64,000 bases of DNA from Gammaproteobacteria bacterium HGW-Gammaproteobacteria-1 (GTDB taxonomy: Bacteria > Pseudomonadota > Gammaproteobacteria > Thiohalomonadales > Thiohalomonadaceae), in contig PGZL01000002.1 of assembly GCA_002840095.1 (NCBI GenBank), forward strand, positions 31,872 to 95,871. Reading direction: 5' to 3'. Below are positions 1-64,000 of this stretch, one piece after another. The notes below the pieces were generated by a model, which ran no database searches, was not told where the DNA came from, and saw only the letters and a program-made list of their open reading frames with translations. The first letter of the stretch is position 1. Each line of letters begins with the position of its first letter. The position numbers and the translations under genes were made by a program.

Positions 1-27
1 TCCTGTTACATCTTGTTCATCCTGTCC
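1..27. repeat. Half of an intergenic word palindrome (cttgttcat family), cut by window edge
   Basis: The first 27 bases contain the words 'cctgtta', 'catcttgttcat' and 'cctgtcc'. They match the right arm of the complete element at 146-225. The left arm would lie outside the window. The broken xthA end at 39-89 follows directly. Confidence 0.6.
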
Positions 28-38
28 GCTGCTTTCCT

Positions 39-89
39 TTACCGCCGGAATTCCGCCATCACCGGTGTGTGGTCCGAAGGGCGCTCCAG
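39..89 (-). pseudogene. Remnant of a second exonuclease III gene (last 16 codons plus stop)
   Basis: Read on the minus strand, these bases encode LERPSDHTPVMAEFRR and a stop. The intact xthA at 239-1009 ends LERPSDHAPVIAEFQR, so 13 of 16 residues are identical. The catalytic Asp-His pair (SDH) is kept. An in-frame TAG sits immediately upstream, so nothing more of the gene is translatable. The match continues past the stop into the neighbouring repeat, just as at the intact gene. It is either what remains of a diverged second copy or a segmental duplication of the 3' end; the substitutions favour an old event. Confidence 0.8.
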
Positions 90-145
90 CTATGAATGGT
101 GGATGCGCTGTGCTTATCCACCCTACGTCCAATACTGAAAAATAA

Positions 146-225
146 GGACAAGATGGACAAGATTTTTCAAGATGAACAAGAGGTTTTAATCTTGTAAATC
201 CTGTTACATCTTGTTCATCTTGTCC
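146..225. repeat. Intergenic word palindrome (ggacaagat / atcttgtcc)
   Basis: The left arm (146-180) iterates 'ggacaagat' and 'gatgaacaag'. The right arm (about 189-225) is its imperfect reverse complement, ending 'cttgttcatcttgtcc'. It lies 13 bp beyond the xthA stop. The same family occurs at 26001-26076 and 44898-44964. Confidence 0.75.
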
Positions 226-238
226 GCGGTTTCATTCC

Positions 239-1009
239 TTAACGCTGAAACTCGGCGATGACCGGCGCGTGGTCCGAGGGCCGTTCCAGCTTGCGCATTT
301 CTTTGTCGATGGTGGAGCTGGTGCATTGCGCCGTCAGCGGCGCACTGGCGAGGATGTGGTCGATGCGCAGGCCGATGTTGCGGCGGAAGGCGTTCATGCG
401 GTAGTCCCACCAGCTGTAGCTCTTCTCGGGCTGCTCGAACAGGCGGAAGGTGTCCTTGAGGCCGGCGCCGAGCAGGCGCTGGAAGGCGGCGCGCTCCGGC
501 GGCGAGAACAGCACGCTGTTTTCCCACGCCTTGGGGTCGTATACGTCGCGTTCGTCGGGGGCGATGTTGAAATCGCCCAGCACCACCAGCCGGGGCGTGC
601 GCTGGAGCTGCGCCTCGATGAAGGCCTGCAGCTTCTCCAGCCAGTCCAGCTTGTAGGCGTATTTGTCCGAGCCCACCTCCTGGCCGTTGGGCACGTACAG
701 ATCCAGCACGTACACGTCGTCGAACATCGCACCGAGCACGCGCCGCTGCGGATCGTCCAGGCCGGGCAGATCGGTGACGATGTCGCCGCCGGCAGGTACG
801 CGGCTGAGCAGGGCAACGCCGTTGTAGGTCTTCTGGCCGGCGTACAGCACCTGATAGCCGGCGGCCTCGATCTCGGCGCGGGGGAACTGATCGTCCGACA
901 GCTTGGTTTCCTGCAGGGCGAGCACGTCCGGCTGGCGCGAGGCCAGCCAGTCCAGCACCTGGGGCAGGCGCACGCGCAGGGAGTTGACGTTCCAGGAGGC
1001 GATTTTCAT
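239..1009 (-). CDS. xthA: Exodeoxyribonuclease III
   Basis: This is a DNA-repair nuclease that incises at abasic sites and removes nucleotides 3' to 5' from duplex DNA. The 256-residue product has the family's usual length and the complete set of endonuclease/exonuclease/phosphatase-fold motifs. The N-terminus MKIASWNVNS contains Asn7, LQETK contains the metal ligand Glu34, GDFNIAP lies mid-chain, and SDHAPV near the C-terminus holds the catalytic Asp246-His247 pair. The start is unambiguous because the first residues form the first beta-strand of the fold. A diverged copy of its 3' end lies at 39-89. It appears to be transcribed alone, from a region (1018-1125) that contains a degraded 'gatacaagaggaaag' type repeat. 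Confidence 0.96.
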   Translation of the reverse strand: MKIASWNVNSLRVRLPQVLDWLASRQPDVLALQETKLSDDQFPRAEIEAAGYQVLYAGQKTYNGVALLSRVPAGGDIVTDLPGLDDPQRRVLGAMFDDVYVLDLYVPNGQEVGSDKYAYKLDWLEKLQAFIEAQLQRTPRLVVLGDFNIAPDERDVYDPKAWENSVLFSPPERAAFQRLLGAGLKDTFRLFEQPEKSYSWWDYRMNAFRRNIGLRIDHILASAPLTAQCTSSTIDKEMRKLERPSDHAPVIAEFQR

Positions 1010-1108
1010 AGAGGCCGATACAGGAGGAAAGATGCGAGAGAAAAGTTGTGGAGCATGTAATCAGAATTACTGCGCATAGCGCAACCACGCATTTTGTATT
1101 TTTCTCTT

Positions 1109-4100
1109 TTATCCTGCATCTGACTCCAACCGCTGCCGGATCGCGATGTGCACCGCGTCCAGGCTGGCGGCGAGTTGCAGGCTGCGGTCGGCGGCATCGG
1201 CGTCGCGTTGAAGTGCCGCTGTCTGCGTGGCACGGGCCTGATCCACCAGGCCGTGGGCGAACACGGCGCCGCCGAGACCGACCAGCTCGTGGGCCAGGTA
1301 CGCGATCCGTTCGAGATCGTTCCGCGTCGCCGTGTCGCGCAACTGCCGCGCGGTCTCCGCCAATTCGGTCAGGGCCGCGCGCAACAGACGTTCGACAAAC
1401 TGGGGCGGCTCGGGGTGGCGCCGCTGCAGGGCGTCCCAGTCGATGGCGGCTGTCGGGGGCGTAGCCGCTACGGGCGGTCGCCGGCTGTAGCGCAACACCG
1501 CCGCCACCAGCTGTTCGAAGTCGATGGGCTTGACGATGCGTTCGGCCATGCCCGCCTCCAGGCAGCGGCGGCGTTCTTCGGCGTAGGCAAAACCGGTCAG
1601 GCCGATGACGGGCAGATCCGGCGCCAGCGCCCGGATGCGGCGCGTCGCCTCATAGCCGTCCATCTCCGGCATCGACACGTCCATCAGCACCACATCGAAT
1701 GCCGCGGCGCCGTGCTGCGCCACCTGGTCGACCGCCAGGCGGCCGTTCTCGACCATGGTGAGCCGTGCTCCTTCGGGTATCAGGATGCTTTCCAGCAGCA
1801 GCTGGTTGACCTCGTTGTCCTCGGCCGACAGGATCGACAGGCCGGTGAGGCGCGGACCGCTTTTCGATACGGGGGACGCCGGTTCATTGGTTGTGGGCAG
1901 CGAGGTCTCGCGCAGCGGCAGCACGACGTCGAAGGTGGTGCCGCGCCCGGGGGTGCTGCGCACCTGCAACGTGCCTCCCATCAGGTCGACCAGGCGCAGG
2001 GTGATGGCCAGCCCGAGGCCGGTGCCGCCGTATTTTCGGGTGGTGCTCGCGTCGGCCTGCTCGAAGGGCTGGAACAGCTTGTCGATGTGCTCCGCGGTCA
2101 TGCCGATGCCGGTGTCCGCCACACGGAACCGAAGGCGCTCGCCGTCACGCTGCACCGTCAGTGTAATGGTGCCGTGATCGGTGAATTTGACGGCGTTGGA
2201 CAGCAGGTTGAGCAGCACCTGCTTCAAGCGCATGGGATCGCCGGTGCAGGCTGCGGGCAGGTCGGTACTGCGCTCGACGCGCAACGCCAGGCCCTTGGCG
2301 CGGGCACGCTGCTCCACCAGGCCGACCGCCTGGCCGATGGTCTGCGCCAGGTCGAACGGTAGCGCCTCGATGCCCAGTTTGCCGGCCTCGATCTTGGAGA
2401 AGTCGAGAATGTCGCCGATGACGTGCGCCAGCAGCTGGCCGGACTCGATGATCTGGGCGAAGGTCTGGCGCACCGCAGGGTCGCTGTGGTCGCGGTAGCC
2501 GACCTGGGCCATGCCGAGCAGGCCGTTGAGCGGCGTGCGCATTTCGTGGCTCATGTTGGCGAGGAACAGCGACTTGGCCCGGTTGGCCTGCTCCGCCATA
2601 TCCCTGGCCTCGGCGACGAGCTGCTCCGCCCGTTTGCGCTCGGTGATATCGGAAAAGACGACGGCAAACTGCCGTGGCGCCGGCCGGTAGGCGAACACCT
2701 GGTACCAGTGTCCCAGCGCCTCGGAGTAGCGCTCGATACTGGCCGGTTCGCCGGTCAGCGCCACGGCGCCGTAGATTTCCACCCACTCCGGTTCGAGGCC
2801 GGGCAACACCTCCAGCACGCGGCGCCCCACCAGGTCGTCGCGGCGCAGCCCGGTCATCTGTTCGAACGCGGGGTTGAGATCGAGAAAACGATAGTCGCAG
2901 GGGCTTCCCGTATCGTCGGTGATGATTTCGTGCAGCGCAAACCCTTCGCACATGTTTTCGAACAGAGCGTGGTAACGCTGTTCGCTCGCCCGCAATGCAT
3001 CTTCGGTTGCCTTGCGGGCGGTGATGTCCATCACGTGGACCACGTAGCCGTTTGCCTGCCCGCCCTCGTCGTATACGGGGGCGACGGTCGACTCCTCCCA
3101 GCGCAGGGTGCCGTCGGGGTAGGGCACCAGGTTCTCGCTGGTTTTCCGCTCGCCGGCCATGGCCTGTTCGACCTGCGGACCGATCACCTCCCAGGCGGCC
3201 TCGCCCACCACCTCGCGCACGCTGCGGCCGACTATCTGTTCCCGCGGGAGGCGGAGCCATTCCTCGAAACAGCGGTTGACCCGGCGGTAGCGGCCGTCGG
3301 CGCCGACGTAGGCGATGAGGGCCGGGGCATTGTCCATGGTGGTGTTCAGCAGCTCGGACTTGGCCTGCGCCCGTTGCTGCGCCTCTTCCAGCTGGGTCGT
3401 GCGCTGCGCCACCATCTGCTCCAGCTCGTCCTGGTGGGCCTGCAAGGCGCGCTCGGCCGCCGTACGTGCCTCGACCTCCCGCGTCAGGGCCTCGGTGCGG
3501 CGCGCCACCTGCCGGGTCAGGGTCCGTGTCCATAGTGCCGCCAGCAGGAGCAGCAGGGCGGTGCCGCCCAGGCCCCACAGCAGATAGCGGCGCGGCACGG
3601 TGCCGGGTTCGTAGACCCCGAGCCATTTGGCATAGAGGCGATCGTATTCGCCGGTGGCCTTGACGATGGCGAGTCCCTGTTCGAGGCGGTCGCGCAGCTC
3701 GGTATCGCCCTTGCGCACGGCGAAGGAAAATTCGCGGCGGTATTCGGTCAGCGGCGGGCCGGCGGCGATCAGGCGGTCGTAACCCAGCTGTTGCAGCAGC
3801 ATGTGGCCCTGCAACAGCGGCGCCAGCACAGCGTCGTCCTGGCCGGCGGCGAGACGGCGCAGCGCATCGGCCAGGGTGGTGGCTTCGGTGAGCTGCTCCT
3901 CGAAGCCGCGGCTGCGCAGGGCGTCGGCGGCGGCGTCACCGCGCATCACGATGATGCGCGAGGCGCGTGCGCCCTCCAGCGTGTCGAAGCGGCGCGAACC
4001 CTTGCGCACGAAGAAGGCGTCGTAGCCGATGGTGTGGGGGCGGGTGAATTCGACCAGGCTCTCGCGCTGGGGCAGGCGCGCCACCAGCGGCAGGGCATCC

Positions 4101-4396
4101 AGCCTGCCCTGTTGCAGCGCGAGCCAGAGCGGGTTCCAGTCGCCGGGGCGAAACTGCACCGGGATGTTCATCTCCCGGGCGACGGCGGCGAACAGTTCGA
4201 CGGAAAACCCATCGGCCTGCCCGGCGTCGTTCACCTCGGCATAGGGGTGGAAGTCGCGTTCCGAGCCGACCACCAGCATGCGTTCCGCCTCGCCCCAGGC
4301 CGAAGCCGGGCCGAGCAGCGCCGCGCAGACCAGCGCCAGGGCGCAGCGCCGGGCGCGTTGCCTGAGCGGCGTCCGTTTGTTGCGCACTGCCGTCAT
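1109..4396 (-). CDS. Hybrid sensor histidine kinase with periplasmic solute-binding, PAS, receiver and Hpt domains
   Basis: A 1095-residue multi-domain sensor. A basic start and hydrophobic stretch (residues 15-35) export an SBP_bac_3 (amino-acid-binding-protein-like) domain (about 38-265). One membrane helix follows (about 270-290), then a coiled coil, two PAS domains (about 345-455 and 470-590), a HisKA dimerisation helix with [16 protein letters not shown], and an HATPase domain with the ATP-lid motif [10 protein letters not shown] receiver domain has its phospho-acceptor Asp in [15 protein letters not shown]-terminal Hpt-like helix carries [10 protein letters not shown] full internal phosphorelay is therefore present, and the sensed ligand should bind in the periplasm. 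The start is the ATG at 4396 preceded by 'ggag'; a TTG 45 bp upstream is possible but less likely. No partner regulator is adjacent. Confidence 0.92.
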
Positions 4397-4602
4397 CGCT
4401 CCGGACACTCTTCGCCACCTATCGGTTAGTGCCGCGACCAAAGGGAAGGGGGCAGGCGGGTTTGGTGTCTGTGCACCAAGATTGGGTCTGCCCTACGAAT
4501 ATCGCATTATGCACGAGGAAACGGCGCTGCCCACGCCAGGCAGATTCAAGGGTAAAGCTACAAGAGCAAAGTAAAATTAGTGCGCGTAGCGCAACATCGC
4601 CA

Positions 4603-4696
4603 CTTGTATCTTGTCACTTGCAACTTGTCTCTGCCGTTTGCGCGCAGCGCCGCCACGCAACTTGTATCTTGTCACTTGCAACTTGTCTCTGCCGTT
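4603..4696. repeat. Two direct 36-bp copies of the acttgtatcttgtcacttgcaacttg repeat family
   Basis: Identical 36-bp units occupy 4603-4638 and 4661-4696, each ending 'cttgtctctgccgtt'. The second overlaps the stop of the SH3 gene by two bases. The rest of the 298-bp gap (4397-4602) holds a poor left arm ('gctacaagagcaaag') and otherwise nothing recognisable. Related elements lie at 14858, 17515, 19618, 27439 and 50969. Confidence 0.75.
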
Positions 4697-5222
4697 AAAG
4701 CCGAAAACCACCATGGCGTTCGCGGATGCGCCAGTCCAGCCACATGATGCCGAGGATGAAGCCGGCTACCAGGGACACCAGCACGGCGAAGAACATCCAC
4801 CACGAACGCGACACCTGATGGTTCTGCTGCGCCGCGCGGGTCTGCTCGGCCAGCTGGCGGCGCGCGAGGTCCAGTTCCCTGGCGGTGCGTTCATGCTGCT
4901 GCGCCAGCGACATCAGCAGCACCTGTGCCGGCATGTCCTCCTGCAGATGCCGGACATGGATCCAGCCGGTATTGCCGTCGCTGCCGCGTACGCGGACGAA
5001 ATCGCCCTGGCGCGCCAGAACCTGCAGGCTGGTGCCGGTGGGCAGCAGGCGTATCGGCTTGCCGGCGGCGCGGGGCGCCGGATACAGCTCGGCGGCGAGG
5101 CGATCGGTGACGTACAGGGTTTGGGCGGCAACCATCGGCAGGGGGAGCAGCAGGCAGAGCAGCAGCAGGGCTGCACGCAGTGTTTCCGGCACCGTACGGT
5201 TCCTTCGCAGTGAGCTTCTCAT
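4695..5222 (-). CDS. SH3-domain membrane-anchored protein (TIGR04211 / YgiM-like)
   Basis: A predicted 175-residue exported and anchored protein of unknown biochemical role. The order of parts matches the YgiM family: signal peptide (about 1-35, ending PMVAAQ), a bacterial SH3 domain (about 37-100) with YVTDRLAAELY and GNTGWIHVRHLQ, a short alpha-helical coiled coil (about 105-140), and a C-terminal membrane helix (about 142-165) followed by basic residues. The SH3 unit should face the periplasm. The ATG at 5222 is chosen because it gives a signal peptide directly; a longer frame would start inside the repeat at 5281. No convincing ribosome-binding site was seen, so the start is uncertain. 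Confidence 0.8.
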   Translation of the reverse strand: MRSSLRRNRTVPETLRAALLLLCLLLPLPMVAAQTLYVTDRLAAELYPAPRAAGKPIRLLPTGTSLQVLARQGDFVRVRGSDGNTGWIHVRHLQEDMPAQVLLMSLAQQHERTARELDLARRQLAEQTRAAQQNHQVSRSWWMFFAVLVSLVAGFILGIMWLDWRIRERHGGFRL

Positions 5223-5280
5223 CGCGAGTAGCTTACTATCCTTATCGAGTATCGAACAATCCTCAACGGGTTCCTGGGCG

Positions 5281-5378
5281 GGTTCAAGGTTCAAAGTTCA
5301 AGGTTGAAAGAATCCGGGCATCCTCTTGCCGAACCTTGAACCTTGAACCTTGAACCTTGAACCCTGAACCTTGAACCT
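5281..5378. repeat. Intergenic word palindrome (ggttcaa / ttgaacc)
   Basis: The left arm 5281-5307 iterates 'ggttcaa' and 'gttcaag'. The right arm 5331-5378 has about six iterations of 'ccttgaa'. The loop is about 23 bp. It ends two bases before the prlC stop codon. Confidence 0.8.
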
Positions 5379-5380
5379 CC

Positions 5381-7420
<2,040 letters not shown>

Positions 7421-7444
7421 GATGTAGATACAATCCTTGGTTTT

Positions 7445-7523
7445 CTCTCGCCAAGTGCGCCAAGCACGCCAAGGTGTTTCTTTCAAGAAGGCTTTCTTTG
7501 CGCTCTTGGCGTCTTGGCGAGAG
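7445..7523. repeat. Intergenic word palindrome (ctctcgccaag / cttggcgagag)
   Basis: The left arm 'ctctcgccaagtgcgccaag' starts at 7445. The right arm, ending 'gtcttggcgagag' at 7523, is its reverse complement; the loop is about 25 bp. It lies between the divergent prlC and srkA starts, so here it cannot be a simple gene-end terminator. The same family occurs at 8691, 30020 and 36211. Confidence 0.85.
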
Positions 7524-7589
7524 CAATAGTTTTTCCAGGGGCGCCGAAAACCTGTCCGGCCGTTGCTGCCATGGGATAGAGTTGGGGTC

Positions 7590-8591
7590 ATGTTAAACGA
7601 AATCCAGTCCCATCCTTACGATGCCCTGACGCCGGATACCGTGCTTGACGCGGTGGAGCGTTGCGGCCTGCGCGCCAGCGGCGGCCTGCTGGCGCTGAAC
7701 AGCTACGAAAACCGCGTCTACCAGGTGGCGCTGGAGGAGGGCGGCTTTGTGGTGGCCAAGTTCTACCGCCCCGCCCGCTGGAGCGATGAGGCGATACTGG
7801 AGGAGCATACCTTCGCCCTGGAGTTGCTGGAGGCGGAGGTGCCGGTGGTGGCGCCGTTGGCGGACGAGAGCGGCACGACGCTGCACGTCCATGCCGGTTT
7901 CCGCTATGCCCTGTTCCCGCGCCGCGGCGGGCGCTGGCCGGACCTCGACGTGCCGGACGTGCTGTGGCGGCTGGGCCGCTTTCTCGGCCGCCTGCACGCG
8001 GTCGGTGCGGCGCAGGCGTTCAGCGCGCGGCCGCGGCTGGATATCGGCAGTTTCGGCGTCGAATCGCGGGACTATCTGCTGGCCAGCGGGCTGCTGCCGC
8101 GTGAATACCAGTCCCGTTACGCCGATCTCAGCGCCGAGCTGCTGGACACGGTGACCGCGGCCTTTGCCGCCGTGCCGTCCCTGAACTGGCAGCGCATCCA
8201 CGGCGACTTTCATCCCGGCAACATTCTGTGGACCGACAGCGGCGCGCACATCGTCGACCTGGACGACTGCCGCAGCGGACCGGCGGTGCAGGATTTGTGG
8301 ATGTTGCTGTCCGGCGAGCGCCACGAGCAGCTCATGCAGCTGGACGAATTGCTGGGAGGCTACGAGGAGTTCTTCGACTTCGACCGGCGCGAACTGCGCG
8401 TGATCGAACCGCTGCGCACCCTGCGCCTGATGCACTACGCCGCCTGGCTGGCGCGGCGCCGCGACGACCCGGCCTTCGTCCTTGCCTTTCCCTGGTTCGG
8501 CACGGCGCGTTACTGGGAAGAACACATCATGACGCTGCAGGAACAGCAGCGGCGTCTGGCCGAGCCGCCGCTGGGGGCCATGGACGACTGA
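7590..8591 (+). CDS. srkA: Stress response kinase A (YihE/SrkA, aminoglycoside-phosphotransferase fold)
   Basis: A cytoplasmic Ser/Thr protein kinase of the YihE family, linked in E. coli to envelope stress and programmed cell death. The 333-residue protein shows the kinase-like fold: SYENRVYQV and FVVAKFYRP (nucleotide-binding lysine) in the N-lobe, the catalytic loop IHGDFHPGNILW (about residues 205-216) and the metal-binding IVDLDDCRSG. The ATG at 7590 is preferred over an in-frame ATG at 7563 because homologues begin close to the QSHPYDALTPD segment. It is flanked by two cgccaag palindromes (7445-7523 and 8691-8764). Confidence 0.93.
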   Translation: MLNEIQSHPYDALTPDTVLDAVERCGLRASGGLLALNSYENRVYQVALEEGGFVVAKFYRPARWSDEAILEEHTFALELLEAEVPVVAPLADESGTTLHVHAGFRYALFPRRGGRWPDLDVPDVLWRLGRFLGRLHAVGAAQAFSARPRLDIGSFGVESRDYLLASGLLPREYQSRYADLSAELLDTVTAAFAAVPSLNWQRIHGDFHPGNILWTDSGAHIVDLDDCRSGPAVQDLWMLLSGERHEQLMQLDELLGGYEEFFDFDRRELRVIEPLRTLRLMHYAAWLARRRDDPAFVLAFPWFGTARYWEEHIMTLQEQQRRLAEPPLGAMDD

Positions 8592-8690
8592 GCGGCGCGC
8601 GGGCCCTGGGGGGACGGTTTCACTCTGTGTGGATGACTTTCGCAGGCTAGCCCGCACACGGAATGGGTGGACACGGAGGGAAGAAATGTT

Positions 8691-8764
8691 CTCTCGCCAA
8701 GGCGCCAAGATCGCCAAGGCAATCCATGGTGTTTTCTTGGCGTGCTTTGCGTCTTGGCGAGATC
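8691..8764. repeat. Intergenic word palindrome (ctctcgccaag / cttggcgag)
   Basis: The left arm 'ctctcgccaaggcgccaag' (8691 onwards) pairs with the right arm 'ttgcgtcttggcgagat', ending at 8764. The loop is about 20 bp. It sits 100 bp beyond the srkA stop. Confidence 0.85.
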
Positions 8765-8827
8765 ACAAGAACTTATCTTGTCCCGGACTCCGCAGGGGGC
8801 GGGTAAATACGGCGCAGGAAATAAAGA

Positions 8828-8849
8828 GACCGCCCCGGGTGGGGCGGTC
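8828..8849 (-). terminator. Rho-independent terminator of the chemoreceptor gene
   Basis: A perfect 9-bp GC-rich stem (gaccgcccc / ggggcggtc) with a 4-base loop starts 7 bp beyond the chemoreceptor stop. On the minus strand it is followed by the T-rich tail 'tctttattt'. Confidence 0.85.
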
Positions 8850-8855
8850 CCTGAC

Positions 8856-10631
8856 TCAGCCCAGCTTGAACTGGCGCACCATCCCCTGCAACTGCGTGGA
8901 CAACTTTGCCAGGCGCTCTCCTGCGCCGGTGATGTCCTGCGCGCTGCCGCTGGTGGTGTCGGCCAGGTCGCGAATGGTCACCACGTTGCGGTTCATCTCC
9001 TCGGCCACCGAATTCTGCTGATCCGCCGCGGTCGCGATTTGGGCGTTCATGTCGCTGATGGCGGAGATGGCGCTGCTGATGGCCTCGAGGGAATGTTCGG
9101 TCTGGCGTGACTGCTCCACCGCGGCGGCGGCCTGGGTCTGGCCCTGCTGCATCACCGTCACTGCTTCGCCGATGCCGTTGCGCAGGTTGTCGATCATGCT
9201 GCGGATCTTGCCGGTCGCCTCCTGGGTGCGGCCCGCCAGGGTGCGCACCTCGTCGGCCACCACCGCGAAGCCGCGGCCGCTTTCGCCGGCGCGTGCCGCC
9301 TCGATGGCTGCGTTCAGTGCCAGCAGATTGGTCTGTTCGGCGATGCTGCTGATGGCCTCGGTGATGGTGCTGATGCTGTCGCTGTCCTGCTGCAGGCGGT
9401 TGATCACCTGGGCGCTGCGCTCCACTTCCTCCGCCAGGCTGTGGATCGCCGCGCGGGCGCCGGTGACCACGCGGCGGCCGTCGGCGCTTTCCTGTTCCGC
9501 TTCGCGCGCCGACTGCGCCGCCTGCGCCGTGTTGCGCGCCACCTCCTGTACCGTCGCGGTCATCTGGTTCATGGCCGCCGCCACCTGCTCGGTCTCCGCC
9601 TGCTGCTGCTGCATGTGCTGCACCGTCTGCGTGCCGGTGCTGGAAAACTGTTCCGCCGCCGCGGCCAGTTCGCCGGCGGATTCCAGAAAGCGGCCGAACA
9701 CCGTGCGCAGGCGCGCCTGCAACAGCTTGATGGCCTGCAGCATCTGGCCCACCTCGTCGTTGGCGTCGACCTCGATGCGGCGCGACAGATCGCCGCTGGC
9801 CATTTCCTTGGAGTAGGTGACGATGTGCCGCATGGGATCGATCACCGTGCGCATGAGCAGCAGGCCGATCACCGTCATGGCCAGCAGTCCGGCGATGCAG
9901 ATGGCGATGATGATGCGGGTGCTGGTCTGGTTGATCCCGGTCCAGGCGGCGGCGAGCGGCGTGCCCTGCGGCGCAGCGCTCAGCGCCTCGATCTTCGCGC
10001 CCAGGGCGCCCGTGCCCGGGATGCGGCTCTCCTGCCACAGTCGCTGCACCTCGCCGACCTGCGCCATGTGCTGTTCCAGCAGCCGGCTCTGCTGATCGGC
10101 GGCATACCCGCTGACCAGCGCCACCAGGATGGCGAGGCTGGCGAGCAGCACCAGGCTGGCGAGGACGCGCACCTTCAGGCCGATGTCGAATACGTTGCGC
10201 CGCTTGGGCAGTTTGGCGGCGGCATTGCTGCGCAACTGCGCGTAGAGCCGTTCCGCAGCCTCGATCTGAGCGCGGGCCGGGCGGGTGCGCACCGACTGGT
10301 AGCCCACCAGCTCGCCGCCTTCGTGCACCGGGGTGACATAGGCGTCCACCCAGTAATGATCGCCGTTCTTGCAGCGGTTCTTGACGGTGCCGCGCCAGCT
10401 GCGCCCCTGCTTCACGGTGTCCCACAGATCCTGGAATGCGACGGGCGGCATGTCGGGGTGGCGGACGAGGTTGTGATTTTTGCCGATGAGCTCGTCTTCG
10501 CTGAAGCCGCTGATGTCGATGAAGTCGCGGTTGGCGTAGGTGATGGTGCCCTTGAGGTCGGTGAGCGAGGTGATGGTGACGTCGTCGCCATAGGCGCGCT
10601 CCCGCTGGGTGACGGGCATGTTGATCTTCAT
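8856..10631 (-). CDS. Methyl-accepting chemotaxis protein with N-terminal PAS domain (Aer-like)
   Basis: A 591-residue inner-membrane chemoreceptor that signals to CheA/CheW. The N-terminal PAS domain (about 15-115) has [23 protein letters not shown] and [16 protein letters not shown], as in Aer-type redox/oxygen sensors that bind FAD. Two membrane helices (about 150-172 and 238-262) flank a short periplasmic part. A HAMP domain follows (about 262-315), then a long coiled-coil signalling domain with the CheA/CheW-contacting hairpin [32 protein letters not shown]. The start has a strong 'aaggagga' site 5 bp upstream. Transcribed alone, with a clear terminator. The C-terminus lacks an NWETF-type methyltransferase tether. 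Confidence 0.94.
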
Positions 10632-10867
10632 GACTCCTCCTTGATGTTCTTATTGTCGTGCCGCGCGGGGCGGCATGTTGTCCGTCGTGTTTGCATGCAT
10701 CGGTGTGGGGGCGATGATGCCTGCGGACCGGTCAAGTGGACTAGGGAAAATCCACAGCCGTTTGTGAGGATATGGTCCAGGAAAATGACTTATGACAACA
10801 ATCAGATTTTGTTATGGCTTCGGGGAGAGGGTAAAGCGGAGTTTATCGGAGGCAGGCGCCGCTACGG

Positions 10868-10987
10868 CCATCCCTGGACAAGCGCCGCTCACGGCCATCT
10901 GTGGCCTTCGCGGCATAAGTCCATCCCTGGACAAGCGCCGCTCACGGCCATCCCTGGCCTCCGCGGCATAAGTCCATCCCTGGACAA
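10868..10987. repeat. Tandem 53-bp repeat (two and a quarter copies)
   Basis: Units at 10868-10920 and 10921-10973 differ at 3 of 53 positions; a third, partial unit (10974-10987) runs into the terminator A-tract. Each starts 'ccatccctggacaagcgcc' and ends 'cggcataagt'. The array lies in the 509-bp gap between the chemoreceptor and the PilZ gene. The remainder of that gap (10632-10867) holds nothing I recognise. An open frame of 72 codons across the array on the minus strand is simply the repeat translated. Confidence 0.85.
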
Positions 10988-11016
10988 AAAAAATGGAAGG
11001 CCGGAGCCTTCCATTT
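10986..11016 (-). terminator. Strong minus-strand rho-independent terminator
   Basis: A perfect 11-bp stem (aaatggaaggc 10991-11001 / gccttccattt 11006-11016) is followed, on the minus strand, by eight T residues (10986-10993 on the plus strand are A). No annotated minus-strand gene ends here. The nearest upstream minus gene is the GGDEF enzyme at 11470-12636, whose read-through would pass antisense through the PilZ gene. Confidence 0.8.
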
Positions 11017-11094
11017 AAGGGGTGTAACAATGTCTGGGTGGAATGAGTCTACGAATGTAGATTGATTCAGTCAAGTAATTTATCGCCCTTCGGC

Positions 11095-11119
11095 GTATGG
11101 GACTAAAATCGTCCCATAC
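11095..11119. promoter_or_regulatory. Perfect 9-bp inverted repeat upstream of the PilZ gene
   Basis: 'gtatgggac' and 'gtcccatac' are separated by 7 AT-rich bases and end 21 bp before the PilZ ATG. It could be a repressor operator or a hairpin in the mRNA leader. There is no T-tract, so a terminator is unlikely. Confidence 0.5.
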
Positions 11120-11140
11120 CTCACCGTCGGACGACCCCCG

Positions 11141-11461
11141 ATGACCATGGAGCACCGCTTTTCACCCCGTCTGCCTTTTCCCCTGCACGTGGCGCTGTGG
11201 GCGCGTGGTGCCGTGGTGGCGCAGGGGGTGTGCCGCGATGTGAGCCGGGACGGGATGTACGTCTATGTGGATCCCGCCTGCCTGCATCGCAATGCGCTGG
11301 TGGAGGTGGAATTCATGACGCCGGACGGCCAGGGGCACCTGTGCCTGCCGGCAATGGTGGCCCATTGCGGCAATGACGGGATCGGTCTGGTATTCGATGA
11401 ACTGGCCGAGCCGCAGGCCCTGCGCATGCTGCGGGCCTATCTGCAGTCGCTGCCGTCCTAG
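11141..11461 (+). CDS. PilZ-domain c-di-GMP-binding protein
   Basis: A 106-residue single-domain protein. It carries both c-di-GMP contacts of PilZ domains: an RxxxR-type segment near the N-terminus (EHRFSPRLPF) and the DVSRDGMYV motif (D/NxSxxG). It probably acts as a free c-di-GMP receptor for motility or surface attachment, but no target is encoded beside it. It converges with a GGDEF enzyme (9-bp gap), which could supply the ligand. A second ATG two codons later is an equally possible start. Confidence 0.88.
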   Translation: MTMEHRFSPRLPFPLHVALWARGAVVAQGVCRDVSRDGMYVYVDPACLHRNALVEVEFMTPDGQGHLCLPAMVAHCGNDGIGLVFDELAEPQALRMLRAYLQSLPS

Positions 11462-11469
11462 TGCGGCCG

Positions 11470-12636
<1,167 letters not shown>

Positions 12637-12663
12637 TCTCGGCCTCGGTGGTTGTCGTTGTTG

Positions 12664-13353
12664 TTATAGGTACGCAGTATACAGTGGCCGCAGTTCCTGG
12701 AGTGCTTCCTCCACCAGTCCCGGCAGGGTTTTGGCATACATGTCGAGCAGCACCAGGGCGTTGACCGCCCCGTCCTCCCGGGCCGCCGCGCGCAGGCGTT
12801 CGGCCATGGCGCGGTTGACGATCTCCACGTTGCGGTAGAGACGGATCAGGCCGCTGAAGCCCATTTCCGCCGGCAGCCCCTGCTGCTGGCGGAAGTACTG
12901 GCCGAGCAGGTACATGCCGGCGGCGCGGTACAGGGTTTCCTTCTCCGTGGCGAAGGGCAGGTGGAAACGCGCCATCGGCTTGAAAAACGCCATGTGCGGG
13001 CAGCCGCTGGTGGCGATGATCAGGCCCATCATGGCGCTGATGGCGCTCTGGGCCGAGGTGCTGCGCAGGATGCGCCGCTCCGCCGTGATCACCTCGGTTT
13101 CCACCTCGTCGTAGGAAAAGACGTCACCGAGCAGGGATATGACCTGGACCAGGGAGCGCGCCAGCGGGCACCAGGGATGGCGGTCGGAATGCAGGGGGCA
13201 GTGGGAGCAGCGATGGAAATCGAGCCGGGTCCAGGCCGGAGGCTCGCCGTGCTCCGCATTGACCGGCGCCAGGTCGTCGCCATCCATGCGGATGGGGAAG
13301 CTCACCTCGCGCCCGTCGGCGAAGCGGAATTTGTACTGTACTTCCAGTTCCAT
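12664..13353 (-). CDS. Conserved hypothetical protein with a Cys/His cluster
   Basis: I do not recognise this 229-residue protein with confidence. The first 45 residues look beta-rich (MELEVQYKFRFADGREVSFPIR). A compact cluster then follows, with Cys and His residues in HRCSHCPLHSDRHPWC (CxxC plus a further Cys about ten residues on) that could bind a metal. The rest is predicted alpha-helical. No signal peptide or clear membrane segment is present. The start at 13353 has 'aggagg' 6 bp upstream, so a longer frame beginning at 13377 is rejected. It ends 27 bp before the GGDEF gene and may be co-transcribed with it. Confidence 0.75.
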   Translation of the reverse strand: MELEVQYKFRFADGREVSFPIRMDGDDLAPVNAEHGEPPAWTRLDFHRCSHCPLHSDRHPWCPLARSLVQVISLLGDVFSYDEVETEVITAERRILRSTSAQSAISAMMGLIIATSGCPHMAFFKPMARFHLPFATEKETLYRAAGMYLLGQYFRQQQGLPAEMGFSGLIRLYRNVEIVNRAMAERLRAAAREDGAVNALVLLDMYAKTLPGLVEEALQELRPLYTAYL

Positions 13354-13499
13354 GGTGCGCCTCCTGCGGGCAAGCATATCAGTTCCCCGATCGGGCTGCC
13401 CCCTGGCCGCCGCCGGCTGTTAGAATCGGACAGCGCAGTTCATAGGCAGGCCTCTTAGCCGGAGTCTCGCAGGCTCCCGGCATCAACCAAGGAATCGTC

Positions 13500-14849
13500 A
13501 TGACCAAGCACTACGATCTGATCGCCATCGGCGCCGGCAGCGGCGGTCTCTCCGCCGCAGAGCGTGCCGCACTGCACGGCAAGAAGGCCGCCGTCATCGA
13601 GGCCGGCCGCGTCGGCGGCACCTGCGTCAACGTCGGCTGCGTGCCGAAGAAGGTGATGTGGAACGCCGCGGGCATCGCCGGCGCCCTGCGCGACGCCAAC
13701 GATTACGGCTTCGACGTGCTGGTCAACGACTTCGACTGGAACCAGCTGGTGACCTCGCGCGAGCGCTACATCCAGAACATCAACGACTGGTACGGCGGCT
13801 ACCTCAAGGAGTCGGGCATCGATCTGATCCCGGGCTACGCCCGCTTCGTCGACCGGCGCACGCTGGAAGTGGACGGCAAGCGCTACAGCGCCGACCACAT
13901 CGTGGTCGCCCCCGGCGGCGTACCGCTGATCCCGGCCATTCCCGGCGCCGAGCACGGCATCAACTCCGACGGCTTCTTCGCCCTGCGCGAGCAACCCAAA
14001 CGGGTGGCGGTGGTGGGCGGCGGCTACATCGCGGTGGAACTGGCCGGCCTGCTCAAGGGCCTCGGCAGCGACGTGGACCTGCTGCTGCGCCGGCAACACT
14101 TCCTCGGCAACTTCGACGCCATGCTGCGCGAGACGCTGATGGAGGAAATGATCAATCACGGCGTCAACATCCTGCCCAACATCAATGTCGAACGGGTGGA
14201 GAAAGACGACGACGGCCGCCTCACCCTGCATTGCTCCGGCGGCCACACCCTCACCGGCTTCGACACCCTGGTCTGGGCCATCGGCCGCGCCCCCAACACC
14301 GCCGACCTCAACCTGGATAGCGTCGGCGTCGAACACGACGATAACGGCTATATCCCCACCGACGAATATCAGAACACCAATGTGGCCGGCATTTACGCCG
14401 TGGGCGACGTCACCGGCCGCGCCCAGCTGACGCCGGTGGCCATCGCCGCCGCGCGCCGCCTCGGCGACCGCCTGTTCGGCGGCCAGCCGGAACGCAAGCT
14501 GGACTACGAAAACATTCCCACCGTGGTGTTCAGCCACCCGCCCATCGGCACCGTCGGCCTGTCCGAGGACGAGGCGCGGGCGCTGCACGGCGAGGCGGTC
14601 AAGGTGTACCAGACCCGTTTCACGCCCATGGTCCACGCCTTCACCCGCCACGGTTCGAAGACGGCGATGAAACTGGTGTGCGTCGGTACCCAGGAAAAGA
14701 TCGTCGGCGTCCACATCATCGGCCACGGCGCCGACGAAATGCTGCAGGGCTTCGCCGTGGCGCTGAAGATGGGCGCCCACAAGCGCGACTTCGACAACAC
14801 CGTCGCGCTGCATCCAACCAGCGCCGAAGAACTGGTCACCATGCGGTAA
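13500..14849 (+). CDS. gor: Glutathione-disulfide reductase
   Basis: A flavoenzyme that keeps glutathione reduced using NADPH. The 449-residue product contains the FAD-binding GAGSGG (11-16), the redox-active disulfide Cys42/Cys47 in [13 protein letters not shown], a second Rossmann motif [12 protein letters not shown] followed by arginines (LLLRRQ) as expected for NADPH, and the C-terminal [12 protein letters not shown] that provides the active-site His-Glu pair. Start ATG with 'aagga' 7 bp upstream. Transcribed alone; a half repeat and a palindrome follow its stop. Confidence 0.95.
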
Positions 14850-14857
14850 AGGCAGAT

Positions 14858-14883
14858 ACAAGTTACAAGTTGCAAGTTACAAG
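14858..14883. repeat. Half element of the acaagttgcaagtt family
   Basis: 'acaagttacaagttgcaag' and its continuation follow the gor stop by 9 bp, preceded by the family boundary 'ggcagat'. The complementary arm is absent. Confidence 0.65.
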
Positions 14884-14911
14884 ATGGCCCCCAAACGGAG
14901 GAAACAGAACA

Positions 14912-14996
14912 TCCAACGCAGAGACGCAAAGACGCAGAGAAAATCATGGAATGGCGTTTCTCTGCGTCCTCTGCGCCTTTGCGTCTCTGCGTTGGA
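14912..14996. repeat. Intergenic word palindrome (tccaacgcagagacgc / gcgtctctgcgttgga)
   Basis: The left arm from 14912 ('tccaacgcagagacgcaaag') and the right arm ending at 14996 ('tttgcgtctctgcgttgga') are close reverse complements about 33 bp long, with a loop of about 14 bp. The EAL remnant begins 18 bp further on. Relatives occur at 35068, 37264, 47680 and 48988. Confidence 0.85.
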
Positions 14997-15014
14997 TTTA
15001 TTCCTTTCTAAACG

Positions 15015-15146
15015 TCAGTGCAGCGCGCCGGGCTGGGCGCGGTAGAGATTGGCAAATTCCTCCGCCGCCATGGGCCGGCCGTAGAAGTAGCCCTGTGCCT
15101 GCGGGCAGTCGTTGGCGTGGAGGCAGCCGGTCTGTCCCTGTTGTTC
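15015..15146 (-). pseudogene. Remnant of an EAL-domain (c-di-GMP phosphodiesterase) C-terminus
   Basis: The minus strand encodes about 44 codons ending in a stop, including DCPQAQGYFYGRPMAAEEF. This matches the last conserved block of EAL domains (xxxQGYxFxRPxxAxEF). No EAL, DDFGTG or other catalytic motif and no start codon are found upstream; the reading frame loses similarity near 15147. The parent gene has been deleted. It lies in the 485-bp gap between gor and the carbonic anhydrase gene, directly beside the palindrome at 14912-14996. Confidence 0.8.
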
Positions 15147-15334
15147 CGGGGGCGCAGGAGGAGCAGAAACAGACGCAGTGAAAGCAATGCAGGATGCCTG
15201 TTTTGTTGTCTCTGCATCCCTGCTGAAATTCCCCGATCACCCCGATCTTTCGGGGCATGGGCTTTTGTATCATAAAGCGGCGCCGCAGCGACACAGGGCC
15301 GGGCCGCCGCCGGCGGTGAACGGGGTGATGATAC

Positions 15335-15865
15335 ATGAATATCCGACCATATCAGGGGGTATACCCCGAAATCGCGGAATCCGCTTATATAGACGGTGCG
15401 GCCGTGGTGATCGGCGACGTGACCGTCGGCGCGGACAGCTCGTTGTGGCCCATGGTGGTGGCGCGCGGCGACGTCAATTTCATCCGCATCGGGGCCCGCA
15501 GCAGCATCCAGGACGGCTCCGTGCTCCATGTCACCCATGCCCATCCCGACGTGCCGGGCGGCCACCCCCTGCTCATCGGCGACGAGGTGACCGTGGGCCA
15601 CAACGTCACCCTGCACGGCTGCACCGTGGGCGATGGCTGCCTGATCGGCATGGGTTCCATCGTGCTGGACGGGGTCGTGCTGGAAAGCGGTGTCCTGCTG
15701 GGCGCGGGCAGCTTGGTGCCGCCGGGAAAAATTCTACAGGGGGGCTATCTTTGGATGGGTAGCCCGGTTAAAAAGGTACGTCCCCTGACGGACGCGGAGC
15801 GTGCGCGCTTCGGCTATTCGGCGGACCATTATGTCCGCCTCAAGGAGAATTACCGGGCCGGGTGA
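15335..15865 (+). CDS. Gamma-carbonic anhydrase family protein
   Basis: A 176-residue left-handed beta-helix protein of the YrdA/PaaY group. Hexapeptide repeats fill most of the chain (VVIGDVTVGADSSLWPMVV, IRIGARSSIQDGSVLH). Metal-ligand histidines appear in VLHVTH and VGHNVTLHGC, as in active gamma-class enzymes. It may hydrate CO2 or bind another ligand; sequence alone cannot distinguish these. The ATG at 15335 gives the usual N-terminus (MNIRPYQGVYPEI). It precedes two RNA-binding genes by 29 bp and may share a transcript with them. Confidence 0.9.
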   Translation: MNIRPYQGVYPEIAESAYIDGAAVVIGDVTVGADSSLWPMVVARGDVNFIRIGARSSIQDGSVLHVTHAHPDVPGGHPLLIGDEVTVGHNVTLHGCTVGDGCLIGMGSIVLDGVVLESGVLLGAGSLVPPGKILQGGYLWMGSPVKKVRPLTDAERARFGYSADHYVRLKENYRAG

Positions 15866-15894
15866 CCGTTACCGCTACAGGCAAGGAGGTTTAC

Positions 15895-16338
15895 ATGGAA
15901 GTGTTCGTGGGCAATCTGCCCGAAACCATCAGCGTCAGCGAGCTGGAACGCCTGCTGGCCCCCTTTGATCGCCAGGTGCAGATCAAGCTGCAGCACCAGC
16001 AGTACCGGGAAGGCCAGGCGGTATGTTACGCCGTGTGCACCTTTTCCTCGGAACGGCTGGCGCTCAAGGCCATCAGGAAATTCGACGGCCACCCGTTGTT
16101 CGGCCGCGCCCTGGCGGTGCGCGAATACCTTTACCGCAGCTACAGCAACGAGCGCCGCGCCCTGGGCTGGCGCGAGCGGAGCTGGGGCGGGGCCGAGCGC
16201 CGCGACGGCGAGCGGCGCCATGGCACGGTGCGGGCGGCGGCGGCGGACATCTTTGCTGAGGAAGACCTTGAAGAACCGGTGGATGAGGAACATATCGTCA
16301 TCGAGGGCTACCGCGACCTCGCCACCAAACAAACCTGA
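15895..16338 (+). CDS. RRM-like RNA-binding protein (first of a tandem pair)
   Basis: A 147-residue protein starting MEVFVGNLPETIS, the RNP2-type strand of an RNA recognition motif. The RRM spans about 1-80 and ends ALAVREY. RNP1 is degenerate (CYAVCTF in place of the aromatic-rich octamer). A basic linker rich in Arg/Gly (about 85-115) and an acidic tail (EEDLEEPVDEEH) follow. The ATG at 15895 has 'aaggagg' 7 bp upstream, so 11 extra codons of open frame are excluded. The role is probably RNA chaperoning or regulation; no target can be read from the sequence. Confidence 0.82.
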   Translation: MEVFVGNLPETISVSELERLLAPFDRQVQIKLQHQQYREGQAVCYAVCTFSSERLALKAIRKFDGHPLFGRALAVREYLYRSYSNERRALGWRERSWGGAERRDGERRHGTVRAAAADIFAEEDLEEPVDEEHIVIEGYRDLATKQT

Positions 16339-16354
16339 AACTAAGGAATGCGTT

Positions 16355-16660
16355 ATGGATCTGTTTGTCGGCAATTTGCCGCAGGATGTTACCCGTGTCG
16401 AACTGGACGTACTGTTTCTCAGCTTCCGGCCCATGCGGTTGCGGCTGGAACAGCGGGGCTATGCGGTGGCGACCGTCATCCCCGACCGGCTGGCCCTGCG
16501 TGCGCGGCAACAGCTGCACGGGCGGCCGCTGCGCGGGCAGACCGTTGAAGTGCGTGAGTTCTATGCCCGCAATCCGGCCAACGAGCGCCGCGGCCACAAG
16601 CACCGGACGCGCTCCTGGCCCGGCCCGGAACGGCGCTGCTGCGAGCGGCGCACCCTCTAG
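16355..16660 (+). CDS. RRM-like RNA-binding protein (second of a tandem pair)
   Basis: A 101-residue paralogue of the preceding gene. MDLFVGNLPQDVT matches its N-terminus and VEVREFYARNPANERR matches the end of its RRM. RNP1 is again degenerate (GYAVATV) and the tail is strongly basic (RGHKHRTRSWPGPERR) without the acidic extension. It follows 16 bp after the first gene and is surely co-transcribed. The pair probably arose by tandem duplication, and the different tails suggest divided roles. The gene lies too deep in a longer open frame to be found by length alone; the ATG at 16355 with 'aagga' upstream is the supported start. Confidence 0.8.
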   Translation: MDLFVGNLPQDVTRVELDVLFLSFRPMRLRLEQRGYAVATVIPDRLALRARQQLHGRPLRGQTVEVREFYARNPANERRGHKHRTRSWPGPERRCCERRTL

Positions 16661-16666
16661 CCCTGT

Positions 16667-17488
16667 TCAGGCGGCCGCGCGCAGCGCGGCAATCACCGGC
16701 GCCGTGGCGGGGCGCACGCCGCGCCACAGATAAAACGACTCCGCCGCCTGTTCCACCAGCATCCCCAGCCCGTCCAGGGCCTTGCCCGCCCCGGCGCCCT
16801 CGGCCCAGCGCATGAACGGCGTCGGCTCCCGGCCGTACATCATGTCGTAGCACACCGCCCCGGCGGCCAGCAGGCCCTCCGGCAGCGGCGGCACCTCGCC
16901 CTGCAGGCTGGCGGCGGTGCCGTTGATCACCACGTCGAACTGCTCTCCCGTCAGCGCCTCGAAACCGCCGCCGCGTACCGCGCCGAGGTCGGCGAAGGCG
17001 TCTGCCAGCGCCTCCGCCGTGGCCACGGTGCGGTTGGCGATGACCAGGAGGGCCGGCTGTTCGGCCAGCAGCGGGGCCAGCACGCCGCGCACGGCGCCGC
17101 CGGCCCCCAGCAGCAGCAGCCGCTTGCCCGCCAGTGGCGTGCCGTGGTTGTCCTTGAGGTCGCGTACCAGGCCGACGCCGTCGGTGTTGTCGCCGTACAG
17201 GCCGCCGTCGGTTTCGAAACGCAGGGTGTTGACGGCGCCGGCCCGTTCCGCGCGCGGGCTGCGGACGGTGGCCAGGGCCCAGGCCTCCTGCTTGAACGGC
17301 ACGGTGACGTTGAGCCCTTTGCCGCCGGCGGCGCCGAAGCGGGCCACGGCGGCAGGGAAATCACCCAGCTCCACCAGGATCGCTTCGTAGTCGAGTTGCT
17401 CGCCGGTCTGCTCGGCAAAGCGCGCGTGGATCAGCGGGGACTTGCTGTGGCCGATGGGGTTGCCCATTACCGCGTAGTGATCAGTCAT
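16667..17488 (-). CDS. aroE: Shikimate dehydrogenase (NADP+)
   Basis: Reduces 3-dehydroshikimate to shikimate in aromatic amino-acid synthesis. The 273-residue product has the substrate-binding NPIGHSKSP near the N-terminus, the catalytic lysine in LNVTVPFK, the adenine-nucleotide loop GAGGAVRG and an NRT segment (VIANRTV) typical of NADP specificity. The ATG at 17488 gives the standard N-terminus [13 protein letters not shown]; ten upstream codons are rejected. It converges with the RRM pair (6-bp gap). Confidence 0.95.
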
Positions 17489-17514
17489 GGCAGGATTCTC
17501 ACTTAAAAGCAGAT

Positions 17515-17630
17515 ACAAGTTTCAAGTGACAAGTGACAAGCGAATGAGCTCGCTGCGCTCGTGCTGTTTTGAATTCAAACGAGCATGCGCGTAGCGCATT
17601 CCTCCGCTTGTAACTTGTCACTTGAAATTT
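17515..17630. repeat. Intergenic word palindrome (acaagtttcaagtgacaag / cttgtcacttgaaat)
   Basis: The left arm 17515-17542 iterates 'acaagt'; the right arm 17605-17630 iterates 'acttgt'. The loop of about 62 bp contains smaller inverted repeats (gcgcgtagcgc). The outer flank 'gcagat' matches the family boundary. Confidence 0.8.
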
Positions 17631-17644
17631 GCGACCGGTTGGCT

Positions 17645-18901
17645 CTATGAGCCAAATACCCCCTTCAGCAGGAAGAAGAACACGATGGCCAGGATGGCGC
17701 CGGCGGGCAGGGTCACGATCCAGGACAGGAAGATGGTGCGCACCACCTGCATGTTGAGCGCCGCGATGCCGCGCGCCAGGCCGACGCCGAGCACGCCGCC
17801 CACCAGGGTGTGGGTGGTGGAGATGGGCAGGCCGGTGCCGGAGGCCAACACCACGGTGCCGGCCGCTGCCAGGGTGGCGGCGAAGCCGCGGCTGGGGGTC
17901 AGCTCGGTGATGCCGCGGCCCACGGTGGCCATCACCTTGTAGCCGAAGGTGGCCAGGCCGAACACGATGCCGATGCCGCCCAGCAGCAGCACCCAGGCCG
18001 GCATGGCGGCCTTCTGCGCCACTTCACCGCCGCTCTGCACCACGCTGATCACGGCGGCCAGCGGACCCACCGCGTTGGCCACGTCGTTGGAGCCGTGGGC
18101 GAAGGCCATGGCACAGGCGGTGACGACCATCAGCACGCCGAACACCTTCTCCACGTTGGCAAAGTGGAAGTCGCGGTCGGCCTTGGGGTCGAAGCGCAGA
18201 CGCGAAATGGCGTAGATGCCGACGACCATGGTCACGACGCCCGCGACGACGGCATACAGATAGCTCTGCGCGGTGGAAAGGTGCAGGCCGACGTGCTTGA
18301 GGCCCTTGGTCAGGGTGACCAGGGCGACGATGAAGCCCACCAGGAACATGTAGATCGGCACATAGCGCTTGGCGTTCTTGAGCGGATTGTCGGTGTCGAG
18401 AATGAACTTCTGCACGCTCTGGAACAGCCAGTAGGCGATGACGCCGGCCAGGGCGGGGGAGATCACCCAGCTCATGGCGATGGAGCCGACCTTGCCCCAC
18501 TTCACCGCCTCCATGCCCAGGCCCACGGCGGCGAAGCCGACGATGGCGCCGACGATGGAGTGGGTGGTGGAGACCGGCCAGCCGAAATGCGAGGCCACCA
18601 GCAGCCAGATGGCGGCGGCCAGCAGCGAGGCCAGCATGCCGTAGACCAGCAGCTCCGGCTGGCCCACCAGCAGGTTGGCGTCGATCATGCCGCTGCGGAT
18701 GGTTTCAGTGACCGCGCCGCCGGCCAGGTAGGCGCCGGTGAACTCAAAGATGGCGGCGATGACGATGGCCTGGCGGGCGGTGAGGGCGCCGGAACCGACC
18801 GAGGTGCCCATGGCGTTGGCCACGTCGTTGGCGCCCACGCCCCAGGCCATGAACAGGCCGAACGCAGCCGCGAGCACGAGATAAATCGTTGCGTATTCCA
18901 T
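17645..18901 (-). CDS. pit: Inorganic phosphate transporter, PiT family
   Basis: A 418-residue inner-membrane carrier for phosphate (as a metal-phosphate complex in related systems). About ten membrane helices are predicted. The two PiT signatures are present: GANDVANAMGTSVGSG in the N-terminal half and HGSNDVANAVGPLAAV in the C-terminal half. The TTH motifs in VSTTHSIVGA and ISTTHTLVGG are also seen. It lies 14 bp downstream of the DUF47 gene, the usual accessory of PiT transporters, so the two form an operon. Confidence 0.94.
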   Translation of the reverse strand: MEYATIYLVLAAAFGLFMAWGVGANDVANAMGTSVGSGALTARQAIVIAAIFEFTGAYLAGGAVTETIRSGMIDANLLVGQPELLVYGMLASLLAAAIWLLVASHFGWPVSTTHSIVGAIVGFAAVGLGMEAVKWGKVGSIAMSWVISPALAGVIAYWLFQSVQKFILDTDNPLKNAKRYVPIYMFLVGFIVALVTLTKGLKHVGLHLSTAQSYLYAVVAGVVTMVVGIYAISRLRFDPKADRDFHFANVEKVFGVLMVVTACAMAFAHGSNDVANAVGPLAAVISVVQSGGEVAQKAAMPAWVLLLGGIGIVFGLATFGYKVMATVGRGITELTPSRGFAATLAAAGTVVLASGTGLPISTTHTLVGGVLGVGLARGIAALNMQVVRTIFLSWIVTLPAGAILAIVFFFLLKGVFGS

Positions 18902-18915
18902 GCTTCCCGACTCCC

Positions 18916-19596
18916 TCAGCGCGCCAGCATCATCAGCAGGCGGCTGCCCACGCGCTGGGCCAGATCGCCCAGGTCGCCGATCCAGTCGATGACGTTGTAC
19001 ATGAACATCACGTCGACGGCGTACAGTTCCTTTTCCTTGGCGAACAGCAGGTCACGCACCTCCACCTGCAGGGCATCGGTATCGGCCTCGATGGCGTCCA
19101 GTTCGGTGATCATCTTTTCCACCAGCTCCACCTCGTGGCCGCGGAAGCCGGTCTCCACCAGCTCATCGAGCTCGTTGATGGCCAGTTGCGCCTGAGCGGT
19201 GGCATCGATGCAGCGGCGGGTGAACTCCAGCAGCTTGGCGGCAATCTCCGCCGGGAACACCATGCGGCGGCCGATGATCAGGCCGGCGATGTCCTTGGTC
19301 TTGTTGGCGATCTTGTCCTGCATGCGCAGCGCTTCCAGTACGTCGCGGCGCGATACCGGCATCATCCAGCCGCGCGGCAGGTGCAGGCGCAGCTCCTTCT
19401 TCAGCGCGTCCGCCTCACCCTCCAGCATCGCGATGCGCTTCTGCACTTCACGCGCCTGGCCCCAATCCTGGGCCAGGGCCGCTTCCAGAAACGGAATGAC
19501 CTCCTGGACGCAGACCTGAACCTTGGCCATGTGCTGTTGCAGGGGGCTGACCGGCGAGGAGCCGAACATGCTGAAGACGAAGCTTTTGGGGGACAT
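18916..19596 (-). CDS. DUF47 (TIGR00153, PhoU-like) protein partnered with Pit
   Basis: A 226-residue all-alpha cytoplasmic protein of the PhoU-like DUF47 family. Evidence is the overall helical pattern, the N-terminal SPLQQHMAKVQVCVQEVIPFLEA and the metal-cluster-type acidic helix segments (LEGEADALKKEL, ELDAIEADTDALQVEVRD). These proteins are thought to control or assist the neighbouring Pit transporter. It is the first gene of the two-gene operon. A palindrome lies between it and hemB upstream. Confidence 0.9.
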   Translation of the reverse strand: MSPKSFVFSMFGSSPVSPLQQHMAKVQVCVQEVIPFLEAALAQDWGQAREVQKRIAMLEGEADALKKELRLHLPRGWMMPVSRRDVLEALRMQDKIANKTKDIAGLIIGRRMVFPAEIAAKLLEFTRRCIDATAQAQLAINELDELVETGFRGHEVELVEKMITELDAIEADTDALQVEVRDLLFAKEKELYAVDVMFMYNVIDWIGDLGDLAQRVGSRLLMMLAR

Positions 19597-19617
19597 GATT
19601 AATCTCTAACTAAAGTG

Positions 19618-19700
19618 GAAAGAGGAAAGAGCAAAGATACAAGGGAAGGTGCGCGCTGCGCGCGGCTATTTTCTTTCCTCTTGTATCTTGAATCTTGTAT
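19618..19700. repeat. Intergenic word palindrome (aagatacaag / cttgtatctt)
   Basis: 'gaaagaggaaag' and 'aagatacaag' pair with 'ctttcctcttgtatctt'; the centre is 'gcgcgctgcgcgc'. It lies between the hemB stop and the DUF47 start. Confidence 0.7.
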
Positions 19701-20723
<1,023 letters not shown>

Positions 20724-20855
20724 TCAGCGCTCTGGTCTGTTGCGAAAGGCGCACAGTGTACCACCGGCCATGGCCGGCTCAGAAGCACCTTGCCGGTCGA
20801 CGCCGGTGCGGCGCGCCCGGTATGATGTTGACGGTATCAATGGGAATGCAGCGCG

Positions 20856-22094
20856 ATGAATGGCCACGACAATGGAATGACGGCGGGGGGCAACGGCACG
20901 GCTGTGGCCATGCCCTACGCGGTCGAACTGAGCCGCTGGAGCGGCGAGTTCGTCGATCCCGCGGCCGAGGACGCCTTCGGCGAGCACGTGGGCGACGCCG
21001 ATCGGCGCAATTTCGTCATCGCCCTGTTCGTGACCGGGCCGCTGTATTTCTCCTTCGTCATTTCCGACTATCTCCTGCTCGGCTTCGAGGCGTTGTTCTG
21101 GGTCAATGCCGTGCTGCGCCTCCTGGTACTGGTGTTCTGCTGGGGACTGGGTTACGCGCTGTTGCGCCGCCCGATCATGCCGCCGCGACTCTACCGCCTG
21201 TCCCTGTTGTTCTTTTTCGTGGTGCTGGGCAACGCCCTGGTGTTGTACCCGGTCAGCCAGCGCGAGTTTCTGGAAATCTATCCCGGCCTGCTGGTGATGC
21301 TGGTGGGGGCGTTCTTCTTCGTGCCCAGCCGGCTGGCCGACCGCCTGCTGGCGACGGTGTTCGCCCTGGTGGGCCTGGGCATTGAAACCCTGCTGTTCTT
21401 TCCGCCCGAGCGGCAGCAGTTGCCGCTGGCCATCCTGTTCTTCGTGGTGACCCTGGTGTTCTGCGTGGTCACCTCGGTGCAGCATGCGCGCCTGCGCCGC
21501 TTTTCCTTCATCGACTCGGTGCACAGCCGTCACCTGACGACCCTGCTGCAGCAGGAGGTGAGCCTGCGCCGCCAGTTGGAGGACGCGGCGCGCCAGCAGG
21601 CGCGCACCGACGAGCTGACCGGCCTGCCCAACCGGCGCCGTTTCTTTGAACTGGCCGAGCGGGAAATGGTGCGGGCGCAGCGCTACAGCTCGCCGCTGGC
21701 GGTGGTGATGCTGGACCTGGACCACTTCAAGGAAATCAACGACAACTACGGCCATGCCGCCGGCGATCAGGTGCTGCGCGCGGTGGGCGACTGCTGCCGC
21801 GACGTGCTGCGTACCAACGACGTAATCGGCCGGCTGGGCGGGGAAGAGTTCGCCATTCTGCTGCCGGCCACCGCCATGGACGGGGCGCGGCTGTTCGCCG
21901 AACGCCTGCGCGAGGCCGTCTACGAATGCCGCATCGGCCTGCCCGGCACGGAGCTGCGCCTGACCGCCACCCTGGGCGTGGCGGCCTGTGCGCCGGGCGA
22001 AGTGGTGACCGTGGACGAACTGCTGGCCCGCGCCGATGCCGCGCTGTATCGCGGCAAGGCGGCGGGACGCAATCGGGTGGAAGGACAATCTTAG
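20856..22094 (+). CDS. Membrane diguanylate cyclase (GGDEF) with inhibitory site
   Basis: A 412-residue c-di-GMP synthase. A soluble N-terminus of about 50 residues is followed by about six membrane helices (about 52-205), a coiled-coil linker and the GGDEF domain (about 250-412). Motifs: DELTGLPNRRRFFE, LDLDHFKEINDNYGHAAGD and the active loop GGEEF. Unlike the enzyme at 11470-12636 it keeps the product-inhibition site: RTND lies exactly five residues before GGEEF. The stop codon borders the gtttcga array. Confidence 0.91.
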   Translation: MNGHDNGMTAGGNGTAVAMPYAVELSRWSGEFVDPAAEDAFGEHVGDADRRNFVIALFVTGPLYFSFVISDYLLLGFEALFWVNAVLRLLVLVFCWGLGYALLRRPIMPPRLYRLSLLFFFVVLGNALVLYPVSQREFLEIYPGLLVMLVGAFFFVPSRLADRLLATVFALVGLGIETLLFFPPERQQLPLAILFFVVTLVFCVVTSVQHARLRRFSFIDSVHSRHLTTLLQQEVSLRRQLEDAARQQARTDELTGLPNRRRFFELAEREMVRAQRYSSPLAVVMLDLDHFKEINDNYGHAAGDQVLRAVGDCCRDVLRTNDVIGRLGGEEFAILLPATAMDGARLFAERLREAVYECRIGLPGTELRLTATLGVAACAPGEVVTVDELLARADAALYRGKAAGRNRVEGQS

Positions 22095-22190
22095 TTTCGA
22101 GTTTCGAGTTTCGAGTTTCGAGTTTCGAGTTTCGAGTTCGGCATGACTGTGCCCGGGTTTTCGAAACCCGAAACCCGCAACTCGAAACTG
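22094..22190. repeat. Tandem 7-mer array and palindrome (gtttcga / tcgaaac)
   Basis: Six perfect copies of 'gtttcga' run from 22094 to 22135. A right arm with 'ttttcgaaacccgaaaccc' and 'ctcgaaact' completes the palindrome at 22190. It touches the GGDEF stop and ends 4 bp before the trhP stop. Confidence 0.85.
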
Positions 22191-22193
22191 CTT

Positions 22194-23471
22194 TTACAGC
22201 TCCTTCGCCAGCAAAGCGTAGCGGTAATCCCCGGCCGGCAGAGGGATGCGGACGCGGTGGCCGCCGCCGGGCGCCTCGGCCAGCGCCGCGCCGTTGCGGC
22301 CTTCCATGTATTCCAGGACGAACTTGCGGTTGCCCTGCGGCGCGATCAGTTCCAGGTGGTCGCCGACGCGGATCTTGTTCTTCACGTCGATCTCGGCCAG
22401 GCCGGTGGCTGAGTCGTAGCCGTCGATTTCGCCGACGAACTGCTGTCTCTCGCCGCTGGAGGCGCCCTTCATGTAGCTCTGGTATTCCTGGGTGTGGTGG
22501 CGCACGTAAAAACCGTCGGTGTAGCCGCGGTTGGCCAGGTTTTCCAGTTCCGCCAGCAGGGTGGTGTCGAAGGGCCGGCCGGCGGCGGCGTCGTCCACCG
22601 CCTTGCGATAGGCCTGCACGGTGCGGGCGATGTAGTAGTGGGATTTGGTGCGGCCCTCGATCTTGAGGGAATCGACGCCGATGCGCACCAGCTCGGCCAC
22701 ATGCTCCACCGCGCGCAGATCGCGCGAGTTGAGGATGTAGGTGCCGTGCTCGTCTTCTTCGATGGGCATCAGCTCGCCCGGTCGCTGGCTTTCCTCGATG
22801 AGCAGGGTTTTCTGCGCCTCGGCGCGGCGCACGTCTCCGCAGTCGTCGGTGACGGTATCGTGCAACTTGTAGTCCCAGCGGCAGGAGTTGGTACAGGTGC
22901 CCTGGTTGGGGTCGCGGTGGTTGAAGTAGCCGGACAGCAGGCAGCGCCCGGAGTAGGCGATGCACAGGGCGCCGTGCACGAACACCTCCAGTTCCATGTC
23001 GGGACACTGCTGGCGGATCTCGGCCACTTCCTCCAGCGACAGTTCGCGCGACAGGATGATGCGCTGCACCCCCTGGCGCTGCCAGAAGCGTACCGTGGCG
23101 TAGTTGACGGTGTTGGCCTGTACCGACAGGTGGATGGGCAGTTCCGGCCAGCGTTCGCGCACCAGCATGATCAGGCCGGGGTCGGCCATGATCAGCGCAT
23201 CGGGTCCGAGCGCGACCACCGGCTCCATGTCGGCCATGAAGGTCTTCACCTTGGCGTTGTGCGGCATGACGTTGCTGGCGAGGAAGAATTTCTTGCCCTG
23301 GCCGTGGGCCGTGGTGATGCCGCGTTCGAGGGTGGCCAGATCGAAGTCGTTGTTGCGTACCCGCAGGCTGTAGCGCGGCAGTCCGGCGTAGACGGCGTCG
23401 GCGCCGTAGGCGAAGGCGACGTCCAGGTGGCGCAGGCTGCCGGCGGGGGCGAGGAGTTCGGGGGCTTTCAT
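22194..23471 (-). CDS. trhP: tRNA 5-hydroxyuridine synthesis protein TrhP (U32 peptidase family, YegQ)
   Basis: A 425-residue U32-family protein. In E. coli, YegQ/TrhP makes the prephenate-dependent 5-hydroxyuridine at the tRNA wobble base. The N-terminus MKAPELLAPAGSLRHLDVAF and the family signature ELEVFVHGALCIAYSGRCLL are present. Further cysteines in GTCTNSCRWDY are consistent with an Fe-S cluster. A C-terminal beta-barrel (about 335-425) distinguishes this class from UbiU/UbiV, both also encoded in this window. It is divergent from the MlaC-like gene. Confidence 0.9.
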   Translation of the reverse strand: MKAPELLAPAGSLRHLDVAFAYGADAVYAGLPRYSLRVRNNDFDLATLERGITTAHGQGKKFFLASNVMPHNAKVKTFMADMEPVVALGPDALIMADPGLIMLVRERWPELPIHLSVQANTVNYATVRFWQRQGVQRIILSRELSLEEVAEIRQQCPDMELEVFVHGALCIAYSGRCLLSGYFNHRDPNQGTCTNSCRWDYKLHDTVTDDCGDVRRAEAQKTLLIEESQRPGELMPIEEDEHGTYILNSRDLRAVEHVAELVRIGVDSLKIEGRTKSHYYIARTVQAYRKAVDDAAAGRPFDTTLLAELENLANRGYTDGFYVRHHTQEYQSYMKGASSGERQQFVGEIDGYDSATGLAEIDVKNKIRVGDHLELIAPQGNRKFVLEYMEGRNGAALAEAPGGGHRVRIPLPAGDYRYALLAKEL

Positions 23472-23593
23472 TGCGTAAAGTATTCAATCACGGCAGGCGG
23501 CAGGGGCGGCTATTCTAACGCTGATTGCCGCTGTGATGCCGATGGGCGACAATCTGCGCAACTTAATGACGTATGGATGCAAGGGAGATAACC

Positions 23594-24283
23594 ATGGTTT
23601 CGACACGCAGGCTGCACGGATTCGTGATCACGCTGCTGGCGTTCGGGCTGTTGCTGGGTGCGAGCGCCGGGGCCGCCAGTGTGCCGCAGGCGCCGGAGCA
23701 GCTGATGACCGAAGTAAGCCGGCAGATGCTCGACACCCTCAAGCGCGAGCGCGAGGCGGTGCGCGAGCGGCCGCAACATCTCTTCGACCTGGTGGACGAG
23801 GTGCTCGGCCCCCACGTGGATTTCCCGCGCATGTCCGGCTGGGTGCTGGGCAAGTACTGGCGCCAGGCCTCGGCGGAGCAGCGCAAGCGTTTCATCAGCG
23901 CCTTCCGCATCATGATGGTGCGTTTCTATACCGCCGCCCTGCTGGATGATCCGAACCAGCTGGACGACCTGCTGGCGCGCGACGACGGTCTGATCACCTT
24001 CCTGCCCGGCCGCCCGGCCGAGGGCGACACCACCACAGTGCGTTCCGAGGTGCACATGAACGACGGCAAGGTGGTGCAGGTGCTGTTTGCCGTGCACAAC
24101 CGCGACGGCGACTGGAAGGTCTACGACGTGACCGTCGAGGGCGTCAGCCTGGTCACCAACTACCGCACCTCCTTCGCCCAGGAGATCCAGCAGGGTGGCA
24201 TCGACGCCCTCATCACCCGGCTGGAGGAGCGCAACCAGGCGCTGATGGACCAGGTGGTCAACGGCAAGAAGGCCGCGCAGTAA
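23594..24283 (+). CDS. MlaC/Ttg2D-family exported lipid-binding protein
   Basis: A 229-residue protein with a cleavable signal peptide (about 1-27, ending SAGAAS). The remainder matches the MlaC fold: QLMTEVSRQMLDTL, HVDFPRMSGWVLGKYWRQAS and WKVYDVTVEGVSLVTNYRTSFAQEI. MlaC proteins ferry phospholipids across the periplasm. No other mla genes are nearby, so this is a stand-alone paralogue and its cargo is unproven. The ATG at 23594 follows 'gggag'; seven upstream codons are excluded because they delay the signal peptide. Confidence 0.88.
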   Translation: MVSTRRLHGFVITLLAFGLLLGASAGAASVPQAPEQLMTEVSRQMLDTLKREREAVRERPQHLFDLVDEVLGPHVDFPRMSGWVLGKYWRQASAEQRKRFISAFRIMMVRFYTAALLDDPNQLDDLLARDDGLITFLPGRPAEGDTTTVRSEVHMNDGKVVQVLFAVHNRDGDWKVYDVTVEGVSLVTNYRTSFAQEIQQGGIDALITRLEERNQALMDQVVNGKKAAQ

Positions 24284-24297
24284 TCCGGCAAACGGAA

Positions 24298-24433
24298 TCC
24301 GCAAATGAACGCGAATGGACGCAAATAGGCCGCAGATTATGGCTGTTGGGCAGCTGCACCGCTGCACCGCCGGGTGAACCGGTGACCTGTGCAACACCAT
24401 GAATATTCGTGTTTATTTGTGTTCATTGGCGGA
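24298..24433. repeat. Intergenic palindrome (tccgcaaatgaacgcgaat / gttcattggcgga)
   Basis: The outer arms read 'tccgcaaatgaacgcgaatg' and 'cgtgtttatttgtgttcatt'. The loop of about 75 bp contains a segment also found in the relative at 27980-28119 ('gggtgaac' and 'catgaatatt'). A third relative is at 40422-40559. Confidence 0.8.
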
Positions 24434-24460
24434 CTGAATGAGGTTTATTAGGATGACCCC

Positions 24461-25399
24461 ATGCTCGCCCTGCTGCGCCTGATCGCCAACGGCCTGGCGC
24501 CGCTGACCCTGGCCGGGGCCGTCGCCGCCTATCTGGAGCCGGGCCTGTTCCTGGTATTCAAGGAAGTGTTCCTGTGGCTGTTCGCCGCCACCATGCTCGC
24601 CCTGGGCGTGGTGCTGGAGCCCACCGATTTGCAGGACACCCTGGGTCGGCCCCGCGCCATCCTGGCGGGCGTCGCCACCCAGTACACCCTGATGCCGCTG
24701 CTCGGTTTCGCCGCCGCCACCTTCGGCGGCATGCCGCCGGCCCTGGCCCTGGGTTTCGTCATCGTCGGTTGCGCGCCGGGCGCCATGGCCAGCAACGTCA
24801 TCGTCTATCTGGCCGGCGGTGCGGTGGCCTACTCCATCGCCCTCACCACCCTGGCCACCCTGCTGTCGCCGCTGCTCACCCCGGCCCTGGTCAAGCTGCT
24901 CGGCGCCGCCTTTCTCGACATCCCCTTTTGGCCCATGATGCAGACCATCCTGATGACCGTGGTGCTGCCGCTGGTGGCCGGCATGGGCCTGCGCCAGGTG
25001 CTGGGCGCCCGGCTGGCCCTGGCGAAGGAGATCGCCCCGGCGGTGGCCGCCGTGGCCATCGTCATCATCTGCAGCTACGCGGTGGCCGCCAACCAGGGCC
25101 GGCTGGCCGAGGTCGGCGGCCAGGTGTTTCTACTGGTGGTGCTGGTCAATGCCCTGGGCTATGTGCTCGGCTGGCAGGCGGCGCGCTGGTTCGGCTTCGA
25201 CGCCCGCCACCGCCTCACCCTGGCCATCGAGATCGGCATGCAGAACGCCGGCCTCGGCGTGGCCCTGGCCCTCAAGCACTTCGAACCGGAGACGGCCCTG
25301 CCCGGCGCCCTGTTCGCGGTGTGGTGCATCATCACCTCCGCCGGGGCGGCAGGTTATTTCCGCCGCACCCGTCACCGCACGGCAGTGCTGACGCCGTGA
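24461..25399 (+). CDS. Bile acid:sodium symporter (BASS) family transporter
   Basis: A 312-residue inner-membrane protein with about nine helices. Family motifs are GCAPGAMASNVIVYLAGG in the first half and EIGMQNAGLGVALAL in the second, corresponding to the conserved crossover helices of BASS carriers that bind sodium. The substrate is probably an organic anion but cannot be named. It precedes hslV by 41 bp in the same direction; whether they share a transcript is unclear. Confidence 0.87.
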   Translation: MLALLRLIANGLAPLTLAGAVAAYLEPGLFLVFKEVFLWLFAATMLALGVVLEPTDLQDTLGRPRAILAGVATQYTLMPLLGFAAATFGGMPPALALGFVIVGCAPGAMASNVIVYLAGGAVAYSIALTTLATLLSPLLTPALVKLLGAAFLDIPFWPMMQTILMTVVLPLVAGMGLRQVLGARLALAKEIAPAVAAVAIVIICSYAVAANQGRLAEVGGQVFLLVVLVNALGYVLGWQAARWFGFDARHRLTLAIEIGMQNAGLGVALALKHFEPETALPGALFAVWCIITSAGAAGYFRRTRHRTAVLTP

Positions 25400-25440
25400 T
25401 GGTGTAACATTACGCCCTCGGCATTTGGGGAGATTCGATT

Positions 25441-25977
<537 letters not shown>

Positions 25978-26000
25978 ACGACAACCAAGGCAAACCCAAT

Positions 26001-26076
26001 GACAGGATGAACAAGATTACACAGGATTAACAAGATGTTTATCTTGTGCATCGTGAGCAATCTTGTTCATCTTGTC
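26001..26076. repeat. Intergenic word palindrome (gacaggatgaacaagatt / aatcttgttcatcttgtc)
   Basis: The left arm starts at 26001 and the right arm ends at 26076; the outer 18 bases pair with one mismatch. It lies within the hslV-hslU operon. Confidence 0.85.
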
Positions 26077-26109
26077 CGATGTCCTGAATTAGTACGGTAA
26101 TACGACTTC

Positions 26110-27435
26110 ATGAGTGAAATGACGCCCCGTGAAATCGTCCAGGAACTGGACAAGCACATCATCGGCCAGAACGCCGCCAAGCGTTCGGTGGCGGTGGCGC
26201 TGCGCAACCGCTGGCGCCGCAGCCAGGTGAGCGATCAGCTGCGCAACGAGATCACGCCGAAGAACATCCTGATGATCGGTCCCACCGGTGTCGGCAAGAC
26301 CGAGATCGCGCGCCGTCTGGCCAAGCTGGCCAACGCGCCGTTCATCAAGGTCGAGGCCACCAAGTTCACCGAGGTGGGCTACGTGGGCCGCGACGTGGAG
26401 TCCATCATCCGCGACCTGGTGGACATCGCCATCAAGCTGCTGCGCGAGCAGGAGATGGCCAAGGTGCGCCACCGCGCCTTCGAGGCGGCGGAAGATCGTG
26501 TGCTCGACATCCTGCTGCCGCCGGCGCGCGGCTTCGAGCAGGAGCAGGCCGATACCGGCACGCGGCAGAAATTCCGCAAGAAGCTGCGCGAGGGCGAATT
26601 GGACGACAAGGAGATCGAACTGGAGCTGAGCGCCGCGCCCATGGGCGTGGAGATCATGGCGCCGCCCGGGATGGAGGAGATGACCTCGCAGCTGCAGGGA
26701 CTGTTCAAGAACCTGGGCGGCAGCCGCACCAAGCGACGCAAGCTGCCGGTGAAGGAGGCCATGCGCCTGCTCACCGACGAGGAGGCGGCGCGGATGATCA
26801 ACGAGGAAGAGCTGAAGACCCGCGCCGTGCGCGCGGTGGAGCAGAACGGCATCGTGTTCCTCGACGAAATGGACAAGATCTGCCGCCGCAGCAGCGAGTC
26901 GGCCTCCGGCGCCGACGTATCGCGTGAGGGCGTGCAGCGCGACCTGCTGCCGCTGGTGGAAGGCAGTACCGTGTCCACCAAGTACGGCATGATCAAGACC
27001 GACCACATCCTGTTCATCGCCTCCGGCGCCTTCCACCTGGCGCGGCCGTCGGACCTGATCCCCGAATTGCAGGGCCGCTTTCCCATCCGCGTCGAACTGG
27101 ACGCCCTGGCGGTGGAAGATTTCGTGCGCATCCTCACCGAACCGGATGCCTCGCTCACCGAACAGTACAAGGCGCTGCTCGCCACCGAGGGCGTCACCGT
27201 CAACTTCGCCGCCGACGGCATCGCCCGCATCGCCGAGATCGCCTGGCAGGTGAACGAGACCACCGAGAACATCGGCGCGCGCCGCCTGCACACCGTGCTG
27301 GAGCGTCTGCTGGAAAGCCTGTCCTTCGACGCGGCCGATCAGGGCGGCGCCGTCATCACCGTGGACGCCGCCTATGTGGATGCCCAACTGGGTGAACTGG
27401 CGCGGGACGAGGATTTGAGCAGATACATTTTATAA
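26110..27435 (+). CDS. hslU: ATP-dependent protease ATPase subunit HslU
   Basis: AAA+ unfoldase that feeds substrates into HslV. The 441-residue product has [17 protein letters not shown] at the N-terminus, Walker [10 protein letters not shown] (about 57-65), the pore motif GYVGRDVES, Walker [10 protein letters not shown] (about 247-255), the I-domain (about 110-240), sensor-2 IGARRLHTV and the HslV-activating C-terminus DLSRYIL. Complete and of normal length. Confidence 0.97.
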
Positions 27436-27438
27436 GGA

Positions 27439-27555
27439 AGTGGCAAGTTGCAAGTTTCAAGTGGCAAGTAAAACATGTACCGGCCTGCATTGAATGGCCG
27501 GCAATTGCCTCCACTTCATTCTTTTCTTGCAACTTGTCACTTGTAACTTGCCACT
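27439..27555. repeat. Intergenic word palindrome (agtggcaagttgcaag / cttgtaacttgccact)
   Basis: The arms are 27439-27470 and about 27525-27555. The loop carries a small GC hairpin (ggccggc). It starts 3 bp after the hslU stop. Confidence 0.82.
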
Positions 27556-27567
27556 AGGACTTTAATC

Positions 27568-27945
27568 ATGAACGAAAAGCCCATTCCCACCGAAATCACC
27601 CTGCACAAGGCCAGGCATCTGCTGGAGATCGCCTATTCGGACGGCCGGCGTTTCCAGCTGCCGACCGAGTATCTGCGTGTATTCTCCCCTTCCGCCGAGG
27701 TGCGCGGTCACGGTCCCGGCCAGGAAACCCTGCAGCTGGGCAAGGAGGACGTGAACATCGAGCAGATCGAGCAGGTGGGCAGTTACGCCATCCAGCCCCA
27801 TTTTGACGACGGTCATAACACCGGCATCTACGCCTGGGATACCCTATACGACCTCGGGGTCAATTATCAGCAGAACTGGCAGAACTACCTGGACCAGCTG
27901 GCCGCCGCCGGCCACCAGCGCAAGACGCCGGCCCACGAGGCCTGA
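27568..27945 (+). CDS. DUF971 (gamma-butyrobetaine-hydroxylase-like N-terminal) protein
   Basis: A 125-residue protein. Recognised by IPTEITLHKARHLLEIAYSDG, the LPTEYLRVFSPSAEVRGHGPG block and YAIQPHFDDGHNTGIYAWDTLY, typical of the stand-alone GBBH-like N-terminal domain. It may bind a metal or take part in Fe-S handling, as suggested for relatives; this is inference. It occupies its customary position between hslU and ubiE. Confidence 0.9.
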   Translation: MNEKPIPTEITLHKARHLLEIAYSDGRRFQLPTEYLRVFSPSAEVRGHGPGQETLQLGKEDVNIEQIEQVGSYAIQPHFDDGHNTGIYAWDTLYDLGVNYQQNWQNYLDQLAAAGHQRKTPAHEA

Positions 27946-27979
27946 GGCGCTTGCCACTGACGCTGGTAAAAATCATTGA

Positions 27980-28119
27980 GTCCGCGAATAAACGCAAATG
28001 GACGCGAATTTACTGAGCCAACAACGGGTGGGCCGGTAATGCGGTGTTCCCCGGCGGGTGAACAGGCAATCTCTGAAACGTGCATGAATATTTGCGTTTA
28101 TTGGCGTTCATTTGCGGAC
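27980..28119. repeat. Intergenic palindrome (gtccgcgaataaacgcaaat / atttgcggac)
   Basis: The outer arms pair from 27980 ('gtccgcgaataaacgcaaat') to 28119 ('gcgttcatttgcggac'). The interior shares the order 'cgggtgaac', 'catgaatatt' with 24298-24433. It lies between the DUF971 gene and ubiE. Confidence 0.82.
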
Positions 28120-28148
28120 TGAGCTGGATTATTACGACGGAGCAAGAG

Positions 28149-28898
28149 ATGAGCGAACGCGACACCACCCACTTCGGGTACAAGCAGGTGGCGGTGGAGG
28201 AAAAGGTCCACATGGTGGCCGACGTGTTCCACTCCGTCGCCTCCAAGTACGACATGATGAACGACATGATGTCGTTCGGCATTCATCGTCTGTGGAAGCG
28301 CTACACGGTGGAGATGAGCGGCGTGCGCGCCGGCCAGCGGGTGCTCGACCTGGCCGGCGGTACCGGCGATCTGGCGATGAAGTTCTCCCGCATCGTCGGC
28401 CCCGAAGGGCAGGTGGTGCTGGCCGACATCAACGCCTCCATGCTGGAGGTGGGCCGCAAGCGCCTGGTGGACGAGGGCATCGTCGGCAACGTCGAGTATG
28501 CCCAGGTCAACGCCGAATGCCTGCCCTTTCCCGACAACCATTTCGATCTCATCACCATCGCCTTCGGCCTGCGCAACGTCACCGACAAGGACAAGGCGCT
28601 GGCCTCCATGCAGCGCGTGCTGAAGCCGGGCGGGCGCCTGCTGGTGCTGGAGTTCTCCAAGCCGGCGGTGCCCGGGCTGTCGCCGCTGTATGACCTGTAT
28701 TCCTTCACCATGCTGCCGCTGATGGGCAAAATCATTGCCGGCGACTCGGAGAGCTACCGCTATCTGGCCGAGTCCATCCGCATGCACCCGGACCAGCAGA
28801 CCCTCAAGGGCATGATGGAGAATGCCGGCTTCGACCGCGTGGAGTTCTTCAATCTTTCCGGCGGCATCGTCGCGCTGCACCGCGGCTTCAAGGCCTAG
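28149..28898 (+). CDS. ubiE: Demethylubiquinone/demethylmenaquinone C-methyltransferase
   Basis: SAM-dependent C-methylation step of ubiquinone (and menaquinone) synthesis. The 249-residue product has [19 protein letters not shown], the SAM-binding [17 protein letters not shown], the conserved [26 protein letters not shown], and a C-terminus ending [11 protein letters not shown]. The ATG at 28149 with upstream 'ggagcaagag' gives the usual start [12 protein letters not shown]; 23 upstream codons lie in the repeat arm. First gene of ubiE-RDD-ubiJ-ubiB. Confidence 0.96.
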
Positions 28899-28910
28899 CC
28901 GCCGAAGCTG

Positions 28911-29393
28911 ATGAACGCGCAGCCGCAGTATGCCGGGTTCTGGCGCCGCGTCGGCGCCACCCTCATCGATACGGTGATCCTGCTGGCGGTGATTTCACCG
29001 CTGCTCTACCTGCTGTATGGCGCCGCCTATTTCACTACGGCACGCGAGCCGTTCGGCTATGCCGGCGTCGGCGATTTCATCCTCAATCAGGTCCTGCCGC
29101 TGGCGGCGGCGGTGGTGCTGTGGGTGAAGTTCCGCGGCACGCCGGGCAAGCGCCTGCTCGATTGCGTGGTGGTGGACGCCGATACCCTGCAGCCGCTGAC
29201 GGTGAAGCAGGCGGTGATTCGCTATTTCGCCTACATCGTGTCCATCCTGCCTCTGGGGCTGGGGTTTCTCTGGATCATCTGGCACAAGCGCAAGCAGGGG
29301 TTTCACGACCTGATTGCGAAGACCGTGGTGCTGCATGCACCCGATGACGAGTCGGAAAAGTCCCTGCGGCGCCTGATGGAGGAAGTGCGATGA
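28911..29393 (+). CDS. RDD-family membrane protein
   Basis: A 160-residue inner-membrane protein with the RDD pattern: GFWRRVGATLIDTVILL (Arg and Asp in the first helix), FRGTPGKRLLDCVVVD, and a third helix around ILPLGLGFLWIIW. The function is unproven; some relatives are ion or proton antiporters. It is inserted between ubiE (12 bp) and ubiJ (4-bp ATGA overlap), so it is translationally coupled to ubiJ. Confidence 0.88.
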   Translation: MNAQPQYAGFWRRVGATLIDTVILLAVISPLLYLLYGAAYFTTAREPFGYAGVGDFILNQVLPLAAAVVLWVKFRGTPGKRLLDCVVVDADTLQPLTVKQAVIRYFAYIVSILPLGLGFLWIIWHKRKQGFHDLIAKTVVLHAPDDESEKSLRRLMEEVR

Positions 29394-30013
29394 GTTCGGT
29401 GACCATGCTGCCGCAGGCCGGGCTGGCGCTGCTGGAAGGCGCCATCAACACCGCCCTGGCGCTGGACCCGGAAACACTGGCGCGGCTGGGCCGGCTGGAA
29501 GGCAAGGTGATTGCCGTCGAGCTGGAAGGCGCGGGCGTCACCCTGTTCCTGCTGCCCGACGGCCGCGGCTTCCGCCTGATGGGCCACTTCGAGGGTGAGC
29601 CCGACACCCGCCTGCGCGGCACCCCGCTGGCGCTGCTGCGCCTCAACGGCGGCAAGCCCGGCGAGGGGCTGTTTTCCGGCGCGGTGACCATCGAGGGCGA
29701 CGTGGAACTGGGACAGCGCGTACAGCGCATCCTCGGCGGGCTGGACATCGACTGGGAGGAACACCTGTCGCGCCTCACCGGCGATGTGGTGGCACACCAG
29801 ATCGGCAATATGGTGCGCGGCGTTTTGCGCTGGGGCGAACAGGCCGCCGCCGGTCTCGGCCGCGGCTTCGCCGACCACGTCCAGGAAGAGCGGCGCGATC
29901 TGCCGCCGCGGTGGGAAGTGGACGAGTTTCTTGCCGGCGTCGACGAACTGCGCAGCGCCGTGGACCGGCTGGAGGCGCGACTGCGCCGGCTGGAGCAGGA
30001 GCTGAATAAATAG
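29390..30013 (+). CDS. ubiJ: Ubiquinone biosynthesis accessory factor UbiJ (SCP2 domain)
   Basis: A lipid-binding assembly factor of the aerobic ubiquinone complex. The 207 residues comprise an SCP2-type lipid pocket (about 15-110), with a GHFEGEPDTRLRGTP strand and the helical segment LFSGAVTIEGDVELGQRVQRIL, then the VVAHQIGNMVRG helix, and a C-terminal coiled coil (VDELRSAVDRLEARLRRLEQEL). It occupies the standard position between ubiE and ubiB. Confidence 0.9.
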   Translation: MSSVTMLPQAGLALLEGAINTALALDPETLARLGRLEGKVIAVELEGAGVTLFLLPDGRGFRLMGHFEGEPDTRLRGTPLALLRLNGGKPGEGLFSGAVTIEGDVELGQRVQRILGGLDIDWEEHLSRLTGDVVAHQIGNMVRGVLRWGEQAAAGLGRGFADHVQEERRDLPPRWEVDEFLAGVDELRSAVDRLEARLRRLEQELNK

Positions 30014-30019
30014 ATATGG

Positions 30020-30149
30020 ACTCTCGCCAAGACGCCAAGGACGCAAAGAAAACAGAACAGCCGGCGCTGTTTCCGCTTCCCTCGCCGGTGACAACTTCGG
30101 TGTGACAGGCTCTCGGGTTTCTTGGCGGCCTTGGCGTCTTGGCGAGAGT
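30020..30149. repeat. Intergenic word palindrome (actctcgccaagacgccaag / cttggcgtcttggcgagagt)
   Basis: The outermost 20 bases at each end (30020-30039 and 30130-30149) are perfect reverse complements. The loop is about 70 bp. It separates ubiJ from ubiB. Confidence 0.9.
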
Positions 30150-30186
30150 TATCGCCGTATTTCGGTTGAATTTAGGGGGCAATAAC

Positions 30187-31839
30187 GTGTTGCTACGTCC
30201 GAGTCAGGCACTGCGTCTGCTCTATATCAGTTGGGTATTGGTGCGGCATGGTCTGGATGATCTGCTCCTGGCCACCCACCTGTTCCGCCCGCTGTCCTTC
30301 CTGCGCGTGTTCATGTGGTGGAACTGGTTCCGCCGCCACGGCCCGCGCGGCGAGCGCATCCGCCGCGCACTGGAAGACCTCGGCCCGATCTTCGTCAAGT
30401 TCGGCCAGATCCTGTCCACCCGCCGCGACCTGCTGCCCGACGACATCGCCCTGGAACTGGCCCGTTTGCAGGACCGGGTGCCGCCGTTCCCGGGCAAGCA
30501 GGCCCGCGCCATCGTCGAGAAGGCCTACCGCCAGTCCGTCGATACGGTGTTCGCCGAGTTCGACGAGAACCCCATGGCCTCGGCCTCCATCGCCCAGGTC
30601 CATGCTGCGCGCCTGCACGACGGCCGCGAGGTGGTGGTGAAGGTGCTGCGGCCGGACATCGCCCCGGTAATCCGGCGCGACATCAGCCTGATGTACATCA
30701 TCGCCGAGAAGATGGAGCAGTTCTGGGCCGACGGCCGCCGCCTGCGTCCGCGCGAGGTGGTGGCCGAGTTCGAGCGCACCATCCTCGACGAACTGGACCT
30801 GATGCGCGAAGCGGCCAACGCCTCGCAGATCCGCCGCAATTTCACCGACTCGTCGCAGCTGTACATCCCCGAGGTGTACTGGCCGCTGTGCCGGCGCAAC
30901 GTGATGGTGATGGAGCGCATCCACGGCATTCCCATCGCCAACCTGGAGGCGGTGCGCAACGCCGGCGTCGACATGAAGACGCTGGCCGAGCGCGGCGTGG
31001 AGATCTTCTTCACCCAGGTGTTCCGCCACAACTTCTTCCACGCCGACATGCATCCGGGCAACATCTTCGTCGAGCCGAGCGGGCGCTACATCGCGGTGGA
31101 TTTCGGCATCGTCGGTTCGCTCAGCGCCGAGGACCAGCGTTACCTGGCGGAGAACCTGCTGGCCTTCTTCAAGCGCGACTACAACCGCGTCGCCGTGCTG
31201 CACGTGGAGTCGGGCTGGGTGCCGGCCGGCACCCGCGTCGACGAGTTCGAGGCGGCCATACGCACCGTGTGCGAACCCATCTTCGAGCGGCCGTTCGCCG
31301 AGATTTCCTTCGGCCACCTGCTGCTGCGCCTGTTCCAGACCGCGCGCCGCTTCAACATGGAGGTGCAGCCGCAGCTGGTGCTGCTGCAGAAGACCCTGCT
31401 CAACATCGAGGGGCTGGGACGGCAGATCGACCCGCAGCTCAACTTGTGGTCCACCGCCAAGCCCTTCCTGGAGCGCTGGATGAGCGAGCAGGTGGGCGTG
31501 CGCTCCTTCCTCAACCGCATCAAGGACAACATCCCCAGCTGGGGGGAGAGCCTGCCCGAGGTGCCGCAGCTGATCCACGACGTGCTGGCCCGCGCCCGCA
31601 ACGGCACCCTGCAGGTCCAGGGCAGCACCGAGGAGATGCAGCACCTGCGGCGGGAGATCCGCGAGGCCAACCGGCGCAGCATCGCCGCCATCGCCGGCGC
31701 GGCCCTGGTGGTCAGCGCCGCGGTGCTGCTGGGGCTGGACGGCTACGCCCCGGACATGGCCGCCGGCGCGCCCATCGCGTCGTGGGTGCTCGGCGCGGCC
31801 GGCGCCGTGCTGTGGCTCTTCGCCTGGCCGCGGGACTGA
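30187..31839 (+). CDS. ubiB: Ubiquinone biosynthesis regulatory protein kinase-like UbiB
   Basis: Atypical kinase/ATPase needed for ubiquinone synthesis, membrane anchored. 550 residues. Seen: the invariant KxGQ motif in [16 protein letters not shown], the alanine-rich loop [17 protein letters not shown] (replacing the glycine-rich loop of kinases), [10 protein letters not shown], the catalytic [11 protein letters not shown] and [11 protein letters not shown]. Two C-terminal membrane helices (about 500-545) are present. The start is the GTG at 30187 with 'aggggg' 7 bp upstream; an in-frame TTG inside the palindrome is rejected. Confidence 0.95.
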
Positions 31840-31873
31840 AGCGTCGCGGCTGTTGGATTTAACTGTTTGAATA

Positions 31874-31904
31874 AAAAAGGGAAGAGCATTGCTCTTCCCT
31901 TTTT
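31874..31904. terminator. Bidirectional rho-independent terminator
   Basis: A perfect 14-bp stem (aaaaagggaagagc / gctcttcccttttt) with a 3-base loop. T-tracts are available on both strands. It ends the ubiB transcript (34 bp after its stop) and, in reverse, the small gene at 31928-32002. Confidence 0.92.
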
Positions 31905-31927
31905 GTTTTCCGGCGCGGCCGGGGAAC

Positions 31928-32002
31928 TCAGAAGATCTTGGCCAGGAATACCAGATAGAACAGAGAGCCGAAGACGGCGGTGGCAATGAGAGTTTCAACC
32001 AT
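31928..32002 (-). CDS. Small single-helix membrane protein (24 residues)
   Basis: Found by eye, not by length. The frame begins MVETLIATAVF, continues GSLFYLVFLAKIF and stops. The whole chain is one hydrophobic helix with Glu near the N-terminus and Lys near the C-terminus. Support: 'gaggag' lies 9 bp before the ATG, and the bidirectional terminator begins 23 bp beyond the stop. The size is like that of known small subunits of membrane complexes (KdpF, CydX, CcoQ), but the sequence does not match any I know and no such complex is adjacent. Confidence 0.65.
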   Translation of the reverse strand: MVETLIATAVFGSLFYLVFLAKIF

Positions 32003-32142
32003 GGGTCTATCTCCTCAGTAACGGTTGGTAACGAGAGAGTCCGCTGTCGCAGGCGTTTGCGCCTGCCTTATAGCGGCATAGACCATAGGGTTATTGCCGG
32101 TGGGCTGTCATTGATAATCCGCAATTTTTGCAGGGGAAATAA

Positions 32143-32174
32143 AAAAGGGCCGGCGCCCGGGCGCCGGCCCTTTT
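32143..32174 (-). terminator. Rho-independent terminator of the nitronate monooxygenase gene
   Basis: A 16-bp perfect palindrome centred on 'cccggg' (aaaagggccggcgccc / gggcgccggccctttt). On the minus strand it is followed by six T. It starts 18 bp beyond the gene's stop. The gap 32003-32142 holds nothing else recognisable apart from the upstream region of the small gene. Confidence 0.92.
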
Positions 32175-32192
32175 GATCCTGCATCCGCGCTG

Positions 32193-33362
32193 TCAGGCCG
32201 AGGTGGCGCTGAGGCGGGGATCCTGGCCGGTGAGCAGCATGACCAGCAGGTCGTGCACCGAGCGGATCTGATCGCCGAAGGGCAGGGACTCGGAACCGCG
32301 GAAGAACAGGCCCTTCTCCACGTTGCCGTGGACCGCGGCCTCCAGCTGGGTGTCGATGCAGAACTGGCCGGCGGCCGGATTGCCGTCCTTGAGGCCGCAC
32401 TGGGTGAGGCACTCGAACCACACGGCGCAGCTGGCCTTCTCCGGGGTGGCGCGGGCCCGCACCTTCTCCTCGCGCTCCAGGTATTTCTTCAGCCACGGGG
32501 TGAGCACGGCGCGGCAGGGCAGGCCGGCGGTGCTCATGAAGGTGACGATGTCCTCCGGCTTGGCCTCCAGCAGCACCTTCTTGAAGTTGGGATGGGCGTC
32601 GCCTTCCTCGGTGACGGCGAAGGGGGTGCCGATCTGCACGCCGCTGGCGCCCATGTCGAACATCTCCTTGATCTTCTTGAAGGAGTTGATGCCGCCGGCC
32701 GGCAGCAGGGGGATGTGGGGAATATCCAGCTCCTTGAAGACGGTGAAAATCTCCGCCAGCACGCGCTTGAAGTCGAACTTGGGATTGGTGATGTCTTCCG
32801 GCTTGGGGGCGCCCAGGTGGCCGCCGGCGTAGCGCGGGTGTTCGATGACGATGGCGTCGGGCAGGATGCCCTTGCGCATCCAGCGCTTGAGTACGGCGCG
32901 CACGCCGCGCTCTTCGGAAAGGATCGGGATCAGCGCCACGTCCTTCTTGTACTCACCCACCAGGTCGGGCAGATCGAAGGGCAGGCCGGCGCCCATGATG
33001 ATGGCGTTGGCGCCGCTCTCGCAGGACTGGCGCACCATTTCCGGATGGCGGTCCACGGCCTTCATGACGTTGACGGCGATGATGCCTTCCGGTGCGATGG
33101 CGCGGGCCGCCTTGATCTCGCGGTCCAGGGCTTCCAGGTTGGCGTTGTCGATGATCTGGCGGTCCTTGGTGCGCTTGGTGCGTTCCATCAGGTCGGGATG
33201 GTGCACGCGCAGGTCGATGCTGGCGATGGTGCCGATGGCGCCTTCGCGGGCCACGGTACCCGCCAGGTGGTGAGCGGAAACGCCCACCCCCATTCCTCCC
33301 TGGATGATGGGCAGAACATCCCGTCCGCGCAGTTTCAACAGAGGGAATGGGGTCTTGATCAT
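32193..33362 (-). CDS. Nitronate monooxygenase family (2-nitropropane dioxygenase-like) flavoprotein
   Basis: A 389-residue FMN-binding TIM-barrel protein. IIQGGMGVGVSAHHLAG at the N-terminus, NAIIMGAGLPFDLPD, the phosphate-binding PLLPAGGIN and GASGVQIGTPFAVTEE are the standard family segments. A C-terminal extension (about 310-389) contains three cysteines (SCAVWFECLTQCGLKDG) not needed for FMN binding. Family members oxidise alkyl nitronates, or act as enoyl reductases, so the substrate is open. Transcribed alone and divergent from the radical SAM genes. Confidence 0.88.
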   Translation of the reverse strand: MIKTPFPLLKLRGRDVLPIIQGGMGVGVSAHHLAGTVAREGAIGTIASIDLRVHHPDLMERTKRTKDRQIIDNANLEALDREIKAARAIAPEGIIAVNVMKAVDRHPEMVRQSCESGANAIIMGAGLPFDLPDLVGEYKKDVALIPILSEERGVRAVLKRWMRKGILPDAIVIEHPRYAGGHLGAPKPEDITNPKFDFKRVLAEIFTVFKELDIPHIPLLPAGGINSFKKIKEMFDMGASGVQIGTPFAVTEEGDAHPNFKKVLLEAKPEDIVTFMSTAGLPCRAVLTPWLKKYLEREEKVRARATPEKASCAVWFECLTQCGLKDGNPAAGQFCIDTQLEAAVHGNVEKGLFFRGSESLPFGDQIRSVHDLLVMLLTGQDPRLSATSA

Positions 33363-33419
33363 GAATCACCTGTTAGAATCAAAAGCGGTTGAGACTACAT
33401 GATACATCACGGCGCGATA

Positions 33420-33433
33420 TTGATCTGCGTCAA
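33420..33433 (+). promoter_or_regulatory. FNR/ANR-type binding site upstream of the radical SAM-ubiUV cluster
   Basis: TTGATctgcGTCAA matches the FNR-family palindrome TTGAT-N4-ATCAA at 9 of 10 positions. If it acts at -41.5, transcription would start near 33468 and the -10 box would be TACACT (33457-33462, 4 of 6 consensus), 31 bp before the radical SAM ATG. In the opposite direction the matching -10 (TAGTCT) is poorer. An identical site lies at 37920-37933. Confidence 0.75.
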
Positions 33434-33492
33434 TCGAATTGCGTCATTAAGTCGCTTACACTCCCACCCCTCGAACAGGAACAGGTTGCGGC

Positions 33493-34125
33493 ATGCCTAA
33501 AGTTTCGCACCGGCAGCAACAGGAAGAGCCCGTACTCGCCTACGAACTGCACGGTAATCTCTATCTCAACATCACCTACCACTGCACCCTGCGTTGTGCC
33601 TTTTGCCCCAAGTTCCAGGGCAGCTGGGAGGTGCAGAACTACGACCTGCTGCTGACCCGCGAGCCCGAGGCGGACGAAGTGCTGACGGCGGCCGGCGACC
33701 CTGCGCGCTACAAGGAAATCGTGTTCTGCGGCCTGGGCGAGCCGACCCTGCGTCTCGACACCCTGGTGGCGGTGGCCAAGGCTCTCAAGGCCAGGGGGGC
33801 GCAACATATCCGCATCAATACGGACGGCCTGGCGAATCTGGTGTACGGCCGCGACGTGACGCCGGAGCTGGCGCAATGGGTGGACAGCGTGTCCATCTCC
33901 CTCACTGCGCAGGATGAGGCCACCTACGATCGCCATACCCGTTCCAAGCGCCCGGGGGCCTATGCGGCGATGCTCGATTTCGCCCGCGCCGCCAAGGCCA
34001 GCGGTATCGCCGTGACCCTGACCGCCATCAACGGACTGGAGGGCGTGGATATCGCCGCCTGCGAGGAGATAGCCCGGCAGCTGGGCGTGAAATTCCGCCG
34101 CCGCGAGCTGGACGTGGTCGGCTGA
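33493..34125 (+). CDS. Radical SAM protein, TatD-associated type
   Basis: A 210-residue minimal radical SAM enzyme. NITYHCTLRCAFCPK supplies the CxxxCxxC ligands of the [4Fe-4S] cluster (about 34-41). VFCGLGEPTLR is the SAM-binding GxGEP motif and HIRINTDGLANL follows. It lacks an auxiliary-cluster or SPASM domain. The general form resembles the family often annotated next to TatD nucleases, though no tatD is present here. Substrate unknown. The 3' end overlaps the next gene by one base (TGATG). Confidence 0.82.
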   Translation: MPKVSHRQQQEEPVLAYELHGNLYLNITYHCTLRCAFCPKFQGSWEVQNYDLLLTREPEADEVLTAAGDPARYKEIVFCGLGEPTLRLDTLVAVAKALKARGAQHIRINTDGLANLVYGRDVTPELAQWVDSVSISLTAQDEATYDRHTRSKRPGAYAAMLDFARAAKASGIAVTLTAINGLEGVDIAACEEIARQLGVKFRRRELDVVG

Positions 34126-35057
34126 TGGCGCTGTCCGATTACGTCCATACCCTGGGACAGCACCTGCTCGCGAAATACGGTGAGCGGGTGCACAAGGTGG
34201 CCATCAATGCCGGCTTCACCTGTCCCAACCGCGACGGCAGCAAGGGTATCGGCGGCTGCACCTTTTGCAACAACAGTTCTTTCAATCCCGGTGCGCGCCA
34301 GGCCGATCCCATCGTCGAACAAATCGACGCCGGTCGCCGCGTCATCGCCCGCCGCACCGGGGCTATGCGCTTCATGGCCTATTTCCAGGCCTACACCAAT
34401 ACCTATGACGACGTGGCCCTGCTGCGGCAACGCTACGATACGGCGCTGGCGGAGCCGGACGTGATCGGCCTGTCCATCGGCACCCGTCCCGACTGCGTGC
34501 CGCCGGCGGTGCTGGACCTGCTGGCGGAATACCGCGACCGGGGCCATGAAGTCTGGCTGGAGCTGGGCCTGCAATCCGCCTTCGACGAAACCCTGCGGCG
34601 GGTCAACCGCGGCCACGGCTACGCCGAGTACCGCAGCGCCGTGCGCGCGGCGCGCGAGCGCAGCCTGCCGGTGTGCACCCACCTGATCCTGGGCCTGCCC
34701 GGCGAGGAACCGTTTCACGCCCGCACCAGCCTGGCGCGGGTACTTGAAGACGGCGTCGACGGCCTCAAGCTGCACCCGCTGCACGTGGTCAAGGGCACGC
34801 GCCTGGCCAACGAATGGCGCCGCGACGAATACCAGCCGTGGACCATGGCGCAATACATAGGCGCCGCCGCCGACCTGATCGAGTTGACGCCGCCCGACGT
34901 GGTGTATCACCGCGTCACCGGCACGGCGTCACTGGACATCCTGCTGGCTCCTCTTTGGTGTAACTGGAAATGGCGCGTGCTGAATGGTATCGAACGGGAA
35001 CTGGCCCGCCGCGGCACGCGCCAGGGCCAGCCGCGGGCGGCGGTTCAGCGGTGTTGA
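34125..35057 (+). CDS. yhcC: TIGR01212-family radical SAM protein (YhcC-like)
   Basis: A 310-residue radical SAM protein with HKVAINAGFTCPNRDG followed by GGCTFCNN. The three cluster cysteines are thus arranged as C-x(10-12)-C-x2-C, typical of YhcC. LGLQSAFDETLRRVNRGH and HLILGLPGEEP are also conserved. In E. coli yhcC is of unknown function and lies near genes for anaerobic metabolism. The one-base overlap with the preceding radical SAM gene shows co-expression; ubiU follows after 132 bp containing a palindrome. Confidence 0.88.
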   Translation: MALSDYVHTLGQHLLAKYGERVHKVAINAGFTCPNRDGSKGIGGCTFCNNSSFNPGARQADPIVEQIDAGRRVIARRTGAMRFMAYFQAYTNTYDDVALLRQRYDTALAEPDVIGLSIGTRPDCVPPAVLDLLAEYRDRGHEVWLELGLQSAFDETLRRVNRGHGYAEYRSAVRAARERSLPVCTHLILGLPGEEPFHARTSLARVLEDGVDGLKLHPLHVVKGTRLANEWRRDEYQPWTMAQYIGAAADLIELTPPDVVYHRVTGTASLDILLAPLWCNWKWRVLNGIERELARRGTRQGQPRAAVQRC

Positions 35058-35067
35058 AGGCAACATC

Positions 35068-35162
35068 CAACGCAGAGGCGCAGAGACGCAGAGAAAAAGG
35101 AGAGACTATGAATTCGATCCTGAATTTCTCTGTGCCCTCCGCGCCTCTGCGTCTCTGCGTTG
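35068..35162. repeat. Intergenic word palindrome (caacgcagaggcgcagagac / gtctctgcgttg)
   Basis: The left arm is 35068-35095 and the right arm about 35130-35162. It lies between yhcC and ubiU. Confidence 0.88.
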
Positions 35163-35189
35163 AGTCTTGGGTTTTTGGAGTGCGAAATC

Positions 35190-36197
35190 ATGGCTAAGAA
35201 AGTCGAGCTGGTTTGTCCGGCCGGGTCGTTGCCGGCGTTGCGCGCGGCGGTGGATAACGGCGCCGACGCGGTATACATGGGTTTTCGCGACGGCACCAAC
35301 GCGCGCAATTTTCCCGGCCTCAACTTCGACGAGCGCGCGGCGCGCGACGGCATCCGTTACGCCCGCGAGCGCGGCCGCAAGGTGTTGCTGGCGCTGAACA
35401 CCTATCCGCAGCCGCAGGGCTGGAAGACATGGACCGGCGCCGTGGACAAGGCGGCGGAGCTGGGCGTCGACGCCCTGATCCTGGCCGACATCGGCCTGAT
35501 GCGTTACGCGGCCAAGACCCATCCCCAGCTGCGCCTGCACCTGTCGGTGCAGGGCTCGGCCACCAGTCACGAGGCCATCAATCTCTACCGCGAGCAGTTC
35601 AACATCCAGCGCGTGGTGTTGCCGCGCGTGCTGTCGCTGCCGCAGGTGCAGCGGGTGATGGACAACACCGAGGCGGAGATCGAGGTGTTCGCCTTCGGCT
35701 CGCTGTGCGTGATGGTGGAGGGGCGCTGCTACCTGTCGTCCTATGCCACCGGCGAATCGCCCAACACCTGCGGCGCCTGCTCGCCGGCCAAGGCGGTGGA
35801 ATGGCGCGAGACCGCCAAGGGCCGCGAGGTGCGCCTGGGCGGCGTGCTCATCGACCTGTACAAGCCGGGCGAGGCCGCCGGCTATCCGGTGCTGTGCAAG
35901 GGTCGCTACGAGGTCAACGGCGAAGTGAACTACGCCATCGAGGAGCCCACCTCGCTGTCGGTGCTGGACATCCTGCCCGAACTGGTGCGCATGGGCATCT
36001 CCGCCATCAAGGTGGAAGGCCGCCAGCGCAGCCCGGCCTACGTGGCGCAGGTGACCAAGGTGCTGCGCGAGGCGCTGGATGCCGCGGAGCGCAGTCCCGA
36101 GACCTTCAGTCCGCGCAGCGACTGGGTGGCGGCCCTGGACAAGGTGGCCGAGGGCAGCACGCACACCCTGGGCGCGCTCGATCGTGCCTGGCAGTAA
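35190..36197 (+). CDS. ubiU: Ubiquinone biosynthesis protein UbiU (U32 family), oxygen-independent pathway
   Basis: With UbiV it forms the O2-independent hydroxylase of ubiquinone synthesis. 335 residues. VELVCPAGSLPALRAAVDNG and EVFAFGSLCVMVEGRCYLSS are family signatures. Four cysteines, at 173, 180, 197 and 236, reproduce the spacing (7, 17, 39) of the [4Fe-4S] ligands known in E. coli UbiU. The ATG at 35190 (with 'ggag' upstream) is chosen over an in-frame ATG ten codons earlier. ubiV follows after a palindrome. Confidence 0.95.
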   Translation: MAKKVELVCPAGSLPALRAAVDNGADAVYMGFRDGTNARNFPGLNFDERAARDGIRYARERGRKVLLALNTYPQPQGWKTWTGAVDKAAELGVDALILADIGLMRYAAKTHPQLRLHLSVQGSATSHEAINLYREQFNIQRVVLPRVLSLPQVQRVMDNTEAEIEVFAFGSLCVMVEGRCYLSSYATGESPNTCGACSPAKAVEWRETAKGREVRLGGVLIDLYKPGEAAGYPVLCKGRYEVNGEVNYAIEEPTSLSVLDILPELVRMGISAIKVEGRQRSPAYVAQVTKVLREALDAAERSPETFSPRSDWVAALDKVAEGSTHTLGALDRAWQ

Positions 36198-36210
36198 ATT
36201 ATAAATTTGA

Positions 36211-36287
36211 TCTCGCCAAGTGCGCCAAGGCCGCCAAGAAAACAATTCTGAAAAGCCTTTCTTGGCGCACTTGGCGTCTTGGCGAGA
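36211..36287. repeat. Intergenic word palindrome (tctcgccaagtgcgccaag / cttggcgcacttggcg)
   Basis: The left arm starts at 36211 and the right arm ends at 36287 ('gtcttggcgaga'). It separates ubiU from ubiV. Confidence 0.88.
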
Positions 36288-36318
36288 GTAATAAAGATTT
36301 TTGAGTGAGGGCTGTTCG

Positions 36319-37245
36319 ATGAAACTGGCACTGGGTCCGTTGTTGTATTTCTGGTCGCGCGATGACGTGCTGGCGTTCTATCGCCAGGCCTGCGACTGGC
36401 CGGTGGATGTGGTGTATCTGGGCGAGGCGGTGTGTTCCAAGCGGCGCGGCGTGCGGCTGGAGGACTGGCTCGCCATTGCCGAGGAACTGAGCGCGGCCGG
36501 CAAGGAGGTGGTGCTGTCCACCCTGGCGCTCATCGAGGCGGAGTCGGAACTGCTCACCCTGCGCCGCATCGTCGACAACGGCCGTTATGCGGTGGAGGCC
36601 AACGACATGGGCGCGGTGCGCCTCGCCGCCGGCAAGCTGCCCTTTGTCGCCGGGCCCCATCTCAATGCCTACAACTGCGAGACGCTGGGCCTGTTCCGCG
36701 ACCTGGGCGCGCAGCGCTGGGTGATGCCGGTGGAGCTGTCGCGCGATACGCTGGCCGCCATCCAGGCCTGCCGCCCGGCGGGGCTGGAGACCGAGGTGTT
36801 CGCCTTCGGCCGCATGCCGCTGGCCTTCTCGGCGCGCTGCTTCACCGCGCGCCACTACAACCTGCCCAAGGACGACTGTCAGCTGCGCTGCGGCGATTTC
36901 TCCGACGGCCTGGTGCTCAATTCGCAGGAGGGCGAGCAGTTCCTCGCCATGAACGGCATCCAGACCCAGTCAGCCGCCACCTGCAACCTCATCGGTGCGG
37001 TGCCGGAGCTGAAGGAGCTCAATGTCGAGGTGCTGCGCCTGTCGCCGCAGTCGCGCCACATGGACAAGGTCGTCGCGGCCTTCCGCACCGTCATCGACGG
37101 TACGCTCACCCCACAGCAGGGTGTCGAGGCCATGGCCGGCCTGACCCGCGGCGAACCCTGCAACGGCTACTGGTACGGCAGTGCGGGTCTGGCCTGGCTG
37201 GAGCAGGATGAAGTGCGCGCCGCGCGGGCGCAGTCGGGGGGATGA
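36319..37245 (+). CDS. ubiV: Ubiquinone biosynthesis protein UbiV (U32 family), oxygen-independent pathway
   Basis: Partner of UbiU. 308 residues. Cys39 in GEAVCSKRRG and Cys174, Cys187, Cys191 in ARCFTARHYNLPKDDCQLRC keep the ligand spacing (13 and 4) of the E. coli UbiV [4Fe-4S] cluster, and Cys39 is at the identical position. LGPLLYFWSRDDVLAFY at the N-terminus is typical. The start is the ATG at 36319 after 'gaggg'; a TTG six codons earlier is less likely. Confidence 0.95.
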   Translation: MKLALGPLLYFWSRDDVLAFYRQACDWPVDVVYLGEAVCSKRRGVRLEDWLAIAEELSAAGKEVVLSTLALIEAESELLTLRRIVDNGRYAVEANDMGAVRLAAGKLPFVAGPHLNAYNCETLGLFRDLGAQRWVMPVELSRDTLAAIQACRPAGLETEVFAFGRMPLAFSARCFTARHYNLPKDDCQLRCGDFSDGLVLNSQEGEQFLAMNGIQTQSAATCNLIGAVPELKELNVEVLRLSPQSRHMDKVVAAFRTVIDGTLTPQQGVEAMAGLTRGEPCNGYWYGSAGLAWLEQDEVRAARAQSGG

Positions 37246-37263
37246 GGTCGGAAGAGGAACACT

Positions 37264-37339
37264 CAACGCAGAGACGCGGAGGCGCAGAGAAAACCCAGAG
37301 TAAGGCTGTGTTCTCTGCGTCCTCTGCGCCTCTGCGTTG
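37264..37339. repeat. Intergenic word palindrome (caacgcagagacgcgg / tctgcgcctctgcgttg)
   Basis: Located between the converging ubiV and ubiT stops. Left arm 37264-37292, right arm about 37310-37339. Confidence 0.87.
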
Positions 37340-37353
37340 GATTTTTGTTTGAT

Positions 37354-37857
37354 TTAAGCGAGGGGACGAGCGAAGCGCTGCACGCGGCGGTCCAGTTGCA
37401 GGCGCTCCACCGCGCGCTGGATGAAGGGCGCCAGGCGCGGGCCGGCGACGGCGTGCACGTGCAGGCGCCAGTCGAAGTCCATGCCGTCGAGCAGGTTTTT
37501 CACGTACAGCCCGGTTTCGGTCTCGCCTTCGATGTTGAGGCGGCGGGCAAAGAACAGGGTGTCCGGATCCTCGCTGCGGGTGGCCAGCAGCCAGAACTCT
37601 TCCAGCCGGCCCTTGATGCGCACGTCCCACTCTTTGCCGGGGGCGCGGGCGAGGCGGCCGTTCCGGATGGCGAAGATCAGTTCCGTGCCGGTGTCGCTGA
37701 TGCCGATGGCCAGGCGCTTGCCGTCCAAATCCTGTAACTGATCGGCGACATACTGTCCCTTGAGCAGATGGTTGAACAGGCGCGACAGCAGTTCGCTGTG
37801 CACCGCCGACGGCAGGCTCTTGAGCAGAATGGACAGGGGCAGCAGTTGCAGGCGCAT
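37354..37857 (-). CDS. ubiT: Ubiquinone biosynthesis accessory factor UbiT (SCP2 domain)
   Basis: A lipid-binding accessory protein of the O2-independent ubiquinone pathway. The 167 residues form an SCP2 domain (about 20-140) with a hydrophobic N-terminal helix (MRLQLLPLSILLKSLPSAV) that may insert in the membrane. DVRIKGRLEEFWLLATRSEDPDTLFFARRLNIEGET is the typical SCP2 core. It converges with ubiUV, and an FNR-type box lies 63 bp upstream of its start. This reproduces the E. coli arrangement in which the ubiT and ubiUV promoters respond to FNR. Confidence 0.92.
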   Translation of the reverse strand: MRLQLLPLSILLKSLPSAVHSELLSRLFNHLLKGQYVADQLQDLDGKRLAIGISDTGTELIFAIRNGRLARAPGKEWDVRIKGRLEEFWLLATRSEDPDTLFFARRLNIEGETETGLYVKNLLDGMDFDWRLHVHAVAGPRLAPFIQRAVERLQLDRRVQRFARPLA

Positions 37858-37919
37858 CGGTAGGGACTCCAGCGTGTTGTCGCGGTGCGAAAGTATCGCA
37901 ATTCCCGTGCGGTTTCCAG

Positions 37920-37933
37920 TTGATCTGCGTCAA
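37920..37933 (-). promoter_or_regulatory. FNR/ANR-type binding site of ubiT
   Basis: TTGATctgcGTCAA, identical to the site at 33420-33433. In the ubiT direction, a class II geometry puts the -10 at 37892-37897, read on the minus strand as GATACT (4 of 6 consensus). In the copA direction the equivalent hexamer is CAGGCG, so ubiT is the better target. Confidence 0.75.
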
Positions 37934-38043
37934 TCGTAAGGCAGTTACCTATCCGCAGGCGCGGGCGGTGCCGGTCCCGGGGCCGCGCCGGGCTCCTGCC
38001 GCCTGCCGGTGTTATGCTTTGTTTCTGCAATCCGGATAGAGGA

Positions 38044-40287
38044 ATGACTGTGGCGGAATCTGTGACACATCGGTTGTCCATCGGCGGCATGAGCTGCGCT
38101 GGCTGCGTGGCATCCGTGGAGAATGCGCTGCGCGCGGTGCCGGGCGTGGCGGAGGCGACGGTGAGCTTCGCCGAGCACGTGGCCGTGGTGCAGGGGGCGG
38201 TGGACGGCGCCACCCTGATCAAGGCCGTCGTGGATGCCGGCTACGAGGCGGCCGAGCTGAAGGGACTGGACGACGAGCAGGGCGAGCGCGAGGCCAGGGA
38301 GCGGGCCGACTACCTCAGCCTGATGCGCCGCGCGGCAGTGGCGGCGGCGCTGGGCTTTCCCCTCATGCTGGTCGGTATGAGCGACTGGTTTCCCGCCCTG
38401 CACAGCGACAACGGCCGCATCGTCTGGTTGCTCATCGGCGTCGCCACCCTGGGCGTGATGTATTACGCCGGGCGCCATTTCTTCATCGGTGCCTGGAAGC
38501 AGTTCACCCACCACAACGCCAATATGGACACCCTCATCGCCATGGGCACCGGTTCGGCCTGGATCTACTCCATGGCCATCGTGCTGTGGCCGGAGATCGT
38601 GCCGACGCTGGCGCATCACGCCTATTTCGAGGCGGCGGCCATCATCATGGCCCTGATCAACTTCGGCTCGGCCCTGGAACTGCGTGCGCGCGGCAAGACC
38701 TCGGAGGCGATCCGCCGCCTCATCGGCCTGCAGCCCAAGACCGCGCGTGTGGTGCGCGACGGCAGGGAAGTGGATATTCCGATTATCGAAGTGGGCCTGA
38801 ACGAAACTCTGCGCGTGCGCCCCGGCGAGCGGGTTGCCGTGGACGGCCGCGTCATCGACGGCGAATCCTATCTGGACGAATCGATGATCACCGGCGAGCC
38901 GCTGCCCGTGGTGAAGCGCGTGGGCGACGAGGTGGTGGGCGGCACCATCAACACCTCCGGCTCCTTCCTGTACCAGGCGCAGCGCATCGGCAAGGACACG
39001 GTGCTGGCGCGCATCATCGAACTGGTGCGCAACGCCCAGGCCAGCAAGCCGGCCATCGGCCGCCTGGTGGACAAAGTGGCGGGGGTGTTCGTGCCCAGCG
39101 TGCTGATCATCGCGGTGCTCACCTTCCTCGCCTGGTTCAATTTCGGCCCCAGCCCGGCGCTGTCCTTCGCCGTCGTCACCACCATGACCGTGCTGATCAT
39201 CGCCTGCCCCTGCGCCCTGGGTCTCGCCACGCCCATTTCCATCATGGTCGGCGTGGGCAAGGCGGCGGAGTTCGGCGTGCTGATCCGCAACGGCGAGGCC
39301 TTGCAGCAGGCGGGCCGCCTGACCACCGTGGTGCTGGACAAGACCGGCACGGTGACCGAGGGCAAGCCGCAGGTTACCGCCATCGTGCCGCGCGGTTGGG
39401 TCGACGCCGATCAGCTGCTGGAGATTGCGGCCACGGTGGAGGCGGCGTCGGAGCATCCGCTGGCTGCCGCCATCGTCGCGGCGGCGGACGGCAAGGGTCT
39501 GCGCCGGCTGGAGATGTCCGGCTTCGAGTCCGCCGCCGGACGCGGCGTGCGCGCCTTGATGAATGAACAGCGCGTGCTGCTCGGCAACCGGCGCTGGATG
39601 GAGGAAAACGGCGTCGCCCTGGGCGACCTGGCGCAGGATGCCGAACGCCTGGCGGGCGAGGGGCAGATCCCGCTGTACCTGGCGCTGAACGATATGGGCG
39701 CGGGCGTCATCGCGGTAAGCGATCCGGTCAAGGCCGATTCCGCCGCCGCCATTGCGCGCCTGCACCAGGCCGGGATCAAGGTGGTGATGCTCACCGGCGA
39801 TGCGCGCATCACCGCCGAGGCGGTGGCGCGGCAGGTGGGCATCGACGCGGTGATCGCCGAGGTGCTGCCGGAGGAGAAGGAGCAGCAGGTGGCGGCCTTG
39901 CAGCAACTGGGCGAGGTGGTGGGCATGGTGGGCGACGGCATCAACGACGCCCCGGCCCTGGCCCGTGCCGATGTCGGCTTTGCCATCGGCGGCGGCACCG
40001 ACGTGGCCATCGAGAGCGCCGACATCACCCTGATGCGCGGCTCGCTGCACGGCGTGGCCGATGCCATCTACGTATCGCGCGCCACGGTGCGCAACATCAA
40101 GCAGAACCTGTTCGGCGCCTTCATCTACAACACCCTGGGCATCCCGGTGGCGGCGGGCGTGCTGTATCCCTTCGTCGGCCTGCTGCTCAATCCCATGATC
40201 GCCGGCGCGGCCATGGCGGCATCGTCGTTGACCGTGGTGACCAATGCCAACCGGCTCCGGCTGTTCAAGCCGCAGGAGAAAGTGTGA
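38044..40287 (+). CDS. copA: Copper-translocating P1B-type ATPase
   Basis: Exports Cu(I) from the cytoplasm. 747 residues: an N-terminal HMA metal-binding domain with GMSCAGC (Cys18, Cys21), eight membrane helices, the transport-site CPC in [11 protein letters not shown], the phosphorylation motif DKTGTVTEG, the HP-locus (SEHPLAAAI), the phosphatase loop ITGEPLPV and [14 protein letters not shown]. Only one HMA domain is present. The ATG at 38044 lies just after 'gagga'. A 23-codon gene overlaps its stop. Confidence 0.95.
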
Positions 40288-40358
40288 TGCTGTTTGTCAA
40301 TCTCGCGGGAATTGCGCTGATCGGTTTCATCGTCTGGTGGTTCTGGCTGGCAAAATAG
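40287..40358 (+). CDS. Small single-helix membrane protein coupled to copA (23 residues)
   Basis: The ATG overlaps the copA stop (TGATG), so translation is coupled. The chain, [14 protein letters not shown] followed by IVWWFWLAK, is one membrane helix rich in Trp. Similar helices form the N-terminal anchor of cupredoxin-like proteins encoded after copA in other bacteria, from memory; the sequence after the stop shows no cupredoxin. It may be a true small subunit (compare CcoS with CcoI) or the stump of a truncated cupredoxin gene. Confidence 0.6.
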   Translation: MLFVNLAGIALIGFIVWWFWLAK

Positions 40359-40421
40359 GATGATGCCGGCCTGGTTGTGCCGTTGTGGTGCAGAACACAG
40401 CGCGCGGAAATATATAACTTG

Positions 40422-40559
40422 AGTCCTCAAATGAACGCCAATAAACGCGAACACTATTCTCAGGATAATCCGCCTCAACCGCTAGGAAGAGTCGAACCAC
40501 CACCTGAAGACATTCGCTCTTCATCAGGATTTGCGTCCATTCGCGTTCATTTGCGGACT
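40422..40559. repeat. Intergenic palindrome (agtcctcaaatgaacgc / gcgttcatttgcggact)
   Basis: The arms are 40422-40455 and about 40530-40559. The loop of about 75 bp does not obviously match the other two family members (24298, 27980) except at the ends. Confidence 0.8.
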
Positions 40560-40589
40560 GATTGAATTTTAAGAAGGAGGATGTTCGTC

Positions 40590-41684
40590 ATGGGCATACT
40601 GCATGAACTGCATAAGCACGGCCAATCGGTGTGGCAGGATTACATCGAGCGCGGCCAGACCCGCGGCGGCGAGTTGCAGAATCTCGTCGATCTCGGTTTA
40701 CGCGGCGTCACTTCCAATCCCAGCATCTTCGAGAAGGCCATCGGCGGCAGCGCCGCCTACGACGAACAAATCCGTTCGGTCCTCGAAGCGGAGCCGGACA
40801 TCGACGTGCACGCCCTGTTCGAGTCGCTGGCGGTGGAGGATATCCGCGAGGCGGCGGACGTGCTGCGGTCGGTGTTCGACGGCTCCGGCGGCGCGGACGG
40901 TTATGTCAGCCTGGAGGTCTCGCCCCACCTGGCCCATGACACCGCCGGCACGGTGGCCGCGGCACAGCGCCTGTGGCAGGCGGTGGATCGGCCCAACCTG
41001 ATGATCAAGGTGCCGGCCACGGCCGAGGGCATCCCCGCCATCGAGACCCTGATCGCGGCCGGTATCAACATCAATGCCACGCTGATGTTCTCGCTGCGCC
41101 ATTACGAGGCGGTGGCCGGTGCCTTCCTGCGCGGCGTGGAGCGCTGCGCCGCACCGCAGTCCATCGCCTCGGTCGCCTCGCTGTTCGTCAGCCGCGTGGA
41201 CACCCTGCTGGATCAGAAACTGGAAACCATCGGCTCGGCGGCGGCGCTGGCGCTGCGCGGCCGTTGCGCCATCGCCAACATCCGGGTCATCTACCGGCGT
41301 TTTCGCGAGCTGTTCGACGGCGCGGAATTTGCGCCTTTGCGTGCCCGCGGCGTCCGCGTGCAGCGACCGCTGTGGGGCAGCACCGGCACCAAGAATCCGG
41401 CCTATTCCGATGTGCTGTACGTCGATGAACTGGTCGGCCCCGATACCGTCAATACCCTGCCGCCCGCCACGCTCAAGGCCTACCTGGCCCATGGCCGGGT
41501 GTGCGACTGTCTTACCGGACAGGTGGATGAGGCGCGCGCCGTGCTGCAACAACTTGCCGCGCTGGATATCGATCTCGACGCGACCTGCGAGCAGTTGCAG
41601 CGCGAAGGCGTCAAGTCCTTCGCCGACGCCTACGATCAGCTCATTGCCGCCTTGCAGCGCAAGCGCGAGACACTGGGACGGTGA
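40590..41684 (+). CDS. tal: Transaldolase
   Basis: Transfers a dihydroxyacetone unit between sugar phosphates in the pentose phosphate pathway. The 364-residue product shows GVTSNPSIFEKAI at the N-terminus, the Schiff-base lysine (Lys140) in NLMIKVPAT, and SVASLFVSRVDTLLD. The length fits the longer transaldolase class of actinobacteria, cyanobacteria and some proteobacteria. The start at 40590 is preferred to an ATG 9 bp earlier because that one directly abuts the 'aaggagg' site. Confidence 0.94.
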   Translation: MGILHELHKHGQSVWQDYIERGQTRGGELQNLVDLGLRGVTSNPSIFEKAIGGSAAYDEQIRSVLEAEPDIDVHALFESLAVEDIREAADVLRSVFDGSGGADGYVSLEVSPHLAHDTAGTVAAAQRLWQAVDRPNLMIKVPATAEGIPAIETLIAAGININATLMFSLRHYEAVAGAFLRGVERCAAPQSIASVASLFVSRVDTLLDQKLETIGSAAALALRGRCAIANIRVIYRRFRELFDGAEFAPLRARGVRVQRPLWGSTGTKNPAYSDVLYVDELVGPDTVNTLPPATLKAYLAHGRVCDCLTGQVDEARAVLQQLAALDIDLDATCEQLQREGVKSFADAYDQLIAALQRKRETLGR

Positions 41685-41917
41685 GCGCGGAACACGATCT
41701 GGCGGTGGCCCTGGCGGTGCGGCAGGCCTGCATTCGCGCGGTGATCGACGGTTACCAGCAGGCGGCCATCAGCGGCCTGTGCCCTGAAGGGGCGTTCGAA
41801 GCCGCGGTGGACGCGGTGCGCATGCTGGATATGGCAGCCGTGCTGCAACGGGAAGAGACGGCGGCTTGCGCCGCCGGGACGGAAAACATCAGGCGGGAAC
41901 CAGGAAGCGTCCGCTGA
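41681..41917 (+). CDS. Small conserved-looking protein coupled to transaldolase
   Basis: 78 residues, function unknown. The GTG start overlaps the tal stop by four bases (GTGA), indicating coupling. The first 50 residues are a regular alpha-helical pair (LAVALAVRQACIRAVIDGYQ and GAFEAAVDAVRMLDM); the last 25 look disordered. Its 3' end overlaps the 3' end of the opposing CopD-like gene by 29 bp. Codon use matches its neighbours. Confidence 0.6.
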   Translation: MSAEHDLAVALAVRQACIRAVIDGYQQAAISGLCPEGAFEAAVDAVRMLDMAAVLQREETAACAAGTENIRREPGSVR

Positions 41918-42353
41918 CGGCGAGGGTGATGGTGAGCAGTCCCAGCAGCAGGTTGCTGCCGACGATGCGGCGGATGGTGGCGAGGCGCGCGCCGCCGGTC
42001 TTCCAGTCCTGCTGCGCCACGGCACTGCGCAAGGCGCGATAGGGACCGAAGTACAGCCACAGGTACAGGCCGATCATCACCATGCCGGTGCCGTTCATGG
42101 CATGCACGTACAGCGGCGCGCCGGCCATGCCCTGGTACACGTTGAAGATGACCCAGTAGCCGGTGAGCGGCAGCAGGATCACCGCCGCCCACACCCACAG
42201 GAAAAAGCCCTGGAAGCAGGCGGCCCACAGCGGCAGCCGCTGCGGCGGCTCCAGCTGGCCGGCGGCCACCGGGCGCAGCACCATGTAGGCGAAGAACATG
42301 CCGCCGACCCAAATCACGGCGGACAGCACGTGCAGCAACATCGCAAATCCCAT
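41889..42353 (-). CDS. CopD-family membrane protein
   Basis: 154 residues, four membrane helices. LLHVLSAVIWVGGMFFAYMVLRP is the characteristic first helix of CopD-type copper resistance/uptake proteins, with a potential haem- or copper-binding His; a further His occurs in LYVHAMNG. The copper ATPase lies 1.6 kb away. It is 14 bp downstream of the DUF3530 gene and probably co-transcribed with it. Confidence 0.82.
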   Translation of the reverse strand: MGFAMLLHVLSAVIWVGGMFFAYMVLRPVAAGQLEPPQRLPLWAACFQGFFLWVWAAVILLPLTGYWVIFNVYQGMAGAPLYVHAMNGTGMVMIGLYLWLYFGPYRALRSAVAQQDWKTGGARLATIRRIVGSNLLLGLLTITLAVSGRFLVPA

Positions 42354-42367
42354 GACGATTCCTCAGA

Positions 42368-43189
42368 TTATTGTGTGATCTCCATGCCGCCGGCATGGGT
42401 CTTGAGCCAGCCGCGCACGCGGCGTTGCAGGATGTCCGTCTGTTCGCCGAAGAAGTGGTCGGCGCCCTCCACCACGAACTGGCGATAGCGCGGCAGCTCC
42501 GCCCCGTCCTGGCGCACCATGCGCCGTCCTTCCTGCAGGCGCAGCGCTCCGGCGCGCAATACTTCCAGGCTTTCCGCGCTGCCGTAGATGTCGTAGATGG
42601 GGACGTTGGCGCTGTTCAGCAAGGCGGCATCGTCCACCGGCCCCATGGCCACCAGGATTAGCCCGTTGACCGCGCCGCGGTTGTCTGCGGCGTAGCGCAG
42701 GGCGGCAAGGGCGCCGCTGCCGTGGCCGAGCAGGATGATGTTGCGGATGTTCTTGCCCGCCAGCAGGGCGAGGGCGGCGCGGACCCGCGCCGGCGTCTGC
42801 TCCGCCGCGGCCGCGGCCTCGGGGGGCGGCAACTGCAATGACAGTGTGGTCCAGCCGTATTGCGGCAAGGTCTGCCGTAAGGTTCCGATGACCCCCGGCC
42901 AGTCGGCGTGGGCGCCGGTATCGTGCAGCAGTAGCACGCCGCCCTGGGGCTGGCCCAGGGTTTCGTCGCGCAGCAGCGCCAGCACCGGCTTGCCGTCCAC
43001 GGTCAGTTCCTGCGCGTCGGCGGCGGCGGGGCTGGCGCGCAGCAGGGCCACCGTGTCCTGCTCCGGATCGGCGGCGGCCGCGGGCATTTCCGCTGCCGGC
43101 GTCTGCGCCGGGGGCGGAGTCTCGGCGGGCGCGCCGTGGGCGCAAGTGGCCCAAAGGCCGAGCAGCAATATATAACGTAGGGTTTTCAT
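42368..43189 (-). CDS. Exported alpha/beta-hydrolase-like protein (DUF3530)
   Basis: A 273-residue protein with a signal peptide (about 1-19, ending CAHGA) and a Pro/Ala-rich linker. A hydrolase fold follows: GVLLLHDTGAHADWPGVIGTL, the nucleophile-elbow-like LLGHGSGALAALRYA and a late histidine in VEGADHFFGEQ. This fits DUF3530. Catalysis is unproven. The ATG at 43189 gives the signal peptide at once; 25 upstream in-frame codons are excluded. Confidence 0.82.
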   Translation of the reverse strand: MKTLRYILLLGLWATCAHGAPAETPPPAQTPAAEMPAAAADPEQDTVALLRASPAAADAQELTVDGKPVLALLRDETLGQPQGGVLLLHDTGAHADWPGVIGTLRQTLPQYGWTTLSLQLPPPEAAAAAEQTPARVRAALALLAGKNIRNIILLGHGSGALAALRYAADNRGAVNGLILVAMGPVDDAALLNSANVPIYDIYGSAESLEVLRAGALRLQEGRRMVRQDGAELPRYRQFVVEGADHFFGEQTDILQRRVRGWLKTHAGGMEITQ

Positions 43190-43327
43190 GGCCTTGCAGC
43201 ATATCGGTCGGGCCGCGGCCCGTAAAGGCGGATATGTCGCAATGACCGCCGGGAGCCGGTACAATCGGCGGTCAAATTTTCAAAGCGCCCCGCAGAGGGC
43301 ATCACATTCAAGCTCAGAGGGATCACC

Positions 43328-44020
43328 ATGGCGGACTTTCAGATTGCACCTTCCATCCTGTCGGCGGACTTCGCCCGTCTCGGTGAGGAGGTCGTCAACG
43401 TGCTGGCCTCCGGCGCCGACATCGTTCACTTCGACGTAATGGACAACCACTACGTGCCGAACCTGACCATCGGCCCACTGGTGTGCGAGGCCCTGCGCAA
43501 GCACGGCGTCACCGCTCCCATCGACGTGCACCTGATGGTCAAGCCGGTGGATCGCATCATTCCCGATTTCGCCAAGGCCGGCGCCACCTACATCACCTTC
43601 CACCCGGAAGCCTCCGAGCACGTCGATCGCACCCTGCAGCTGATCAAGGGCGAAGGCTGCAAGGCCGGTCTGGTGTTCAACCCGGCCACCCCGCTGGACT
43701 ATCTCGAGTACGTAATCGACAAGGTCGACATGGTGCTGTTGATGTCGGTCAACCCGGGCTTCGGCGGCCAGAGCTTCATTCCCGGCACGCTGAAGAAGCT
43801 GAAGAAGGCCCGCGCCCTCATCGACGCCTCCGGCCGCGACATCCGCCTGGAGATCGACGGCGGCGTGAAAGTGGACAACATCCGCGAGATCGCCGAAGCC
43901 GGTGCCGATACCTTCGTGGCCGGCTCCGCGGTGTTCAACGCCGCCAAGTCCACCGACCCCAACCACTACGACACCGTGCTGAAGGCCTTCCGCGCCGAAC
44001 TGGCCAAGGTCGGCAAGTAA
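43328..44020 (+). CDS. rpe: Ribulose-phosphate 3-epimerase
   Basis: Interconverts ribulose 5-phosphate and xylulose 5-phosphate. The 230-residue TIM barrel shows [31 protein letters not shown] (metal His and Asp), [20 protein letters not shown] and LEIDGGVK with the catalytic Asp. First of rpe-gph-trpE, a common order in gammaproteobacteria. 'gctcagagggatcacc' precedes the ATG. Confidence 0.96.
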
Positions 44021-44043
44021 GCCGGTACGTCAAAAGCCTTCAG

Positions 44044-44194
44044 CGCAAAGGCGCAAAGGACGCAAAGAGCGCAAAGGATCTTGGTGTTAGTGTGGGAGCT
44101 TGGCTATGCCGGCTGATAACAGTCAGTCCGGCGTCGTTTCCCGTAGGTGAGCAGTAAACCCCTTTGCGTTCTTTGCGGCCTTTGCGTCTTTGCG
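44044..44194. repeat. Empty word palindrome (cgcaaagg / ctttgcg)
   Basis: The left arm 44044-44078 iterates 'cgcaaagg'. The right arm about 44162-44194 reads 'ctttgcgttctttgcggcc' and continues 'tttgcgtctttgcg'. The loop is about 80 bp without a gene. The right arm matches that of the gene-bearing element at 46594-47061 with one difference. Confidence 0.88.
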
Positions 44195-44210
44195 TTTAAG
44201 AGATCATTCC

Positions 44211-44885
44211 ATGACTTTGGCCAAACCCGAAATGATCCTTCTCGACCTGGACGGCACGCTGGTGGACAGCGTGCCGGACCTGGCCTTTTGCGTCGACGAG
44301 ATGATGAAGCAGCTGGGCCGCGCGCCCCACGGTGAGGACACGGTGCGCGGCTGGGTGGGCAACGGCGTGGAGCGGCTGGTCAAGCGCGCCCTCACCGGCG
44401 AGCTGGAGGCGGAGCCCGCCGTGGACGAATTCGACCGCGCCATGCCCATCTTCACCGAACTGTATGCGGTAAACACCAGCCAGCGCAGCCAGCTGTTCCC
44501 CGGCATCCGCGAGGGGCTGGCGGCGCTCCAGGCGGCGGGCATCAGGCTGGCCTGCGTCACCAACAAGGCGGCGCGCTTCACCGAGCCGCTGCTGCGGGAC
44601 CTGGGCATCCGTGACTATTTCGGCATCGTGGTCAGCGGCGACACCCTCCCGTACAAAAAGCCCCATCCGGCACCCTTGCTCCATGCCGCCGATTTCTTTA
44701 AAGTCGAATCCTCACACGCGCTGATGGTCGGGGATTCCATGCACGACGTGCATGCGGCGCGGGCGGCGGGCTTCGCGGTGGTGGCGGTGAGCTACGGCTA
44801 CAATCACGGCATCGACATCCGCGAGGCCAGTCCCGATGCCGTCATCGACTCCCTGGCCGAACTGCCGGCACTGTTGCAGTTGTAA
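44211..44885 (+). CDS. gph: Phosphoglycolate phosphatase
   Basis: A HAD-superfamily phosphatase that removes 2-phosphoglycolate. 224 residues. LLDLDGTLVDS has the nucleophile Asp12 and Asp14, CVTNKAARF is motif II, YKKPHPAPLLHA motif III, and MVGDSMHDVHAARAAG motif IV. The cap domain spans about 20-90. The start at 44211 is chosen over seven codons that fall in the repeat arm. Confidence 0.93.
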   Translation: MTLAKPEMILLDLDGTLVDSVPDLAFCVDEMMKQLGRAPHGEDTVRGWVGNGVERLVKRALTGELEAEPAVDEFDRAMPIFTELYAVNTSQRSQLFPGIREGLAALQAAGIRLACVTNKAARFTEPLLRDLGIRDYFGIVVSGDTLPYKKPHPAPLLHAADFFKVESSHALMVGDSMHDVHAARAAGFAVVAVSYGYNHGIDIREASPDAVIDSLAELPALLQL

Positions 44886-44897
44886 AGCCAAAACCAG

Positions 44898-44964
44898 GAC
44901 AGGATTAACAAGATGTACAAGATGAAGGCCGTACCGGTATCCTGTACATCTTGTTAATCCTGTC
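44898..44964. repeat. Intergenic palindrome with a 22-bp perfect stem
   Basis: 'gacaggattaacaagatgta' plus 'ca' (44898-44919) is exactly complementary to 44943-44964; the loop is 23 bp. It follows gph by 12 bp. The trpE leader (44965-45105) shows no attenuator-like Trp-rich peptide. Confidence 0.92.
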
Positions 44965-45105
44965 GAAGATTTCTTTTTCCGGACTCGCCAAGTGGCACAA
45001 ACCGACACGACAAAGCTGGGAATCACCGGGACGCGATGGCGCCGCTGGTAGGCGTTCGCGTGTACCCATTGATTCCGTAATCACTTTGCCTGTCAGGTAG
45101 CTGCC

Positions 45106-46590
45106 ATGACTCCACAACGTTTCGCCGAACTCGCCTCCCAGGGCTACAACCGCATACCCGTCGCACGCGAGGTCCTCGCCGATCTCGACACGCCGCTGTC
45201 CACCTATCTCAAGCTGGCCAACGCGCCGTACTCCTATCTGTTCGAGTCGGTGCAGGGCGGCGAGAAATGGGGCCGCTACTCCATCATCGGCCTGCCCTGC
45301 CGCACCATCGTGCGCGTGCGCGGCCACGACATCGACGTGGAGCACGACGGCGCCGTCGTAGAGAGCGAAACCGTCACCGATCCTCTGGCCTGGATCGAAC
45401 AGTTCCAGCTGCGCTACAAGGTGGCCTGCGGGCCGGGCGAGCCGCGCTTCAACGGCGGCCTGGTCGGCTACTTCGGTTACGACACCGTGCGCTACATCGA
45501 GCCGCGCCTCGGCCCCTGTCCCAACACCGACGAAATGGGCGTGCCGGACGTGATGCTGATGGTGTCCGACGAGGTGGTGGTATTCGACAACCTGGGCGGC
45601 AAGCTGCATGTCATCGTCCACGCCGACCCGGCACAGCAGAATGCCCTCGCCACCGCGCAGCAGCGCCTCGAACAGCTTGTCGCCCAGCTGCGCGGCCCGC
45701 TGCCGGCGCGGCCGGCCACGACACCGCATCAGGTGACCGAGCAGGACTTCGTCTCCGGCTTCACCCAGCACGGTTTCGAGGAGGCGGTGCGCAAATCGAA
45801 GGAGTACATCGTCGACGGCGACATCATGCAGGTGGTGCTGTCGCAGCGATTGTCGATTCCCTTCTACGCTCCGTCGCTGGACCTGTACCGTTCGCTGCGC
45901 AGCCTCAATCCCTCGCCCTACATGTTCTACCTGGACCTCGACGGCTTCGAGGTGGTGGGCTCCTCGCCGGAGATCCTCACCCGCTGCGAAGACGGCAAGG
46001 TGACGGTGCGTCCCATCGCCGGCACGCGGCCGCGCGGCAAGTCGGAGGAAGAGGACAAGGCGCTGGAGGTAGACCTGCTGGCCGACCCGAAGGAAATCGC
46101 CGAGCACCTTATGCTCATCGACCTGGGCCGCAACGACGTCGGCCGCATCGCCGAGACCGGCAGCGTCGAGCTCACCGAGAAGATGGTGATCGAGCGCTAT
46201 TCCCACGTGATGCACATCGTCTCCAACGTGGAGGGCCGGCTGAAGGCCGGCATGAGCGCCATGGATGCCCTGCGCGCCACCTTCCCGGCCGGCACCGTGT
46301 CCGGCGCCCCGAAGATCCGTGCCATGGAGATCATCGACGAACTGGAGCCGGTGAAGCGCGGCGTCTACGCCGGTGCGGTGGGCTACCTGGCCTGGAACGG
46401 CAACATGGATACCGCCATCGCCATCCGCACCGCGGTGGTCAAGGAAGGCACGCTCTACATGCAGGCCGGCGCCGGCATCGTCTACGACTCGGTGCCGCGC
46501 AACGAGTGGGACGAGACCATGAACAAGAGCCGTGCCATTTTCCGTGCCGCCACCCTGGCCGAGGCAGGGTTGGACAGCCCGAAAAGATAA
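45106..46590 (+). CDS. trpE: Anthranilate synthase component I
   Basis: Makes anthranilate from chorismate with ammonia from TrpG. The 494-residue product has the N-terminal feedback-site region ([22 protein letters not shown]-like), [16 protein letters not shown], and the C-terminal chorismate-binding core with [45 protein letters not shown] and [19 protein letters not shown]. Complete. The partner gene trpG is 481 bp downstream, beyond an inserted element. Confidence 0.97.
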
Positions 46591-46593
46591 GAG

Positions 46594-47061
46594 TTAAACG
46601 CAAAGACGCAAAGGACGCGAAGATCGCAAAGGAATGTGATGGACGAGAATGGGTTATCAAAGGTGATTATCGGTGCCGCCATCGAGGTGCACCGGTTTCT
46701 GGGGCCCGGTTTGCTGGAGAACGTGTATCGGCAATGTCTCGCCCAAGAGTTGGGATTACTCGGCATCCGGGTGGCGCAGGAGGTTCCGATTTCCGCCAGC
46801 TACAAGGGCGCCGATGTGGACCTGGCGTATCGCTTGGATATGTTGGTGGCTGACAGGGTGGTGGTTGAACTTAAGGTCGTAGAGCAGCTGCAAAAGATTC
46901 ACGAGGCCCAGTTGCTTTCCTATCTGCGACTGAGCGGTAAACGGCTCGGGCTATTGATCAACTTCAATGTGACTCAGTTGCGCGGTGGCATTCGGCGTGT
47001 GGTGAATGGACTTTAAATGACAACTTTGCGTTCTTTGCGGTCTTTGCGTCTTTGCGTTTAA
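46594..47061. mobile_element. Gene-bearing inverted-repeat element (GxxExxY cargo)
   Basis: The left arm 46594-46634 ('taaacgcaaagacgcaaagg' onward) and right arm 47022-47061 (ending 'tttgcgtctttgcgttta') are reverse complements over about 40 bp with few mismatches. Between them lies one complete gene (46639-47016), which nearly fills the loop. The insertion separates trpE from trpG, normally adjacent. No flanking target duplication is obvious. An empty element with almost the same right arm lies at 44044-44194. Confidence 0.7.
46639..47016 (+). CDS. GxxExxY protein (PD-(D/E)xK nuclease-like)
   Basis: A 125-residue protein. The family-defining GPGLLENVY (GxxExxY) lies near residue 22. AYRLDMLVADRVVVELKVVE provides the D-(x)n-ExK pattern of a PD-(D/E)xK nuclease core, and HEAQLLSYLRLSGKRLGLLINFNV is the conserved C-terminal block. 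The biological role is undetermined. The ATG at 46639 follows 'aagga' in the left arm itself, so the repeat supplies the ribosome-binding site. It sits in the loop of the inverted repeat and splits the trp operon. Confidence 0.88.
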   Translation: MDENGLSKVIIGAAIEVHRFLGPGLLENVYRQCLAQELGLLGIRVAQEVPISASYKGADVDLAYRLDMLVADRVVVELKVVEQLQKIHEAQLLSYLRLSGKRLGLLINFNVTQLRGGIRRVVNGL

Positions 47062-47071
47062 GGGGTTTGCC

Positions 47072-47668
47072 ATGCTGCTGATGATCGACAACTACGACTC
47101 CTTCACCTACAACCTGGTGCAGTATTTCGCCGAGTTGGGGGCCGAGGTTCAGGTACACCGCAACGATCAGATCACGGTGGCGGAGATCGAGGCGCTGGCG
47201 CCGCGGCACCTGGTGGTGTCGCCGGGGCCGTGCTCGCCCACCGAGGCGGGCATCTCGGTGGCGGCGATACAGCACTTCGCCGGCAAGCTGCCGATCCTGG
47301 GCGTGTGTCTCGGCCACCAGTCCATCGGCCAGGCCTTCGGCGGCAACATCGTGCATGCGCGCGAAATCATGCACGGCAAGACCTCGCCGATTTATCACAG
47401 CGACGTGGGCGTGTTTCACGGCCTGGACAATCCGTTCCAGGCCACGCGCTATCATTCCCTGGTGATCGAGCAGGCCTCCATTCCGTCCTGCCTGGAGGTC
47501 ACGGCCTGGACCCAGCATGTCGATGGCGGTCGGGACGAAATCATGGGCGTGCGTCATCGCGAGTTCGTCATCGAGGGTGTGCAGTTCCATCCCGAGTCGA
47601 TACTCACCCGTCACGGCCACGACCTGCTGCGCAACTTCCTGGCCATGCAGGGCGGGCGGCGGGCTTAA
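47072..47668 (+). CDS. trpG: Anthranilate synthase component II (glutamine amidotransferase)
   Basis: Supplies ammonia to TrpE (and possibly to PabB). 198 residues. [19 protein letters not shown], the oxyanion region [12 protein letters not shown], the nucleophile cysteine in [15 protein letters not shown], and the catalytic His-Glu in FHPESILT are all present. The start lies 10 bp after the right arm of the inserted element. Confidence 0.96.
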
Positions 47669-47679
47669 CCCCCCTTTGT

Positions 47680-47752
47680 CGCTGAGACGCGGAGACGCAG
47701 AGCAGGACTATTTGTTTCATCCTCGACACTCCGCGTTTCCGCGCCTCTGCGG
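47680..47752. repeat. Degenerate word palindrome (gagacgcggagacgcagag / ctctgcgg)
   Basis: The left arm is 47680-47702 and the right arm 'ctccgcgtttccgcgcctct' begins near 47730. It is less perfect than its relatives. Confidence 0.65.
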
Positions 47753-47778
47753 CAATCCGGTTTGTATTGGAGTTTCCC

Positions 47779-48987
47779 GTGCCGAATCCAGGCGCCCCTG
47801 CGGCGCACCACCCTTTGTTCATCGCCCTTATCGCCGCGTCGCTGTCGATGCTGGCGCCGTTCACCATCGATACCTACCTGCCGTCGTTTCCGGCCATCGC
47901 CGCCGATCTCGGCGCCTCCCATGTGCAGATGCAGCAGACCATGGGGCTGTACCTGGCCGCTTTCGCCCTGACCACGCTGATTTACGGCCCGCTGTCGGAT
48001 ACCTTCGGCCGCCGCCCGGTGATCATCGGCGCCCTGGCGCTGTATGTGGCGGGCAGTATCGGCGCCGCCCTGACCGCCTCCATCGACGGCCTGCTGTTCT
48101 GGCGCGTAGTGCAGGGACTGTCGGCCGGGGCCGGCGTGGTGGTGGGCCGGGCCATGGTGCGTGACGTGTTCAGCGGCCACCATGCCCAGCGGGTGCTGTC
48201 CCAGGCCATGCTGATCTTCGCCGTGGCGCCGGCCATCGCGCCGATGATCGGCGGCGTGTTGCAGGACTGGTCCGGCTGGCGTTCCGTGTTCTGGTTTCTC
48301 GCCCTGCTCGGGCTGGGGGTGCTGGCGCTCATCGCCTGGCGCGCCCCCGAAACCCTGGCGAAGGAGGGGCGCCACTCCATCCACCCGGCGAAAGTGGCCG
48401 CCGCCTACGCCATGGCGTTGCGGCACGGCCGTTTCATGGGGCTGGTGCTGGCCTTTGCCTTCAATTTCGGCGCCTTCTTCATCTACATCGCCGCCGCGCC
48501 GACGCTGTTGTACGAGCACCTGCACCTGGGCACCAACGATTTCTGGATGCAGTTCGTGCCCATGGTGGGCGGCCTGATGCTGGGTTCCTACACCATGAGC
48601 CGCCTGGCCGGGCGGATCACGCCGCGGCGCGGCATCGGCATCGGTTACGTGCTGATGATCGGCGCCAGCCTCTGCAACGTGCTGCAGGCGCTGCTGCTGC
48701 CGCCGGCGCCGGTCAACGTGCTGGCGCCCCTGGTGCTGTATGCCTTTGCGGTGTCGTTCAGCATGCCCAATCTCACCGTGCTGGCGCTGGACTGCTTTCC
48801 GCGCAACCGCGGCATGGCGGCGGCGGTGCAGTCCTTCCTGCAGGTGGGCTTCAACGCCTTGGTCGCCGGTCTGCTGGTGCCGCTGCTGGCACATCACGTG
48901 TGGGCCATGGCGCTGGGTATGCTGGGCCTGGCGTGTGCCGGTCTTGTGGTCTGGGGCTGGCAGGAGCGCCAAACCCCCAACATCTGA
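47779..48987 (+). CDS. Bcr/CflA-family drug efflux MFS transporter
   Basis: A 402-residue proton-driven exporter with 12 membrane helices. The Bcr/CflA group is indicated by IDTYLPSFPAIAADLGASHVQMQQTM, the motif-A loop GPLSDTFGRRPVIIG and RAMVRDVFSG in helix 4-5. The substrate is unknown (relatives export bicyclomycin, chloramphenicol or sulfonamides). GTG at 47779 with 'ggag' upstream is preferred; a TTG four codons earlier is possible. It lies between trpG and trpD, bounded by two palindromes, and is not expected in a trp operon. Confidence 0.88.
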   Translation: MPNPGAPAAHHPLFIALIAASLSMLAPFTIDTYLPSFPAIAADLGASHVQMQQTMGLYLAAFALTTLIYGPLSDTFGRRPVIIGALALYVAGSIGAALTASIDGLLFWRVVQGLSAGAGVVVGRAMVRDVFSGHHAQRVLSQAMLIFAVAPAIAPMIGGVLQDWSGWRSVFWFLALLGLGVLALIAWRAPETLAKEGRHSIHPAKVAAAYAMALRHGRFMGLVLAFAFNFGAFFIYIAAAPTLLYEHLHLGTNDFWMQFVPMVGGLMLGSYTMSRLAGRITPRRGIGIGYVLMIGASLCNVLQALLLPPAPVNVLAPLVLYAFAVSFSMPNLTVLALDCFPRNRGMAAAVQSFLQVGFNALVAGLLVPLLAHHVWAMALGMLGLACAGLVVWGWQERQTPNI

Positions 48988-49045
48988 CGCAGAGACGCAG
49001 AGTTTTTTTGAGCAAGCAATCCCTCTGTGTCTCCGCGTCTCTGCG
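48988..49045. repeat. Short word palindrome (cgcagagacgcagag / ctccgcgtctctgcg)
   Basis: The arms are 48988-49002 and about 49023-49045. A run of seven T (49003-49009) after the left arm could assist termination of the MFS gene. Confidence 0.75.
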
Positions 49046-49135
49046 GCGGGTTTCTAATTTGCTCGCTTGACCGCGGCAGGGGTGGCACGGACAATCCCCG
49101 CTGTTTATTACGGCACGAACCAAGGGTTTAGAATC

Positions 49136-50161
49136 ATGGACATGCAGACTGCCATCCGCACCGTAACCGAGCGCCGTGATCTCAGCGGCGAACAGATGAC
49201 CGCCGTGATGCGCCTGATCATGACCGGTGAGGCGACCCCGGCGCAGATCGGCGGTTTCCTCGTCGGCCTGCGCATGAAGGGCGAGACGGTGGACGAGATC
49301 GCCGCCGCCGCCGGCGTGATGCGCGAGCTGGTGACGCGGGTGGAGCTGGACCTGCCGCATATGGTGGACACCTGCGGCACCGGCGGCGACGGCGCCCATA
49401 CCTTCAACATCTCCACCACCGCCGCCTTTGTGGTGGCAGCCGCCGGCGCCAACGTGGCCAAGCACGGCAACCGTTCGGTTTCCAGCAAGTCCGGCAGCGC
49501 CGACGTGCTGGAGGCGGCGGGCGTCAACCTGGAACTGACGCCGGCGCAGGTGGCCGCCTGCGTGCAACAGGCCGGCGTCGGCTTCATGTTCGCGCCCAAG
49601 CATCACAGCGCCATGAAGCATGCCGTCGGCCCGCGCCGCGAGATGGGCGTGCGCACTATCTTCAACGTGCTGGGGCCGCTGACCAATCCCGCCGGTGCGC
49701 CGCACCAGGTGCTCGGCGTCTACAGCAGCGAGTGGCTGGAGCCGTTGGCCCAGGTGTTGGGGCGGCTCGGCTCCAAGCACGTGCTGGTGGTGCACGCGGA
49801 GGACGGCATGGACGAAATCAGCATCGGCGCGCCCACCCAGGTGGCCGAGTGGCATCACGGCAGCCTGAAACGCTATGCCATCACGCCGGAGCAGTTCGGC
49901 ATGGTGCGTGCCGACGTGCGCCGCCTGGCGGTGGAACTGCCGGCGCAGAGCCTCGGCATCCTGCGGGAGGTGCTGGACGACAGGGACGGTCCGGCGCGGG
50001 ACATCGTGCTGCTCAACGCCGGTGCCGCCATCTACGCCGCCGATCTGGCGGCGACGCTGGAGGAGGGGGTGCAGAAGGCGCGCGAGGCCATCACCAGCGG
50101 TGCCGCGCGCGAGCGGCTGGCGCGCCTGATCCAGGTGAGCAACGGCTTCAAGGTGGCGTGA
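49136..50161 (+). CDS. trpD: Anthranilate phosphoribosyltransferase
   Basis: Second step of tryptophan synthesis, joining anthranilate to PRPP. 341 residues. [21 protein letters not shown], the PRPP-binding [37 protein letters not shown] and [20 protein letters not shown] are the conserved blocks. The ATG at 49136 gives the usual [10 protein letters not shown] start. trpC begins 2 bp after its stop. Confidence 0.96.
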
Positions 50162-50162
50162 C

Positions 50163-50960
50163 GTGAACGATACTCCGGACGTGCTGAAAAAAATCCTCCG
50201 CCGCAAGGTCGAGGAGATCGCCGCGCGCCGCGCACAGACCAGTCTTGAGGTCTTGCGCGACCGCATTGCCGCGGCACCCGCCCTGCGCCCCTTCGTCGGC
50301 GCCATCCGCGCCAAGCTGGCCGCCGGCCTGCCCGCGGTCATTGCAGAGGTGAAGAAGGCCTCGCCCAGCAAGGGCATACTGCGGCCCGATTTCCGCCCGG
50401 CCGAGATCGCCGCCTCCTACGAGCACGGCGGCGCAGCCTGTCTGTCGGTACTCACCGACATCGATTTCTTTCAGGGCAGCGACGAATACCTGCAGCAGGC
50501 GCGCGCCGCCTGCACCCTGCCGGTGATCCGCAAGGACTTCATCATCGATCCCTACCAGGTGGTGGAGGCCCGCGCCCTGGGCGCCGACTGCATCCTGCTC
50601 ATCGTTGCCGCATTGGAGGACGGCCAGATGGCCGAACTGAGTGCGCTGGCGGCGGAGCTGGGGCTGGATGTGCTGGTGGAGGTGCACGACGGGGTGGAGC
50701 TGGAGCGCGCGCTGCGCCTGCCGCTGCCCATGGTGGGCATCAACAACCGCAACCTGCGCACCTTCGAGGTCACCCTCAACACCACCCTCGACCTGCTGGC
50801 GCAGGTTCCGGCCGATCGCATCGTGGTCACCGAGAGCGGCATACTCGACCGCGACGACGTGGCGCTGATGCGCCGTCACGGGGTGAACAGCTTTCTGGTG
50901 GGCGAGGCGTTTATGCGGGCGGCGGAGCCGGGGGAGAAGCTGGCGGAGCTGTTTTTTTAA
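50163..50960 (+). CDS. trpC: Indole-3-glycerol phosphate synthase
   Basis: Closes the indole ring in tryptophan synthesis. The 265-residue TIM barrel shows [16 protein letters not shown] (catalytic Lys/Glu), [40 protein letters not shown] and VTESGI. It is monofunctional, with no fused TrpF. GTG start, coupled to trpD by a 1-bp gap. Confidence 0.96.
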
Positions 50961-50968
50961 GCAGATTC

Positions 50969-51037
50969 AAGATACAAGAGGAAAGATGCAAGCAGGAGGC
51001 GCAGTGGTTTTAAGTTGTATCTTTCCTCTTGTATCTT
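50969..51037. repeat. Intergenic word palindrome (aagatacaagaggaaagatg / ctttcctcttgtatctt)
   Basis: A near-perfect 23-bp stem between the converging trpC and crp stops (50969-50991 with 51015-51037), with a 23-bp loop. Flanks 'gcagat' and 'tctgcc' match the acaagtt family boundary. Confidence 0.88.
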
Positions 51038-51046
51038 TTCTCTGCC

Positions 51047-51682
51047 TTAACGTGCACCAAACACCACGATGGTCTTGCCCTTCACCGAGATCAGGCCCTG
51101 TTCTTCCAGGGTCTTGAGCACGCGGCCGGCCATTTCGCGGGAGCAGCCGACGATGCGGCCCAGCTCCTGACGGGTGATGCGGATCTGCATGCCGTCGGGA
51201 TGGGTCATGGCATCCGGTTCCTTGGTCAGGTCGAGCAGGGTGCGGGCGATGCGGCCGGTGACGTCGAGGAAGGCGAGATCGCCCACCTTGCGGCTGGTGG
51301 TGCGCAGGCGCGCCGCCATCTGGCTGGCCAGGGCGAAGAGGATTTCCGGATCGTCGTGGGCGACCTGGCGGAAGCGGGCGTAGCTGATCTCGGCCAGCTC
51401 GCATTCGGTGCGCGAGCGCACCCAGGCGCTGCGGCCGGCGGCCTCGTCGAACAGGCCCATCTCGCCGAAGAAATCGCCGGGGTTGAGATAGGCGAGCACG
51501 ATCTCGCGGCCGTTGTCGTCCTCGATCAGCACCGACATCCCGCCCTTGGTGACGTAATAGAGCACGTCCGGCTTGTCGCCGGCGCGGATAATGGTGCTCT
51601 TGGCGGAATATTTGCGGCGATGGCAATGGACCAGGAAGCGATCGATCGCCGGGTTGCCGGTGGTCAGCGCCTTGGTCGTCAT
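51047..51682 (-). CDS. crp: cAMP receptor protein (Crp/Vfr)
   Basis: A global transcription regulator. 211 residues, collinear with E. coli Crp from the first helix ([20 protein letters not shown]) to the C-terminus. cAMP contacts are kept: FFGEMGLF (Glu), RSAWVRSRT (Arg-Ser), and the Thr-Ser of RTTSRKVG. The recognition helix [17 protein letters not shown] is close to that of E. coli (RE..GR), so the same TGTGA-type sites are likely. There are no N-terminal cysteines, which excludes FNR itself; the protein reading the two FNR boxes must be encoded elsewhere. Confidence 0.95.
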
Positions 51683-51716
51683 GTTTACCCCTTTTCCCTA
51701 GGAATGATCCGGGCTA

Positions 51717-51745
51717 CATATACCAGTCTGTACCCGCCCAGGCAA
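51717..51745 (-). promoter_or_regulatory. Candidate sigma-70 promoter of crp
   Basis: On the minus strand TTGCCT (51740-51745) and TATATG (51717-51722) are 17 bp apart, giving 4 and 4 matches to the -35 and -10 consensus. The -10 lies 35 bp before the crp ATG. Confidence 0.55.
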
Positions 51746-51791
51746 GCGGTTACAATGGCGGCCGGCGAAGTCAAACGGTGAGGAAAATGCA

Positions 51792-52208
51792 ATGAAGGCG
51801 CGGATCAAGTGGGTGGAACAGGCCACCTTTGTCGGCGAGTCGGCCAGCGGCCACGCAGTGGTGATGGACGGTCCGCCGGATCACGGCGGGCGCAATCTCG
51901 GCCCGCGGCCGATGGAGATGCTGCTGCTCGGCATGGGCGGCTGCACGTCCTTCGACGTGGTGAGCATCCTGAAAAAGGCGCGCCAGCCCATCAGCGATTG
52001 CGTGGCGGAAATCTCCGCCGAGCGTGCCGAAACCGATCCCAAGGTGTTCACCAAAATCCATGTCCACTTCATCGTCACCGGCCAGGGACTGAAGGAGGCG
52101 CAGGTGAAGCGGGCGGTGGAGCTGTCGGCGGAAAAATACTGCTCCGCTTCGATCATGCTGGGCAAGGCGGCGCAGATCACCCACGACTACGAAATCGTAG
52201 AGGCCTAG
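51792..52208 (+). CDS. yhfA: OsmC family protein (YhfA-like)
   Basis: A 138-residue OsmC-fold protein. The two redox-active cysteines are present in LLLGMGGCTSFDVVSIL and AEKYCSASIM, as in thiol-dependent peroxidases of this fold. KWVEQATFVGESASGHAVVMDG begins the beta-rich half. Divergent neighbour of crp, the same pairing as in E. coli, which supports orthology with YhfA. Confidence 0.9.
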   Translation: MKARIKWVEQATFVGESASGHAVVMDGPPDHGGRNLGPRPMEMLLLGMGGCTSFDVVSILKKARQPISDCVAEISAERAETDPKVFTKIHVHFIVTGQGLKEAQVKRAVELSAEKYCSASIMLGKAAQITHDYEIVEA

Positions 52209-52345
52209 ACGGCGGTTCCAAAATCGGGGCCACCCGTAGGTCGCCCCGCGGGCGCCTCGGCGGGCGCGGCCCGCCCTATGGATTGCCTTACTCGCAGTGC
52301 ATAGCTGTCCGGCACGCCTGTTTGGTCACCGCCACCGCCACCGGC

Positions 52346-54331
52346 TCAGCGCAGCAACCCGGGCAGCCAGCTCCTGTCCCGGGCGTGCTGTTCGATGACC
52401 GCGGCCAGTTCTTCGTGCCCGGCACGGCGTGCCACCGTGGCGGCATTTTCCTGGTTGGCGTTGCTGAGGCGGAAATCTATGCCGGCGGCCAGCAGCATTT
52501 CCACCGTCGCGCGATCATTGCCCCGGGCCGCCAGCATCAGCGCGCTGTCGCCGGCACGGTTGCGGTGGTTCAGTTCCGCCCCCTGGTCGAGCAGCAGGCG
52601 CACCAGCTGGTCGTGGCCGTTGGCCGCGGCCAGCAGCATGGCGGTGTTGTTGTCGCTGTCCTTGCCGTTGATTGCCGCGCCATGATGCAGCAGGAGCCGC
52701 ACCAGATCGGACCGGTCGTGGATGGCGGCGCGCATCAGCGGCGTCTGTCCCCGTTTATCGGTACCATCCACTGCCGCGCCATGGACCAACAGCGCCTTGG
52801 CGATGGCCTCATGGCCGCGATCGGCCGCCAGCCACAGCGGCGTCACGCCGTTGCCGTCGCGCGCTTCCGCCGGCGCCAGGTGTTGCAGCAGCAGCTGTAC
52901 CCCGGCGCCGTCGCCCGCCGCTACGGCACGGTGCAGCGCAGTCTGGCCGACGCGATCGGCGGCGCCCACTTCGGCGCCCTTTTTTAGCAGCGCCGCCATC
53001 AGCACCTGGTTTTTTACCGTCGCCGCCACCAGCAGCGGCGTGTCGCCATCCTTGCGCCGTGCGTTGACCGCGGCGCCCTTGTCGAGCAGGGTGCCGACAA
53101 TGCCGGCCTTGCCTGCGGTGGCGGCAAGATGCAGGGGCGTCGTGCCGTCTTCCAATACGGTATCGGGGCGCGCCCCCCGGGCCAGCAGCCATGCCGCAAC
53201 TTCTTCGTGTCCCTGGCTCAGGGCGCGGGTGAGCGGCGTGTGGCGCGTGGCGTCCTGTTCGTTGACGTCGGCGCCGCGCTCCACCAGTGCCGCCACGGCC
53301 TCTTTCTGTCCGCGCCAGGCGGCAGTCATCAACGGTGACCAGCCGCGGTAGGGGCCGGTCTCCGCCGTGGCTTCGGGCGACGGCAGTGTCGCTGCCAGAG
53401 TGCCGGTCTTGCGCTCCTGAGCCGGTTTGGCTCCGGCCTGCAACAGCATTTGAGCCAGCGGCTTGTCGTTGCGAGCCTGGGCGTAACGCAGCGCATCCCA
53501 GCCTTTTTCATTGCGCGCCTGTACGTCCGCCTTGCGTGCCAGCAGCGCCTGCACGATGGCGTCATGCCCTCCCTGCACGGCAACCAGCAAGGGTGTGTTG
53601 CCGTTGGCGTCGCGCACGTTGATATCGGCGCGGCCGTCGAGCAATGCCTGGACCGCGCGCAGGTGGCCGCCGCGGGTCGCCAGCAGCAGCGGCGTCTCCT
53701 GGTATTCGTCGCGCAGCGTGGTTTTGGCGCCGGCTGCGAGCAGGGCGCGCACCACTTCATGGTGACCCGCCGCCGCGGCAAGGTGCAGCGGTGTGGCGCC
53801 GTAGTTGTCGGCTGCTTCCGGCTTGGTGCTGCGCAGCAGTGCGCGCACCTCGGCCAGATCGCCCGCGGCGGCTGCCTGGCGCAGGCGTTTTTCCGGGGGA
53901 ATATCCGAGTCGCTGTCCGCCGGTTCCGGCGTTGCGCTCTGTGCCAGCCGCTCCTTCGCGGCGGCATGGCCCTGGGCCGCCGCGCGGCGATACCAGTCCA
54001 TGGCCAGTTTGTCGTTGCGCTCCGTGCCCCAGCCGCGCTCATGACACTGGGCCAGGCTGTACTGCGCCGGTGCATAGCCCTGGGCCGCCGCCTTGCCGAA
54101 CCAGCGGAAGGCTTGCCCGTTGTCGCGCTGGACGCCGCGCCCGCTGCGGTAGAGACCGGCCAGCTCGTACTGGGCCTGGGCACTGCCGCGCTCGGCCAGG
54201 GGTTTGACCAGGGTTACGGCGCGCGCGTAGTCGCGGGCGCGGATGGCCGCGTGGTAGTTGTCGAGTTCCGCTGCGTATGCGGTGGTTGCGGCAAGCCATA
54301 ACAGCAGCGCAACGGCGCTAAGCCGTGCCAT
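52346..54331 (-). CDS. Exported Sel1- and ankyrin-repeat protein
   Basis: 661 residues. A signal peptide (about 1-20, MARLSAVALLLWLAATTAYA) is followed by about three Sel1-type repeats (AQAQYELAGLYRSGRGV, APAQYSLAQCHERGWGT). About 12-13 ankyrin repeats follow (GATPLHLAAAAGHHEVVRAL, GNTPLLVAVQGGHDAIVQAL and others) to near the end. It is likely a periplasmic protein-binding scaffold. The start overlaps the 3' end of the upstream oxidoreductase gene by 14 bp, so the two are coupled. Partner unknown. Confidence 0.87.
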   Translation of the reverse strand: MARLSAVALLLWLAATTAYAAELDNYHAAIRARDYARAVTLVKPLAERGSAQAQYELAGLYRSGRGVQRDNGQAFRWFGKAAAQGYAPAQYSLAQCHERGWGTERNDKLAMDWYRRAAAQGHAAAKERLAQSATPEPADSDSDIPPEKRLRQAAAAGDLAEVRALLRSTKPEAADNYGATPLHLAAAAGHHEVVRALLAAGAKTTLRDEYQETPLLLATRGGHLRAVQALLDGRADINVRDANGNTPLLVAVQGGHDAIVQALLARKADVQARNEKGWDALRYAQARNDKPLAQMLLQAGAKPAQERKTGTLAATLPSPEATAETGPYRGWSPLMTAAWRGQKEAVAALVERGADVNEQDATRHTPLTRALSQGHEEVAAWLLARGARPDTVLEDGTTPLHLAATAGKAGIVGTLLDKGAAVNARRKDGDTPLLVAATVKNQVLMAALLKKGAEVGAADRVGQTALHRAVAAGDGAGVQLLLQHLAPAEARDGNGVTPLWLAADRGHEAIAKALLVHGAAVDGTDKRGQTPLMRAAIHDRSDLVRLLLHHGAAINGKDSDNNTAMLLAAANGHDQLVRLLLDQGAELNHRNRAGDSALMLAARGNDRATVEMLLAAGIDFRLSNANQENAATVARRAGHEELAAVIEQHARDRSWLPGLLR

Positions 54332-55622
54332 ATTTGGTTTCCACTTCGATGCCGATTTGTTTGAGAAAGGGTGTCGGCAGTATACCGCCGGCACTGACGA
54401 TGATGGCATCGTTGGGCAGGCTGTGCAGGGTGCCCTCCTGCTCGATGTCCACGGTCTTGCTGTGGATATGCTTGACGCCGGAATTGAACATGACCTTCAG
54501 GCGGCCGGCGGCGACGGCCGCGTCCACCTTCTGCCGGTTCTTTTCCTTGGCGCGGTTGAACGAGCCGCTGCGATAGGACAGGGTCACGGTGGTGCCCGGC
54601 TGCTCGGCAATGCTGGTGGCCGCCTCCAGCGCGCTGTCGCCGCCGCCCACCACCAGTACATGCTGGCCGCGATACTGTTCGGCGTCGATGAGGCGGTACA
54701 CCACCTTGGCTTGTTCTTCGCCCGGTACGTCCAGGGTGCGCGGCGTGCCGCGCCGGCCGATGGTGAGCAGCACGGCCCGGGTGCGATAGCTGGTCTTGTT
54801 GGTGCGTACGGTGAAGCCGTGTTCCTCGCGCACGATATCCTCGACGCGTTCCTGATAGTTGATCTTCACCCCCTTCTCCCGCTCCACCTTCTGCCAGAAC
54901 CCAAGCAGGGCCTCCTTGCTGGTTTCGGTGAACTTGACCTTGCCGACCAGCGGCAGATTTACCGGCGCCGTCATGACCACCTTGCCGCGCGGGAAATGCG
55001 CCACCGTACCGCCGAGGGAATCCTGCTCGATGGTGGTGTAGCGCAGTTTGTGCTGCATGGCGCCGAGGGAGGCGGCGAAACCGGCCGGGCCGGCGCCGAC
55101 GATGATCACGTCCAGCCTGTCGCCGCGGCCGATACCGTCCAGCTTGCGAATGGACTCCAGTGCCTGCGTGCCCTGGGTGATGGCATTGCGGATCAAACCC
55201 ATGCCTCCCAGTTCGCCGGCGATGAACATGCCGGGAACGTTGGTCTGGAAATCGGGGTTGACGCTGGGGATGTCGATGCCGCGCTTTTCGGTGCCGAACA
55301 CCAGGGTGATGGCCTGTACCGGGCAGGCGCGCTCACAGGCGCCGTGGCCGATGCAGTGGCTGGGATTGATCAGGTGCGAACGCTTGTTGATCAATCCCAG
55401 TACGTTGTGTTCCGGGCAGGCGGCAACGCAGGAACCGCAGCCGATGCACTTGACCGGGTTGATTACCGGGTGCAGCGACGCCGGTTCGGTGAGACCGCTC
55501 TTGATCGCCTCGTCACGGGTGGTGATGCTCACCCGTTCGTGGTTTTGGTACCGGTAGATGTACCAGCCCAGTATCGCCAGTAGCGGCGATGCGTAGAACG
55601 ACCAGAGTAACGTGTCGTCCAT
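54318..55622 (-). CDS. Membrane-anchored FAD/NAD(P)-binding oxidoreductase with two ferredoxin-type clusters
   Basis: 434 residues. An N-terminal membrane helix (about 5-25) is followed by a 2[4Fe-4S]-like segment: CIGCGSCVAACPEH (complete) and CIGHGACERACP, where the second cysteine is His. A thioredoxin-reductase-like module (about 165-434) follows, with VIIVGAGPAGFAASL (FAD) and VLVVGGGDSALEAATS (NAD(P)H). It lacks the CxxC disulfide of thioredoxin reductases. It probably exchanges electrons between a pyridine nucleotide and a membrane or ferredoxin partner. It is divergent (176 bp) from the cytochrome operon, suggesting a linked function. Confidence 0.85.
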   Translation of the reverse strand: MDDTLLWSFYASPLLAILGWYIYRYQNHERVSITTRDEAIKSGLTEPASLHPVINPVKCIGCGSCVAACPEHNVLGLINKRSHLINPSHCIGHGACERACPVQAITLVFGTEKRGIDIPSVNPDFQTNVPGMFIAGELGGMGLIRNAITQGTQALESIRKLDGIGRGDRLDVIIVGAGPAGFAASLGAMQHKLRYTTIEQDSLGGTVAHFPRGKVVMTAPVNLPLVGKVKFTETSKEALLGFWQKVEREKGVKINYQERVEDIVREEHGFTVRTNKTSYRTRAVLLTIGRRGTPRTLDVPGEEQAKVVYRLIDAEQYRGQHVLVVGGGDSALEAATSIAEQPGTTVTLSYRSGSFNRAKEKNRQKVDAAVAAGRLKVMFNSGVKHIHSKTVDIEQEGTLHSLPNDAIIVSAGGILPTPFLKQIGIEVETKYGTA

Positions 55623-55798
55623 GTGGCTCCTCCTTACAGACTGCTAAGTAACATGCCTATATCGTTTTGAATACTGGGGTGTTTTACGTAGTCTAAGCCG
55701 TCTCTGCCGGAGTGTATTGTGACTGCCTTCAATGTAACAATGCCCGGGACGATAGATCATAGACGTATGGTTAGAGCAGAACACGGGAGGTCAAGTTC

Positions 55799-56728
55799 AT
55801 GAACGCCGTAGCCGGGCAGATCGCGAGCGGTGAACATAAATCCTTCACCTCGGCATCATCCGCACGCACCACCGATGCGACTCAGGCTCCATTGCGGAGC
55901 GGGATGGGGGCGGCGCTGTTCGCCGTGGCCACGATGGTGATGATGTACCTGGGCTGGCAGTGGCGCGACGCCGGCTATATTACCGCCGAACGCGGCCTCG
56001 GGTACACCCTCGGTATCGTCGGCGGCGTCCTGATGACGCTGCTGCTGCTCTATCCCCTGCGCAAGAAGCAGGTGAAGCTGTTCCGCTGGGGGCCGATTCG
56101 CTACTGGTTCCGCCTGCACATGCTGTTCGGGGTGCTGGGGCCGCTGACCATACTGTTCCATTCCAACTTCAAGCTGGGCGCCATCAACAGCAACGTGGCG
56201 CTGATCAGCATGCTGCTGGTGGCCGGTTCCGGCCTCATCGGCCGCTATATCTATACGCGCATCCATTACGGCCTGTACGGTGCCCACGTCACCCTGAGCG
56301 GCCTGCAGGAGCGCATCGCCGCCGCCAAGGGCGGTTTTGCCAACCTGTTCCGTTCGGTGCCGGAAGCGGCCGAAACCCTGGCCCGGCTCGAGTCATGGTT
56401 GCTGCGCGAACGCAGCGGTTTGGTGCGTTCGCTGACCTTCCCCTGGGTGGTCCTGCGTTGCTGGTATGCCCGCAGGCGCATCATCCGCCTGATGCACCGC
56501 AAGCTGGTACGTCACGGCAGCAAGTCCGACTGGTCACAGGAAAAGACGCAGCGCGCCCAGCGTGTGGCTGCGCGCTTTGTCGCCGGCTATATTGACAACC
56601 TGCGCCGGGTGGCCGAGATCGGCACCTATGAGCGGATGTTCGCCTGGTGGCACATCCTGCACCTTCCCCTGTTCCTGATGATGTTGCTCGCCGGTATCGT
56701 GCATGTCATCGCCGTACACATGTATTGA
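55799..56728 (+). CDS. Cytochrome b-like inner-membrane protein
   Basis: 309 residues. About five membrane helices (around residues 36-56, 65-90, 105-125, 130-150 and 285-308). Histidines lie at helix ends in RYWFRLHMLFGVLGPLTILFH and again in WWHILHLPLFLMM and IVHVIAVHMY, arranged as possible bis-His haem b ligands. A basic, soluble region (about 155-275) lies between. It could pass electrons between the quinone pool and the periplasmic multihaem cytochrome encoded next (11 bp). No close named family recognised. Confidence 0.72.
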   Translation: MNAVAGQIASGEHKSFTSASSARTTDATQAPLRSGMGAALFAVATMVMMYLGWQWRDAGYITAERGLGYTLGIVGGVLMTLLLLYPLRKKQVKLFRWGPIRYWFRLHMLFGVLGPLTILFHSNFKLGAINSNVALISMLLVAGSGLIGRYIYTRIHYGLYGAHVTLSGLQERIAAAKGGFANLFRSVPEAAETLARLESWLLRERSGLVRSLTFPWVVLRCWYARRRIIRLMHRKLVRHGSKSDWSQEKTQRAQRVAARFVAGYIDNLRRVAEIGTYERMFAWWHILHLPLFLMMLLAGIVHVIAVHMY

Positions 56729-56739
56729 TCGGATTTCGG

Positions 56740-58335
56740 ATGGTGCGTTGGTTGTGTTTGTTTGCCATGCTGGCCGGTAGCGGGTTGTCGTCCGTGCACG
56801 CCGCTTCCATAGAAAAGCTGCTCATGCCGGGCCCGGTGATTGAGGGCCATGCCAAGTACGAGGAGAAGTGCGACTCCTGCCACGAGTCCTTCAGCAAGAA
56901 GGAACAGCGCCGCCTGTGTCTGGATTGCCACAAGGAGACGGCGGAAGACGTGAAGCAGCGCAAGGGGCTGCACGGACGTCGCGCCGCCGATCCCAAGCTG
57001 GAGTGCAAGACCTGTCACAGCGAGCACAAGGGCCGTGGCGCGGATATCGTGCTGCTGGTGCCGGAGTCGTTCGATCACACCGCCACCGACTTCAAGCTGG
57101 AGGGGCGCCACAGCAGCACGCGCTGCGCCGCATGCCACCAGGCGGACAAGAAGTATCGCGAGGCGCCGGGAACCTGCATCGACTGCCATCGCAAGCAGGA
57201 TGCCCACGACGGCAGCCTGGGTGAAAAGTGCGGCGACTGCCACAAGACCGGCGGCTGGAAAAAAGACGCACACTACGATCACGACAAGACCAAGTTTCCC
57301 CTGCACAACAAGCACAAGGAAGTGGCCTGCGCCGTCTGCCATCCCGACGGCCGTTACAAGGATACGCCCAAGGCGTGCATAGCCTGCCACCGCATCAACG
57401 ATGTGCACGGCGGCCGGCTGGGGACCGAGTGCGAGAAGTGCCACAGCGACAAGGAGTGGAAGGAAAACAAGTTCGACCATGACCGCAAGACCAAATTTCC
57501 CCTGCGCCTGCGTCACCGCGACCTGCCTTGCCGCGACTGCCACAAGTCGGTGGACGGCAAGGACAAGCCGCCGCGCGACTGCAACGGCTGCCACGCGGCC
57601 GACGACGTGCACAAGGGGCGCAACGGCGAGGCGTGCGGCGACTGCCACAAGGAAAAAAGCTGGAAGGAAGCCAAGTTCGACCACCTGCGGGAAAGTGGTT
57701 ATGCCTTGCGCGGAGGTCATGAAAAGGTGTCCTGCCGCGCCTGTCACAGCGGTCCGGTACACGAGGTCGCTCTGGAGCGCGCCTGCAAGACCTGCCATGA
57801 AAAGGACGATACGCACAAGGGGCAGCTCGGTACGACCTGCGAGCGTTGCCACAATGAGCAGGGCTGGGGCAAGAACGTTGCCTTCGACCACGACATCACC
57901 CGCTTTCCGCTCATCGGACTGCATGCCACCGCGCCGTGTGAGGCCTGCCACGTCACGGCGGGCTACCGCGATACCAAGCGCGAATGCAACGACTGCCACG
58001 CCAAGGACGATTCGCACAAGGGGGCCCTGGGCGAGACCTGCGGCCAATGTCATACGCCGAACAGCTGGAAGCTGTGGCGCTTCAATCATGACAAGGACAC
58101 CAAGTTCGCACTGGACGGCGCCCACAAGAACCTGGCCTGCAATGCCTGCCACCGTGAGGGCACCGAGGCCAAGCTCAACCAGGCCTGCGGTTCCTGCCAT
58201 ATCGATGATGACGTGCATCGCGGCAGTTTCGGCCGGGCCTGCAACCGTTGCCACGTAACCACCAAGTTTGACGATTTGCGTCTGCTTGACCCCGCGCTGC
58301 GGCCGGACAAGAAGACGGAGAAAAAGGGGAAGTGA
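56740..58335 (+). CDS. Periplasmic 21-haem c-type cytochrome
   Basis: 531 residues with a signal peptide (about 1-21, ending SVHA). I count 21 CxxCH haem-attachment motifs spread evenly, many in pairs about 25 residues apart and often preceded by FDHD or FPL-H segments whose His may be distal ligands (KFDHDRKTKFPLRLRHRDLPC). The charged, lysine-rich sequence differs from the Ser/Thr/Gly-rich 35-haem protein that follows. Probably the periplasmic electron relay. The start is the ATG at 56740; a longer in-frame opening overlaps the upstream gene and lacks a signal peptide. Confidence 0.9.
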   Translation: MVRWLCLFAMLAGSGLSSVHAASIEKLLMPGPVIEGHAKYEEKCDSCHESFSKKEQRRLCLDCHKETAEDVKQRKGLHGRRAADPKLECKTCHSEHKGRGADIVLLVPESFDHTATDFKLEGRHSSTRCAACHQADKKYREAPGTCIDCHRKQDAHDGSLGEKCGDCHKTGGWKKDAHYDHDKTKFPLHNKHKEVACAVCHPDGRYKDTPKACIACHRINDVHGGRLGTECEKCHSDKEWKENKFDHDRKTKFPLRLRHRDLPCRDCHKSVDGKDKPPRDCNGCHAADDVHKGRNGEACGDCHKEKSWKEAKFDHLRESGYALRGGHEKVSCRACHSGPVHEVALERACKTCHEKDDTHKGQLGTTCERCHNEQGWGKNVAFDHDITRFPLIGLHATAPCEACHVTAGYRDTKRECNDCHAKDDSHKGALGETCGQCHTPNSWKLWRFNHDKDTKFALDGAHKNLACNACHREGTEAKLNQACGSCHIDDDVHRGSFGRACNRCHVTTKFDDLRLLDPALRPDKKTEKKGK

Positions 58336-58337
58336 TC

Positions 58338-60947
58338 ATGGAACGAGCCGTAATCGGAAAACTTGCGGTACAAGTGCTGGCGGCCCTTGCCCTGCTGCTT
58401 GCGTGCGCGGTGGCGACGGCGGCGGAAAAACGGTTCGATCATTTCATCACCGGTTTTCCGCTGACCGGCGCCCACATCAGCGTGGAGTGCAACAGTTGCC
58501 ACGTGCGCGGCGTATTCAAGGGAACGCCGCGGCAGTGCGCCAACTGCCACAGCAAGGGCGGGTCGGTGCAGGCCAGCGCCGCGCCGGCCAAGCACGTGCA
58601 GACCCGTGCCGCCTGCGATAGCTGCCACATAAGCTCGGACTGGACCATCGTCGACTTCACCCACACGTCCGACATGGGCGATCGCTGCAGCCAGTGCCAC
58701 AACGGCAGCTCGGCGCCGGGCAAGGATGCACGCCATATTCCGACCACCGGCGAGTGCGGTGACTGCCACAACAACGTCGTCTGGCGTCCGGCCCGCTTCG
58801 ATCACCGCGGCGTCGGCGGCAACTGCACCACCTGCCACAACGGCACCATGGCCTCCGGCAAGTCCGCACGCCACGTTCCGACCACGGCGCAGTGCGACTC
58901 CTGCCATTCCACCCGGGCATGGGTGCCGGCACACTTCGATCACAGCGGCGTGAGCGGTACCTGCGGTTCCTGCCACAACGGCAGCACCGCCACCGGCAAG
59001 TCGGCACGTCACATCACCACCTCGGCACAGTGCGATACCTGCCATTCCACGGGGGCCTGGCTGCCGACGCGCTTCGATCACAGCGGCGTGAGCGGTACCT
59101 GCTCCACCTGCCACAACGGCAACCAGGCCACCGGCAAGCACGCCCGGCATATCGCCACCACGGCGCAATGCGACACCTGCCACACCTCCGGCGGCTGGAT
59201 TCCCGCCACCTTCAGCCACGACGGCGTGACCGGCTCGTGCAGCACCTGCCATAACGGCAGCTCCGCCACCGGCAAGTCGACGGGGCATATCGTCACCACC
59301 GCCCAGTGCGACACCTGCCATACGACGGCGGGCTGGGTCCCGGCAAACTTCAATCACAGCGGCGTGAGCGGGTCATGCACCACCTGCCACAACGGCAGCC
59401 AGGCCACCGGCAAGCCCAGCGGCCATGTCGCCACCACGGCACAATGCGATACCTGCCACACCATCGGGGGCTGGCTGCCGATCCATTTCGATCACAGCGG
59501 CGTGAGCGGGTCATGCACCACCTGCCACAACGGCAGCCAGGCCACCGGCAAGCCCAGCGGCCACGTCGTCACCACGGCGCAGTGCGACACCTGCCATACC
59601 TCGGCGGGCTGGATCCCGGCGCACTTCGATCATGCCGGCGCCGGCACCAACTGCAACAGCTGCCACAACGGCAGCCAGGCCACCGGCAAGCCCAGCGGCC
59701 ACGTCGCCACCACGGCCCAGTGCAGCACCTGCCACACCACCAACGGCTGGATCCCGACGCACTTCGATCACAGCGGCGTGAGCGGCACCTGCACCACCTG
59801 CCACAACGGCAGCCAGGCCACCGGCAAGACCGCGGGGCATATCGTCACCACGGCCCAGTGCGACACCTGCCACACCACGTCCGGCTGGATCCCGGCGCAC
59901 TTCAGCTGCCACAACGGCAGCCAGGCCACCGGCAAGACCGCGGGGCATATTGTCACCGCGGCCCAGTGCGACACCTGCCACACCACGTCCGGCTGGATCC
60001 CGGCGCACTTCGACCATGCCGGCGCCGGCACCAACTGCAGCACTTGCCACAACGGCAGCTCCGCCACCGGCAAGCCGACGGCGCACATCACCACCACGGC
60101 GCAGTGCGGCACCTGCCACACCACGGCGGGCTGGCTCCCGGCCACCTTCGATCACAGCGGCGTGAGCGGCACCTGCTCCACCTGTCACAACGGCAGTTCC
60201 GCCACCGGCAAGCCGACGGGGCACCTCACCACCATTGCGCAGTGCGATACCTGCCACAGCACCAACGCATGGATCCCCGCCACCTTCGATCACAGCGGCG
60301 TGGCCGGCACCTGCTCCACCTGCCACAACGGCAGCCAGGCCGCCGGCAAGCCGACGGGGCACATCGTCACCACGGCGCAATGCGATACCTGCCACAGCAC
60401 CAACGGCTGGATCCCGGCGACGTTCAATCACAGCGGCGTGAGCGGCACCTGCTCCACCTGCCACAACGGCAGCTCCGCCACCGGCAAACCGGCGGGCCAC
60501 ATCACCACCACGGCGCAGTGCGACACCTGCCATACCACCAACGCGTGGATCCCGGCGACGTTCAACCACAGCGGCGTGGCCGGCTCCTGCTCGACCTGCC
60601 ATAACGGCACCGCCGCCACCGGCAAGACGACCGGGCACTTCGTCACCACGCGCCAGTGCGACGTCTGCCACAGCACCAGCTTCTGGGTGCCGATCAGCTT
60701 CTCGCACGCCGGTGCGGCCTATCCGGGCACCCACCGCGCCGCGCTGGGCTGCACCAGTTGCCACAAGGCGAACAGCGAAGCGGTGACCTGGTCGACGCCG
60801 GCCTATGCGCCTGATTGCGCCGGTTGCCATGCCGGCGACTACAAGCCGGGTGAGCATAAAAATGCCTCGGTCAGCTCGCTGCGCAACTGTGCCGGCACCT
60901 GCCACAAGAGCTCGCCGGAACACCGCGTCAGCGACCGCGACTGGTAA
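58338..60947 (+). CDS. Extracellular 35-haem c-type cytochrome built from 46-residue repeats
   Basis: 869 residues with a signal peptide (about 1-28). I count 34 CxxCH motifs and one CAGTCH (Cx3CH) near the C-terminus. From about residue 130 to 780 the chain is a tandem of 46-residue units, each with two haems: CDTCHTTxGWxPAxF, then a HSGVSGxC segment, then CHNGSxATGK and GHxxTTAQ. Each unit also has spare histidines for distal ligation. One unit has lost a haem site through a 30-bp deletion. No lipobox was seen. Size and neutral Ser/Thr-rich surface suggest an outer-surface or filament-like conductor. It begins 2 bp after the 21-haem gene. Confidence 0.9.
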   Translation: MERAVIGKLAVQVLAALALLLACAVATAAEKRFDHFITGFPLTGAHISVECNSCHVRGVFKGTPRQCANCHSKGGSVQASAAPAKHVQTRAACDSCHISSDWTIVDFTHTSDMGDRCSQCHNGSSAPGKDARHIPTTGECGDCHNNVVWRPARFDHRGVGGNCTTCHNGTMASGKSARHVPTTAQCDSCHSTRAWVPAHFDHSGVSGTCGSCHNGSTATGKSARHITTSAQCDTCHSTGAWLPTRFDHSGVSGTCSTCHNGNQATGKHARHIATTAQCDTCHTSGGWIPATFSHDGVTGSCSTCHNGSSATGKSTGHIVTTAQCDTCHTTAGWVPANFNHSGVSGSCTTCHNGSQATGKPSGHVATTAQCDTCHTIGGWLPIHFDHSGVSGSCTTCHNGSQATGKPSGHVVTTAQCDTCHTSAGWIPAHFDHAGAGTNCNSCHNGSQATGKPSGHVATTAQCSTCHTTNGWIPTHFDHSGVSGTCTTCHNGSQATGKTAGHIVTTAQCDTCHTTSGWIPAHFSCHNGSQATGKTAGHIVTAAQCDTCHTTSGWIPAHFDHAGAGTNCSTCHNGSSATGKPTAHITTTAQCGTCHTTAGWLPATFDHSGVSGTCSTCHNGSSATGKPTGHLTTIAQCDTCHSTNAWIPATFDHSGVAGTCSTCHNGSQAAGKPTGHIVTTAQCDTCHSTNGWIPATFNHSGVSGTCSTCHNGSSATGKPAGHITTTAQCDTCHTTNAWIPATFNHSGVAGSCSTCHNGTAATGKTTGHFVTTRQCDVCHSTSFWVPISFSHAGAAYPGTHRAALGCTSCHKANSEAVTWSTPAYAPDCAGCHAGDYKPGEHKNASVSSLRNCAGTCHKSSPEHRVSDRDW

Positions 60948-60958
60948 GAGGACACATC

Positions 60959-61423
60959 ATGCGCAAAGTCGTCATCGGAGGTGTGCTTGGGGCGGCGGCC
61001 TTTGCGCTGGTCGCGCTGGCCCAGCCGCCGGGACAGGAGGTGCTGGACAGCGTCGAGCAGTACGAGCAGGGCGGTTGCGTCGTGGTCGAGGTGCGCTTTC
61101 ACATGCCCGCGGCCTATCTCAGCCACTTCCCCCTCACTGACGCGACCCAGCTGCGCATCGAGGTGCAGCTGCTGCAGCGCCCCGGCGCCCTGCCGCAAGG
61201 GCAGCGCGAAGCGGCCCGGGTGGCGACCGCGGCGCCCTTCAACGTGCGCTGGGTGGAATTCGAGGCCGGCCAGCACGGGCGCGGCACCTTGTTTGTGGAT
61301 TTCAGCGGCGCCACGCGGTTTGCCGTGGCCCAGGGAACGGACTTTCGCAGCATTCTGATCGGAGTGCCGGCGCAGGAAGGCTCCAATGCCTGTAGCGCGG
61401 AACGCCTCCGCGCTCGTCCGTGA
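60959..61423 (+). CDS. Small exported protein of the cytochrome cluster
   Basis: 154 residues with a signal peptide (about 1-22, ending ALAQP). The mature part looks all-beta: GGCVVVEVRFHMPAAYLSHF, LRIEVQLLQRPG and a later RGTLFVDFSGATRFAVAQG. This pattern recalls AMIN-like or secretin-associated beta domains, but the match is weak. It has two cysteines in the mature protein and no haem motif. It lies between the 35-haem gene (11 bp) and the barrel gene (24 bp), so a role in assembling the conduit is plausible. Confidence 0.75.
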   Translation: MRKVVIGGVLGAAAFALVALAQPPGQEVLDSVEQYEQGGCVVVEVRFHMPAAYLSHFPLTDATQLRIEVQLLQRPGALPQGQREAARVATAAPFNVRWVEFEAGQHGRGTLFVDFSGATRFAVAQGTDFRSILIGVPAQEGSNACSAERLRARP

Positions 61424-61447
61424 CAATAGAGATGCGAGGTAGTGCAG

Positions 61448-64000
61448 GTGCGTAGTTTTCTTCAAACCCTGGCCGGGATCACCCTGCTGGCATGCGTGCA
61501 CGGGGCGGCGGCAGCGGCGGAGAATGCGCCCCTGGTGCTGAACCTGCTGTCGTCGGTGACGCCCATCGAGATAGGCGACCACCCGCTGCCCGAGGGTGTG
61601 GACGGCTACCGCATCTATACCACCGAGTTCGTCAAGGGCGGCACACGCTGGTACCGTTTGCGCCTGGGCCTCTTCCAGGACAACAAGGCGGCCAGGTCGG
61701 TCGTGGCAAAACTGCGTTCGCGCTACCCCTCCGTCTGGGTCGATCGCGCCACCGCCGAGGAAATCGCCGCGGCCGGCGCCCCTGTCGCCGAGGTCAAGGA
61801 GACGGTGGCACCACCGCCGCGTGCGGTGGCCGTCCCTGTCGCCGTGGCGACGGCGGATACGACGCCCCCGACGGGAGCGGGGTTGGTCATCAACCTGCTG
61901 TCCGCGCTTACGCCCGTCAATGCCGCCGACCATGCTGTACCCGAGGCGCTGGCCGGCTACCGGCGCTACGTCGTCGAATACGACAAGAGCGGACGCCGTT
62001 GGTACCGTCTGCGGCTCGGCATATTCCGTGACCGCAAGCAGGCGACGGCGGCGCTCGCGCAACTGCGCGCCGCCTATCCCTCGGCGTGGATCGAGTCTGT
62101 CTCTGCCGCCGACAGGGTGGCACCGGAAGAATCGGCCCCGTCGCCGATCCAACTGGCCTCCAGCAGCCAGATCGCCCGCGACGCCATCGAAGCCGACAAG
62201 CGTTACGTCATCAATCTGGCGGCGAGTACCAAGCCGCTGCCTACCACCACCGTGCCCGAACTGGTATCCGTCCGCAGTGTGCACACCTATGCCACGGAGA
62301 CCGAGCGGAGAGGTGATCGCTGGTATTTCCTGCGCGCCGGCTTCTTTGCCACCCGCGCCGAGGCCGAGGCCCTGCTGCCCAAGGTGCTGCAAAACTATCC
62401 CGATGCCCGCGTCATGAAGATCACCCGCTACGAACTGGCCCAGGCCACGGGCGTCGAGCAGGCGCCCGCGAAGACCACCGCATCGCCCGCGACCAAGAAC
62501 GGCAACCGCTCCGCCCTGCTGGAGGTCGCCCGCCTCGCCATGGTCGAGGGCAATTACGATCAGGCCGTGCTGCTCTATCAAAAGGCCATCGACGAAGACG
62601 ATGCCGCCACGGCGCGCGAGGCGCAGGAGTTGCTGGGCCTGGCCCACGAACGGCGCGGCGACATGGTCACCGCCCGCAAGGAATACCAACGTTTCCTCGA
62701 ACTCTATCCGGAAGGGGAGGATGCCGAGCGGGTGCGCCAGCGCCTCATCGCCATCGACACCTCCCGCGCCGACCTCAAGGCCAGCCTGCGCGAGGCAAAG
62801 AAGCGGGAGGCGCCGGCCCAATACCTGCTCTACGGCAGCTTCTCGGCCATCTATCGCCGCGACGCGGACATTAGCGACGAAAACGGTGACGTGGTGTCCC
62901 AGTCGGCGCTGACCACCTATTTCGACGCCACCGGGCGGGTCCGCAGCGGCGCTTACGACAGCCGGCTGCGCGTCACCGGCAGCCACCGCAGCGACTTCCT
63001 GGACAATGGGCCGGGCGACGACAACCGCCTGAGCACCTTCTATCTCGACGTGCTCAACAAGGAAAAGGACTGGTCGCTGCGCCTGGGGCGCCAGAGCAGC
63101 AGCAGCGGCGGCGTACTGGGCCGGTTCGACGGCATCTACGGCGGCATGCGTCTCACGCCCCAGCTGCGCCTCAACGCCGTGGCCGGCTATCCCGTGGCGA
63201 CCAGCGCCGACACCAGCGTCAACGACAAGGCCAATTTCGTCGGCGTCAGCGCCGACCTGAGCGGCCTGGTGGAAAACTGGGAGTTCCAGCTGTACGGCAT
63301 CCAGCAGCGCGCCGAAGGCTATATCGACCGTACCGCCGTCGGCGGTGAGGCGCGCTACTTCCAGCCGGGCCGCACCTTTTTCGGCCTGCTCGATTACGAC
63401 ACCCATTACCAGCAGCTCAATACCGCGATGATGCTGGGCACCTGGTCGATGAACGACGCCACCAGCTTCAACCTGCTGTACGACCGCCGCATGAGTCCGA
63501 CCCTGAGCACCAGCAACGCGCTGCAGGGTCAGACGGTCACCACGCTGGATGCGCTGGCACAGACCTATACCACCGAGCAAATCGAGCAGCTGGCCCTGGA
63601 TCGCACCGCCGAGAGCCAGACGGTGATGGCAGGCGTGGCCCACACGTTGAACGAGCGTTACCAGGTGACCGCGGATCTCACCGCCACCGAGGTCGGCGAT
63701 ACCCCCGCCTCGGGCAACGTGCTGGCCACGCCGTCCAGCGGCACCGAGTACTACCTGTCGACCCAGTTGATCGGCCGCAACCTGTTCTGGCCGGACGACA
63801 TCTCCATCCTCGGCCTGCGCCTGGGCAACAGCCGGACCATCGACAGCGCCGCGGTGTTCATCAACAGTCGCCTGAACAATGGTCCCTGGCAGCTGAATCC
63901 GCGCATCCAGGTGGAATACCGTGACGACAAATCCAATGATTTCAGTTACTGGACGCTCAAGCCGTCGTTGCTGGCCAGCTACCGTCGCTGGAAAGATCAC
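61448..64000 (+). CDS. SPOR-TPR-outer-membrane beta-barrel protein (partial, runs off the window)
   Basis: An uninterrupted frame of 851 codons to the window edge with no stop. A GTG start at 61448 follows 'gaggt' by 7 bp and gives a signal peptide (MRSFLQTLAGITLLACVHG). Three SPOR-like repeats follow (about 30-105, 143-220, 250-335; for example RWYRLRLGLFQDNKAA and WYFLRAGFFATRAEAEA), then TPR units (about 354-445, LEVARLAMVEGNYDQAVLLY). From about 458 onward alternating amphipathic strands with aromatic ends (WSLRLGRQSSSSGG, WEFQLYGIQQRAEGYID) look like an outer-membrane barrel. This is the likely porin sheath of the cytochrome conduit. Confidence 0.8.
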   Translation, partial: MRSFLQTLAGITLLACVHGAAAAAENAPLVLNLLSSVTPIEIGDHPLPEGVDGYRIYTTEFVKGGTRWYRLRLGLFQDNKAARSVVAKLRSRYPSVWVDRATAEEIAAAGAPVAEVKETVAPPPRAVAVPVAVATADTTPPTGAGLVINLLSALTPVNAADHAVPEALAGYRRYVVEYDKSGRRWYRLRLGIFRDRKQATAALAQLRAAYPSAWIESVSAADRVAPEESAPSPIQLASSSQIARDAIEADKRYVINLAASTKPLPTTTVPELVSVRSVHTYATETERRGDRWYFLRAGFFATRAEAEALLPKVLQNYPDARVMKITRYELAQATGVEQAPAKTTASPATKNGNRSALLEVARLAMVEGNYDQAVLLYQKAIDEDDAATAREAQELLGLAHERRGDMVTARKEYQRFLELYPEGEDAERVRQRLIAIDTSRADLKASLREAKKREAPAQYLLYGSFSAIYRRDADISDENGDVVSQSALTTYFDATGRVRSGAYDSRLRVTGSHRSDFLDNGPGDDNRLSTFYLDVLNKEKDWSLRLGRQSSSSGGVLGRFDGIYGGMRLTPQLRLNAVAGYPVATSADTSVNDKANFVGVSADLSGLVENWEFQLYGIQQRAEGYIDRTAVGGEARYFQPGRTFFGLLDYDTHYQQLNTAMMLGTWSMNDATSFNLLYDRRMSPTLSTSNALQGQTVTTLDALAQTYTTEQIEQLALDRTAESQTVMAGVAHTLNERYQVTADLTATEVGDTPASGNVLATPSSGTEYYLSTQLIGRNLFWPDDISILGLRLGNSRTIDSAAVFINSRLNNGPWQLNPRIQVEYRDDKSNDFSYWTLKPSLLASYRRWKDH

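Follow-up and report, generated by a model that had tools for sequence, protein, structure and literature searches.

Homing elements are built on nuclease lineages that keep to one site across species, and their sites are found empty, filled and re-filled. RAYT proteins are HUH Y1 transposases, and REP/BIME sequences are short palindromes that occur genome-wide. MITEs and Ac/Ds-type pairs comprise one gene-bearing copy and many gene-less copies with common ends. The sole near relation that we found in a broader literature search is the intervening sequence of 23S rRNA. In the part of PMC4990558 available to us, the intervening sequence of Coxiella is described as an ORF in the loop of a stem, with GACAGAT heptamers in the arm and excision by RNase III. 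The same part describes intervening sequences as patchily distributed, with mobility suspected earlier and with origin and function unsettled (PMC4990558). Literature searches by family name, which had most subscription journals and all preprints outside their scope, found no published link of GxxExxY, PDDEXK_3 or PF13366 to palindromes and no described function of the GxxExxY family.

Here we describe a 468-bp unit, arms and gene together, at positions 46594-47061 of the window, which is the whole 64-kb stretch of DNA that was analysed. With a probability of about 55%, this unit is a homing-like small mobile element with a predicted nuclease gene and with non-autonomous gene-less relatives. 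Its two inverted arms are 38 nt each, 89% complementary and spaced by 392 nt, and enclose a GxxExxY gene exactly where the initial annotation had placed it within 'cgcaaag'-word arms of about 40 bp (Table 1). The window has 102 inverted pairs with arms less than 1 kb apart, and this pair came second in the list. Word matches in the window numbered 22 compared to 0.87 in shuffles. The left arm had also been proposed to supply the ribosome-binding site, and in the window element an AAAGGA motif read by eye does overlap the inner end of that arm, five bases from the ATG. A Shine-Dalgarno-like motif was present in 35 of 77 elements with an in-frame start, so an arm-supplied ribosome-binding site is not general. 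The unit splits trpE from trpG, again as annotated. Its protein matched TIGR04256 (GxxExxY) with 143 bits (E 4.8e-42, cut-off 35, model positions 2-116 of 116) and PF13366 (PDDEXK_3), the sole Pfam match, with 139 bits against a cut-off of 22. The source genome (G000) has three GxxExxY loci, all between inverted words, and the words differ among them (CGCCAAG, CGCAAAG and ACAAGATGA).

Table 1. Coordinates of the element, its host genes and the gene-less palindromes of the window
Feature	Position	Strand	Remarks
Left arm	46594..46631	+	four CGCAAAG/CGCGAAG words; outer end TTAAACGC
Shine-Dalgarno-like AAAGGA	46628..46633	+	overlaps left arm's inner end; read by eye
GxxExxY gene, predicted PD-(D/E)xK nuclease-like protein, 125 or 126 aa	46639..47016	+	ATG start at 46639; alternative GTG 46636
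Right arm	47024..47061	+	outer end GCGTTTAA
trpE, upstream host gene outside element	45106..46590	+	stop 46588-46590; name by eye
trpG, downstream host gene outside element	47072..47668	+	start 47072; name by eye
Gene-less palindrome, element's own arm family	44038..44200		best arm match 71
Gene-less palindrome, 9-nt words, ACAAGATGA family	146..225		matches arms of GxxExxY element L003, same genome
Gene-less palindrome, CGCCAAG words	8692..8762		matches L001; region empty in G001
Gene-less palindrome, CGCAGAG/CGCAAAG words	14911..14997		scan and arm match
Gene-less palindrome, CGCAAATGAACGCGAATGGACGC words	24299..24445		matches GxxExxY element L025 of congener G003; empty in G001
Gene-less palindrome, ACAGGATTA/ACAAGATGA words	26001..26076		scan and arm match
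Gene-less palindrome, 10-nt words	27980..28122		empty in G002
Gene-less palindrome, CGCCAAG words	30020..30149		G003: CGCAGAG/CGCCGAG in both arms there
Gene-less palindrome, CGCAGAG words	35068..35162		mostly absent in G002
Gene-less palindrome, CGCCAAG words	36211..36287		scan and arm match
Gene-less palindrome, CGCAGAG words	37264..37339		G003: CGCAAAG words there and second palindrome nested in loop
Gene-less palindrome, 10-nt words	40422..40559		matches L025; empty in G001
Gene-less palindrome, ACAGGATTA/ACAAGATGT words	44898..44964		empty in G001 and G003
Gene-less palindrome, CGCAGAG words	47675..47752		added by hand
Gene-less palindrome, CGCAGAG words	48987..49046		added by hand; region empty in G001, G002
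Gene-less palindrome, sister class, 7-nt words TTCAAGG	5280..5364		matches PF05635 locus L136
Gene-less palindrome, sister class, 7-nt words	17516..17631		scan and arm match
Gene-less palindrome, sister class, 7-nt words AGTTTCG	22093..22189		weakest match, score 24
Gene-less palindrome, sister class, 7-nt words	27439..27555		matches L150
Gene-less palindrome, sister class, 7-nt words	50957..51050		matches L152

Each of the known systems resembles this element in part. The 23S intervening sequence with S23p (PF05635), as far as it is described in the available part of PMC4990558, is likewise a short palindromic insert, whose loop contains a single small ORF and whose arms have tandem words. 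The window element has this palindromic stem with an ORF in its loop; it lies between trpE and trpG and not in 23S rRNA, and encodes PF13366 instead of PF05635. More generally, the intervening sequences have another protein family and 7-nt words as opposed to the 8-10 nt of GxxExxY elements, and those known are located in rRNA and cut out of RNA, whereas the GxxExxY inserts are found between protein genes and show no RNA bias in their arms. Homing endonuclease elements likewise consist of lineages of a nuclease gene bound to one site, with sites empty, filled or re-filled, but the GxxExxY element differs from them by its palindromic word arms and its numerous gene-less relatives elsewhere. Genome-wide short palindromes and a rare gene-bearing partner are also a feature of REP/BIME with RAYT; in contrast, GxxExxY is a predicted PD-(D/E)xK protein and its arms are word arrays that vary between elements. 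No Y1 HUH transposase was found in the window element, whose only family matches were TIGR04256 and PF13366. As in MITEs and Ac/Ds, gene-bearing and many gene-less copies share their ends; unlike in those systems, no transposase was matched, no duplication was seen (at mostly 78-92% identity) and the cores are mostly not shared, few of the 17 gene-less palindromes having any internal sequence in common, as MITE or transposon copies do.

An AlphaFold model of the GxxExxY protein (pLDDT 94.6) was compared with solved structures. The best match was Cas4 SSO0001 (Z 9.5, 92 residues, 2.4 A), followed by lower matches to Hjc resolvase (Z 6.9), AdnAB, AddAB and lambda exonuclease, where Z values under 8 may reflect only a common arrangement. 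E27, D67, E77, K79 and Y95 were invariant in 78 of 78 sequences; the D and E-x-K of a PD-(D/E)xK core (D67, E77, K79) are among them, in agreement with the core named in the initial annotation, and a Q-x3-Y motif is present too. By this model the protein would be a nuclease similar to Cas4 and lambda exonuclease, and its catalytic core does not vary. Its best structural matches lie in the Cas4/RecB-type/lambda-exonuclease branch of PD-(D/E)xK proteins, from which it differs in being element-borne and only ~125 residues long. Cas4 has an iron-sulphur cluster; no cysteine is among the invariant GxxExxY columns, and hence there is no sign of a cluster of that type. Five same-site pairs gave dN/dS ratios of 0.04-0.28; in two of them one copy (L026, L030) carries stop codons, and dS was saturated in 7 of 13 same-site pairs. 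The predicted nuclease core is conserved without exception and is under selection. A role in the host could account for the purifying selection on GxxExxY and for its long retention.

GxxExxY loci from other genomes were collected in three samples. In the relatives sample, 16 of 56 genomes had a match and 30 loci were collected. In the phylum sample, 48 of 249 genomes matched, and the 30 loci fetched (L031-L060) are not independent because all came from one family, f64, and 17 were at one site. The third sample comprised 41 loci (L061-L101) from named genomes of several phyla (Bacteroidetes, Proteobacteria and Desulfobacterales, Acidobacteria, Chloroflexi, Planctomycetes, Ignavibacteria and Lentisphaerae). 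The upstream flank of each gene was aligned with the reverse-complemented downstream flank for 96 of the 101 loci, leaving out L018, which has no gene, and four with short flanks. The threshold score of 27 was reached by 81 of the 96 GxxExxY loci compared to 23 of 2248 windows of the same geometry from the same loci; the 99.9th percentile of the shuffles (n=960) was 30, and only 2 of 27 trpG flanks, used as a control, reached 27. This confirms that GxxExxY genes elsewhere are flanked by inverted words above background, as had been supposed. The first relatives set alone (28 of the 30 loci, L018 and L028 being excluded) gave 26 of 28 loci at or above 27, against 7 of 572 geometry windows and 0 of 280 shuffles. 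Swapped-partner pairs of this set reached 27 in 118 of 756 cases, a count inflated because some loci occupy the same site. By eye, eight of the 15 below-threshold loci have weak word arms and seven have none (L053, L065, L066, L072, L074, L075, L097); the latter could be decayed or domesticated copies. L068 was scored positive with arms of reversed polarity, maybe from adjacent gene-less palindromes. The 5' arm was purine-rich in 78 of 82 elements, and the median element length was 494.5 bp.

Genomes with GxxExxY are also richer in the words themselves. The median number of CRCRRAG word pairs was 36.5 in the 16 genomes with GxxExxY compared to 1 in the 40 without (p = 3e-4), and at least 10 pairs were found in 11/16 and 5/40 of them, respectively. 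G001, G002, G010, G040 and G047 have no GxxExxY yet at least 10 word pairs, and G006, G016, G044, G051 and G054 have GxxExxY yet at most 2, some of them carrying other words. A reversed-pattern control is unclean, as tandem words fit the reversed pattern too: in G000 and G003 it gave about 110 per strand. By eye, the window and 213 kb of congener sequence held no complete word-armed gene-bearing pair with other cargo: among the 15 long-loop pairs listed there, the complete gene-bearing ones were two GxxExxY elements, and three with clear 7-nt words look like separate palindromes flanking a host gene. The family is nearly absent from plasmids, as tblastn with the window protein matched 7 of 72,556 plasmid records, and it matched 0 of 50,697 phage records; a phage or plasmid origin was rejected on these counts. 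A scan of viral contigs, which detects close relatives only, returned no relative. A GxxExxY protein has been reported in one algal virus (PMC12085832, in the part available).

The arms and the gene form one evolutionary unit. Across all pairs of 78 elements, arm similarity rose with protein identity (rho 0.42), and in the 2528 pairs from different host families, with those of L061-L101 labelled by hand, rho was 0.37; 0 of 500 permutations reached the observed correlation. At 60-70% protein identity, the mean arm score was 25.6 between families (97 pairs) and 27.8 within families (77 pairs). Since arm similarity at a given protein identity is about the same within and between families, the words travel with the protein and not with the host. 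The clearest case of arms and gene transferred alone is at trpD|trpC in G165 and G264 of family f64. The two elements are 93.2% identical and their synonymous difference is 0.15, compared to 0.65 in the flanking trpD and 0.56 in trpC. The stretch of 92-98% identity begins at the very end of trpD and includes both arms; it stops where the element stops, and identity drops back to ~77-85% in trpC. This is the one clear identity island among 148 same-site pairs, in which the element was mostly less conserved than its flanks (median -8 points); the L050/L055 value in this set is an alignment artefact (3 bases).

Sites of the element are occupied more than once, and empty sites exist. The trpE-trpG junction was read in three congeners (G001, G002 and G003), with G004 left out. 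The gap is 10 nt in G001 and G002, and G003 is filled like G000, which bears out the empty-site polymorphism that the initial annotation had asked for. The junction is also filled in G033, of another family, and G011 of that same family has a gene-less nested palindrome there. In G003 (L103), trpE beside its own GxxExxY insert is several codons shorter than in G000, G001 and G002. Yet another word insert is present at this junction in G020 (L130), where the trpE-trpG gap of 118 nt consists of repeats of the AAGTGAAATATTTT type. Aligned stretches of the window and the three congeners are mostly 78-92% identical, and at that identity of the nearest genomes neither a target-site duplication nor an exact insertion point was resolved. 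Several gene-less palindromes of the window have empty sites in congeners, and G003 has palindromes absent from the window. For trpD|trpC in f64, 30 loci were fetched of the 63 genomes with trpC. Among the 28 scorable ones, 18 had the GxxExxY gene or pieces of it and 10 had a gap of 0-27 nt, with no gene-less palindrome. At ribF|ileS among the relatives, the gene was present in 4 of 28 scorable loci; gene-less palindromes of the same word class occurred there in G011 and G013, one with 7-nt words in G000, and in G004 a gene-less palindrome recognised by eye that scored only 16. Many insertions lie between co-directional genes, and the neighbours confirmed by NCBIfam are trpD/trpC, ribF/ileS, leuD, glyQ/glyS, pyrB/pyrC, carA, sufB/sufC, ychF, cobQ and pheA/hisC.

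Lineages of the element tend to be faithful to a single site, which they also reach in other species. On a protein tree of 56 rows there were 16 changes of site label compared to 34.9 in shuffles, with 0 of 200 shuffles as low. Groups of 2-3 rows, one per site, were found for trpE|trpG, leuD, glyQ|glyS, pyrB|pyrC, sufB|sufC (weakly supported), ychF and cobQ, and ribF|ileS, present in several lineages, needs at least 3 gains or losses. Site-bound lineages reaching the same site in other genomes, as in homing, are thus seen both in the tree and in the one identity island. The trpE|trpG proteins of G000 and G003 are 57% identical, whereas another locus shared by these congeners (L001/L029) gives 96%, which rules out vertical inheritance alone for the trpE|trpG pair. 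The trpE|trpG copy of G000 groups with that of G033, of another family, and not with that of its congener (97/86). The G000/G003 pair is therefore better explained by a site-bound lineage that arrived separately in each genome than by a replacement. In two pairs of sister species, a different element occupies a conserved site: L008/L009, with flanks 94.6% and proteins 59% identical, and L045/L048, with 93.2% and 61%, the words differing in both pairs. Two other sites common to the L008/L009 genomes gave proteins 98% and 93% identical over 51 and 73 residues, spans that are short because one copy is broken. Outside its own arm, L008 has an apparent remnant arm of another word type (by eye). Truncated GxxExxY copies and copies with stop codons occur at further loci, as expected of turnover.

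The initial annotation had regarded gene-less palindromes as non-autonomous relatives of the element. A scan found 16 strong palindromes in the window, about one per 4 kb, with a best word period of 8-10 nt in 11 and of 7 nt in 5. These and four added by hand were compared with the arms of GxxExxY elements and with a library of PF05635 arms from 15 chosen loci. Fifteen of the 20, all with 8-10-nt words, matched GxxExxY arms with scores of 31-71 and PF05635 arms with at most 16. The other five, with 7-nt words, matched PF05635 arms with scores of 24-56 and GxxExxY arms with at most 17; the match of 22093-22189 (score 24) is marginal, since shuffles overall reach 25, its own shuffles reaching at most 19. 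When up to 3 mismatches are allowed, the outer 21 nt of the element's left arm occur 42 times in the genome, compared to 0 for the reversed control. Eighteen palindromes of this family were read, one being the element itself, and sixteen of them pair well (score at least 29). The 17 gene-less palindromes have similar arms, but their loops, 16-206 nt long, are mostly unrelated, and some contain other palindromes. Matches between loops were found only among L235/L244/L247/L258 and among L238/L252/L256, several being nested palindromes, and none of the 17 loops matched the loop of the element. The proposed kinship is therefore supported for the arms, which gene-bearing and gene-less copies have in common, but plain internal deletion of a gene-bearing copy as the origin of the gene-less ones is ruled out by the lack of a shared loop. 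A third palindrome family (GTGGGAGCCCGGCT...) recurs nested within the loops of L244, L247 and L258. The words of both arms differ at the same place between sister species at 30020-30149, 37264-37339 and 44024-44203 (compared with G003 or G001), as if both arms changed together or were replaced.

The 7-nt words belong to a second gene family. Genes of PF05635, the 23S rRNA intervening-sequence protein, lay inside inverted word arms at 16 of 26 loci (L132-L157, with L136 and L152 in G000), a set that was scored without a control set of its own and in which one gene is represented by two pieces, L154 and L156. The period of these arms was 7 or 14 in 14 of 16. In contrast, the best period of GxxExxY arms was 9, 10 and 8 in 34, 25 and 11 of 82, i.e. 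8-10 nt in 70 of 82.

The element sits in gaps within operons and is perhaps transcribed from the host operon. Read-through of the operon would make the nuclease, which may cut an empty junction or an extruded short-loop palindrome of its own word type. Host recombination would then repair the break from the resident element copy, so copying arms and gene, and incomplete or abortive repair would leave arms around unrelated filler as gene-less palindromes. With its arms ~400 bp apart, the gene-bearing form would extrude poorly as a cruciform and would therefore be protected. The weakest point of this nuclease mechanism is the 7-nt class, for whose spread no nuclease is known. Because PF05635, which has no known nuclease activity, occupies the sister class, a nuclease may not be needed for spread, and the GxxExxY and PF05635 proteins might only bind or protect their own palindromes.

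The element could also be an ordinary transposon, with the arms as terminal inverted repeats, GxxExxY as a transposase-like end-cutter and the gene-less copies moved in trans to new sites. This idea fits the empty sites in congeners, the co-variation of arms and protein, and the scattering of many gene-less copies whose arms are nearly identical. We consider it unlikely, however, as the gene-bearing copies cluster by site, the loops differ from copy to copy and no target duplication was seen, at the low resolution of mostly 78-92% identity. Moreover, ordinary insertion sequences are common on plasmids and phages, where tblastn with the window protein found hardly any GxxExxY. A distinctly doubtful proposal is that the palindromes spread by other means, such as replication slippage, template switching or RAYT-like or unknown enzymes, and that GxxExxY and PF05635 are cargo expressed or protected in the loop. 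Two unrelated gene families do occupy palindromes, the loops are variable pockets of which some hold other palindromes, and some word-rich genomes have no GxxExxY. Mere passengers would not, however, be expected to show the tie of word period to gene family, the specificity by which 20 of 20 window palindromes match the arms of one family and not of the other (one match being marginal), or the tracking of protein identity by arm similarity across host families.

An account at the RNA level appears improbable. Here, as in 23S rRNA intervening sequences, the arms would pair in the operon transcript, and the element would be tolerated because this stem is processed. In favour of it are the anatomy shared with the Coxiella sequence, an ORF in a stem loop with heptamer repeats and RNase III excision (PMC4990558, in the part available), and the position of many insertions between co-directional genes. 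Contrary to selected RNA pairing, arm mismatches on the sense strand of 82 elements showed no excess of G-U (82) over A-C (92, p = 0.50). Selection on an RNA stem is thus not supported, and we place the function of the arms at the DNA level. That any gene can fall between two palindromes by chance in a palindrome-rich genome, with a strong palindrome about every 4 kb of the window, is almost certainly wrong as a general account and is refuted by the 81 of 96 GxxExxY loci compared to the 23 of 2248 same-geometry controls. The reading that we prefer is that of a homing-like small mobile element.

Beyond this element, we tentatively suggest, at somewhat less than even odds, that word palindromes are a class of self-spreading bacterial DNA hairpins with at least two word-period 'languages', each read by its own loop-encoded protein: the GxxExxY nuclease for 8-10 nt and the four-helix-bundle S23p ring for 7 nt. 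Protein and words would co-evolve, both arms would drift jointly to new words, and 23S rRNA intervening sequences would be no more than the members of this class that happened to insert in rRNA. Many bacterial genomes contain short word palindromes that lack an explanation, and if the link is true, a single one would cover both them and the GxxExxY family. The element would then be a minimal one of ~500 bp, in which a nuclease replaces the transposase and which leaves intact the basic-metabolism operons that it occupies. A wider class would then also take in the rRNA intervening sequences, for which the available part of PMC4990558 describes both origin and function as unsettled. Protein-DNA recognition can be tested directly through the link of word period to protein family.

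Two further inserts were also seen. In G044 (L015), metH is split by a GxxExxY element between model positions 355 and 357 of 1234. In G001, L161 (~14031-14843) has a 22-nt inverted repeat around an ORF that by eye resembles a Y1 (RAYT-like) transposase.
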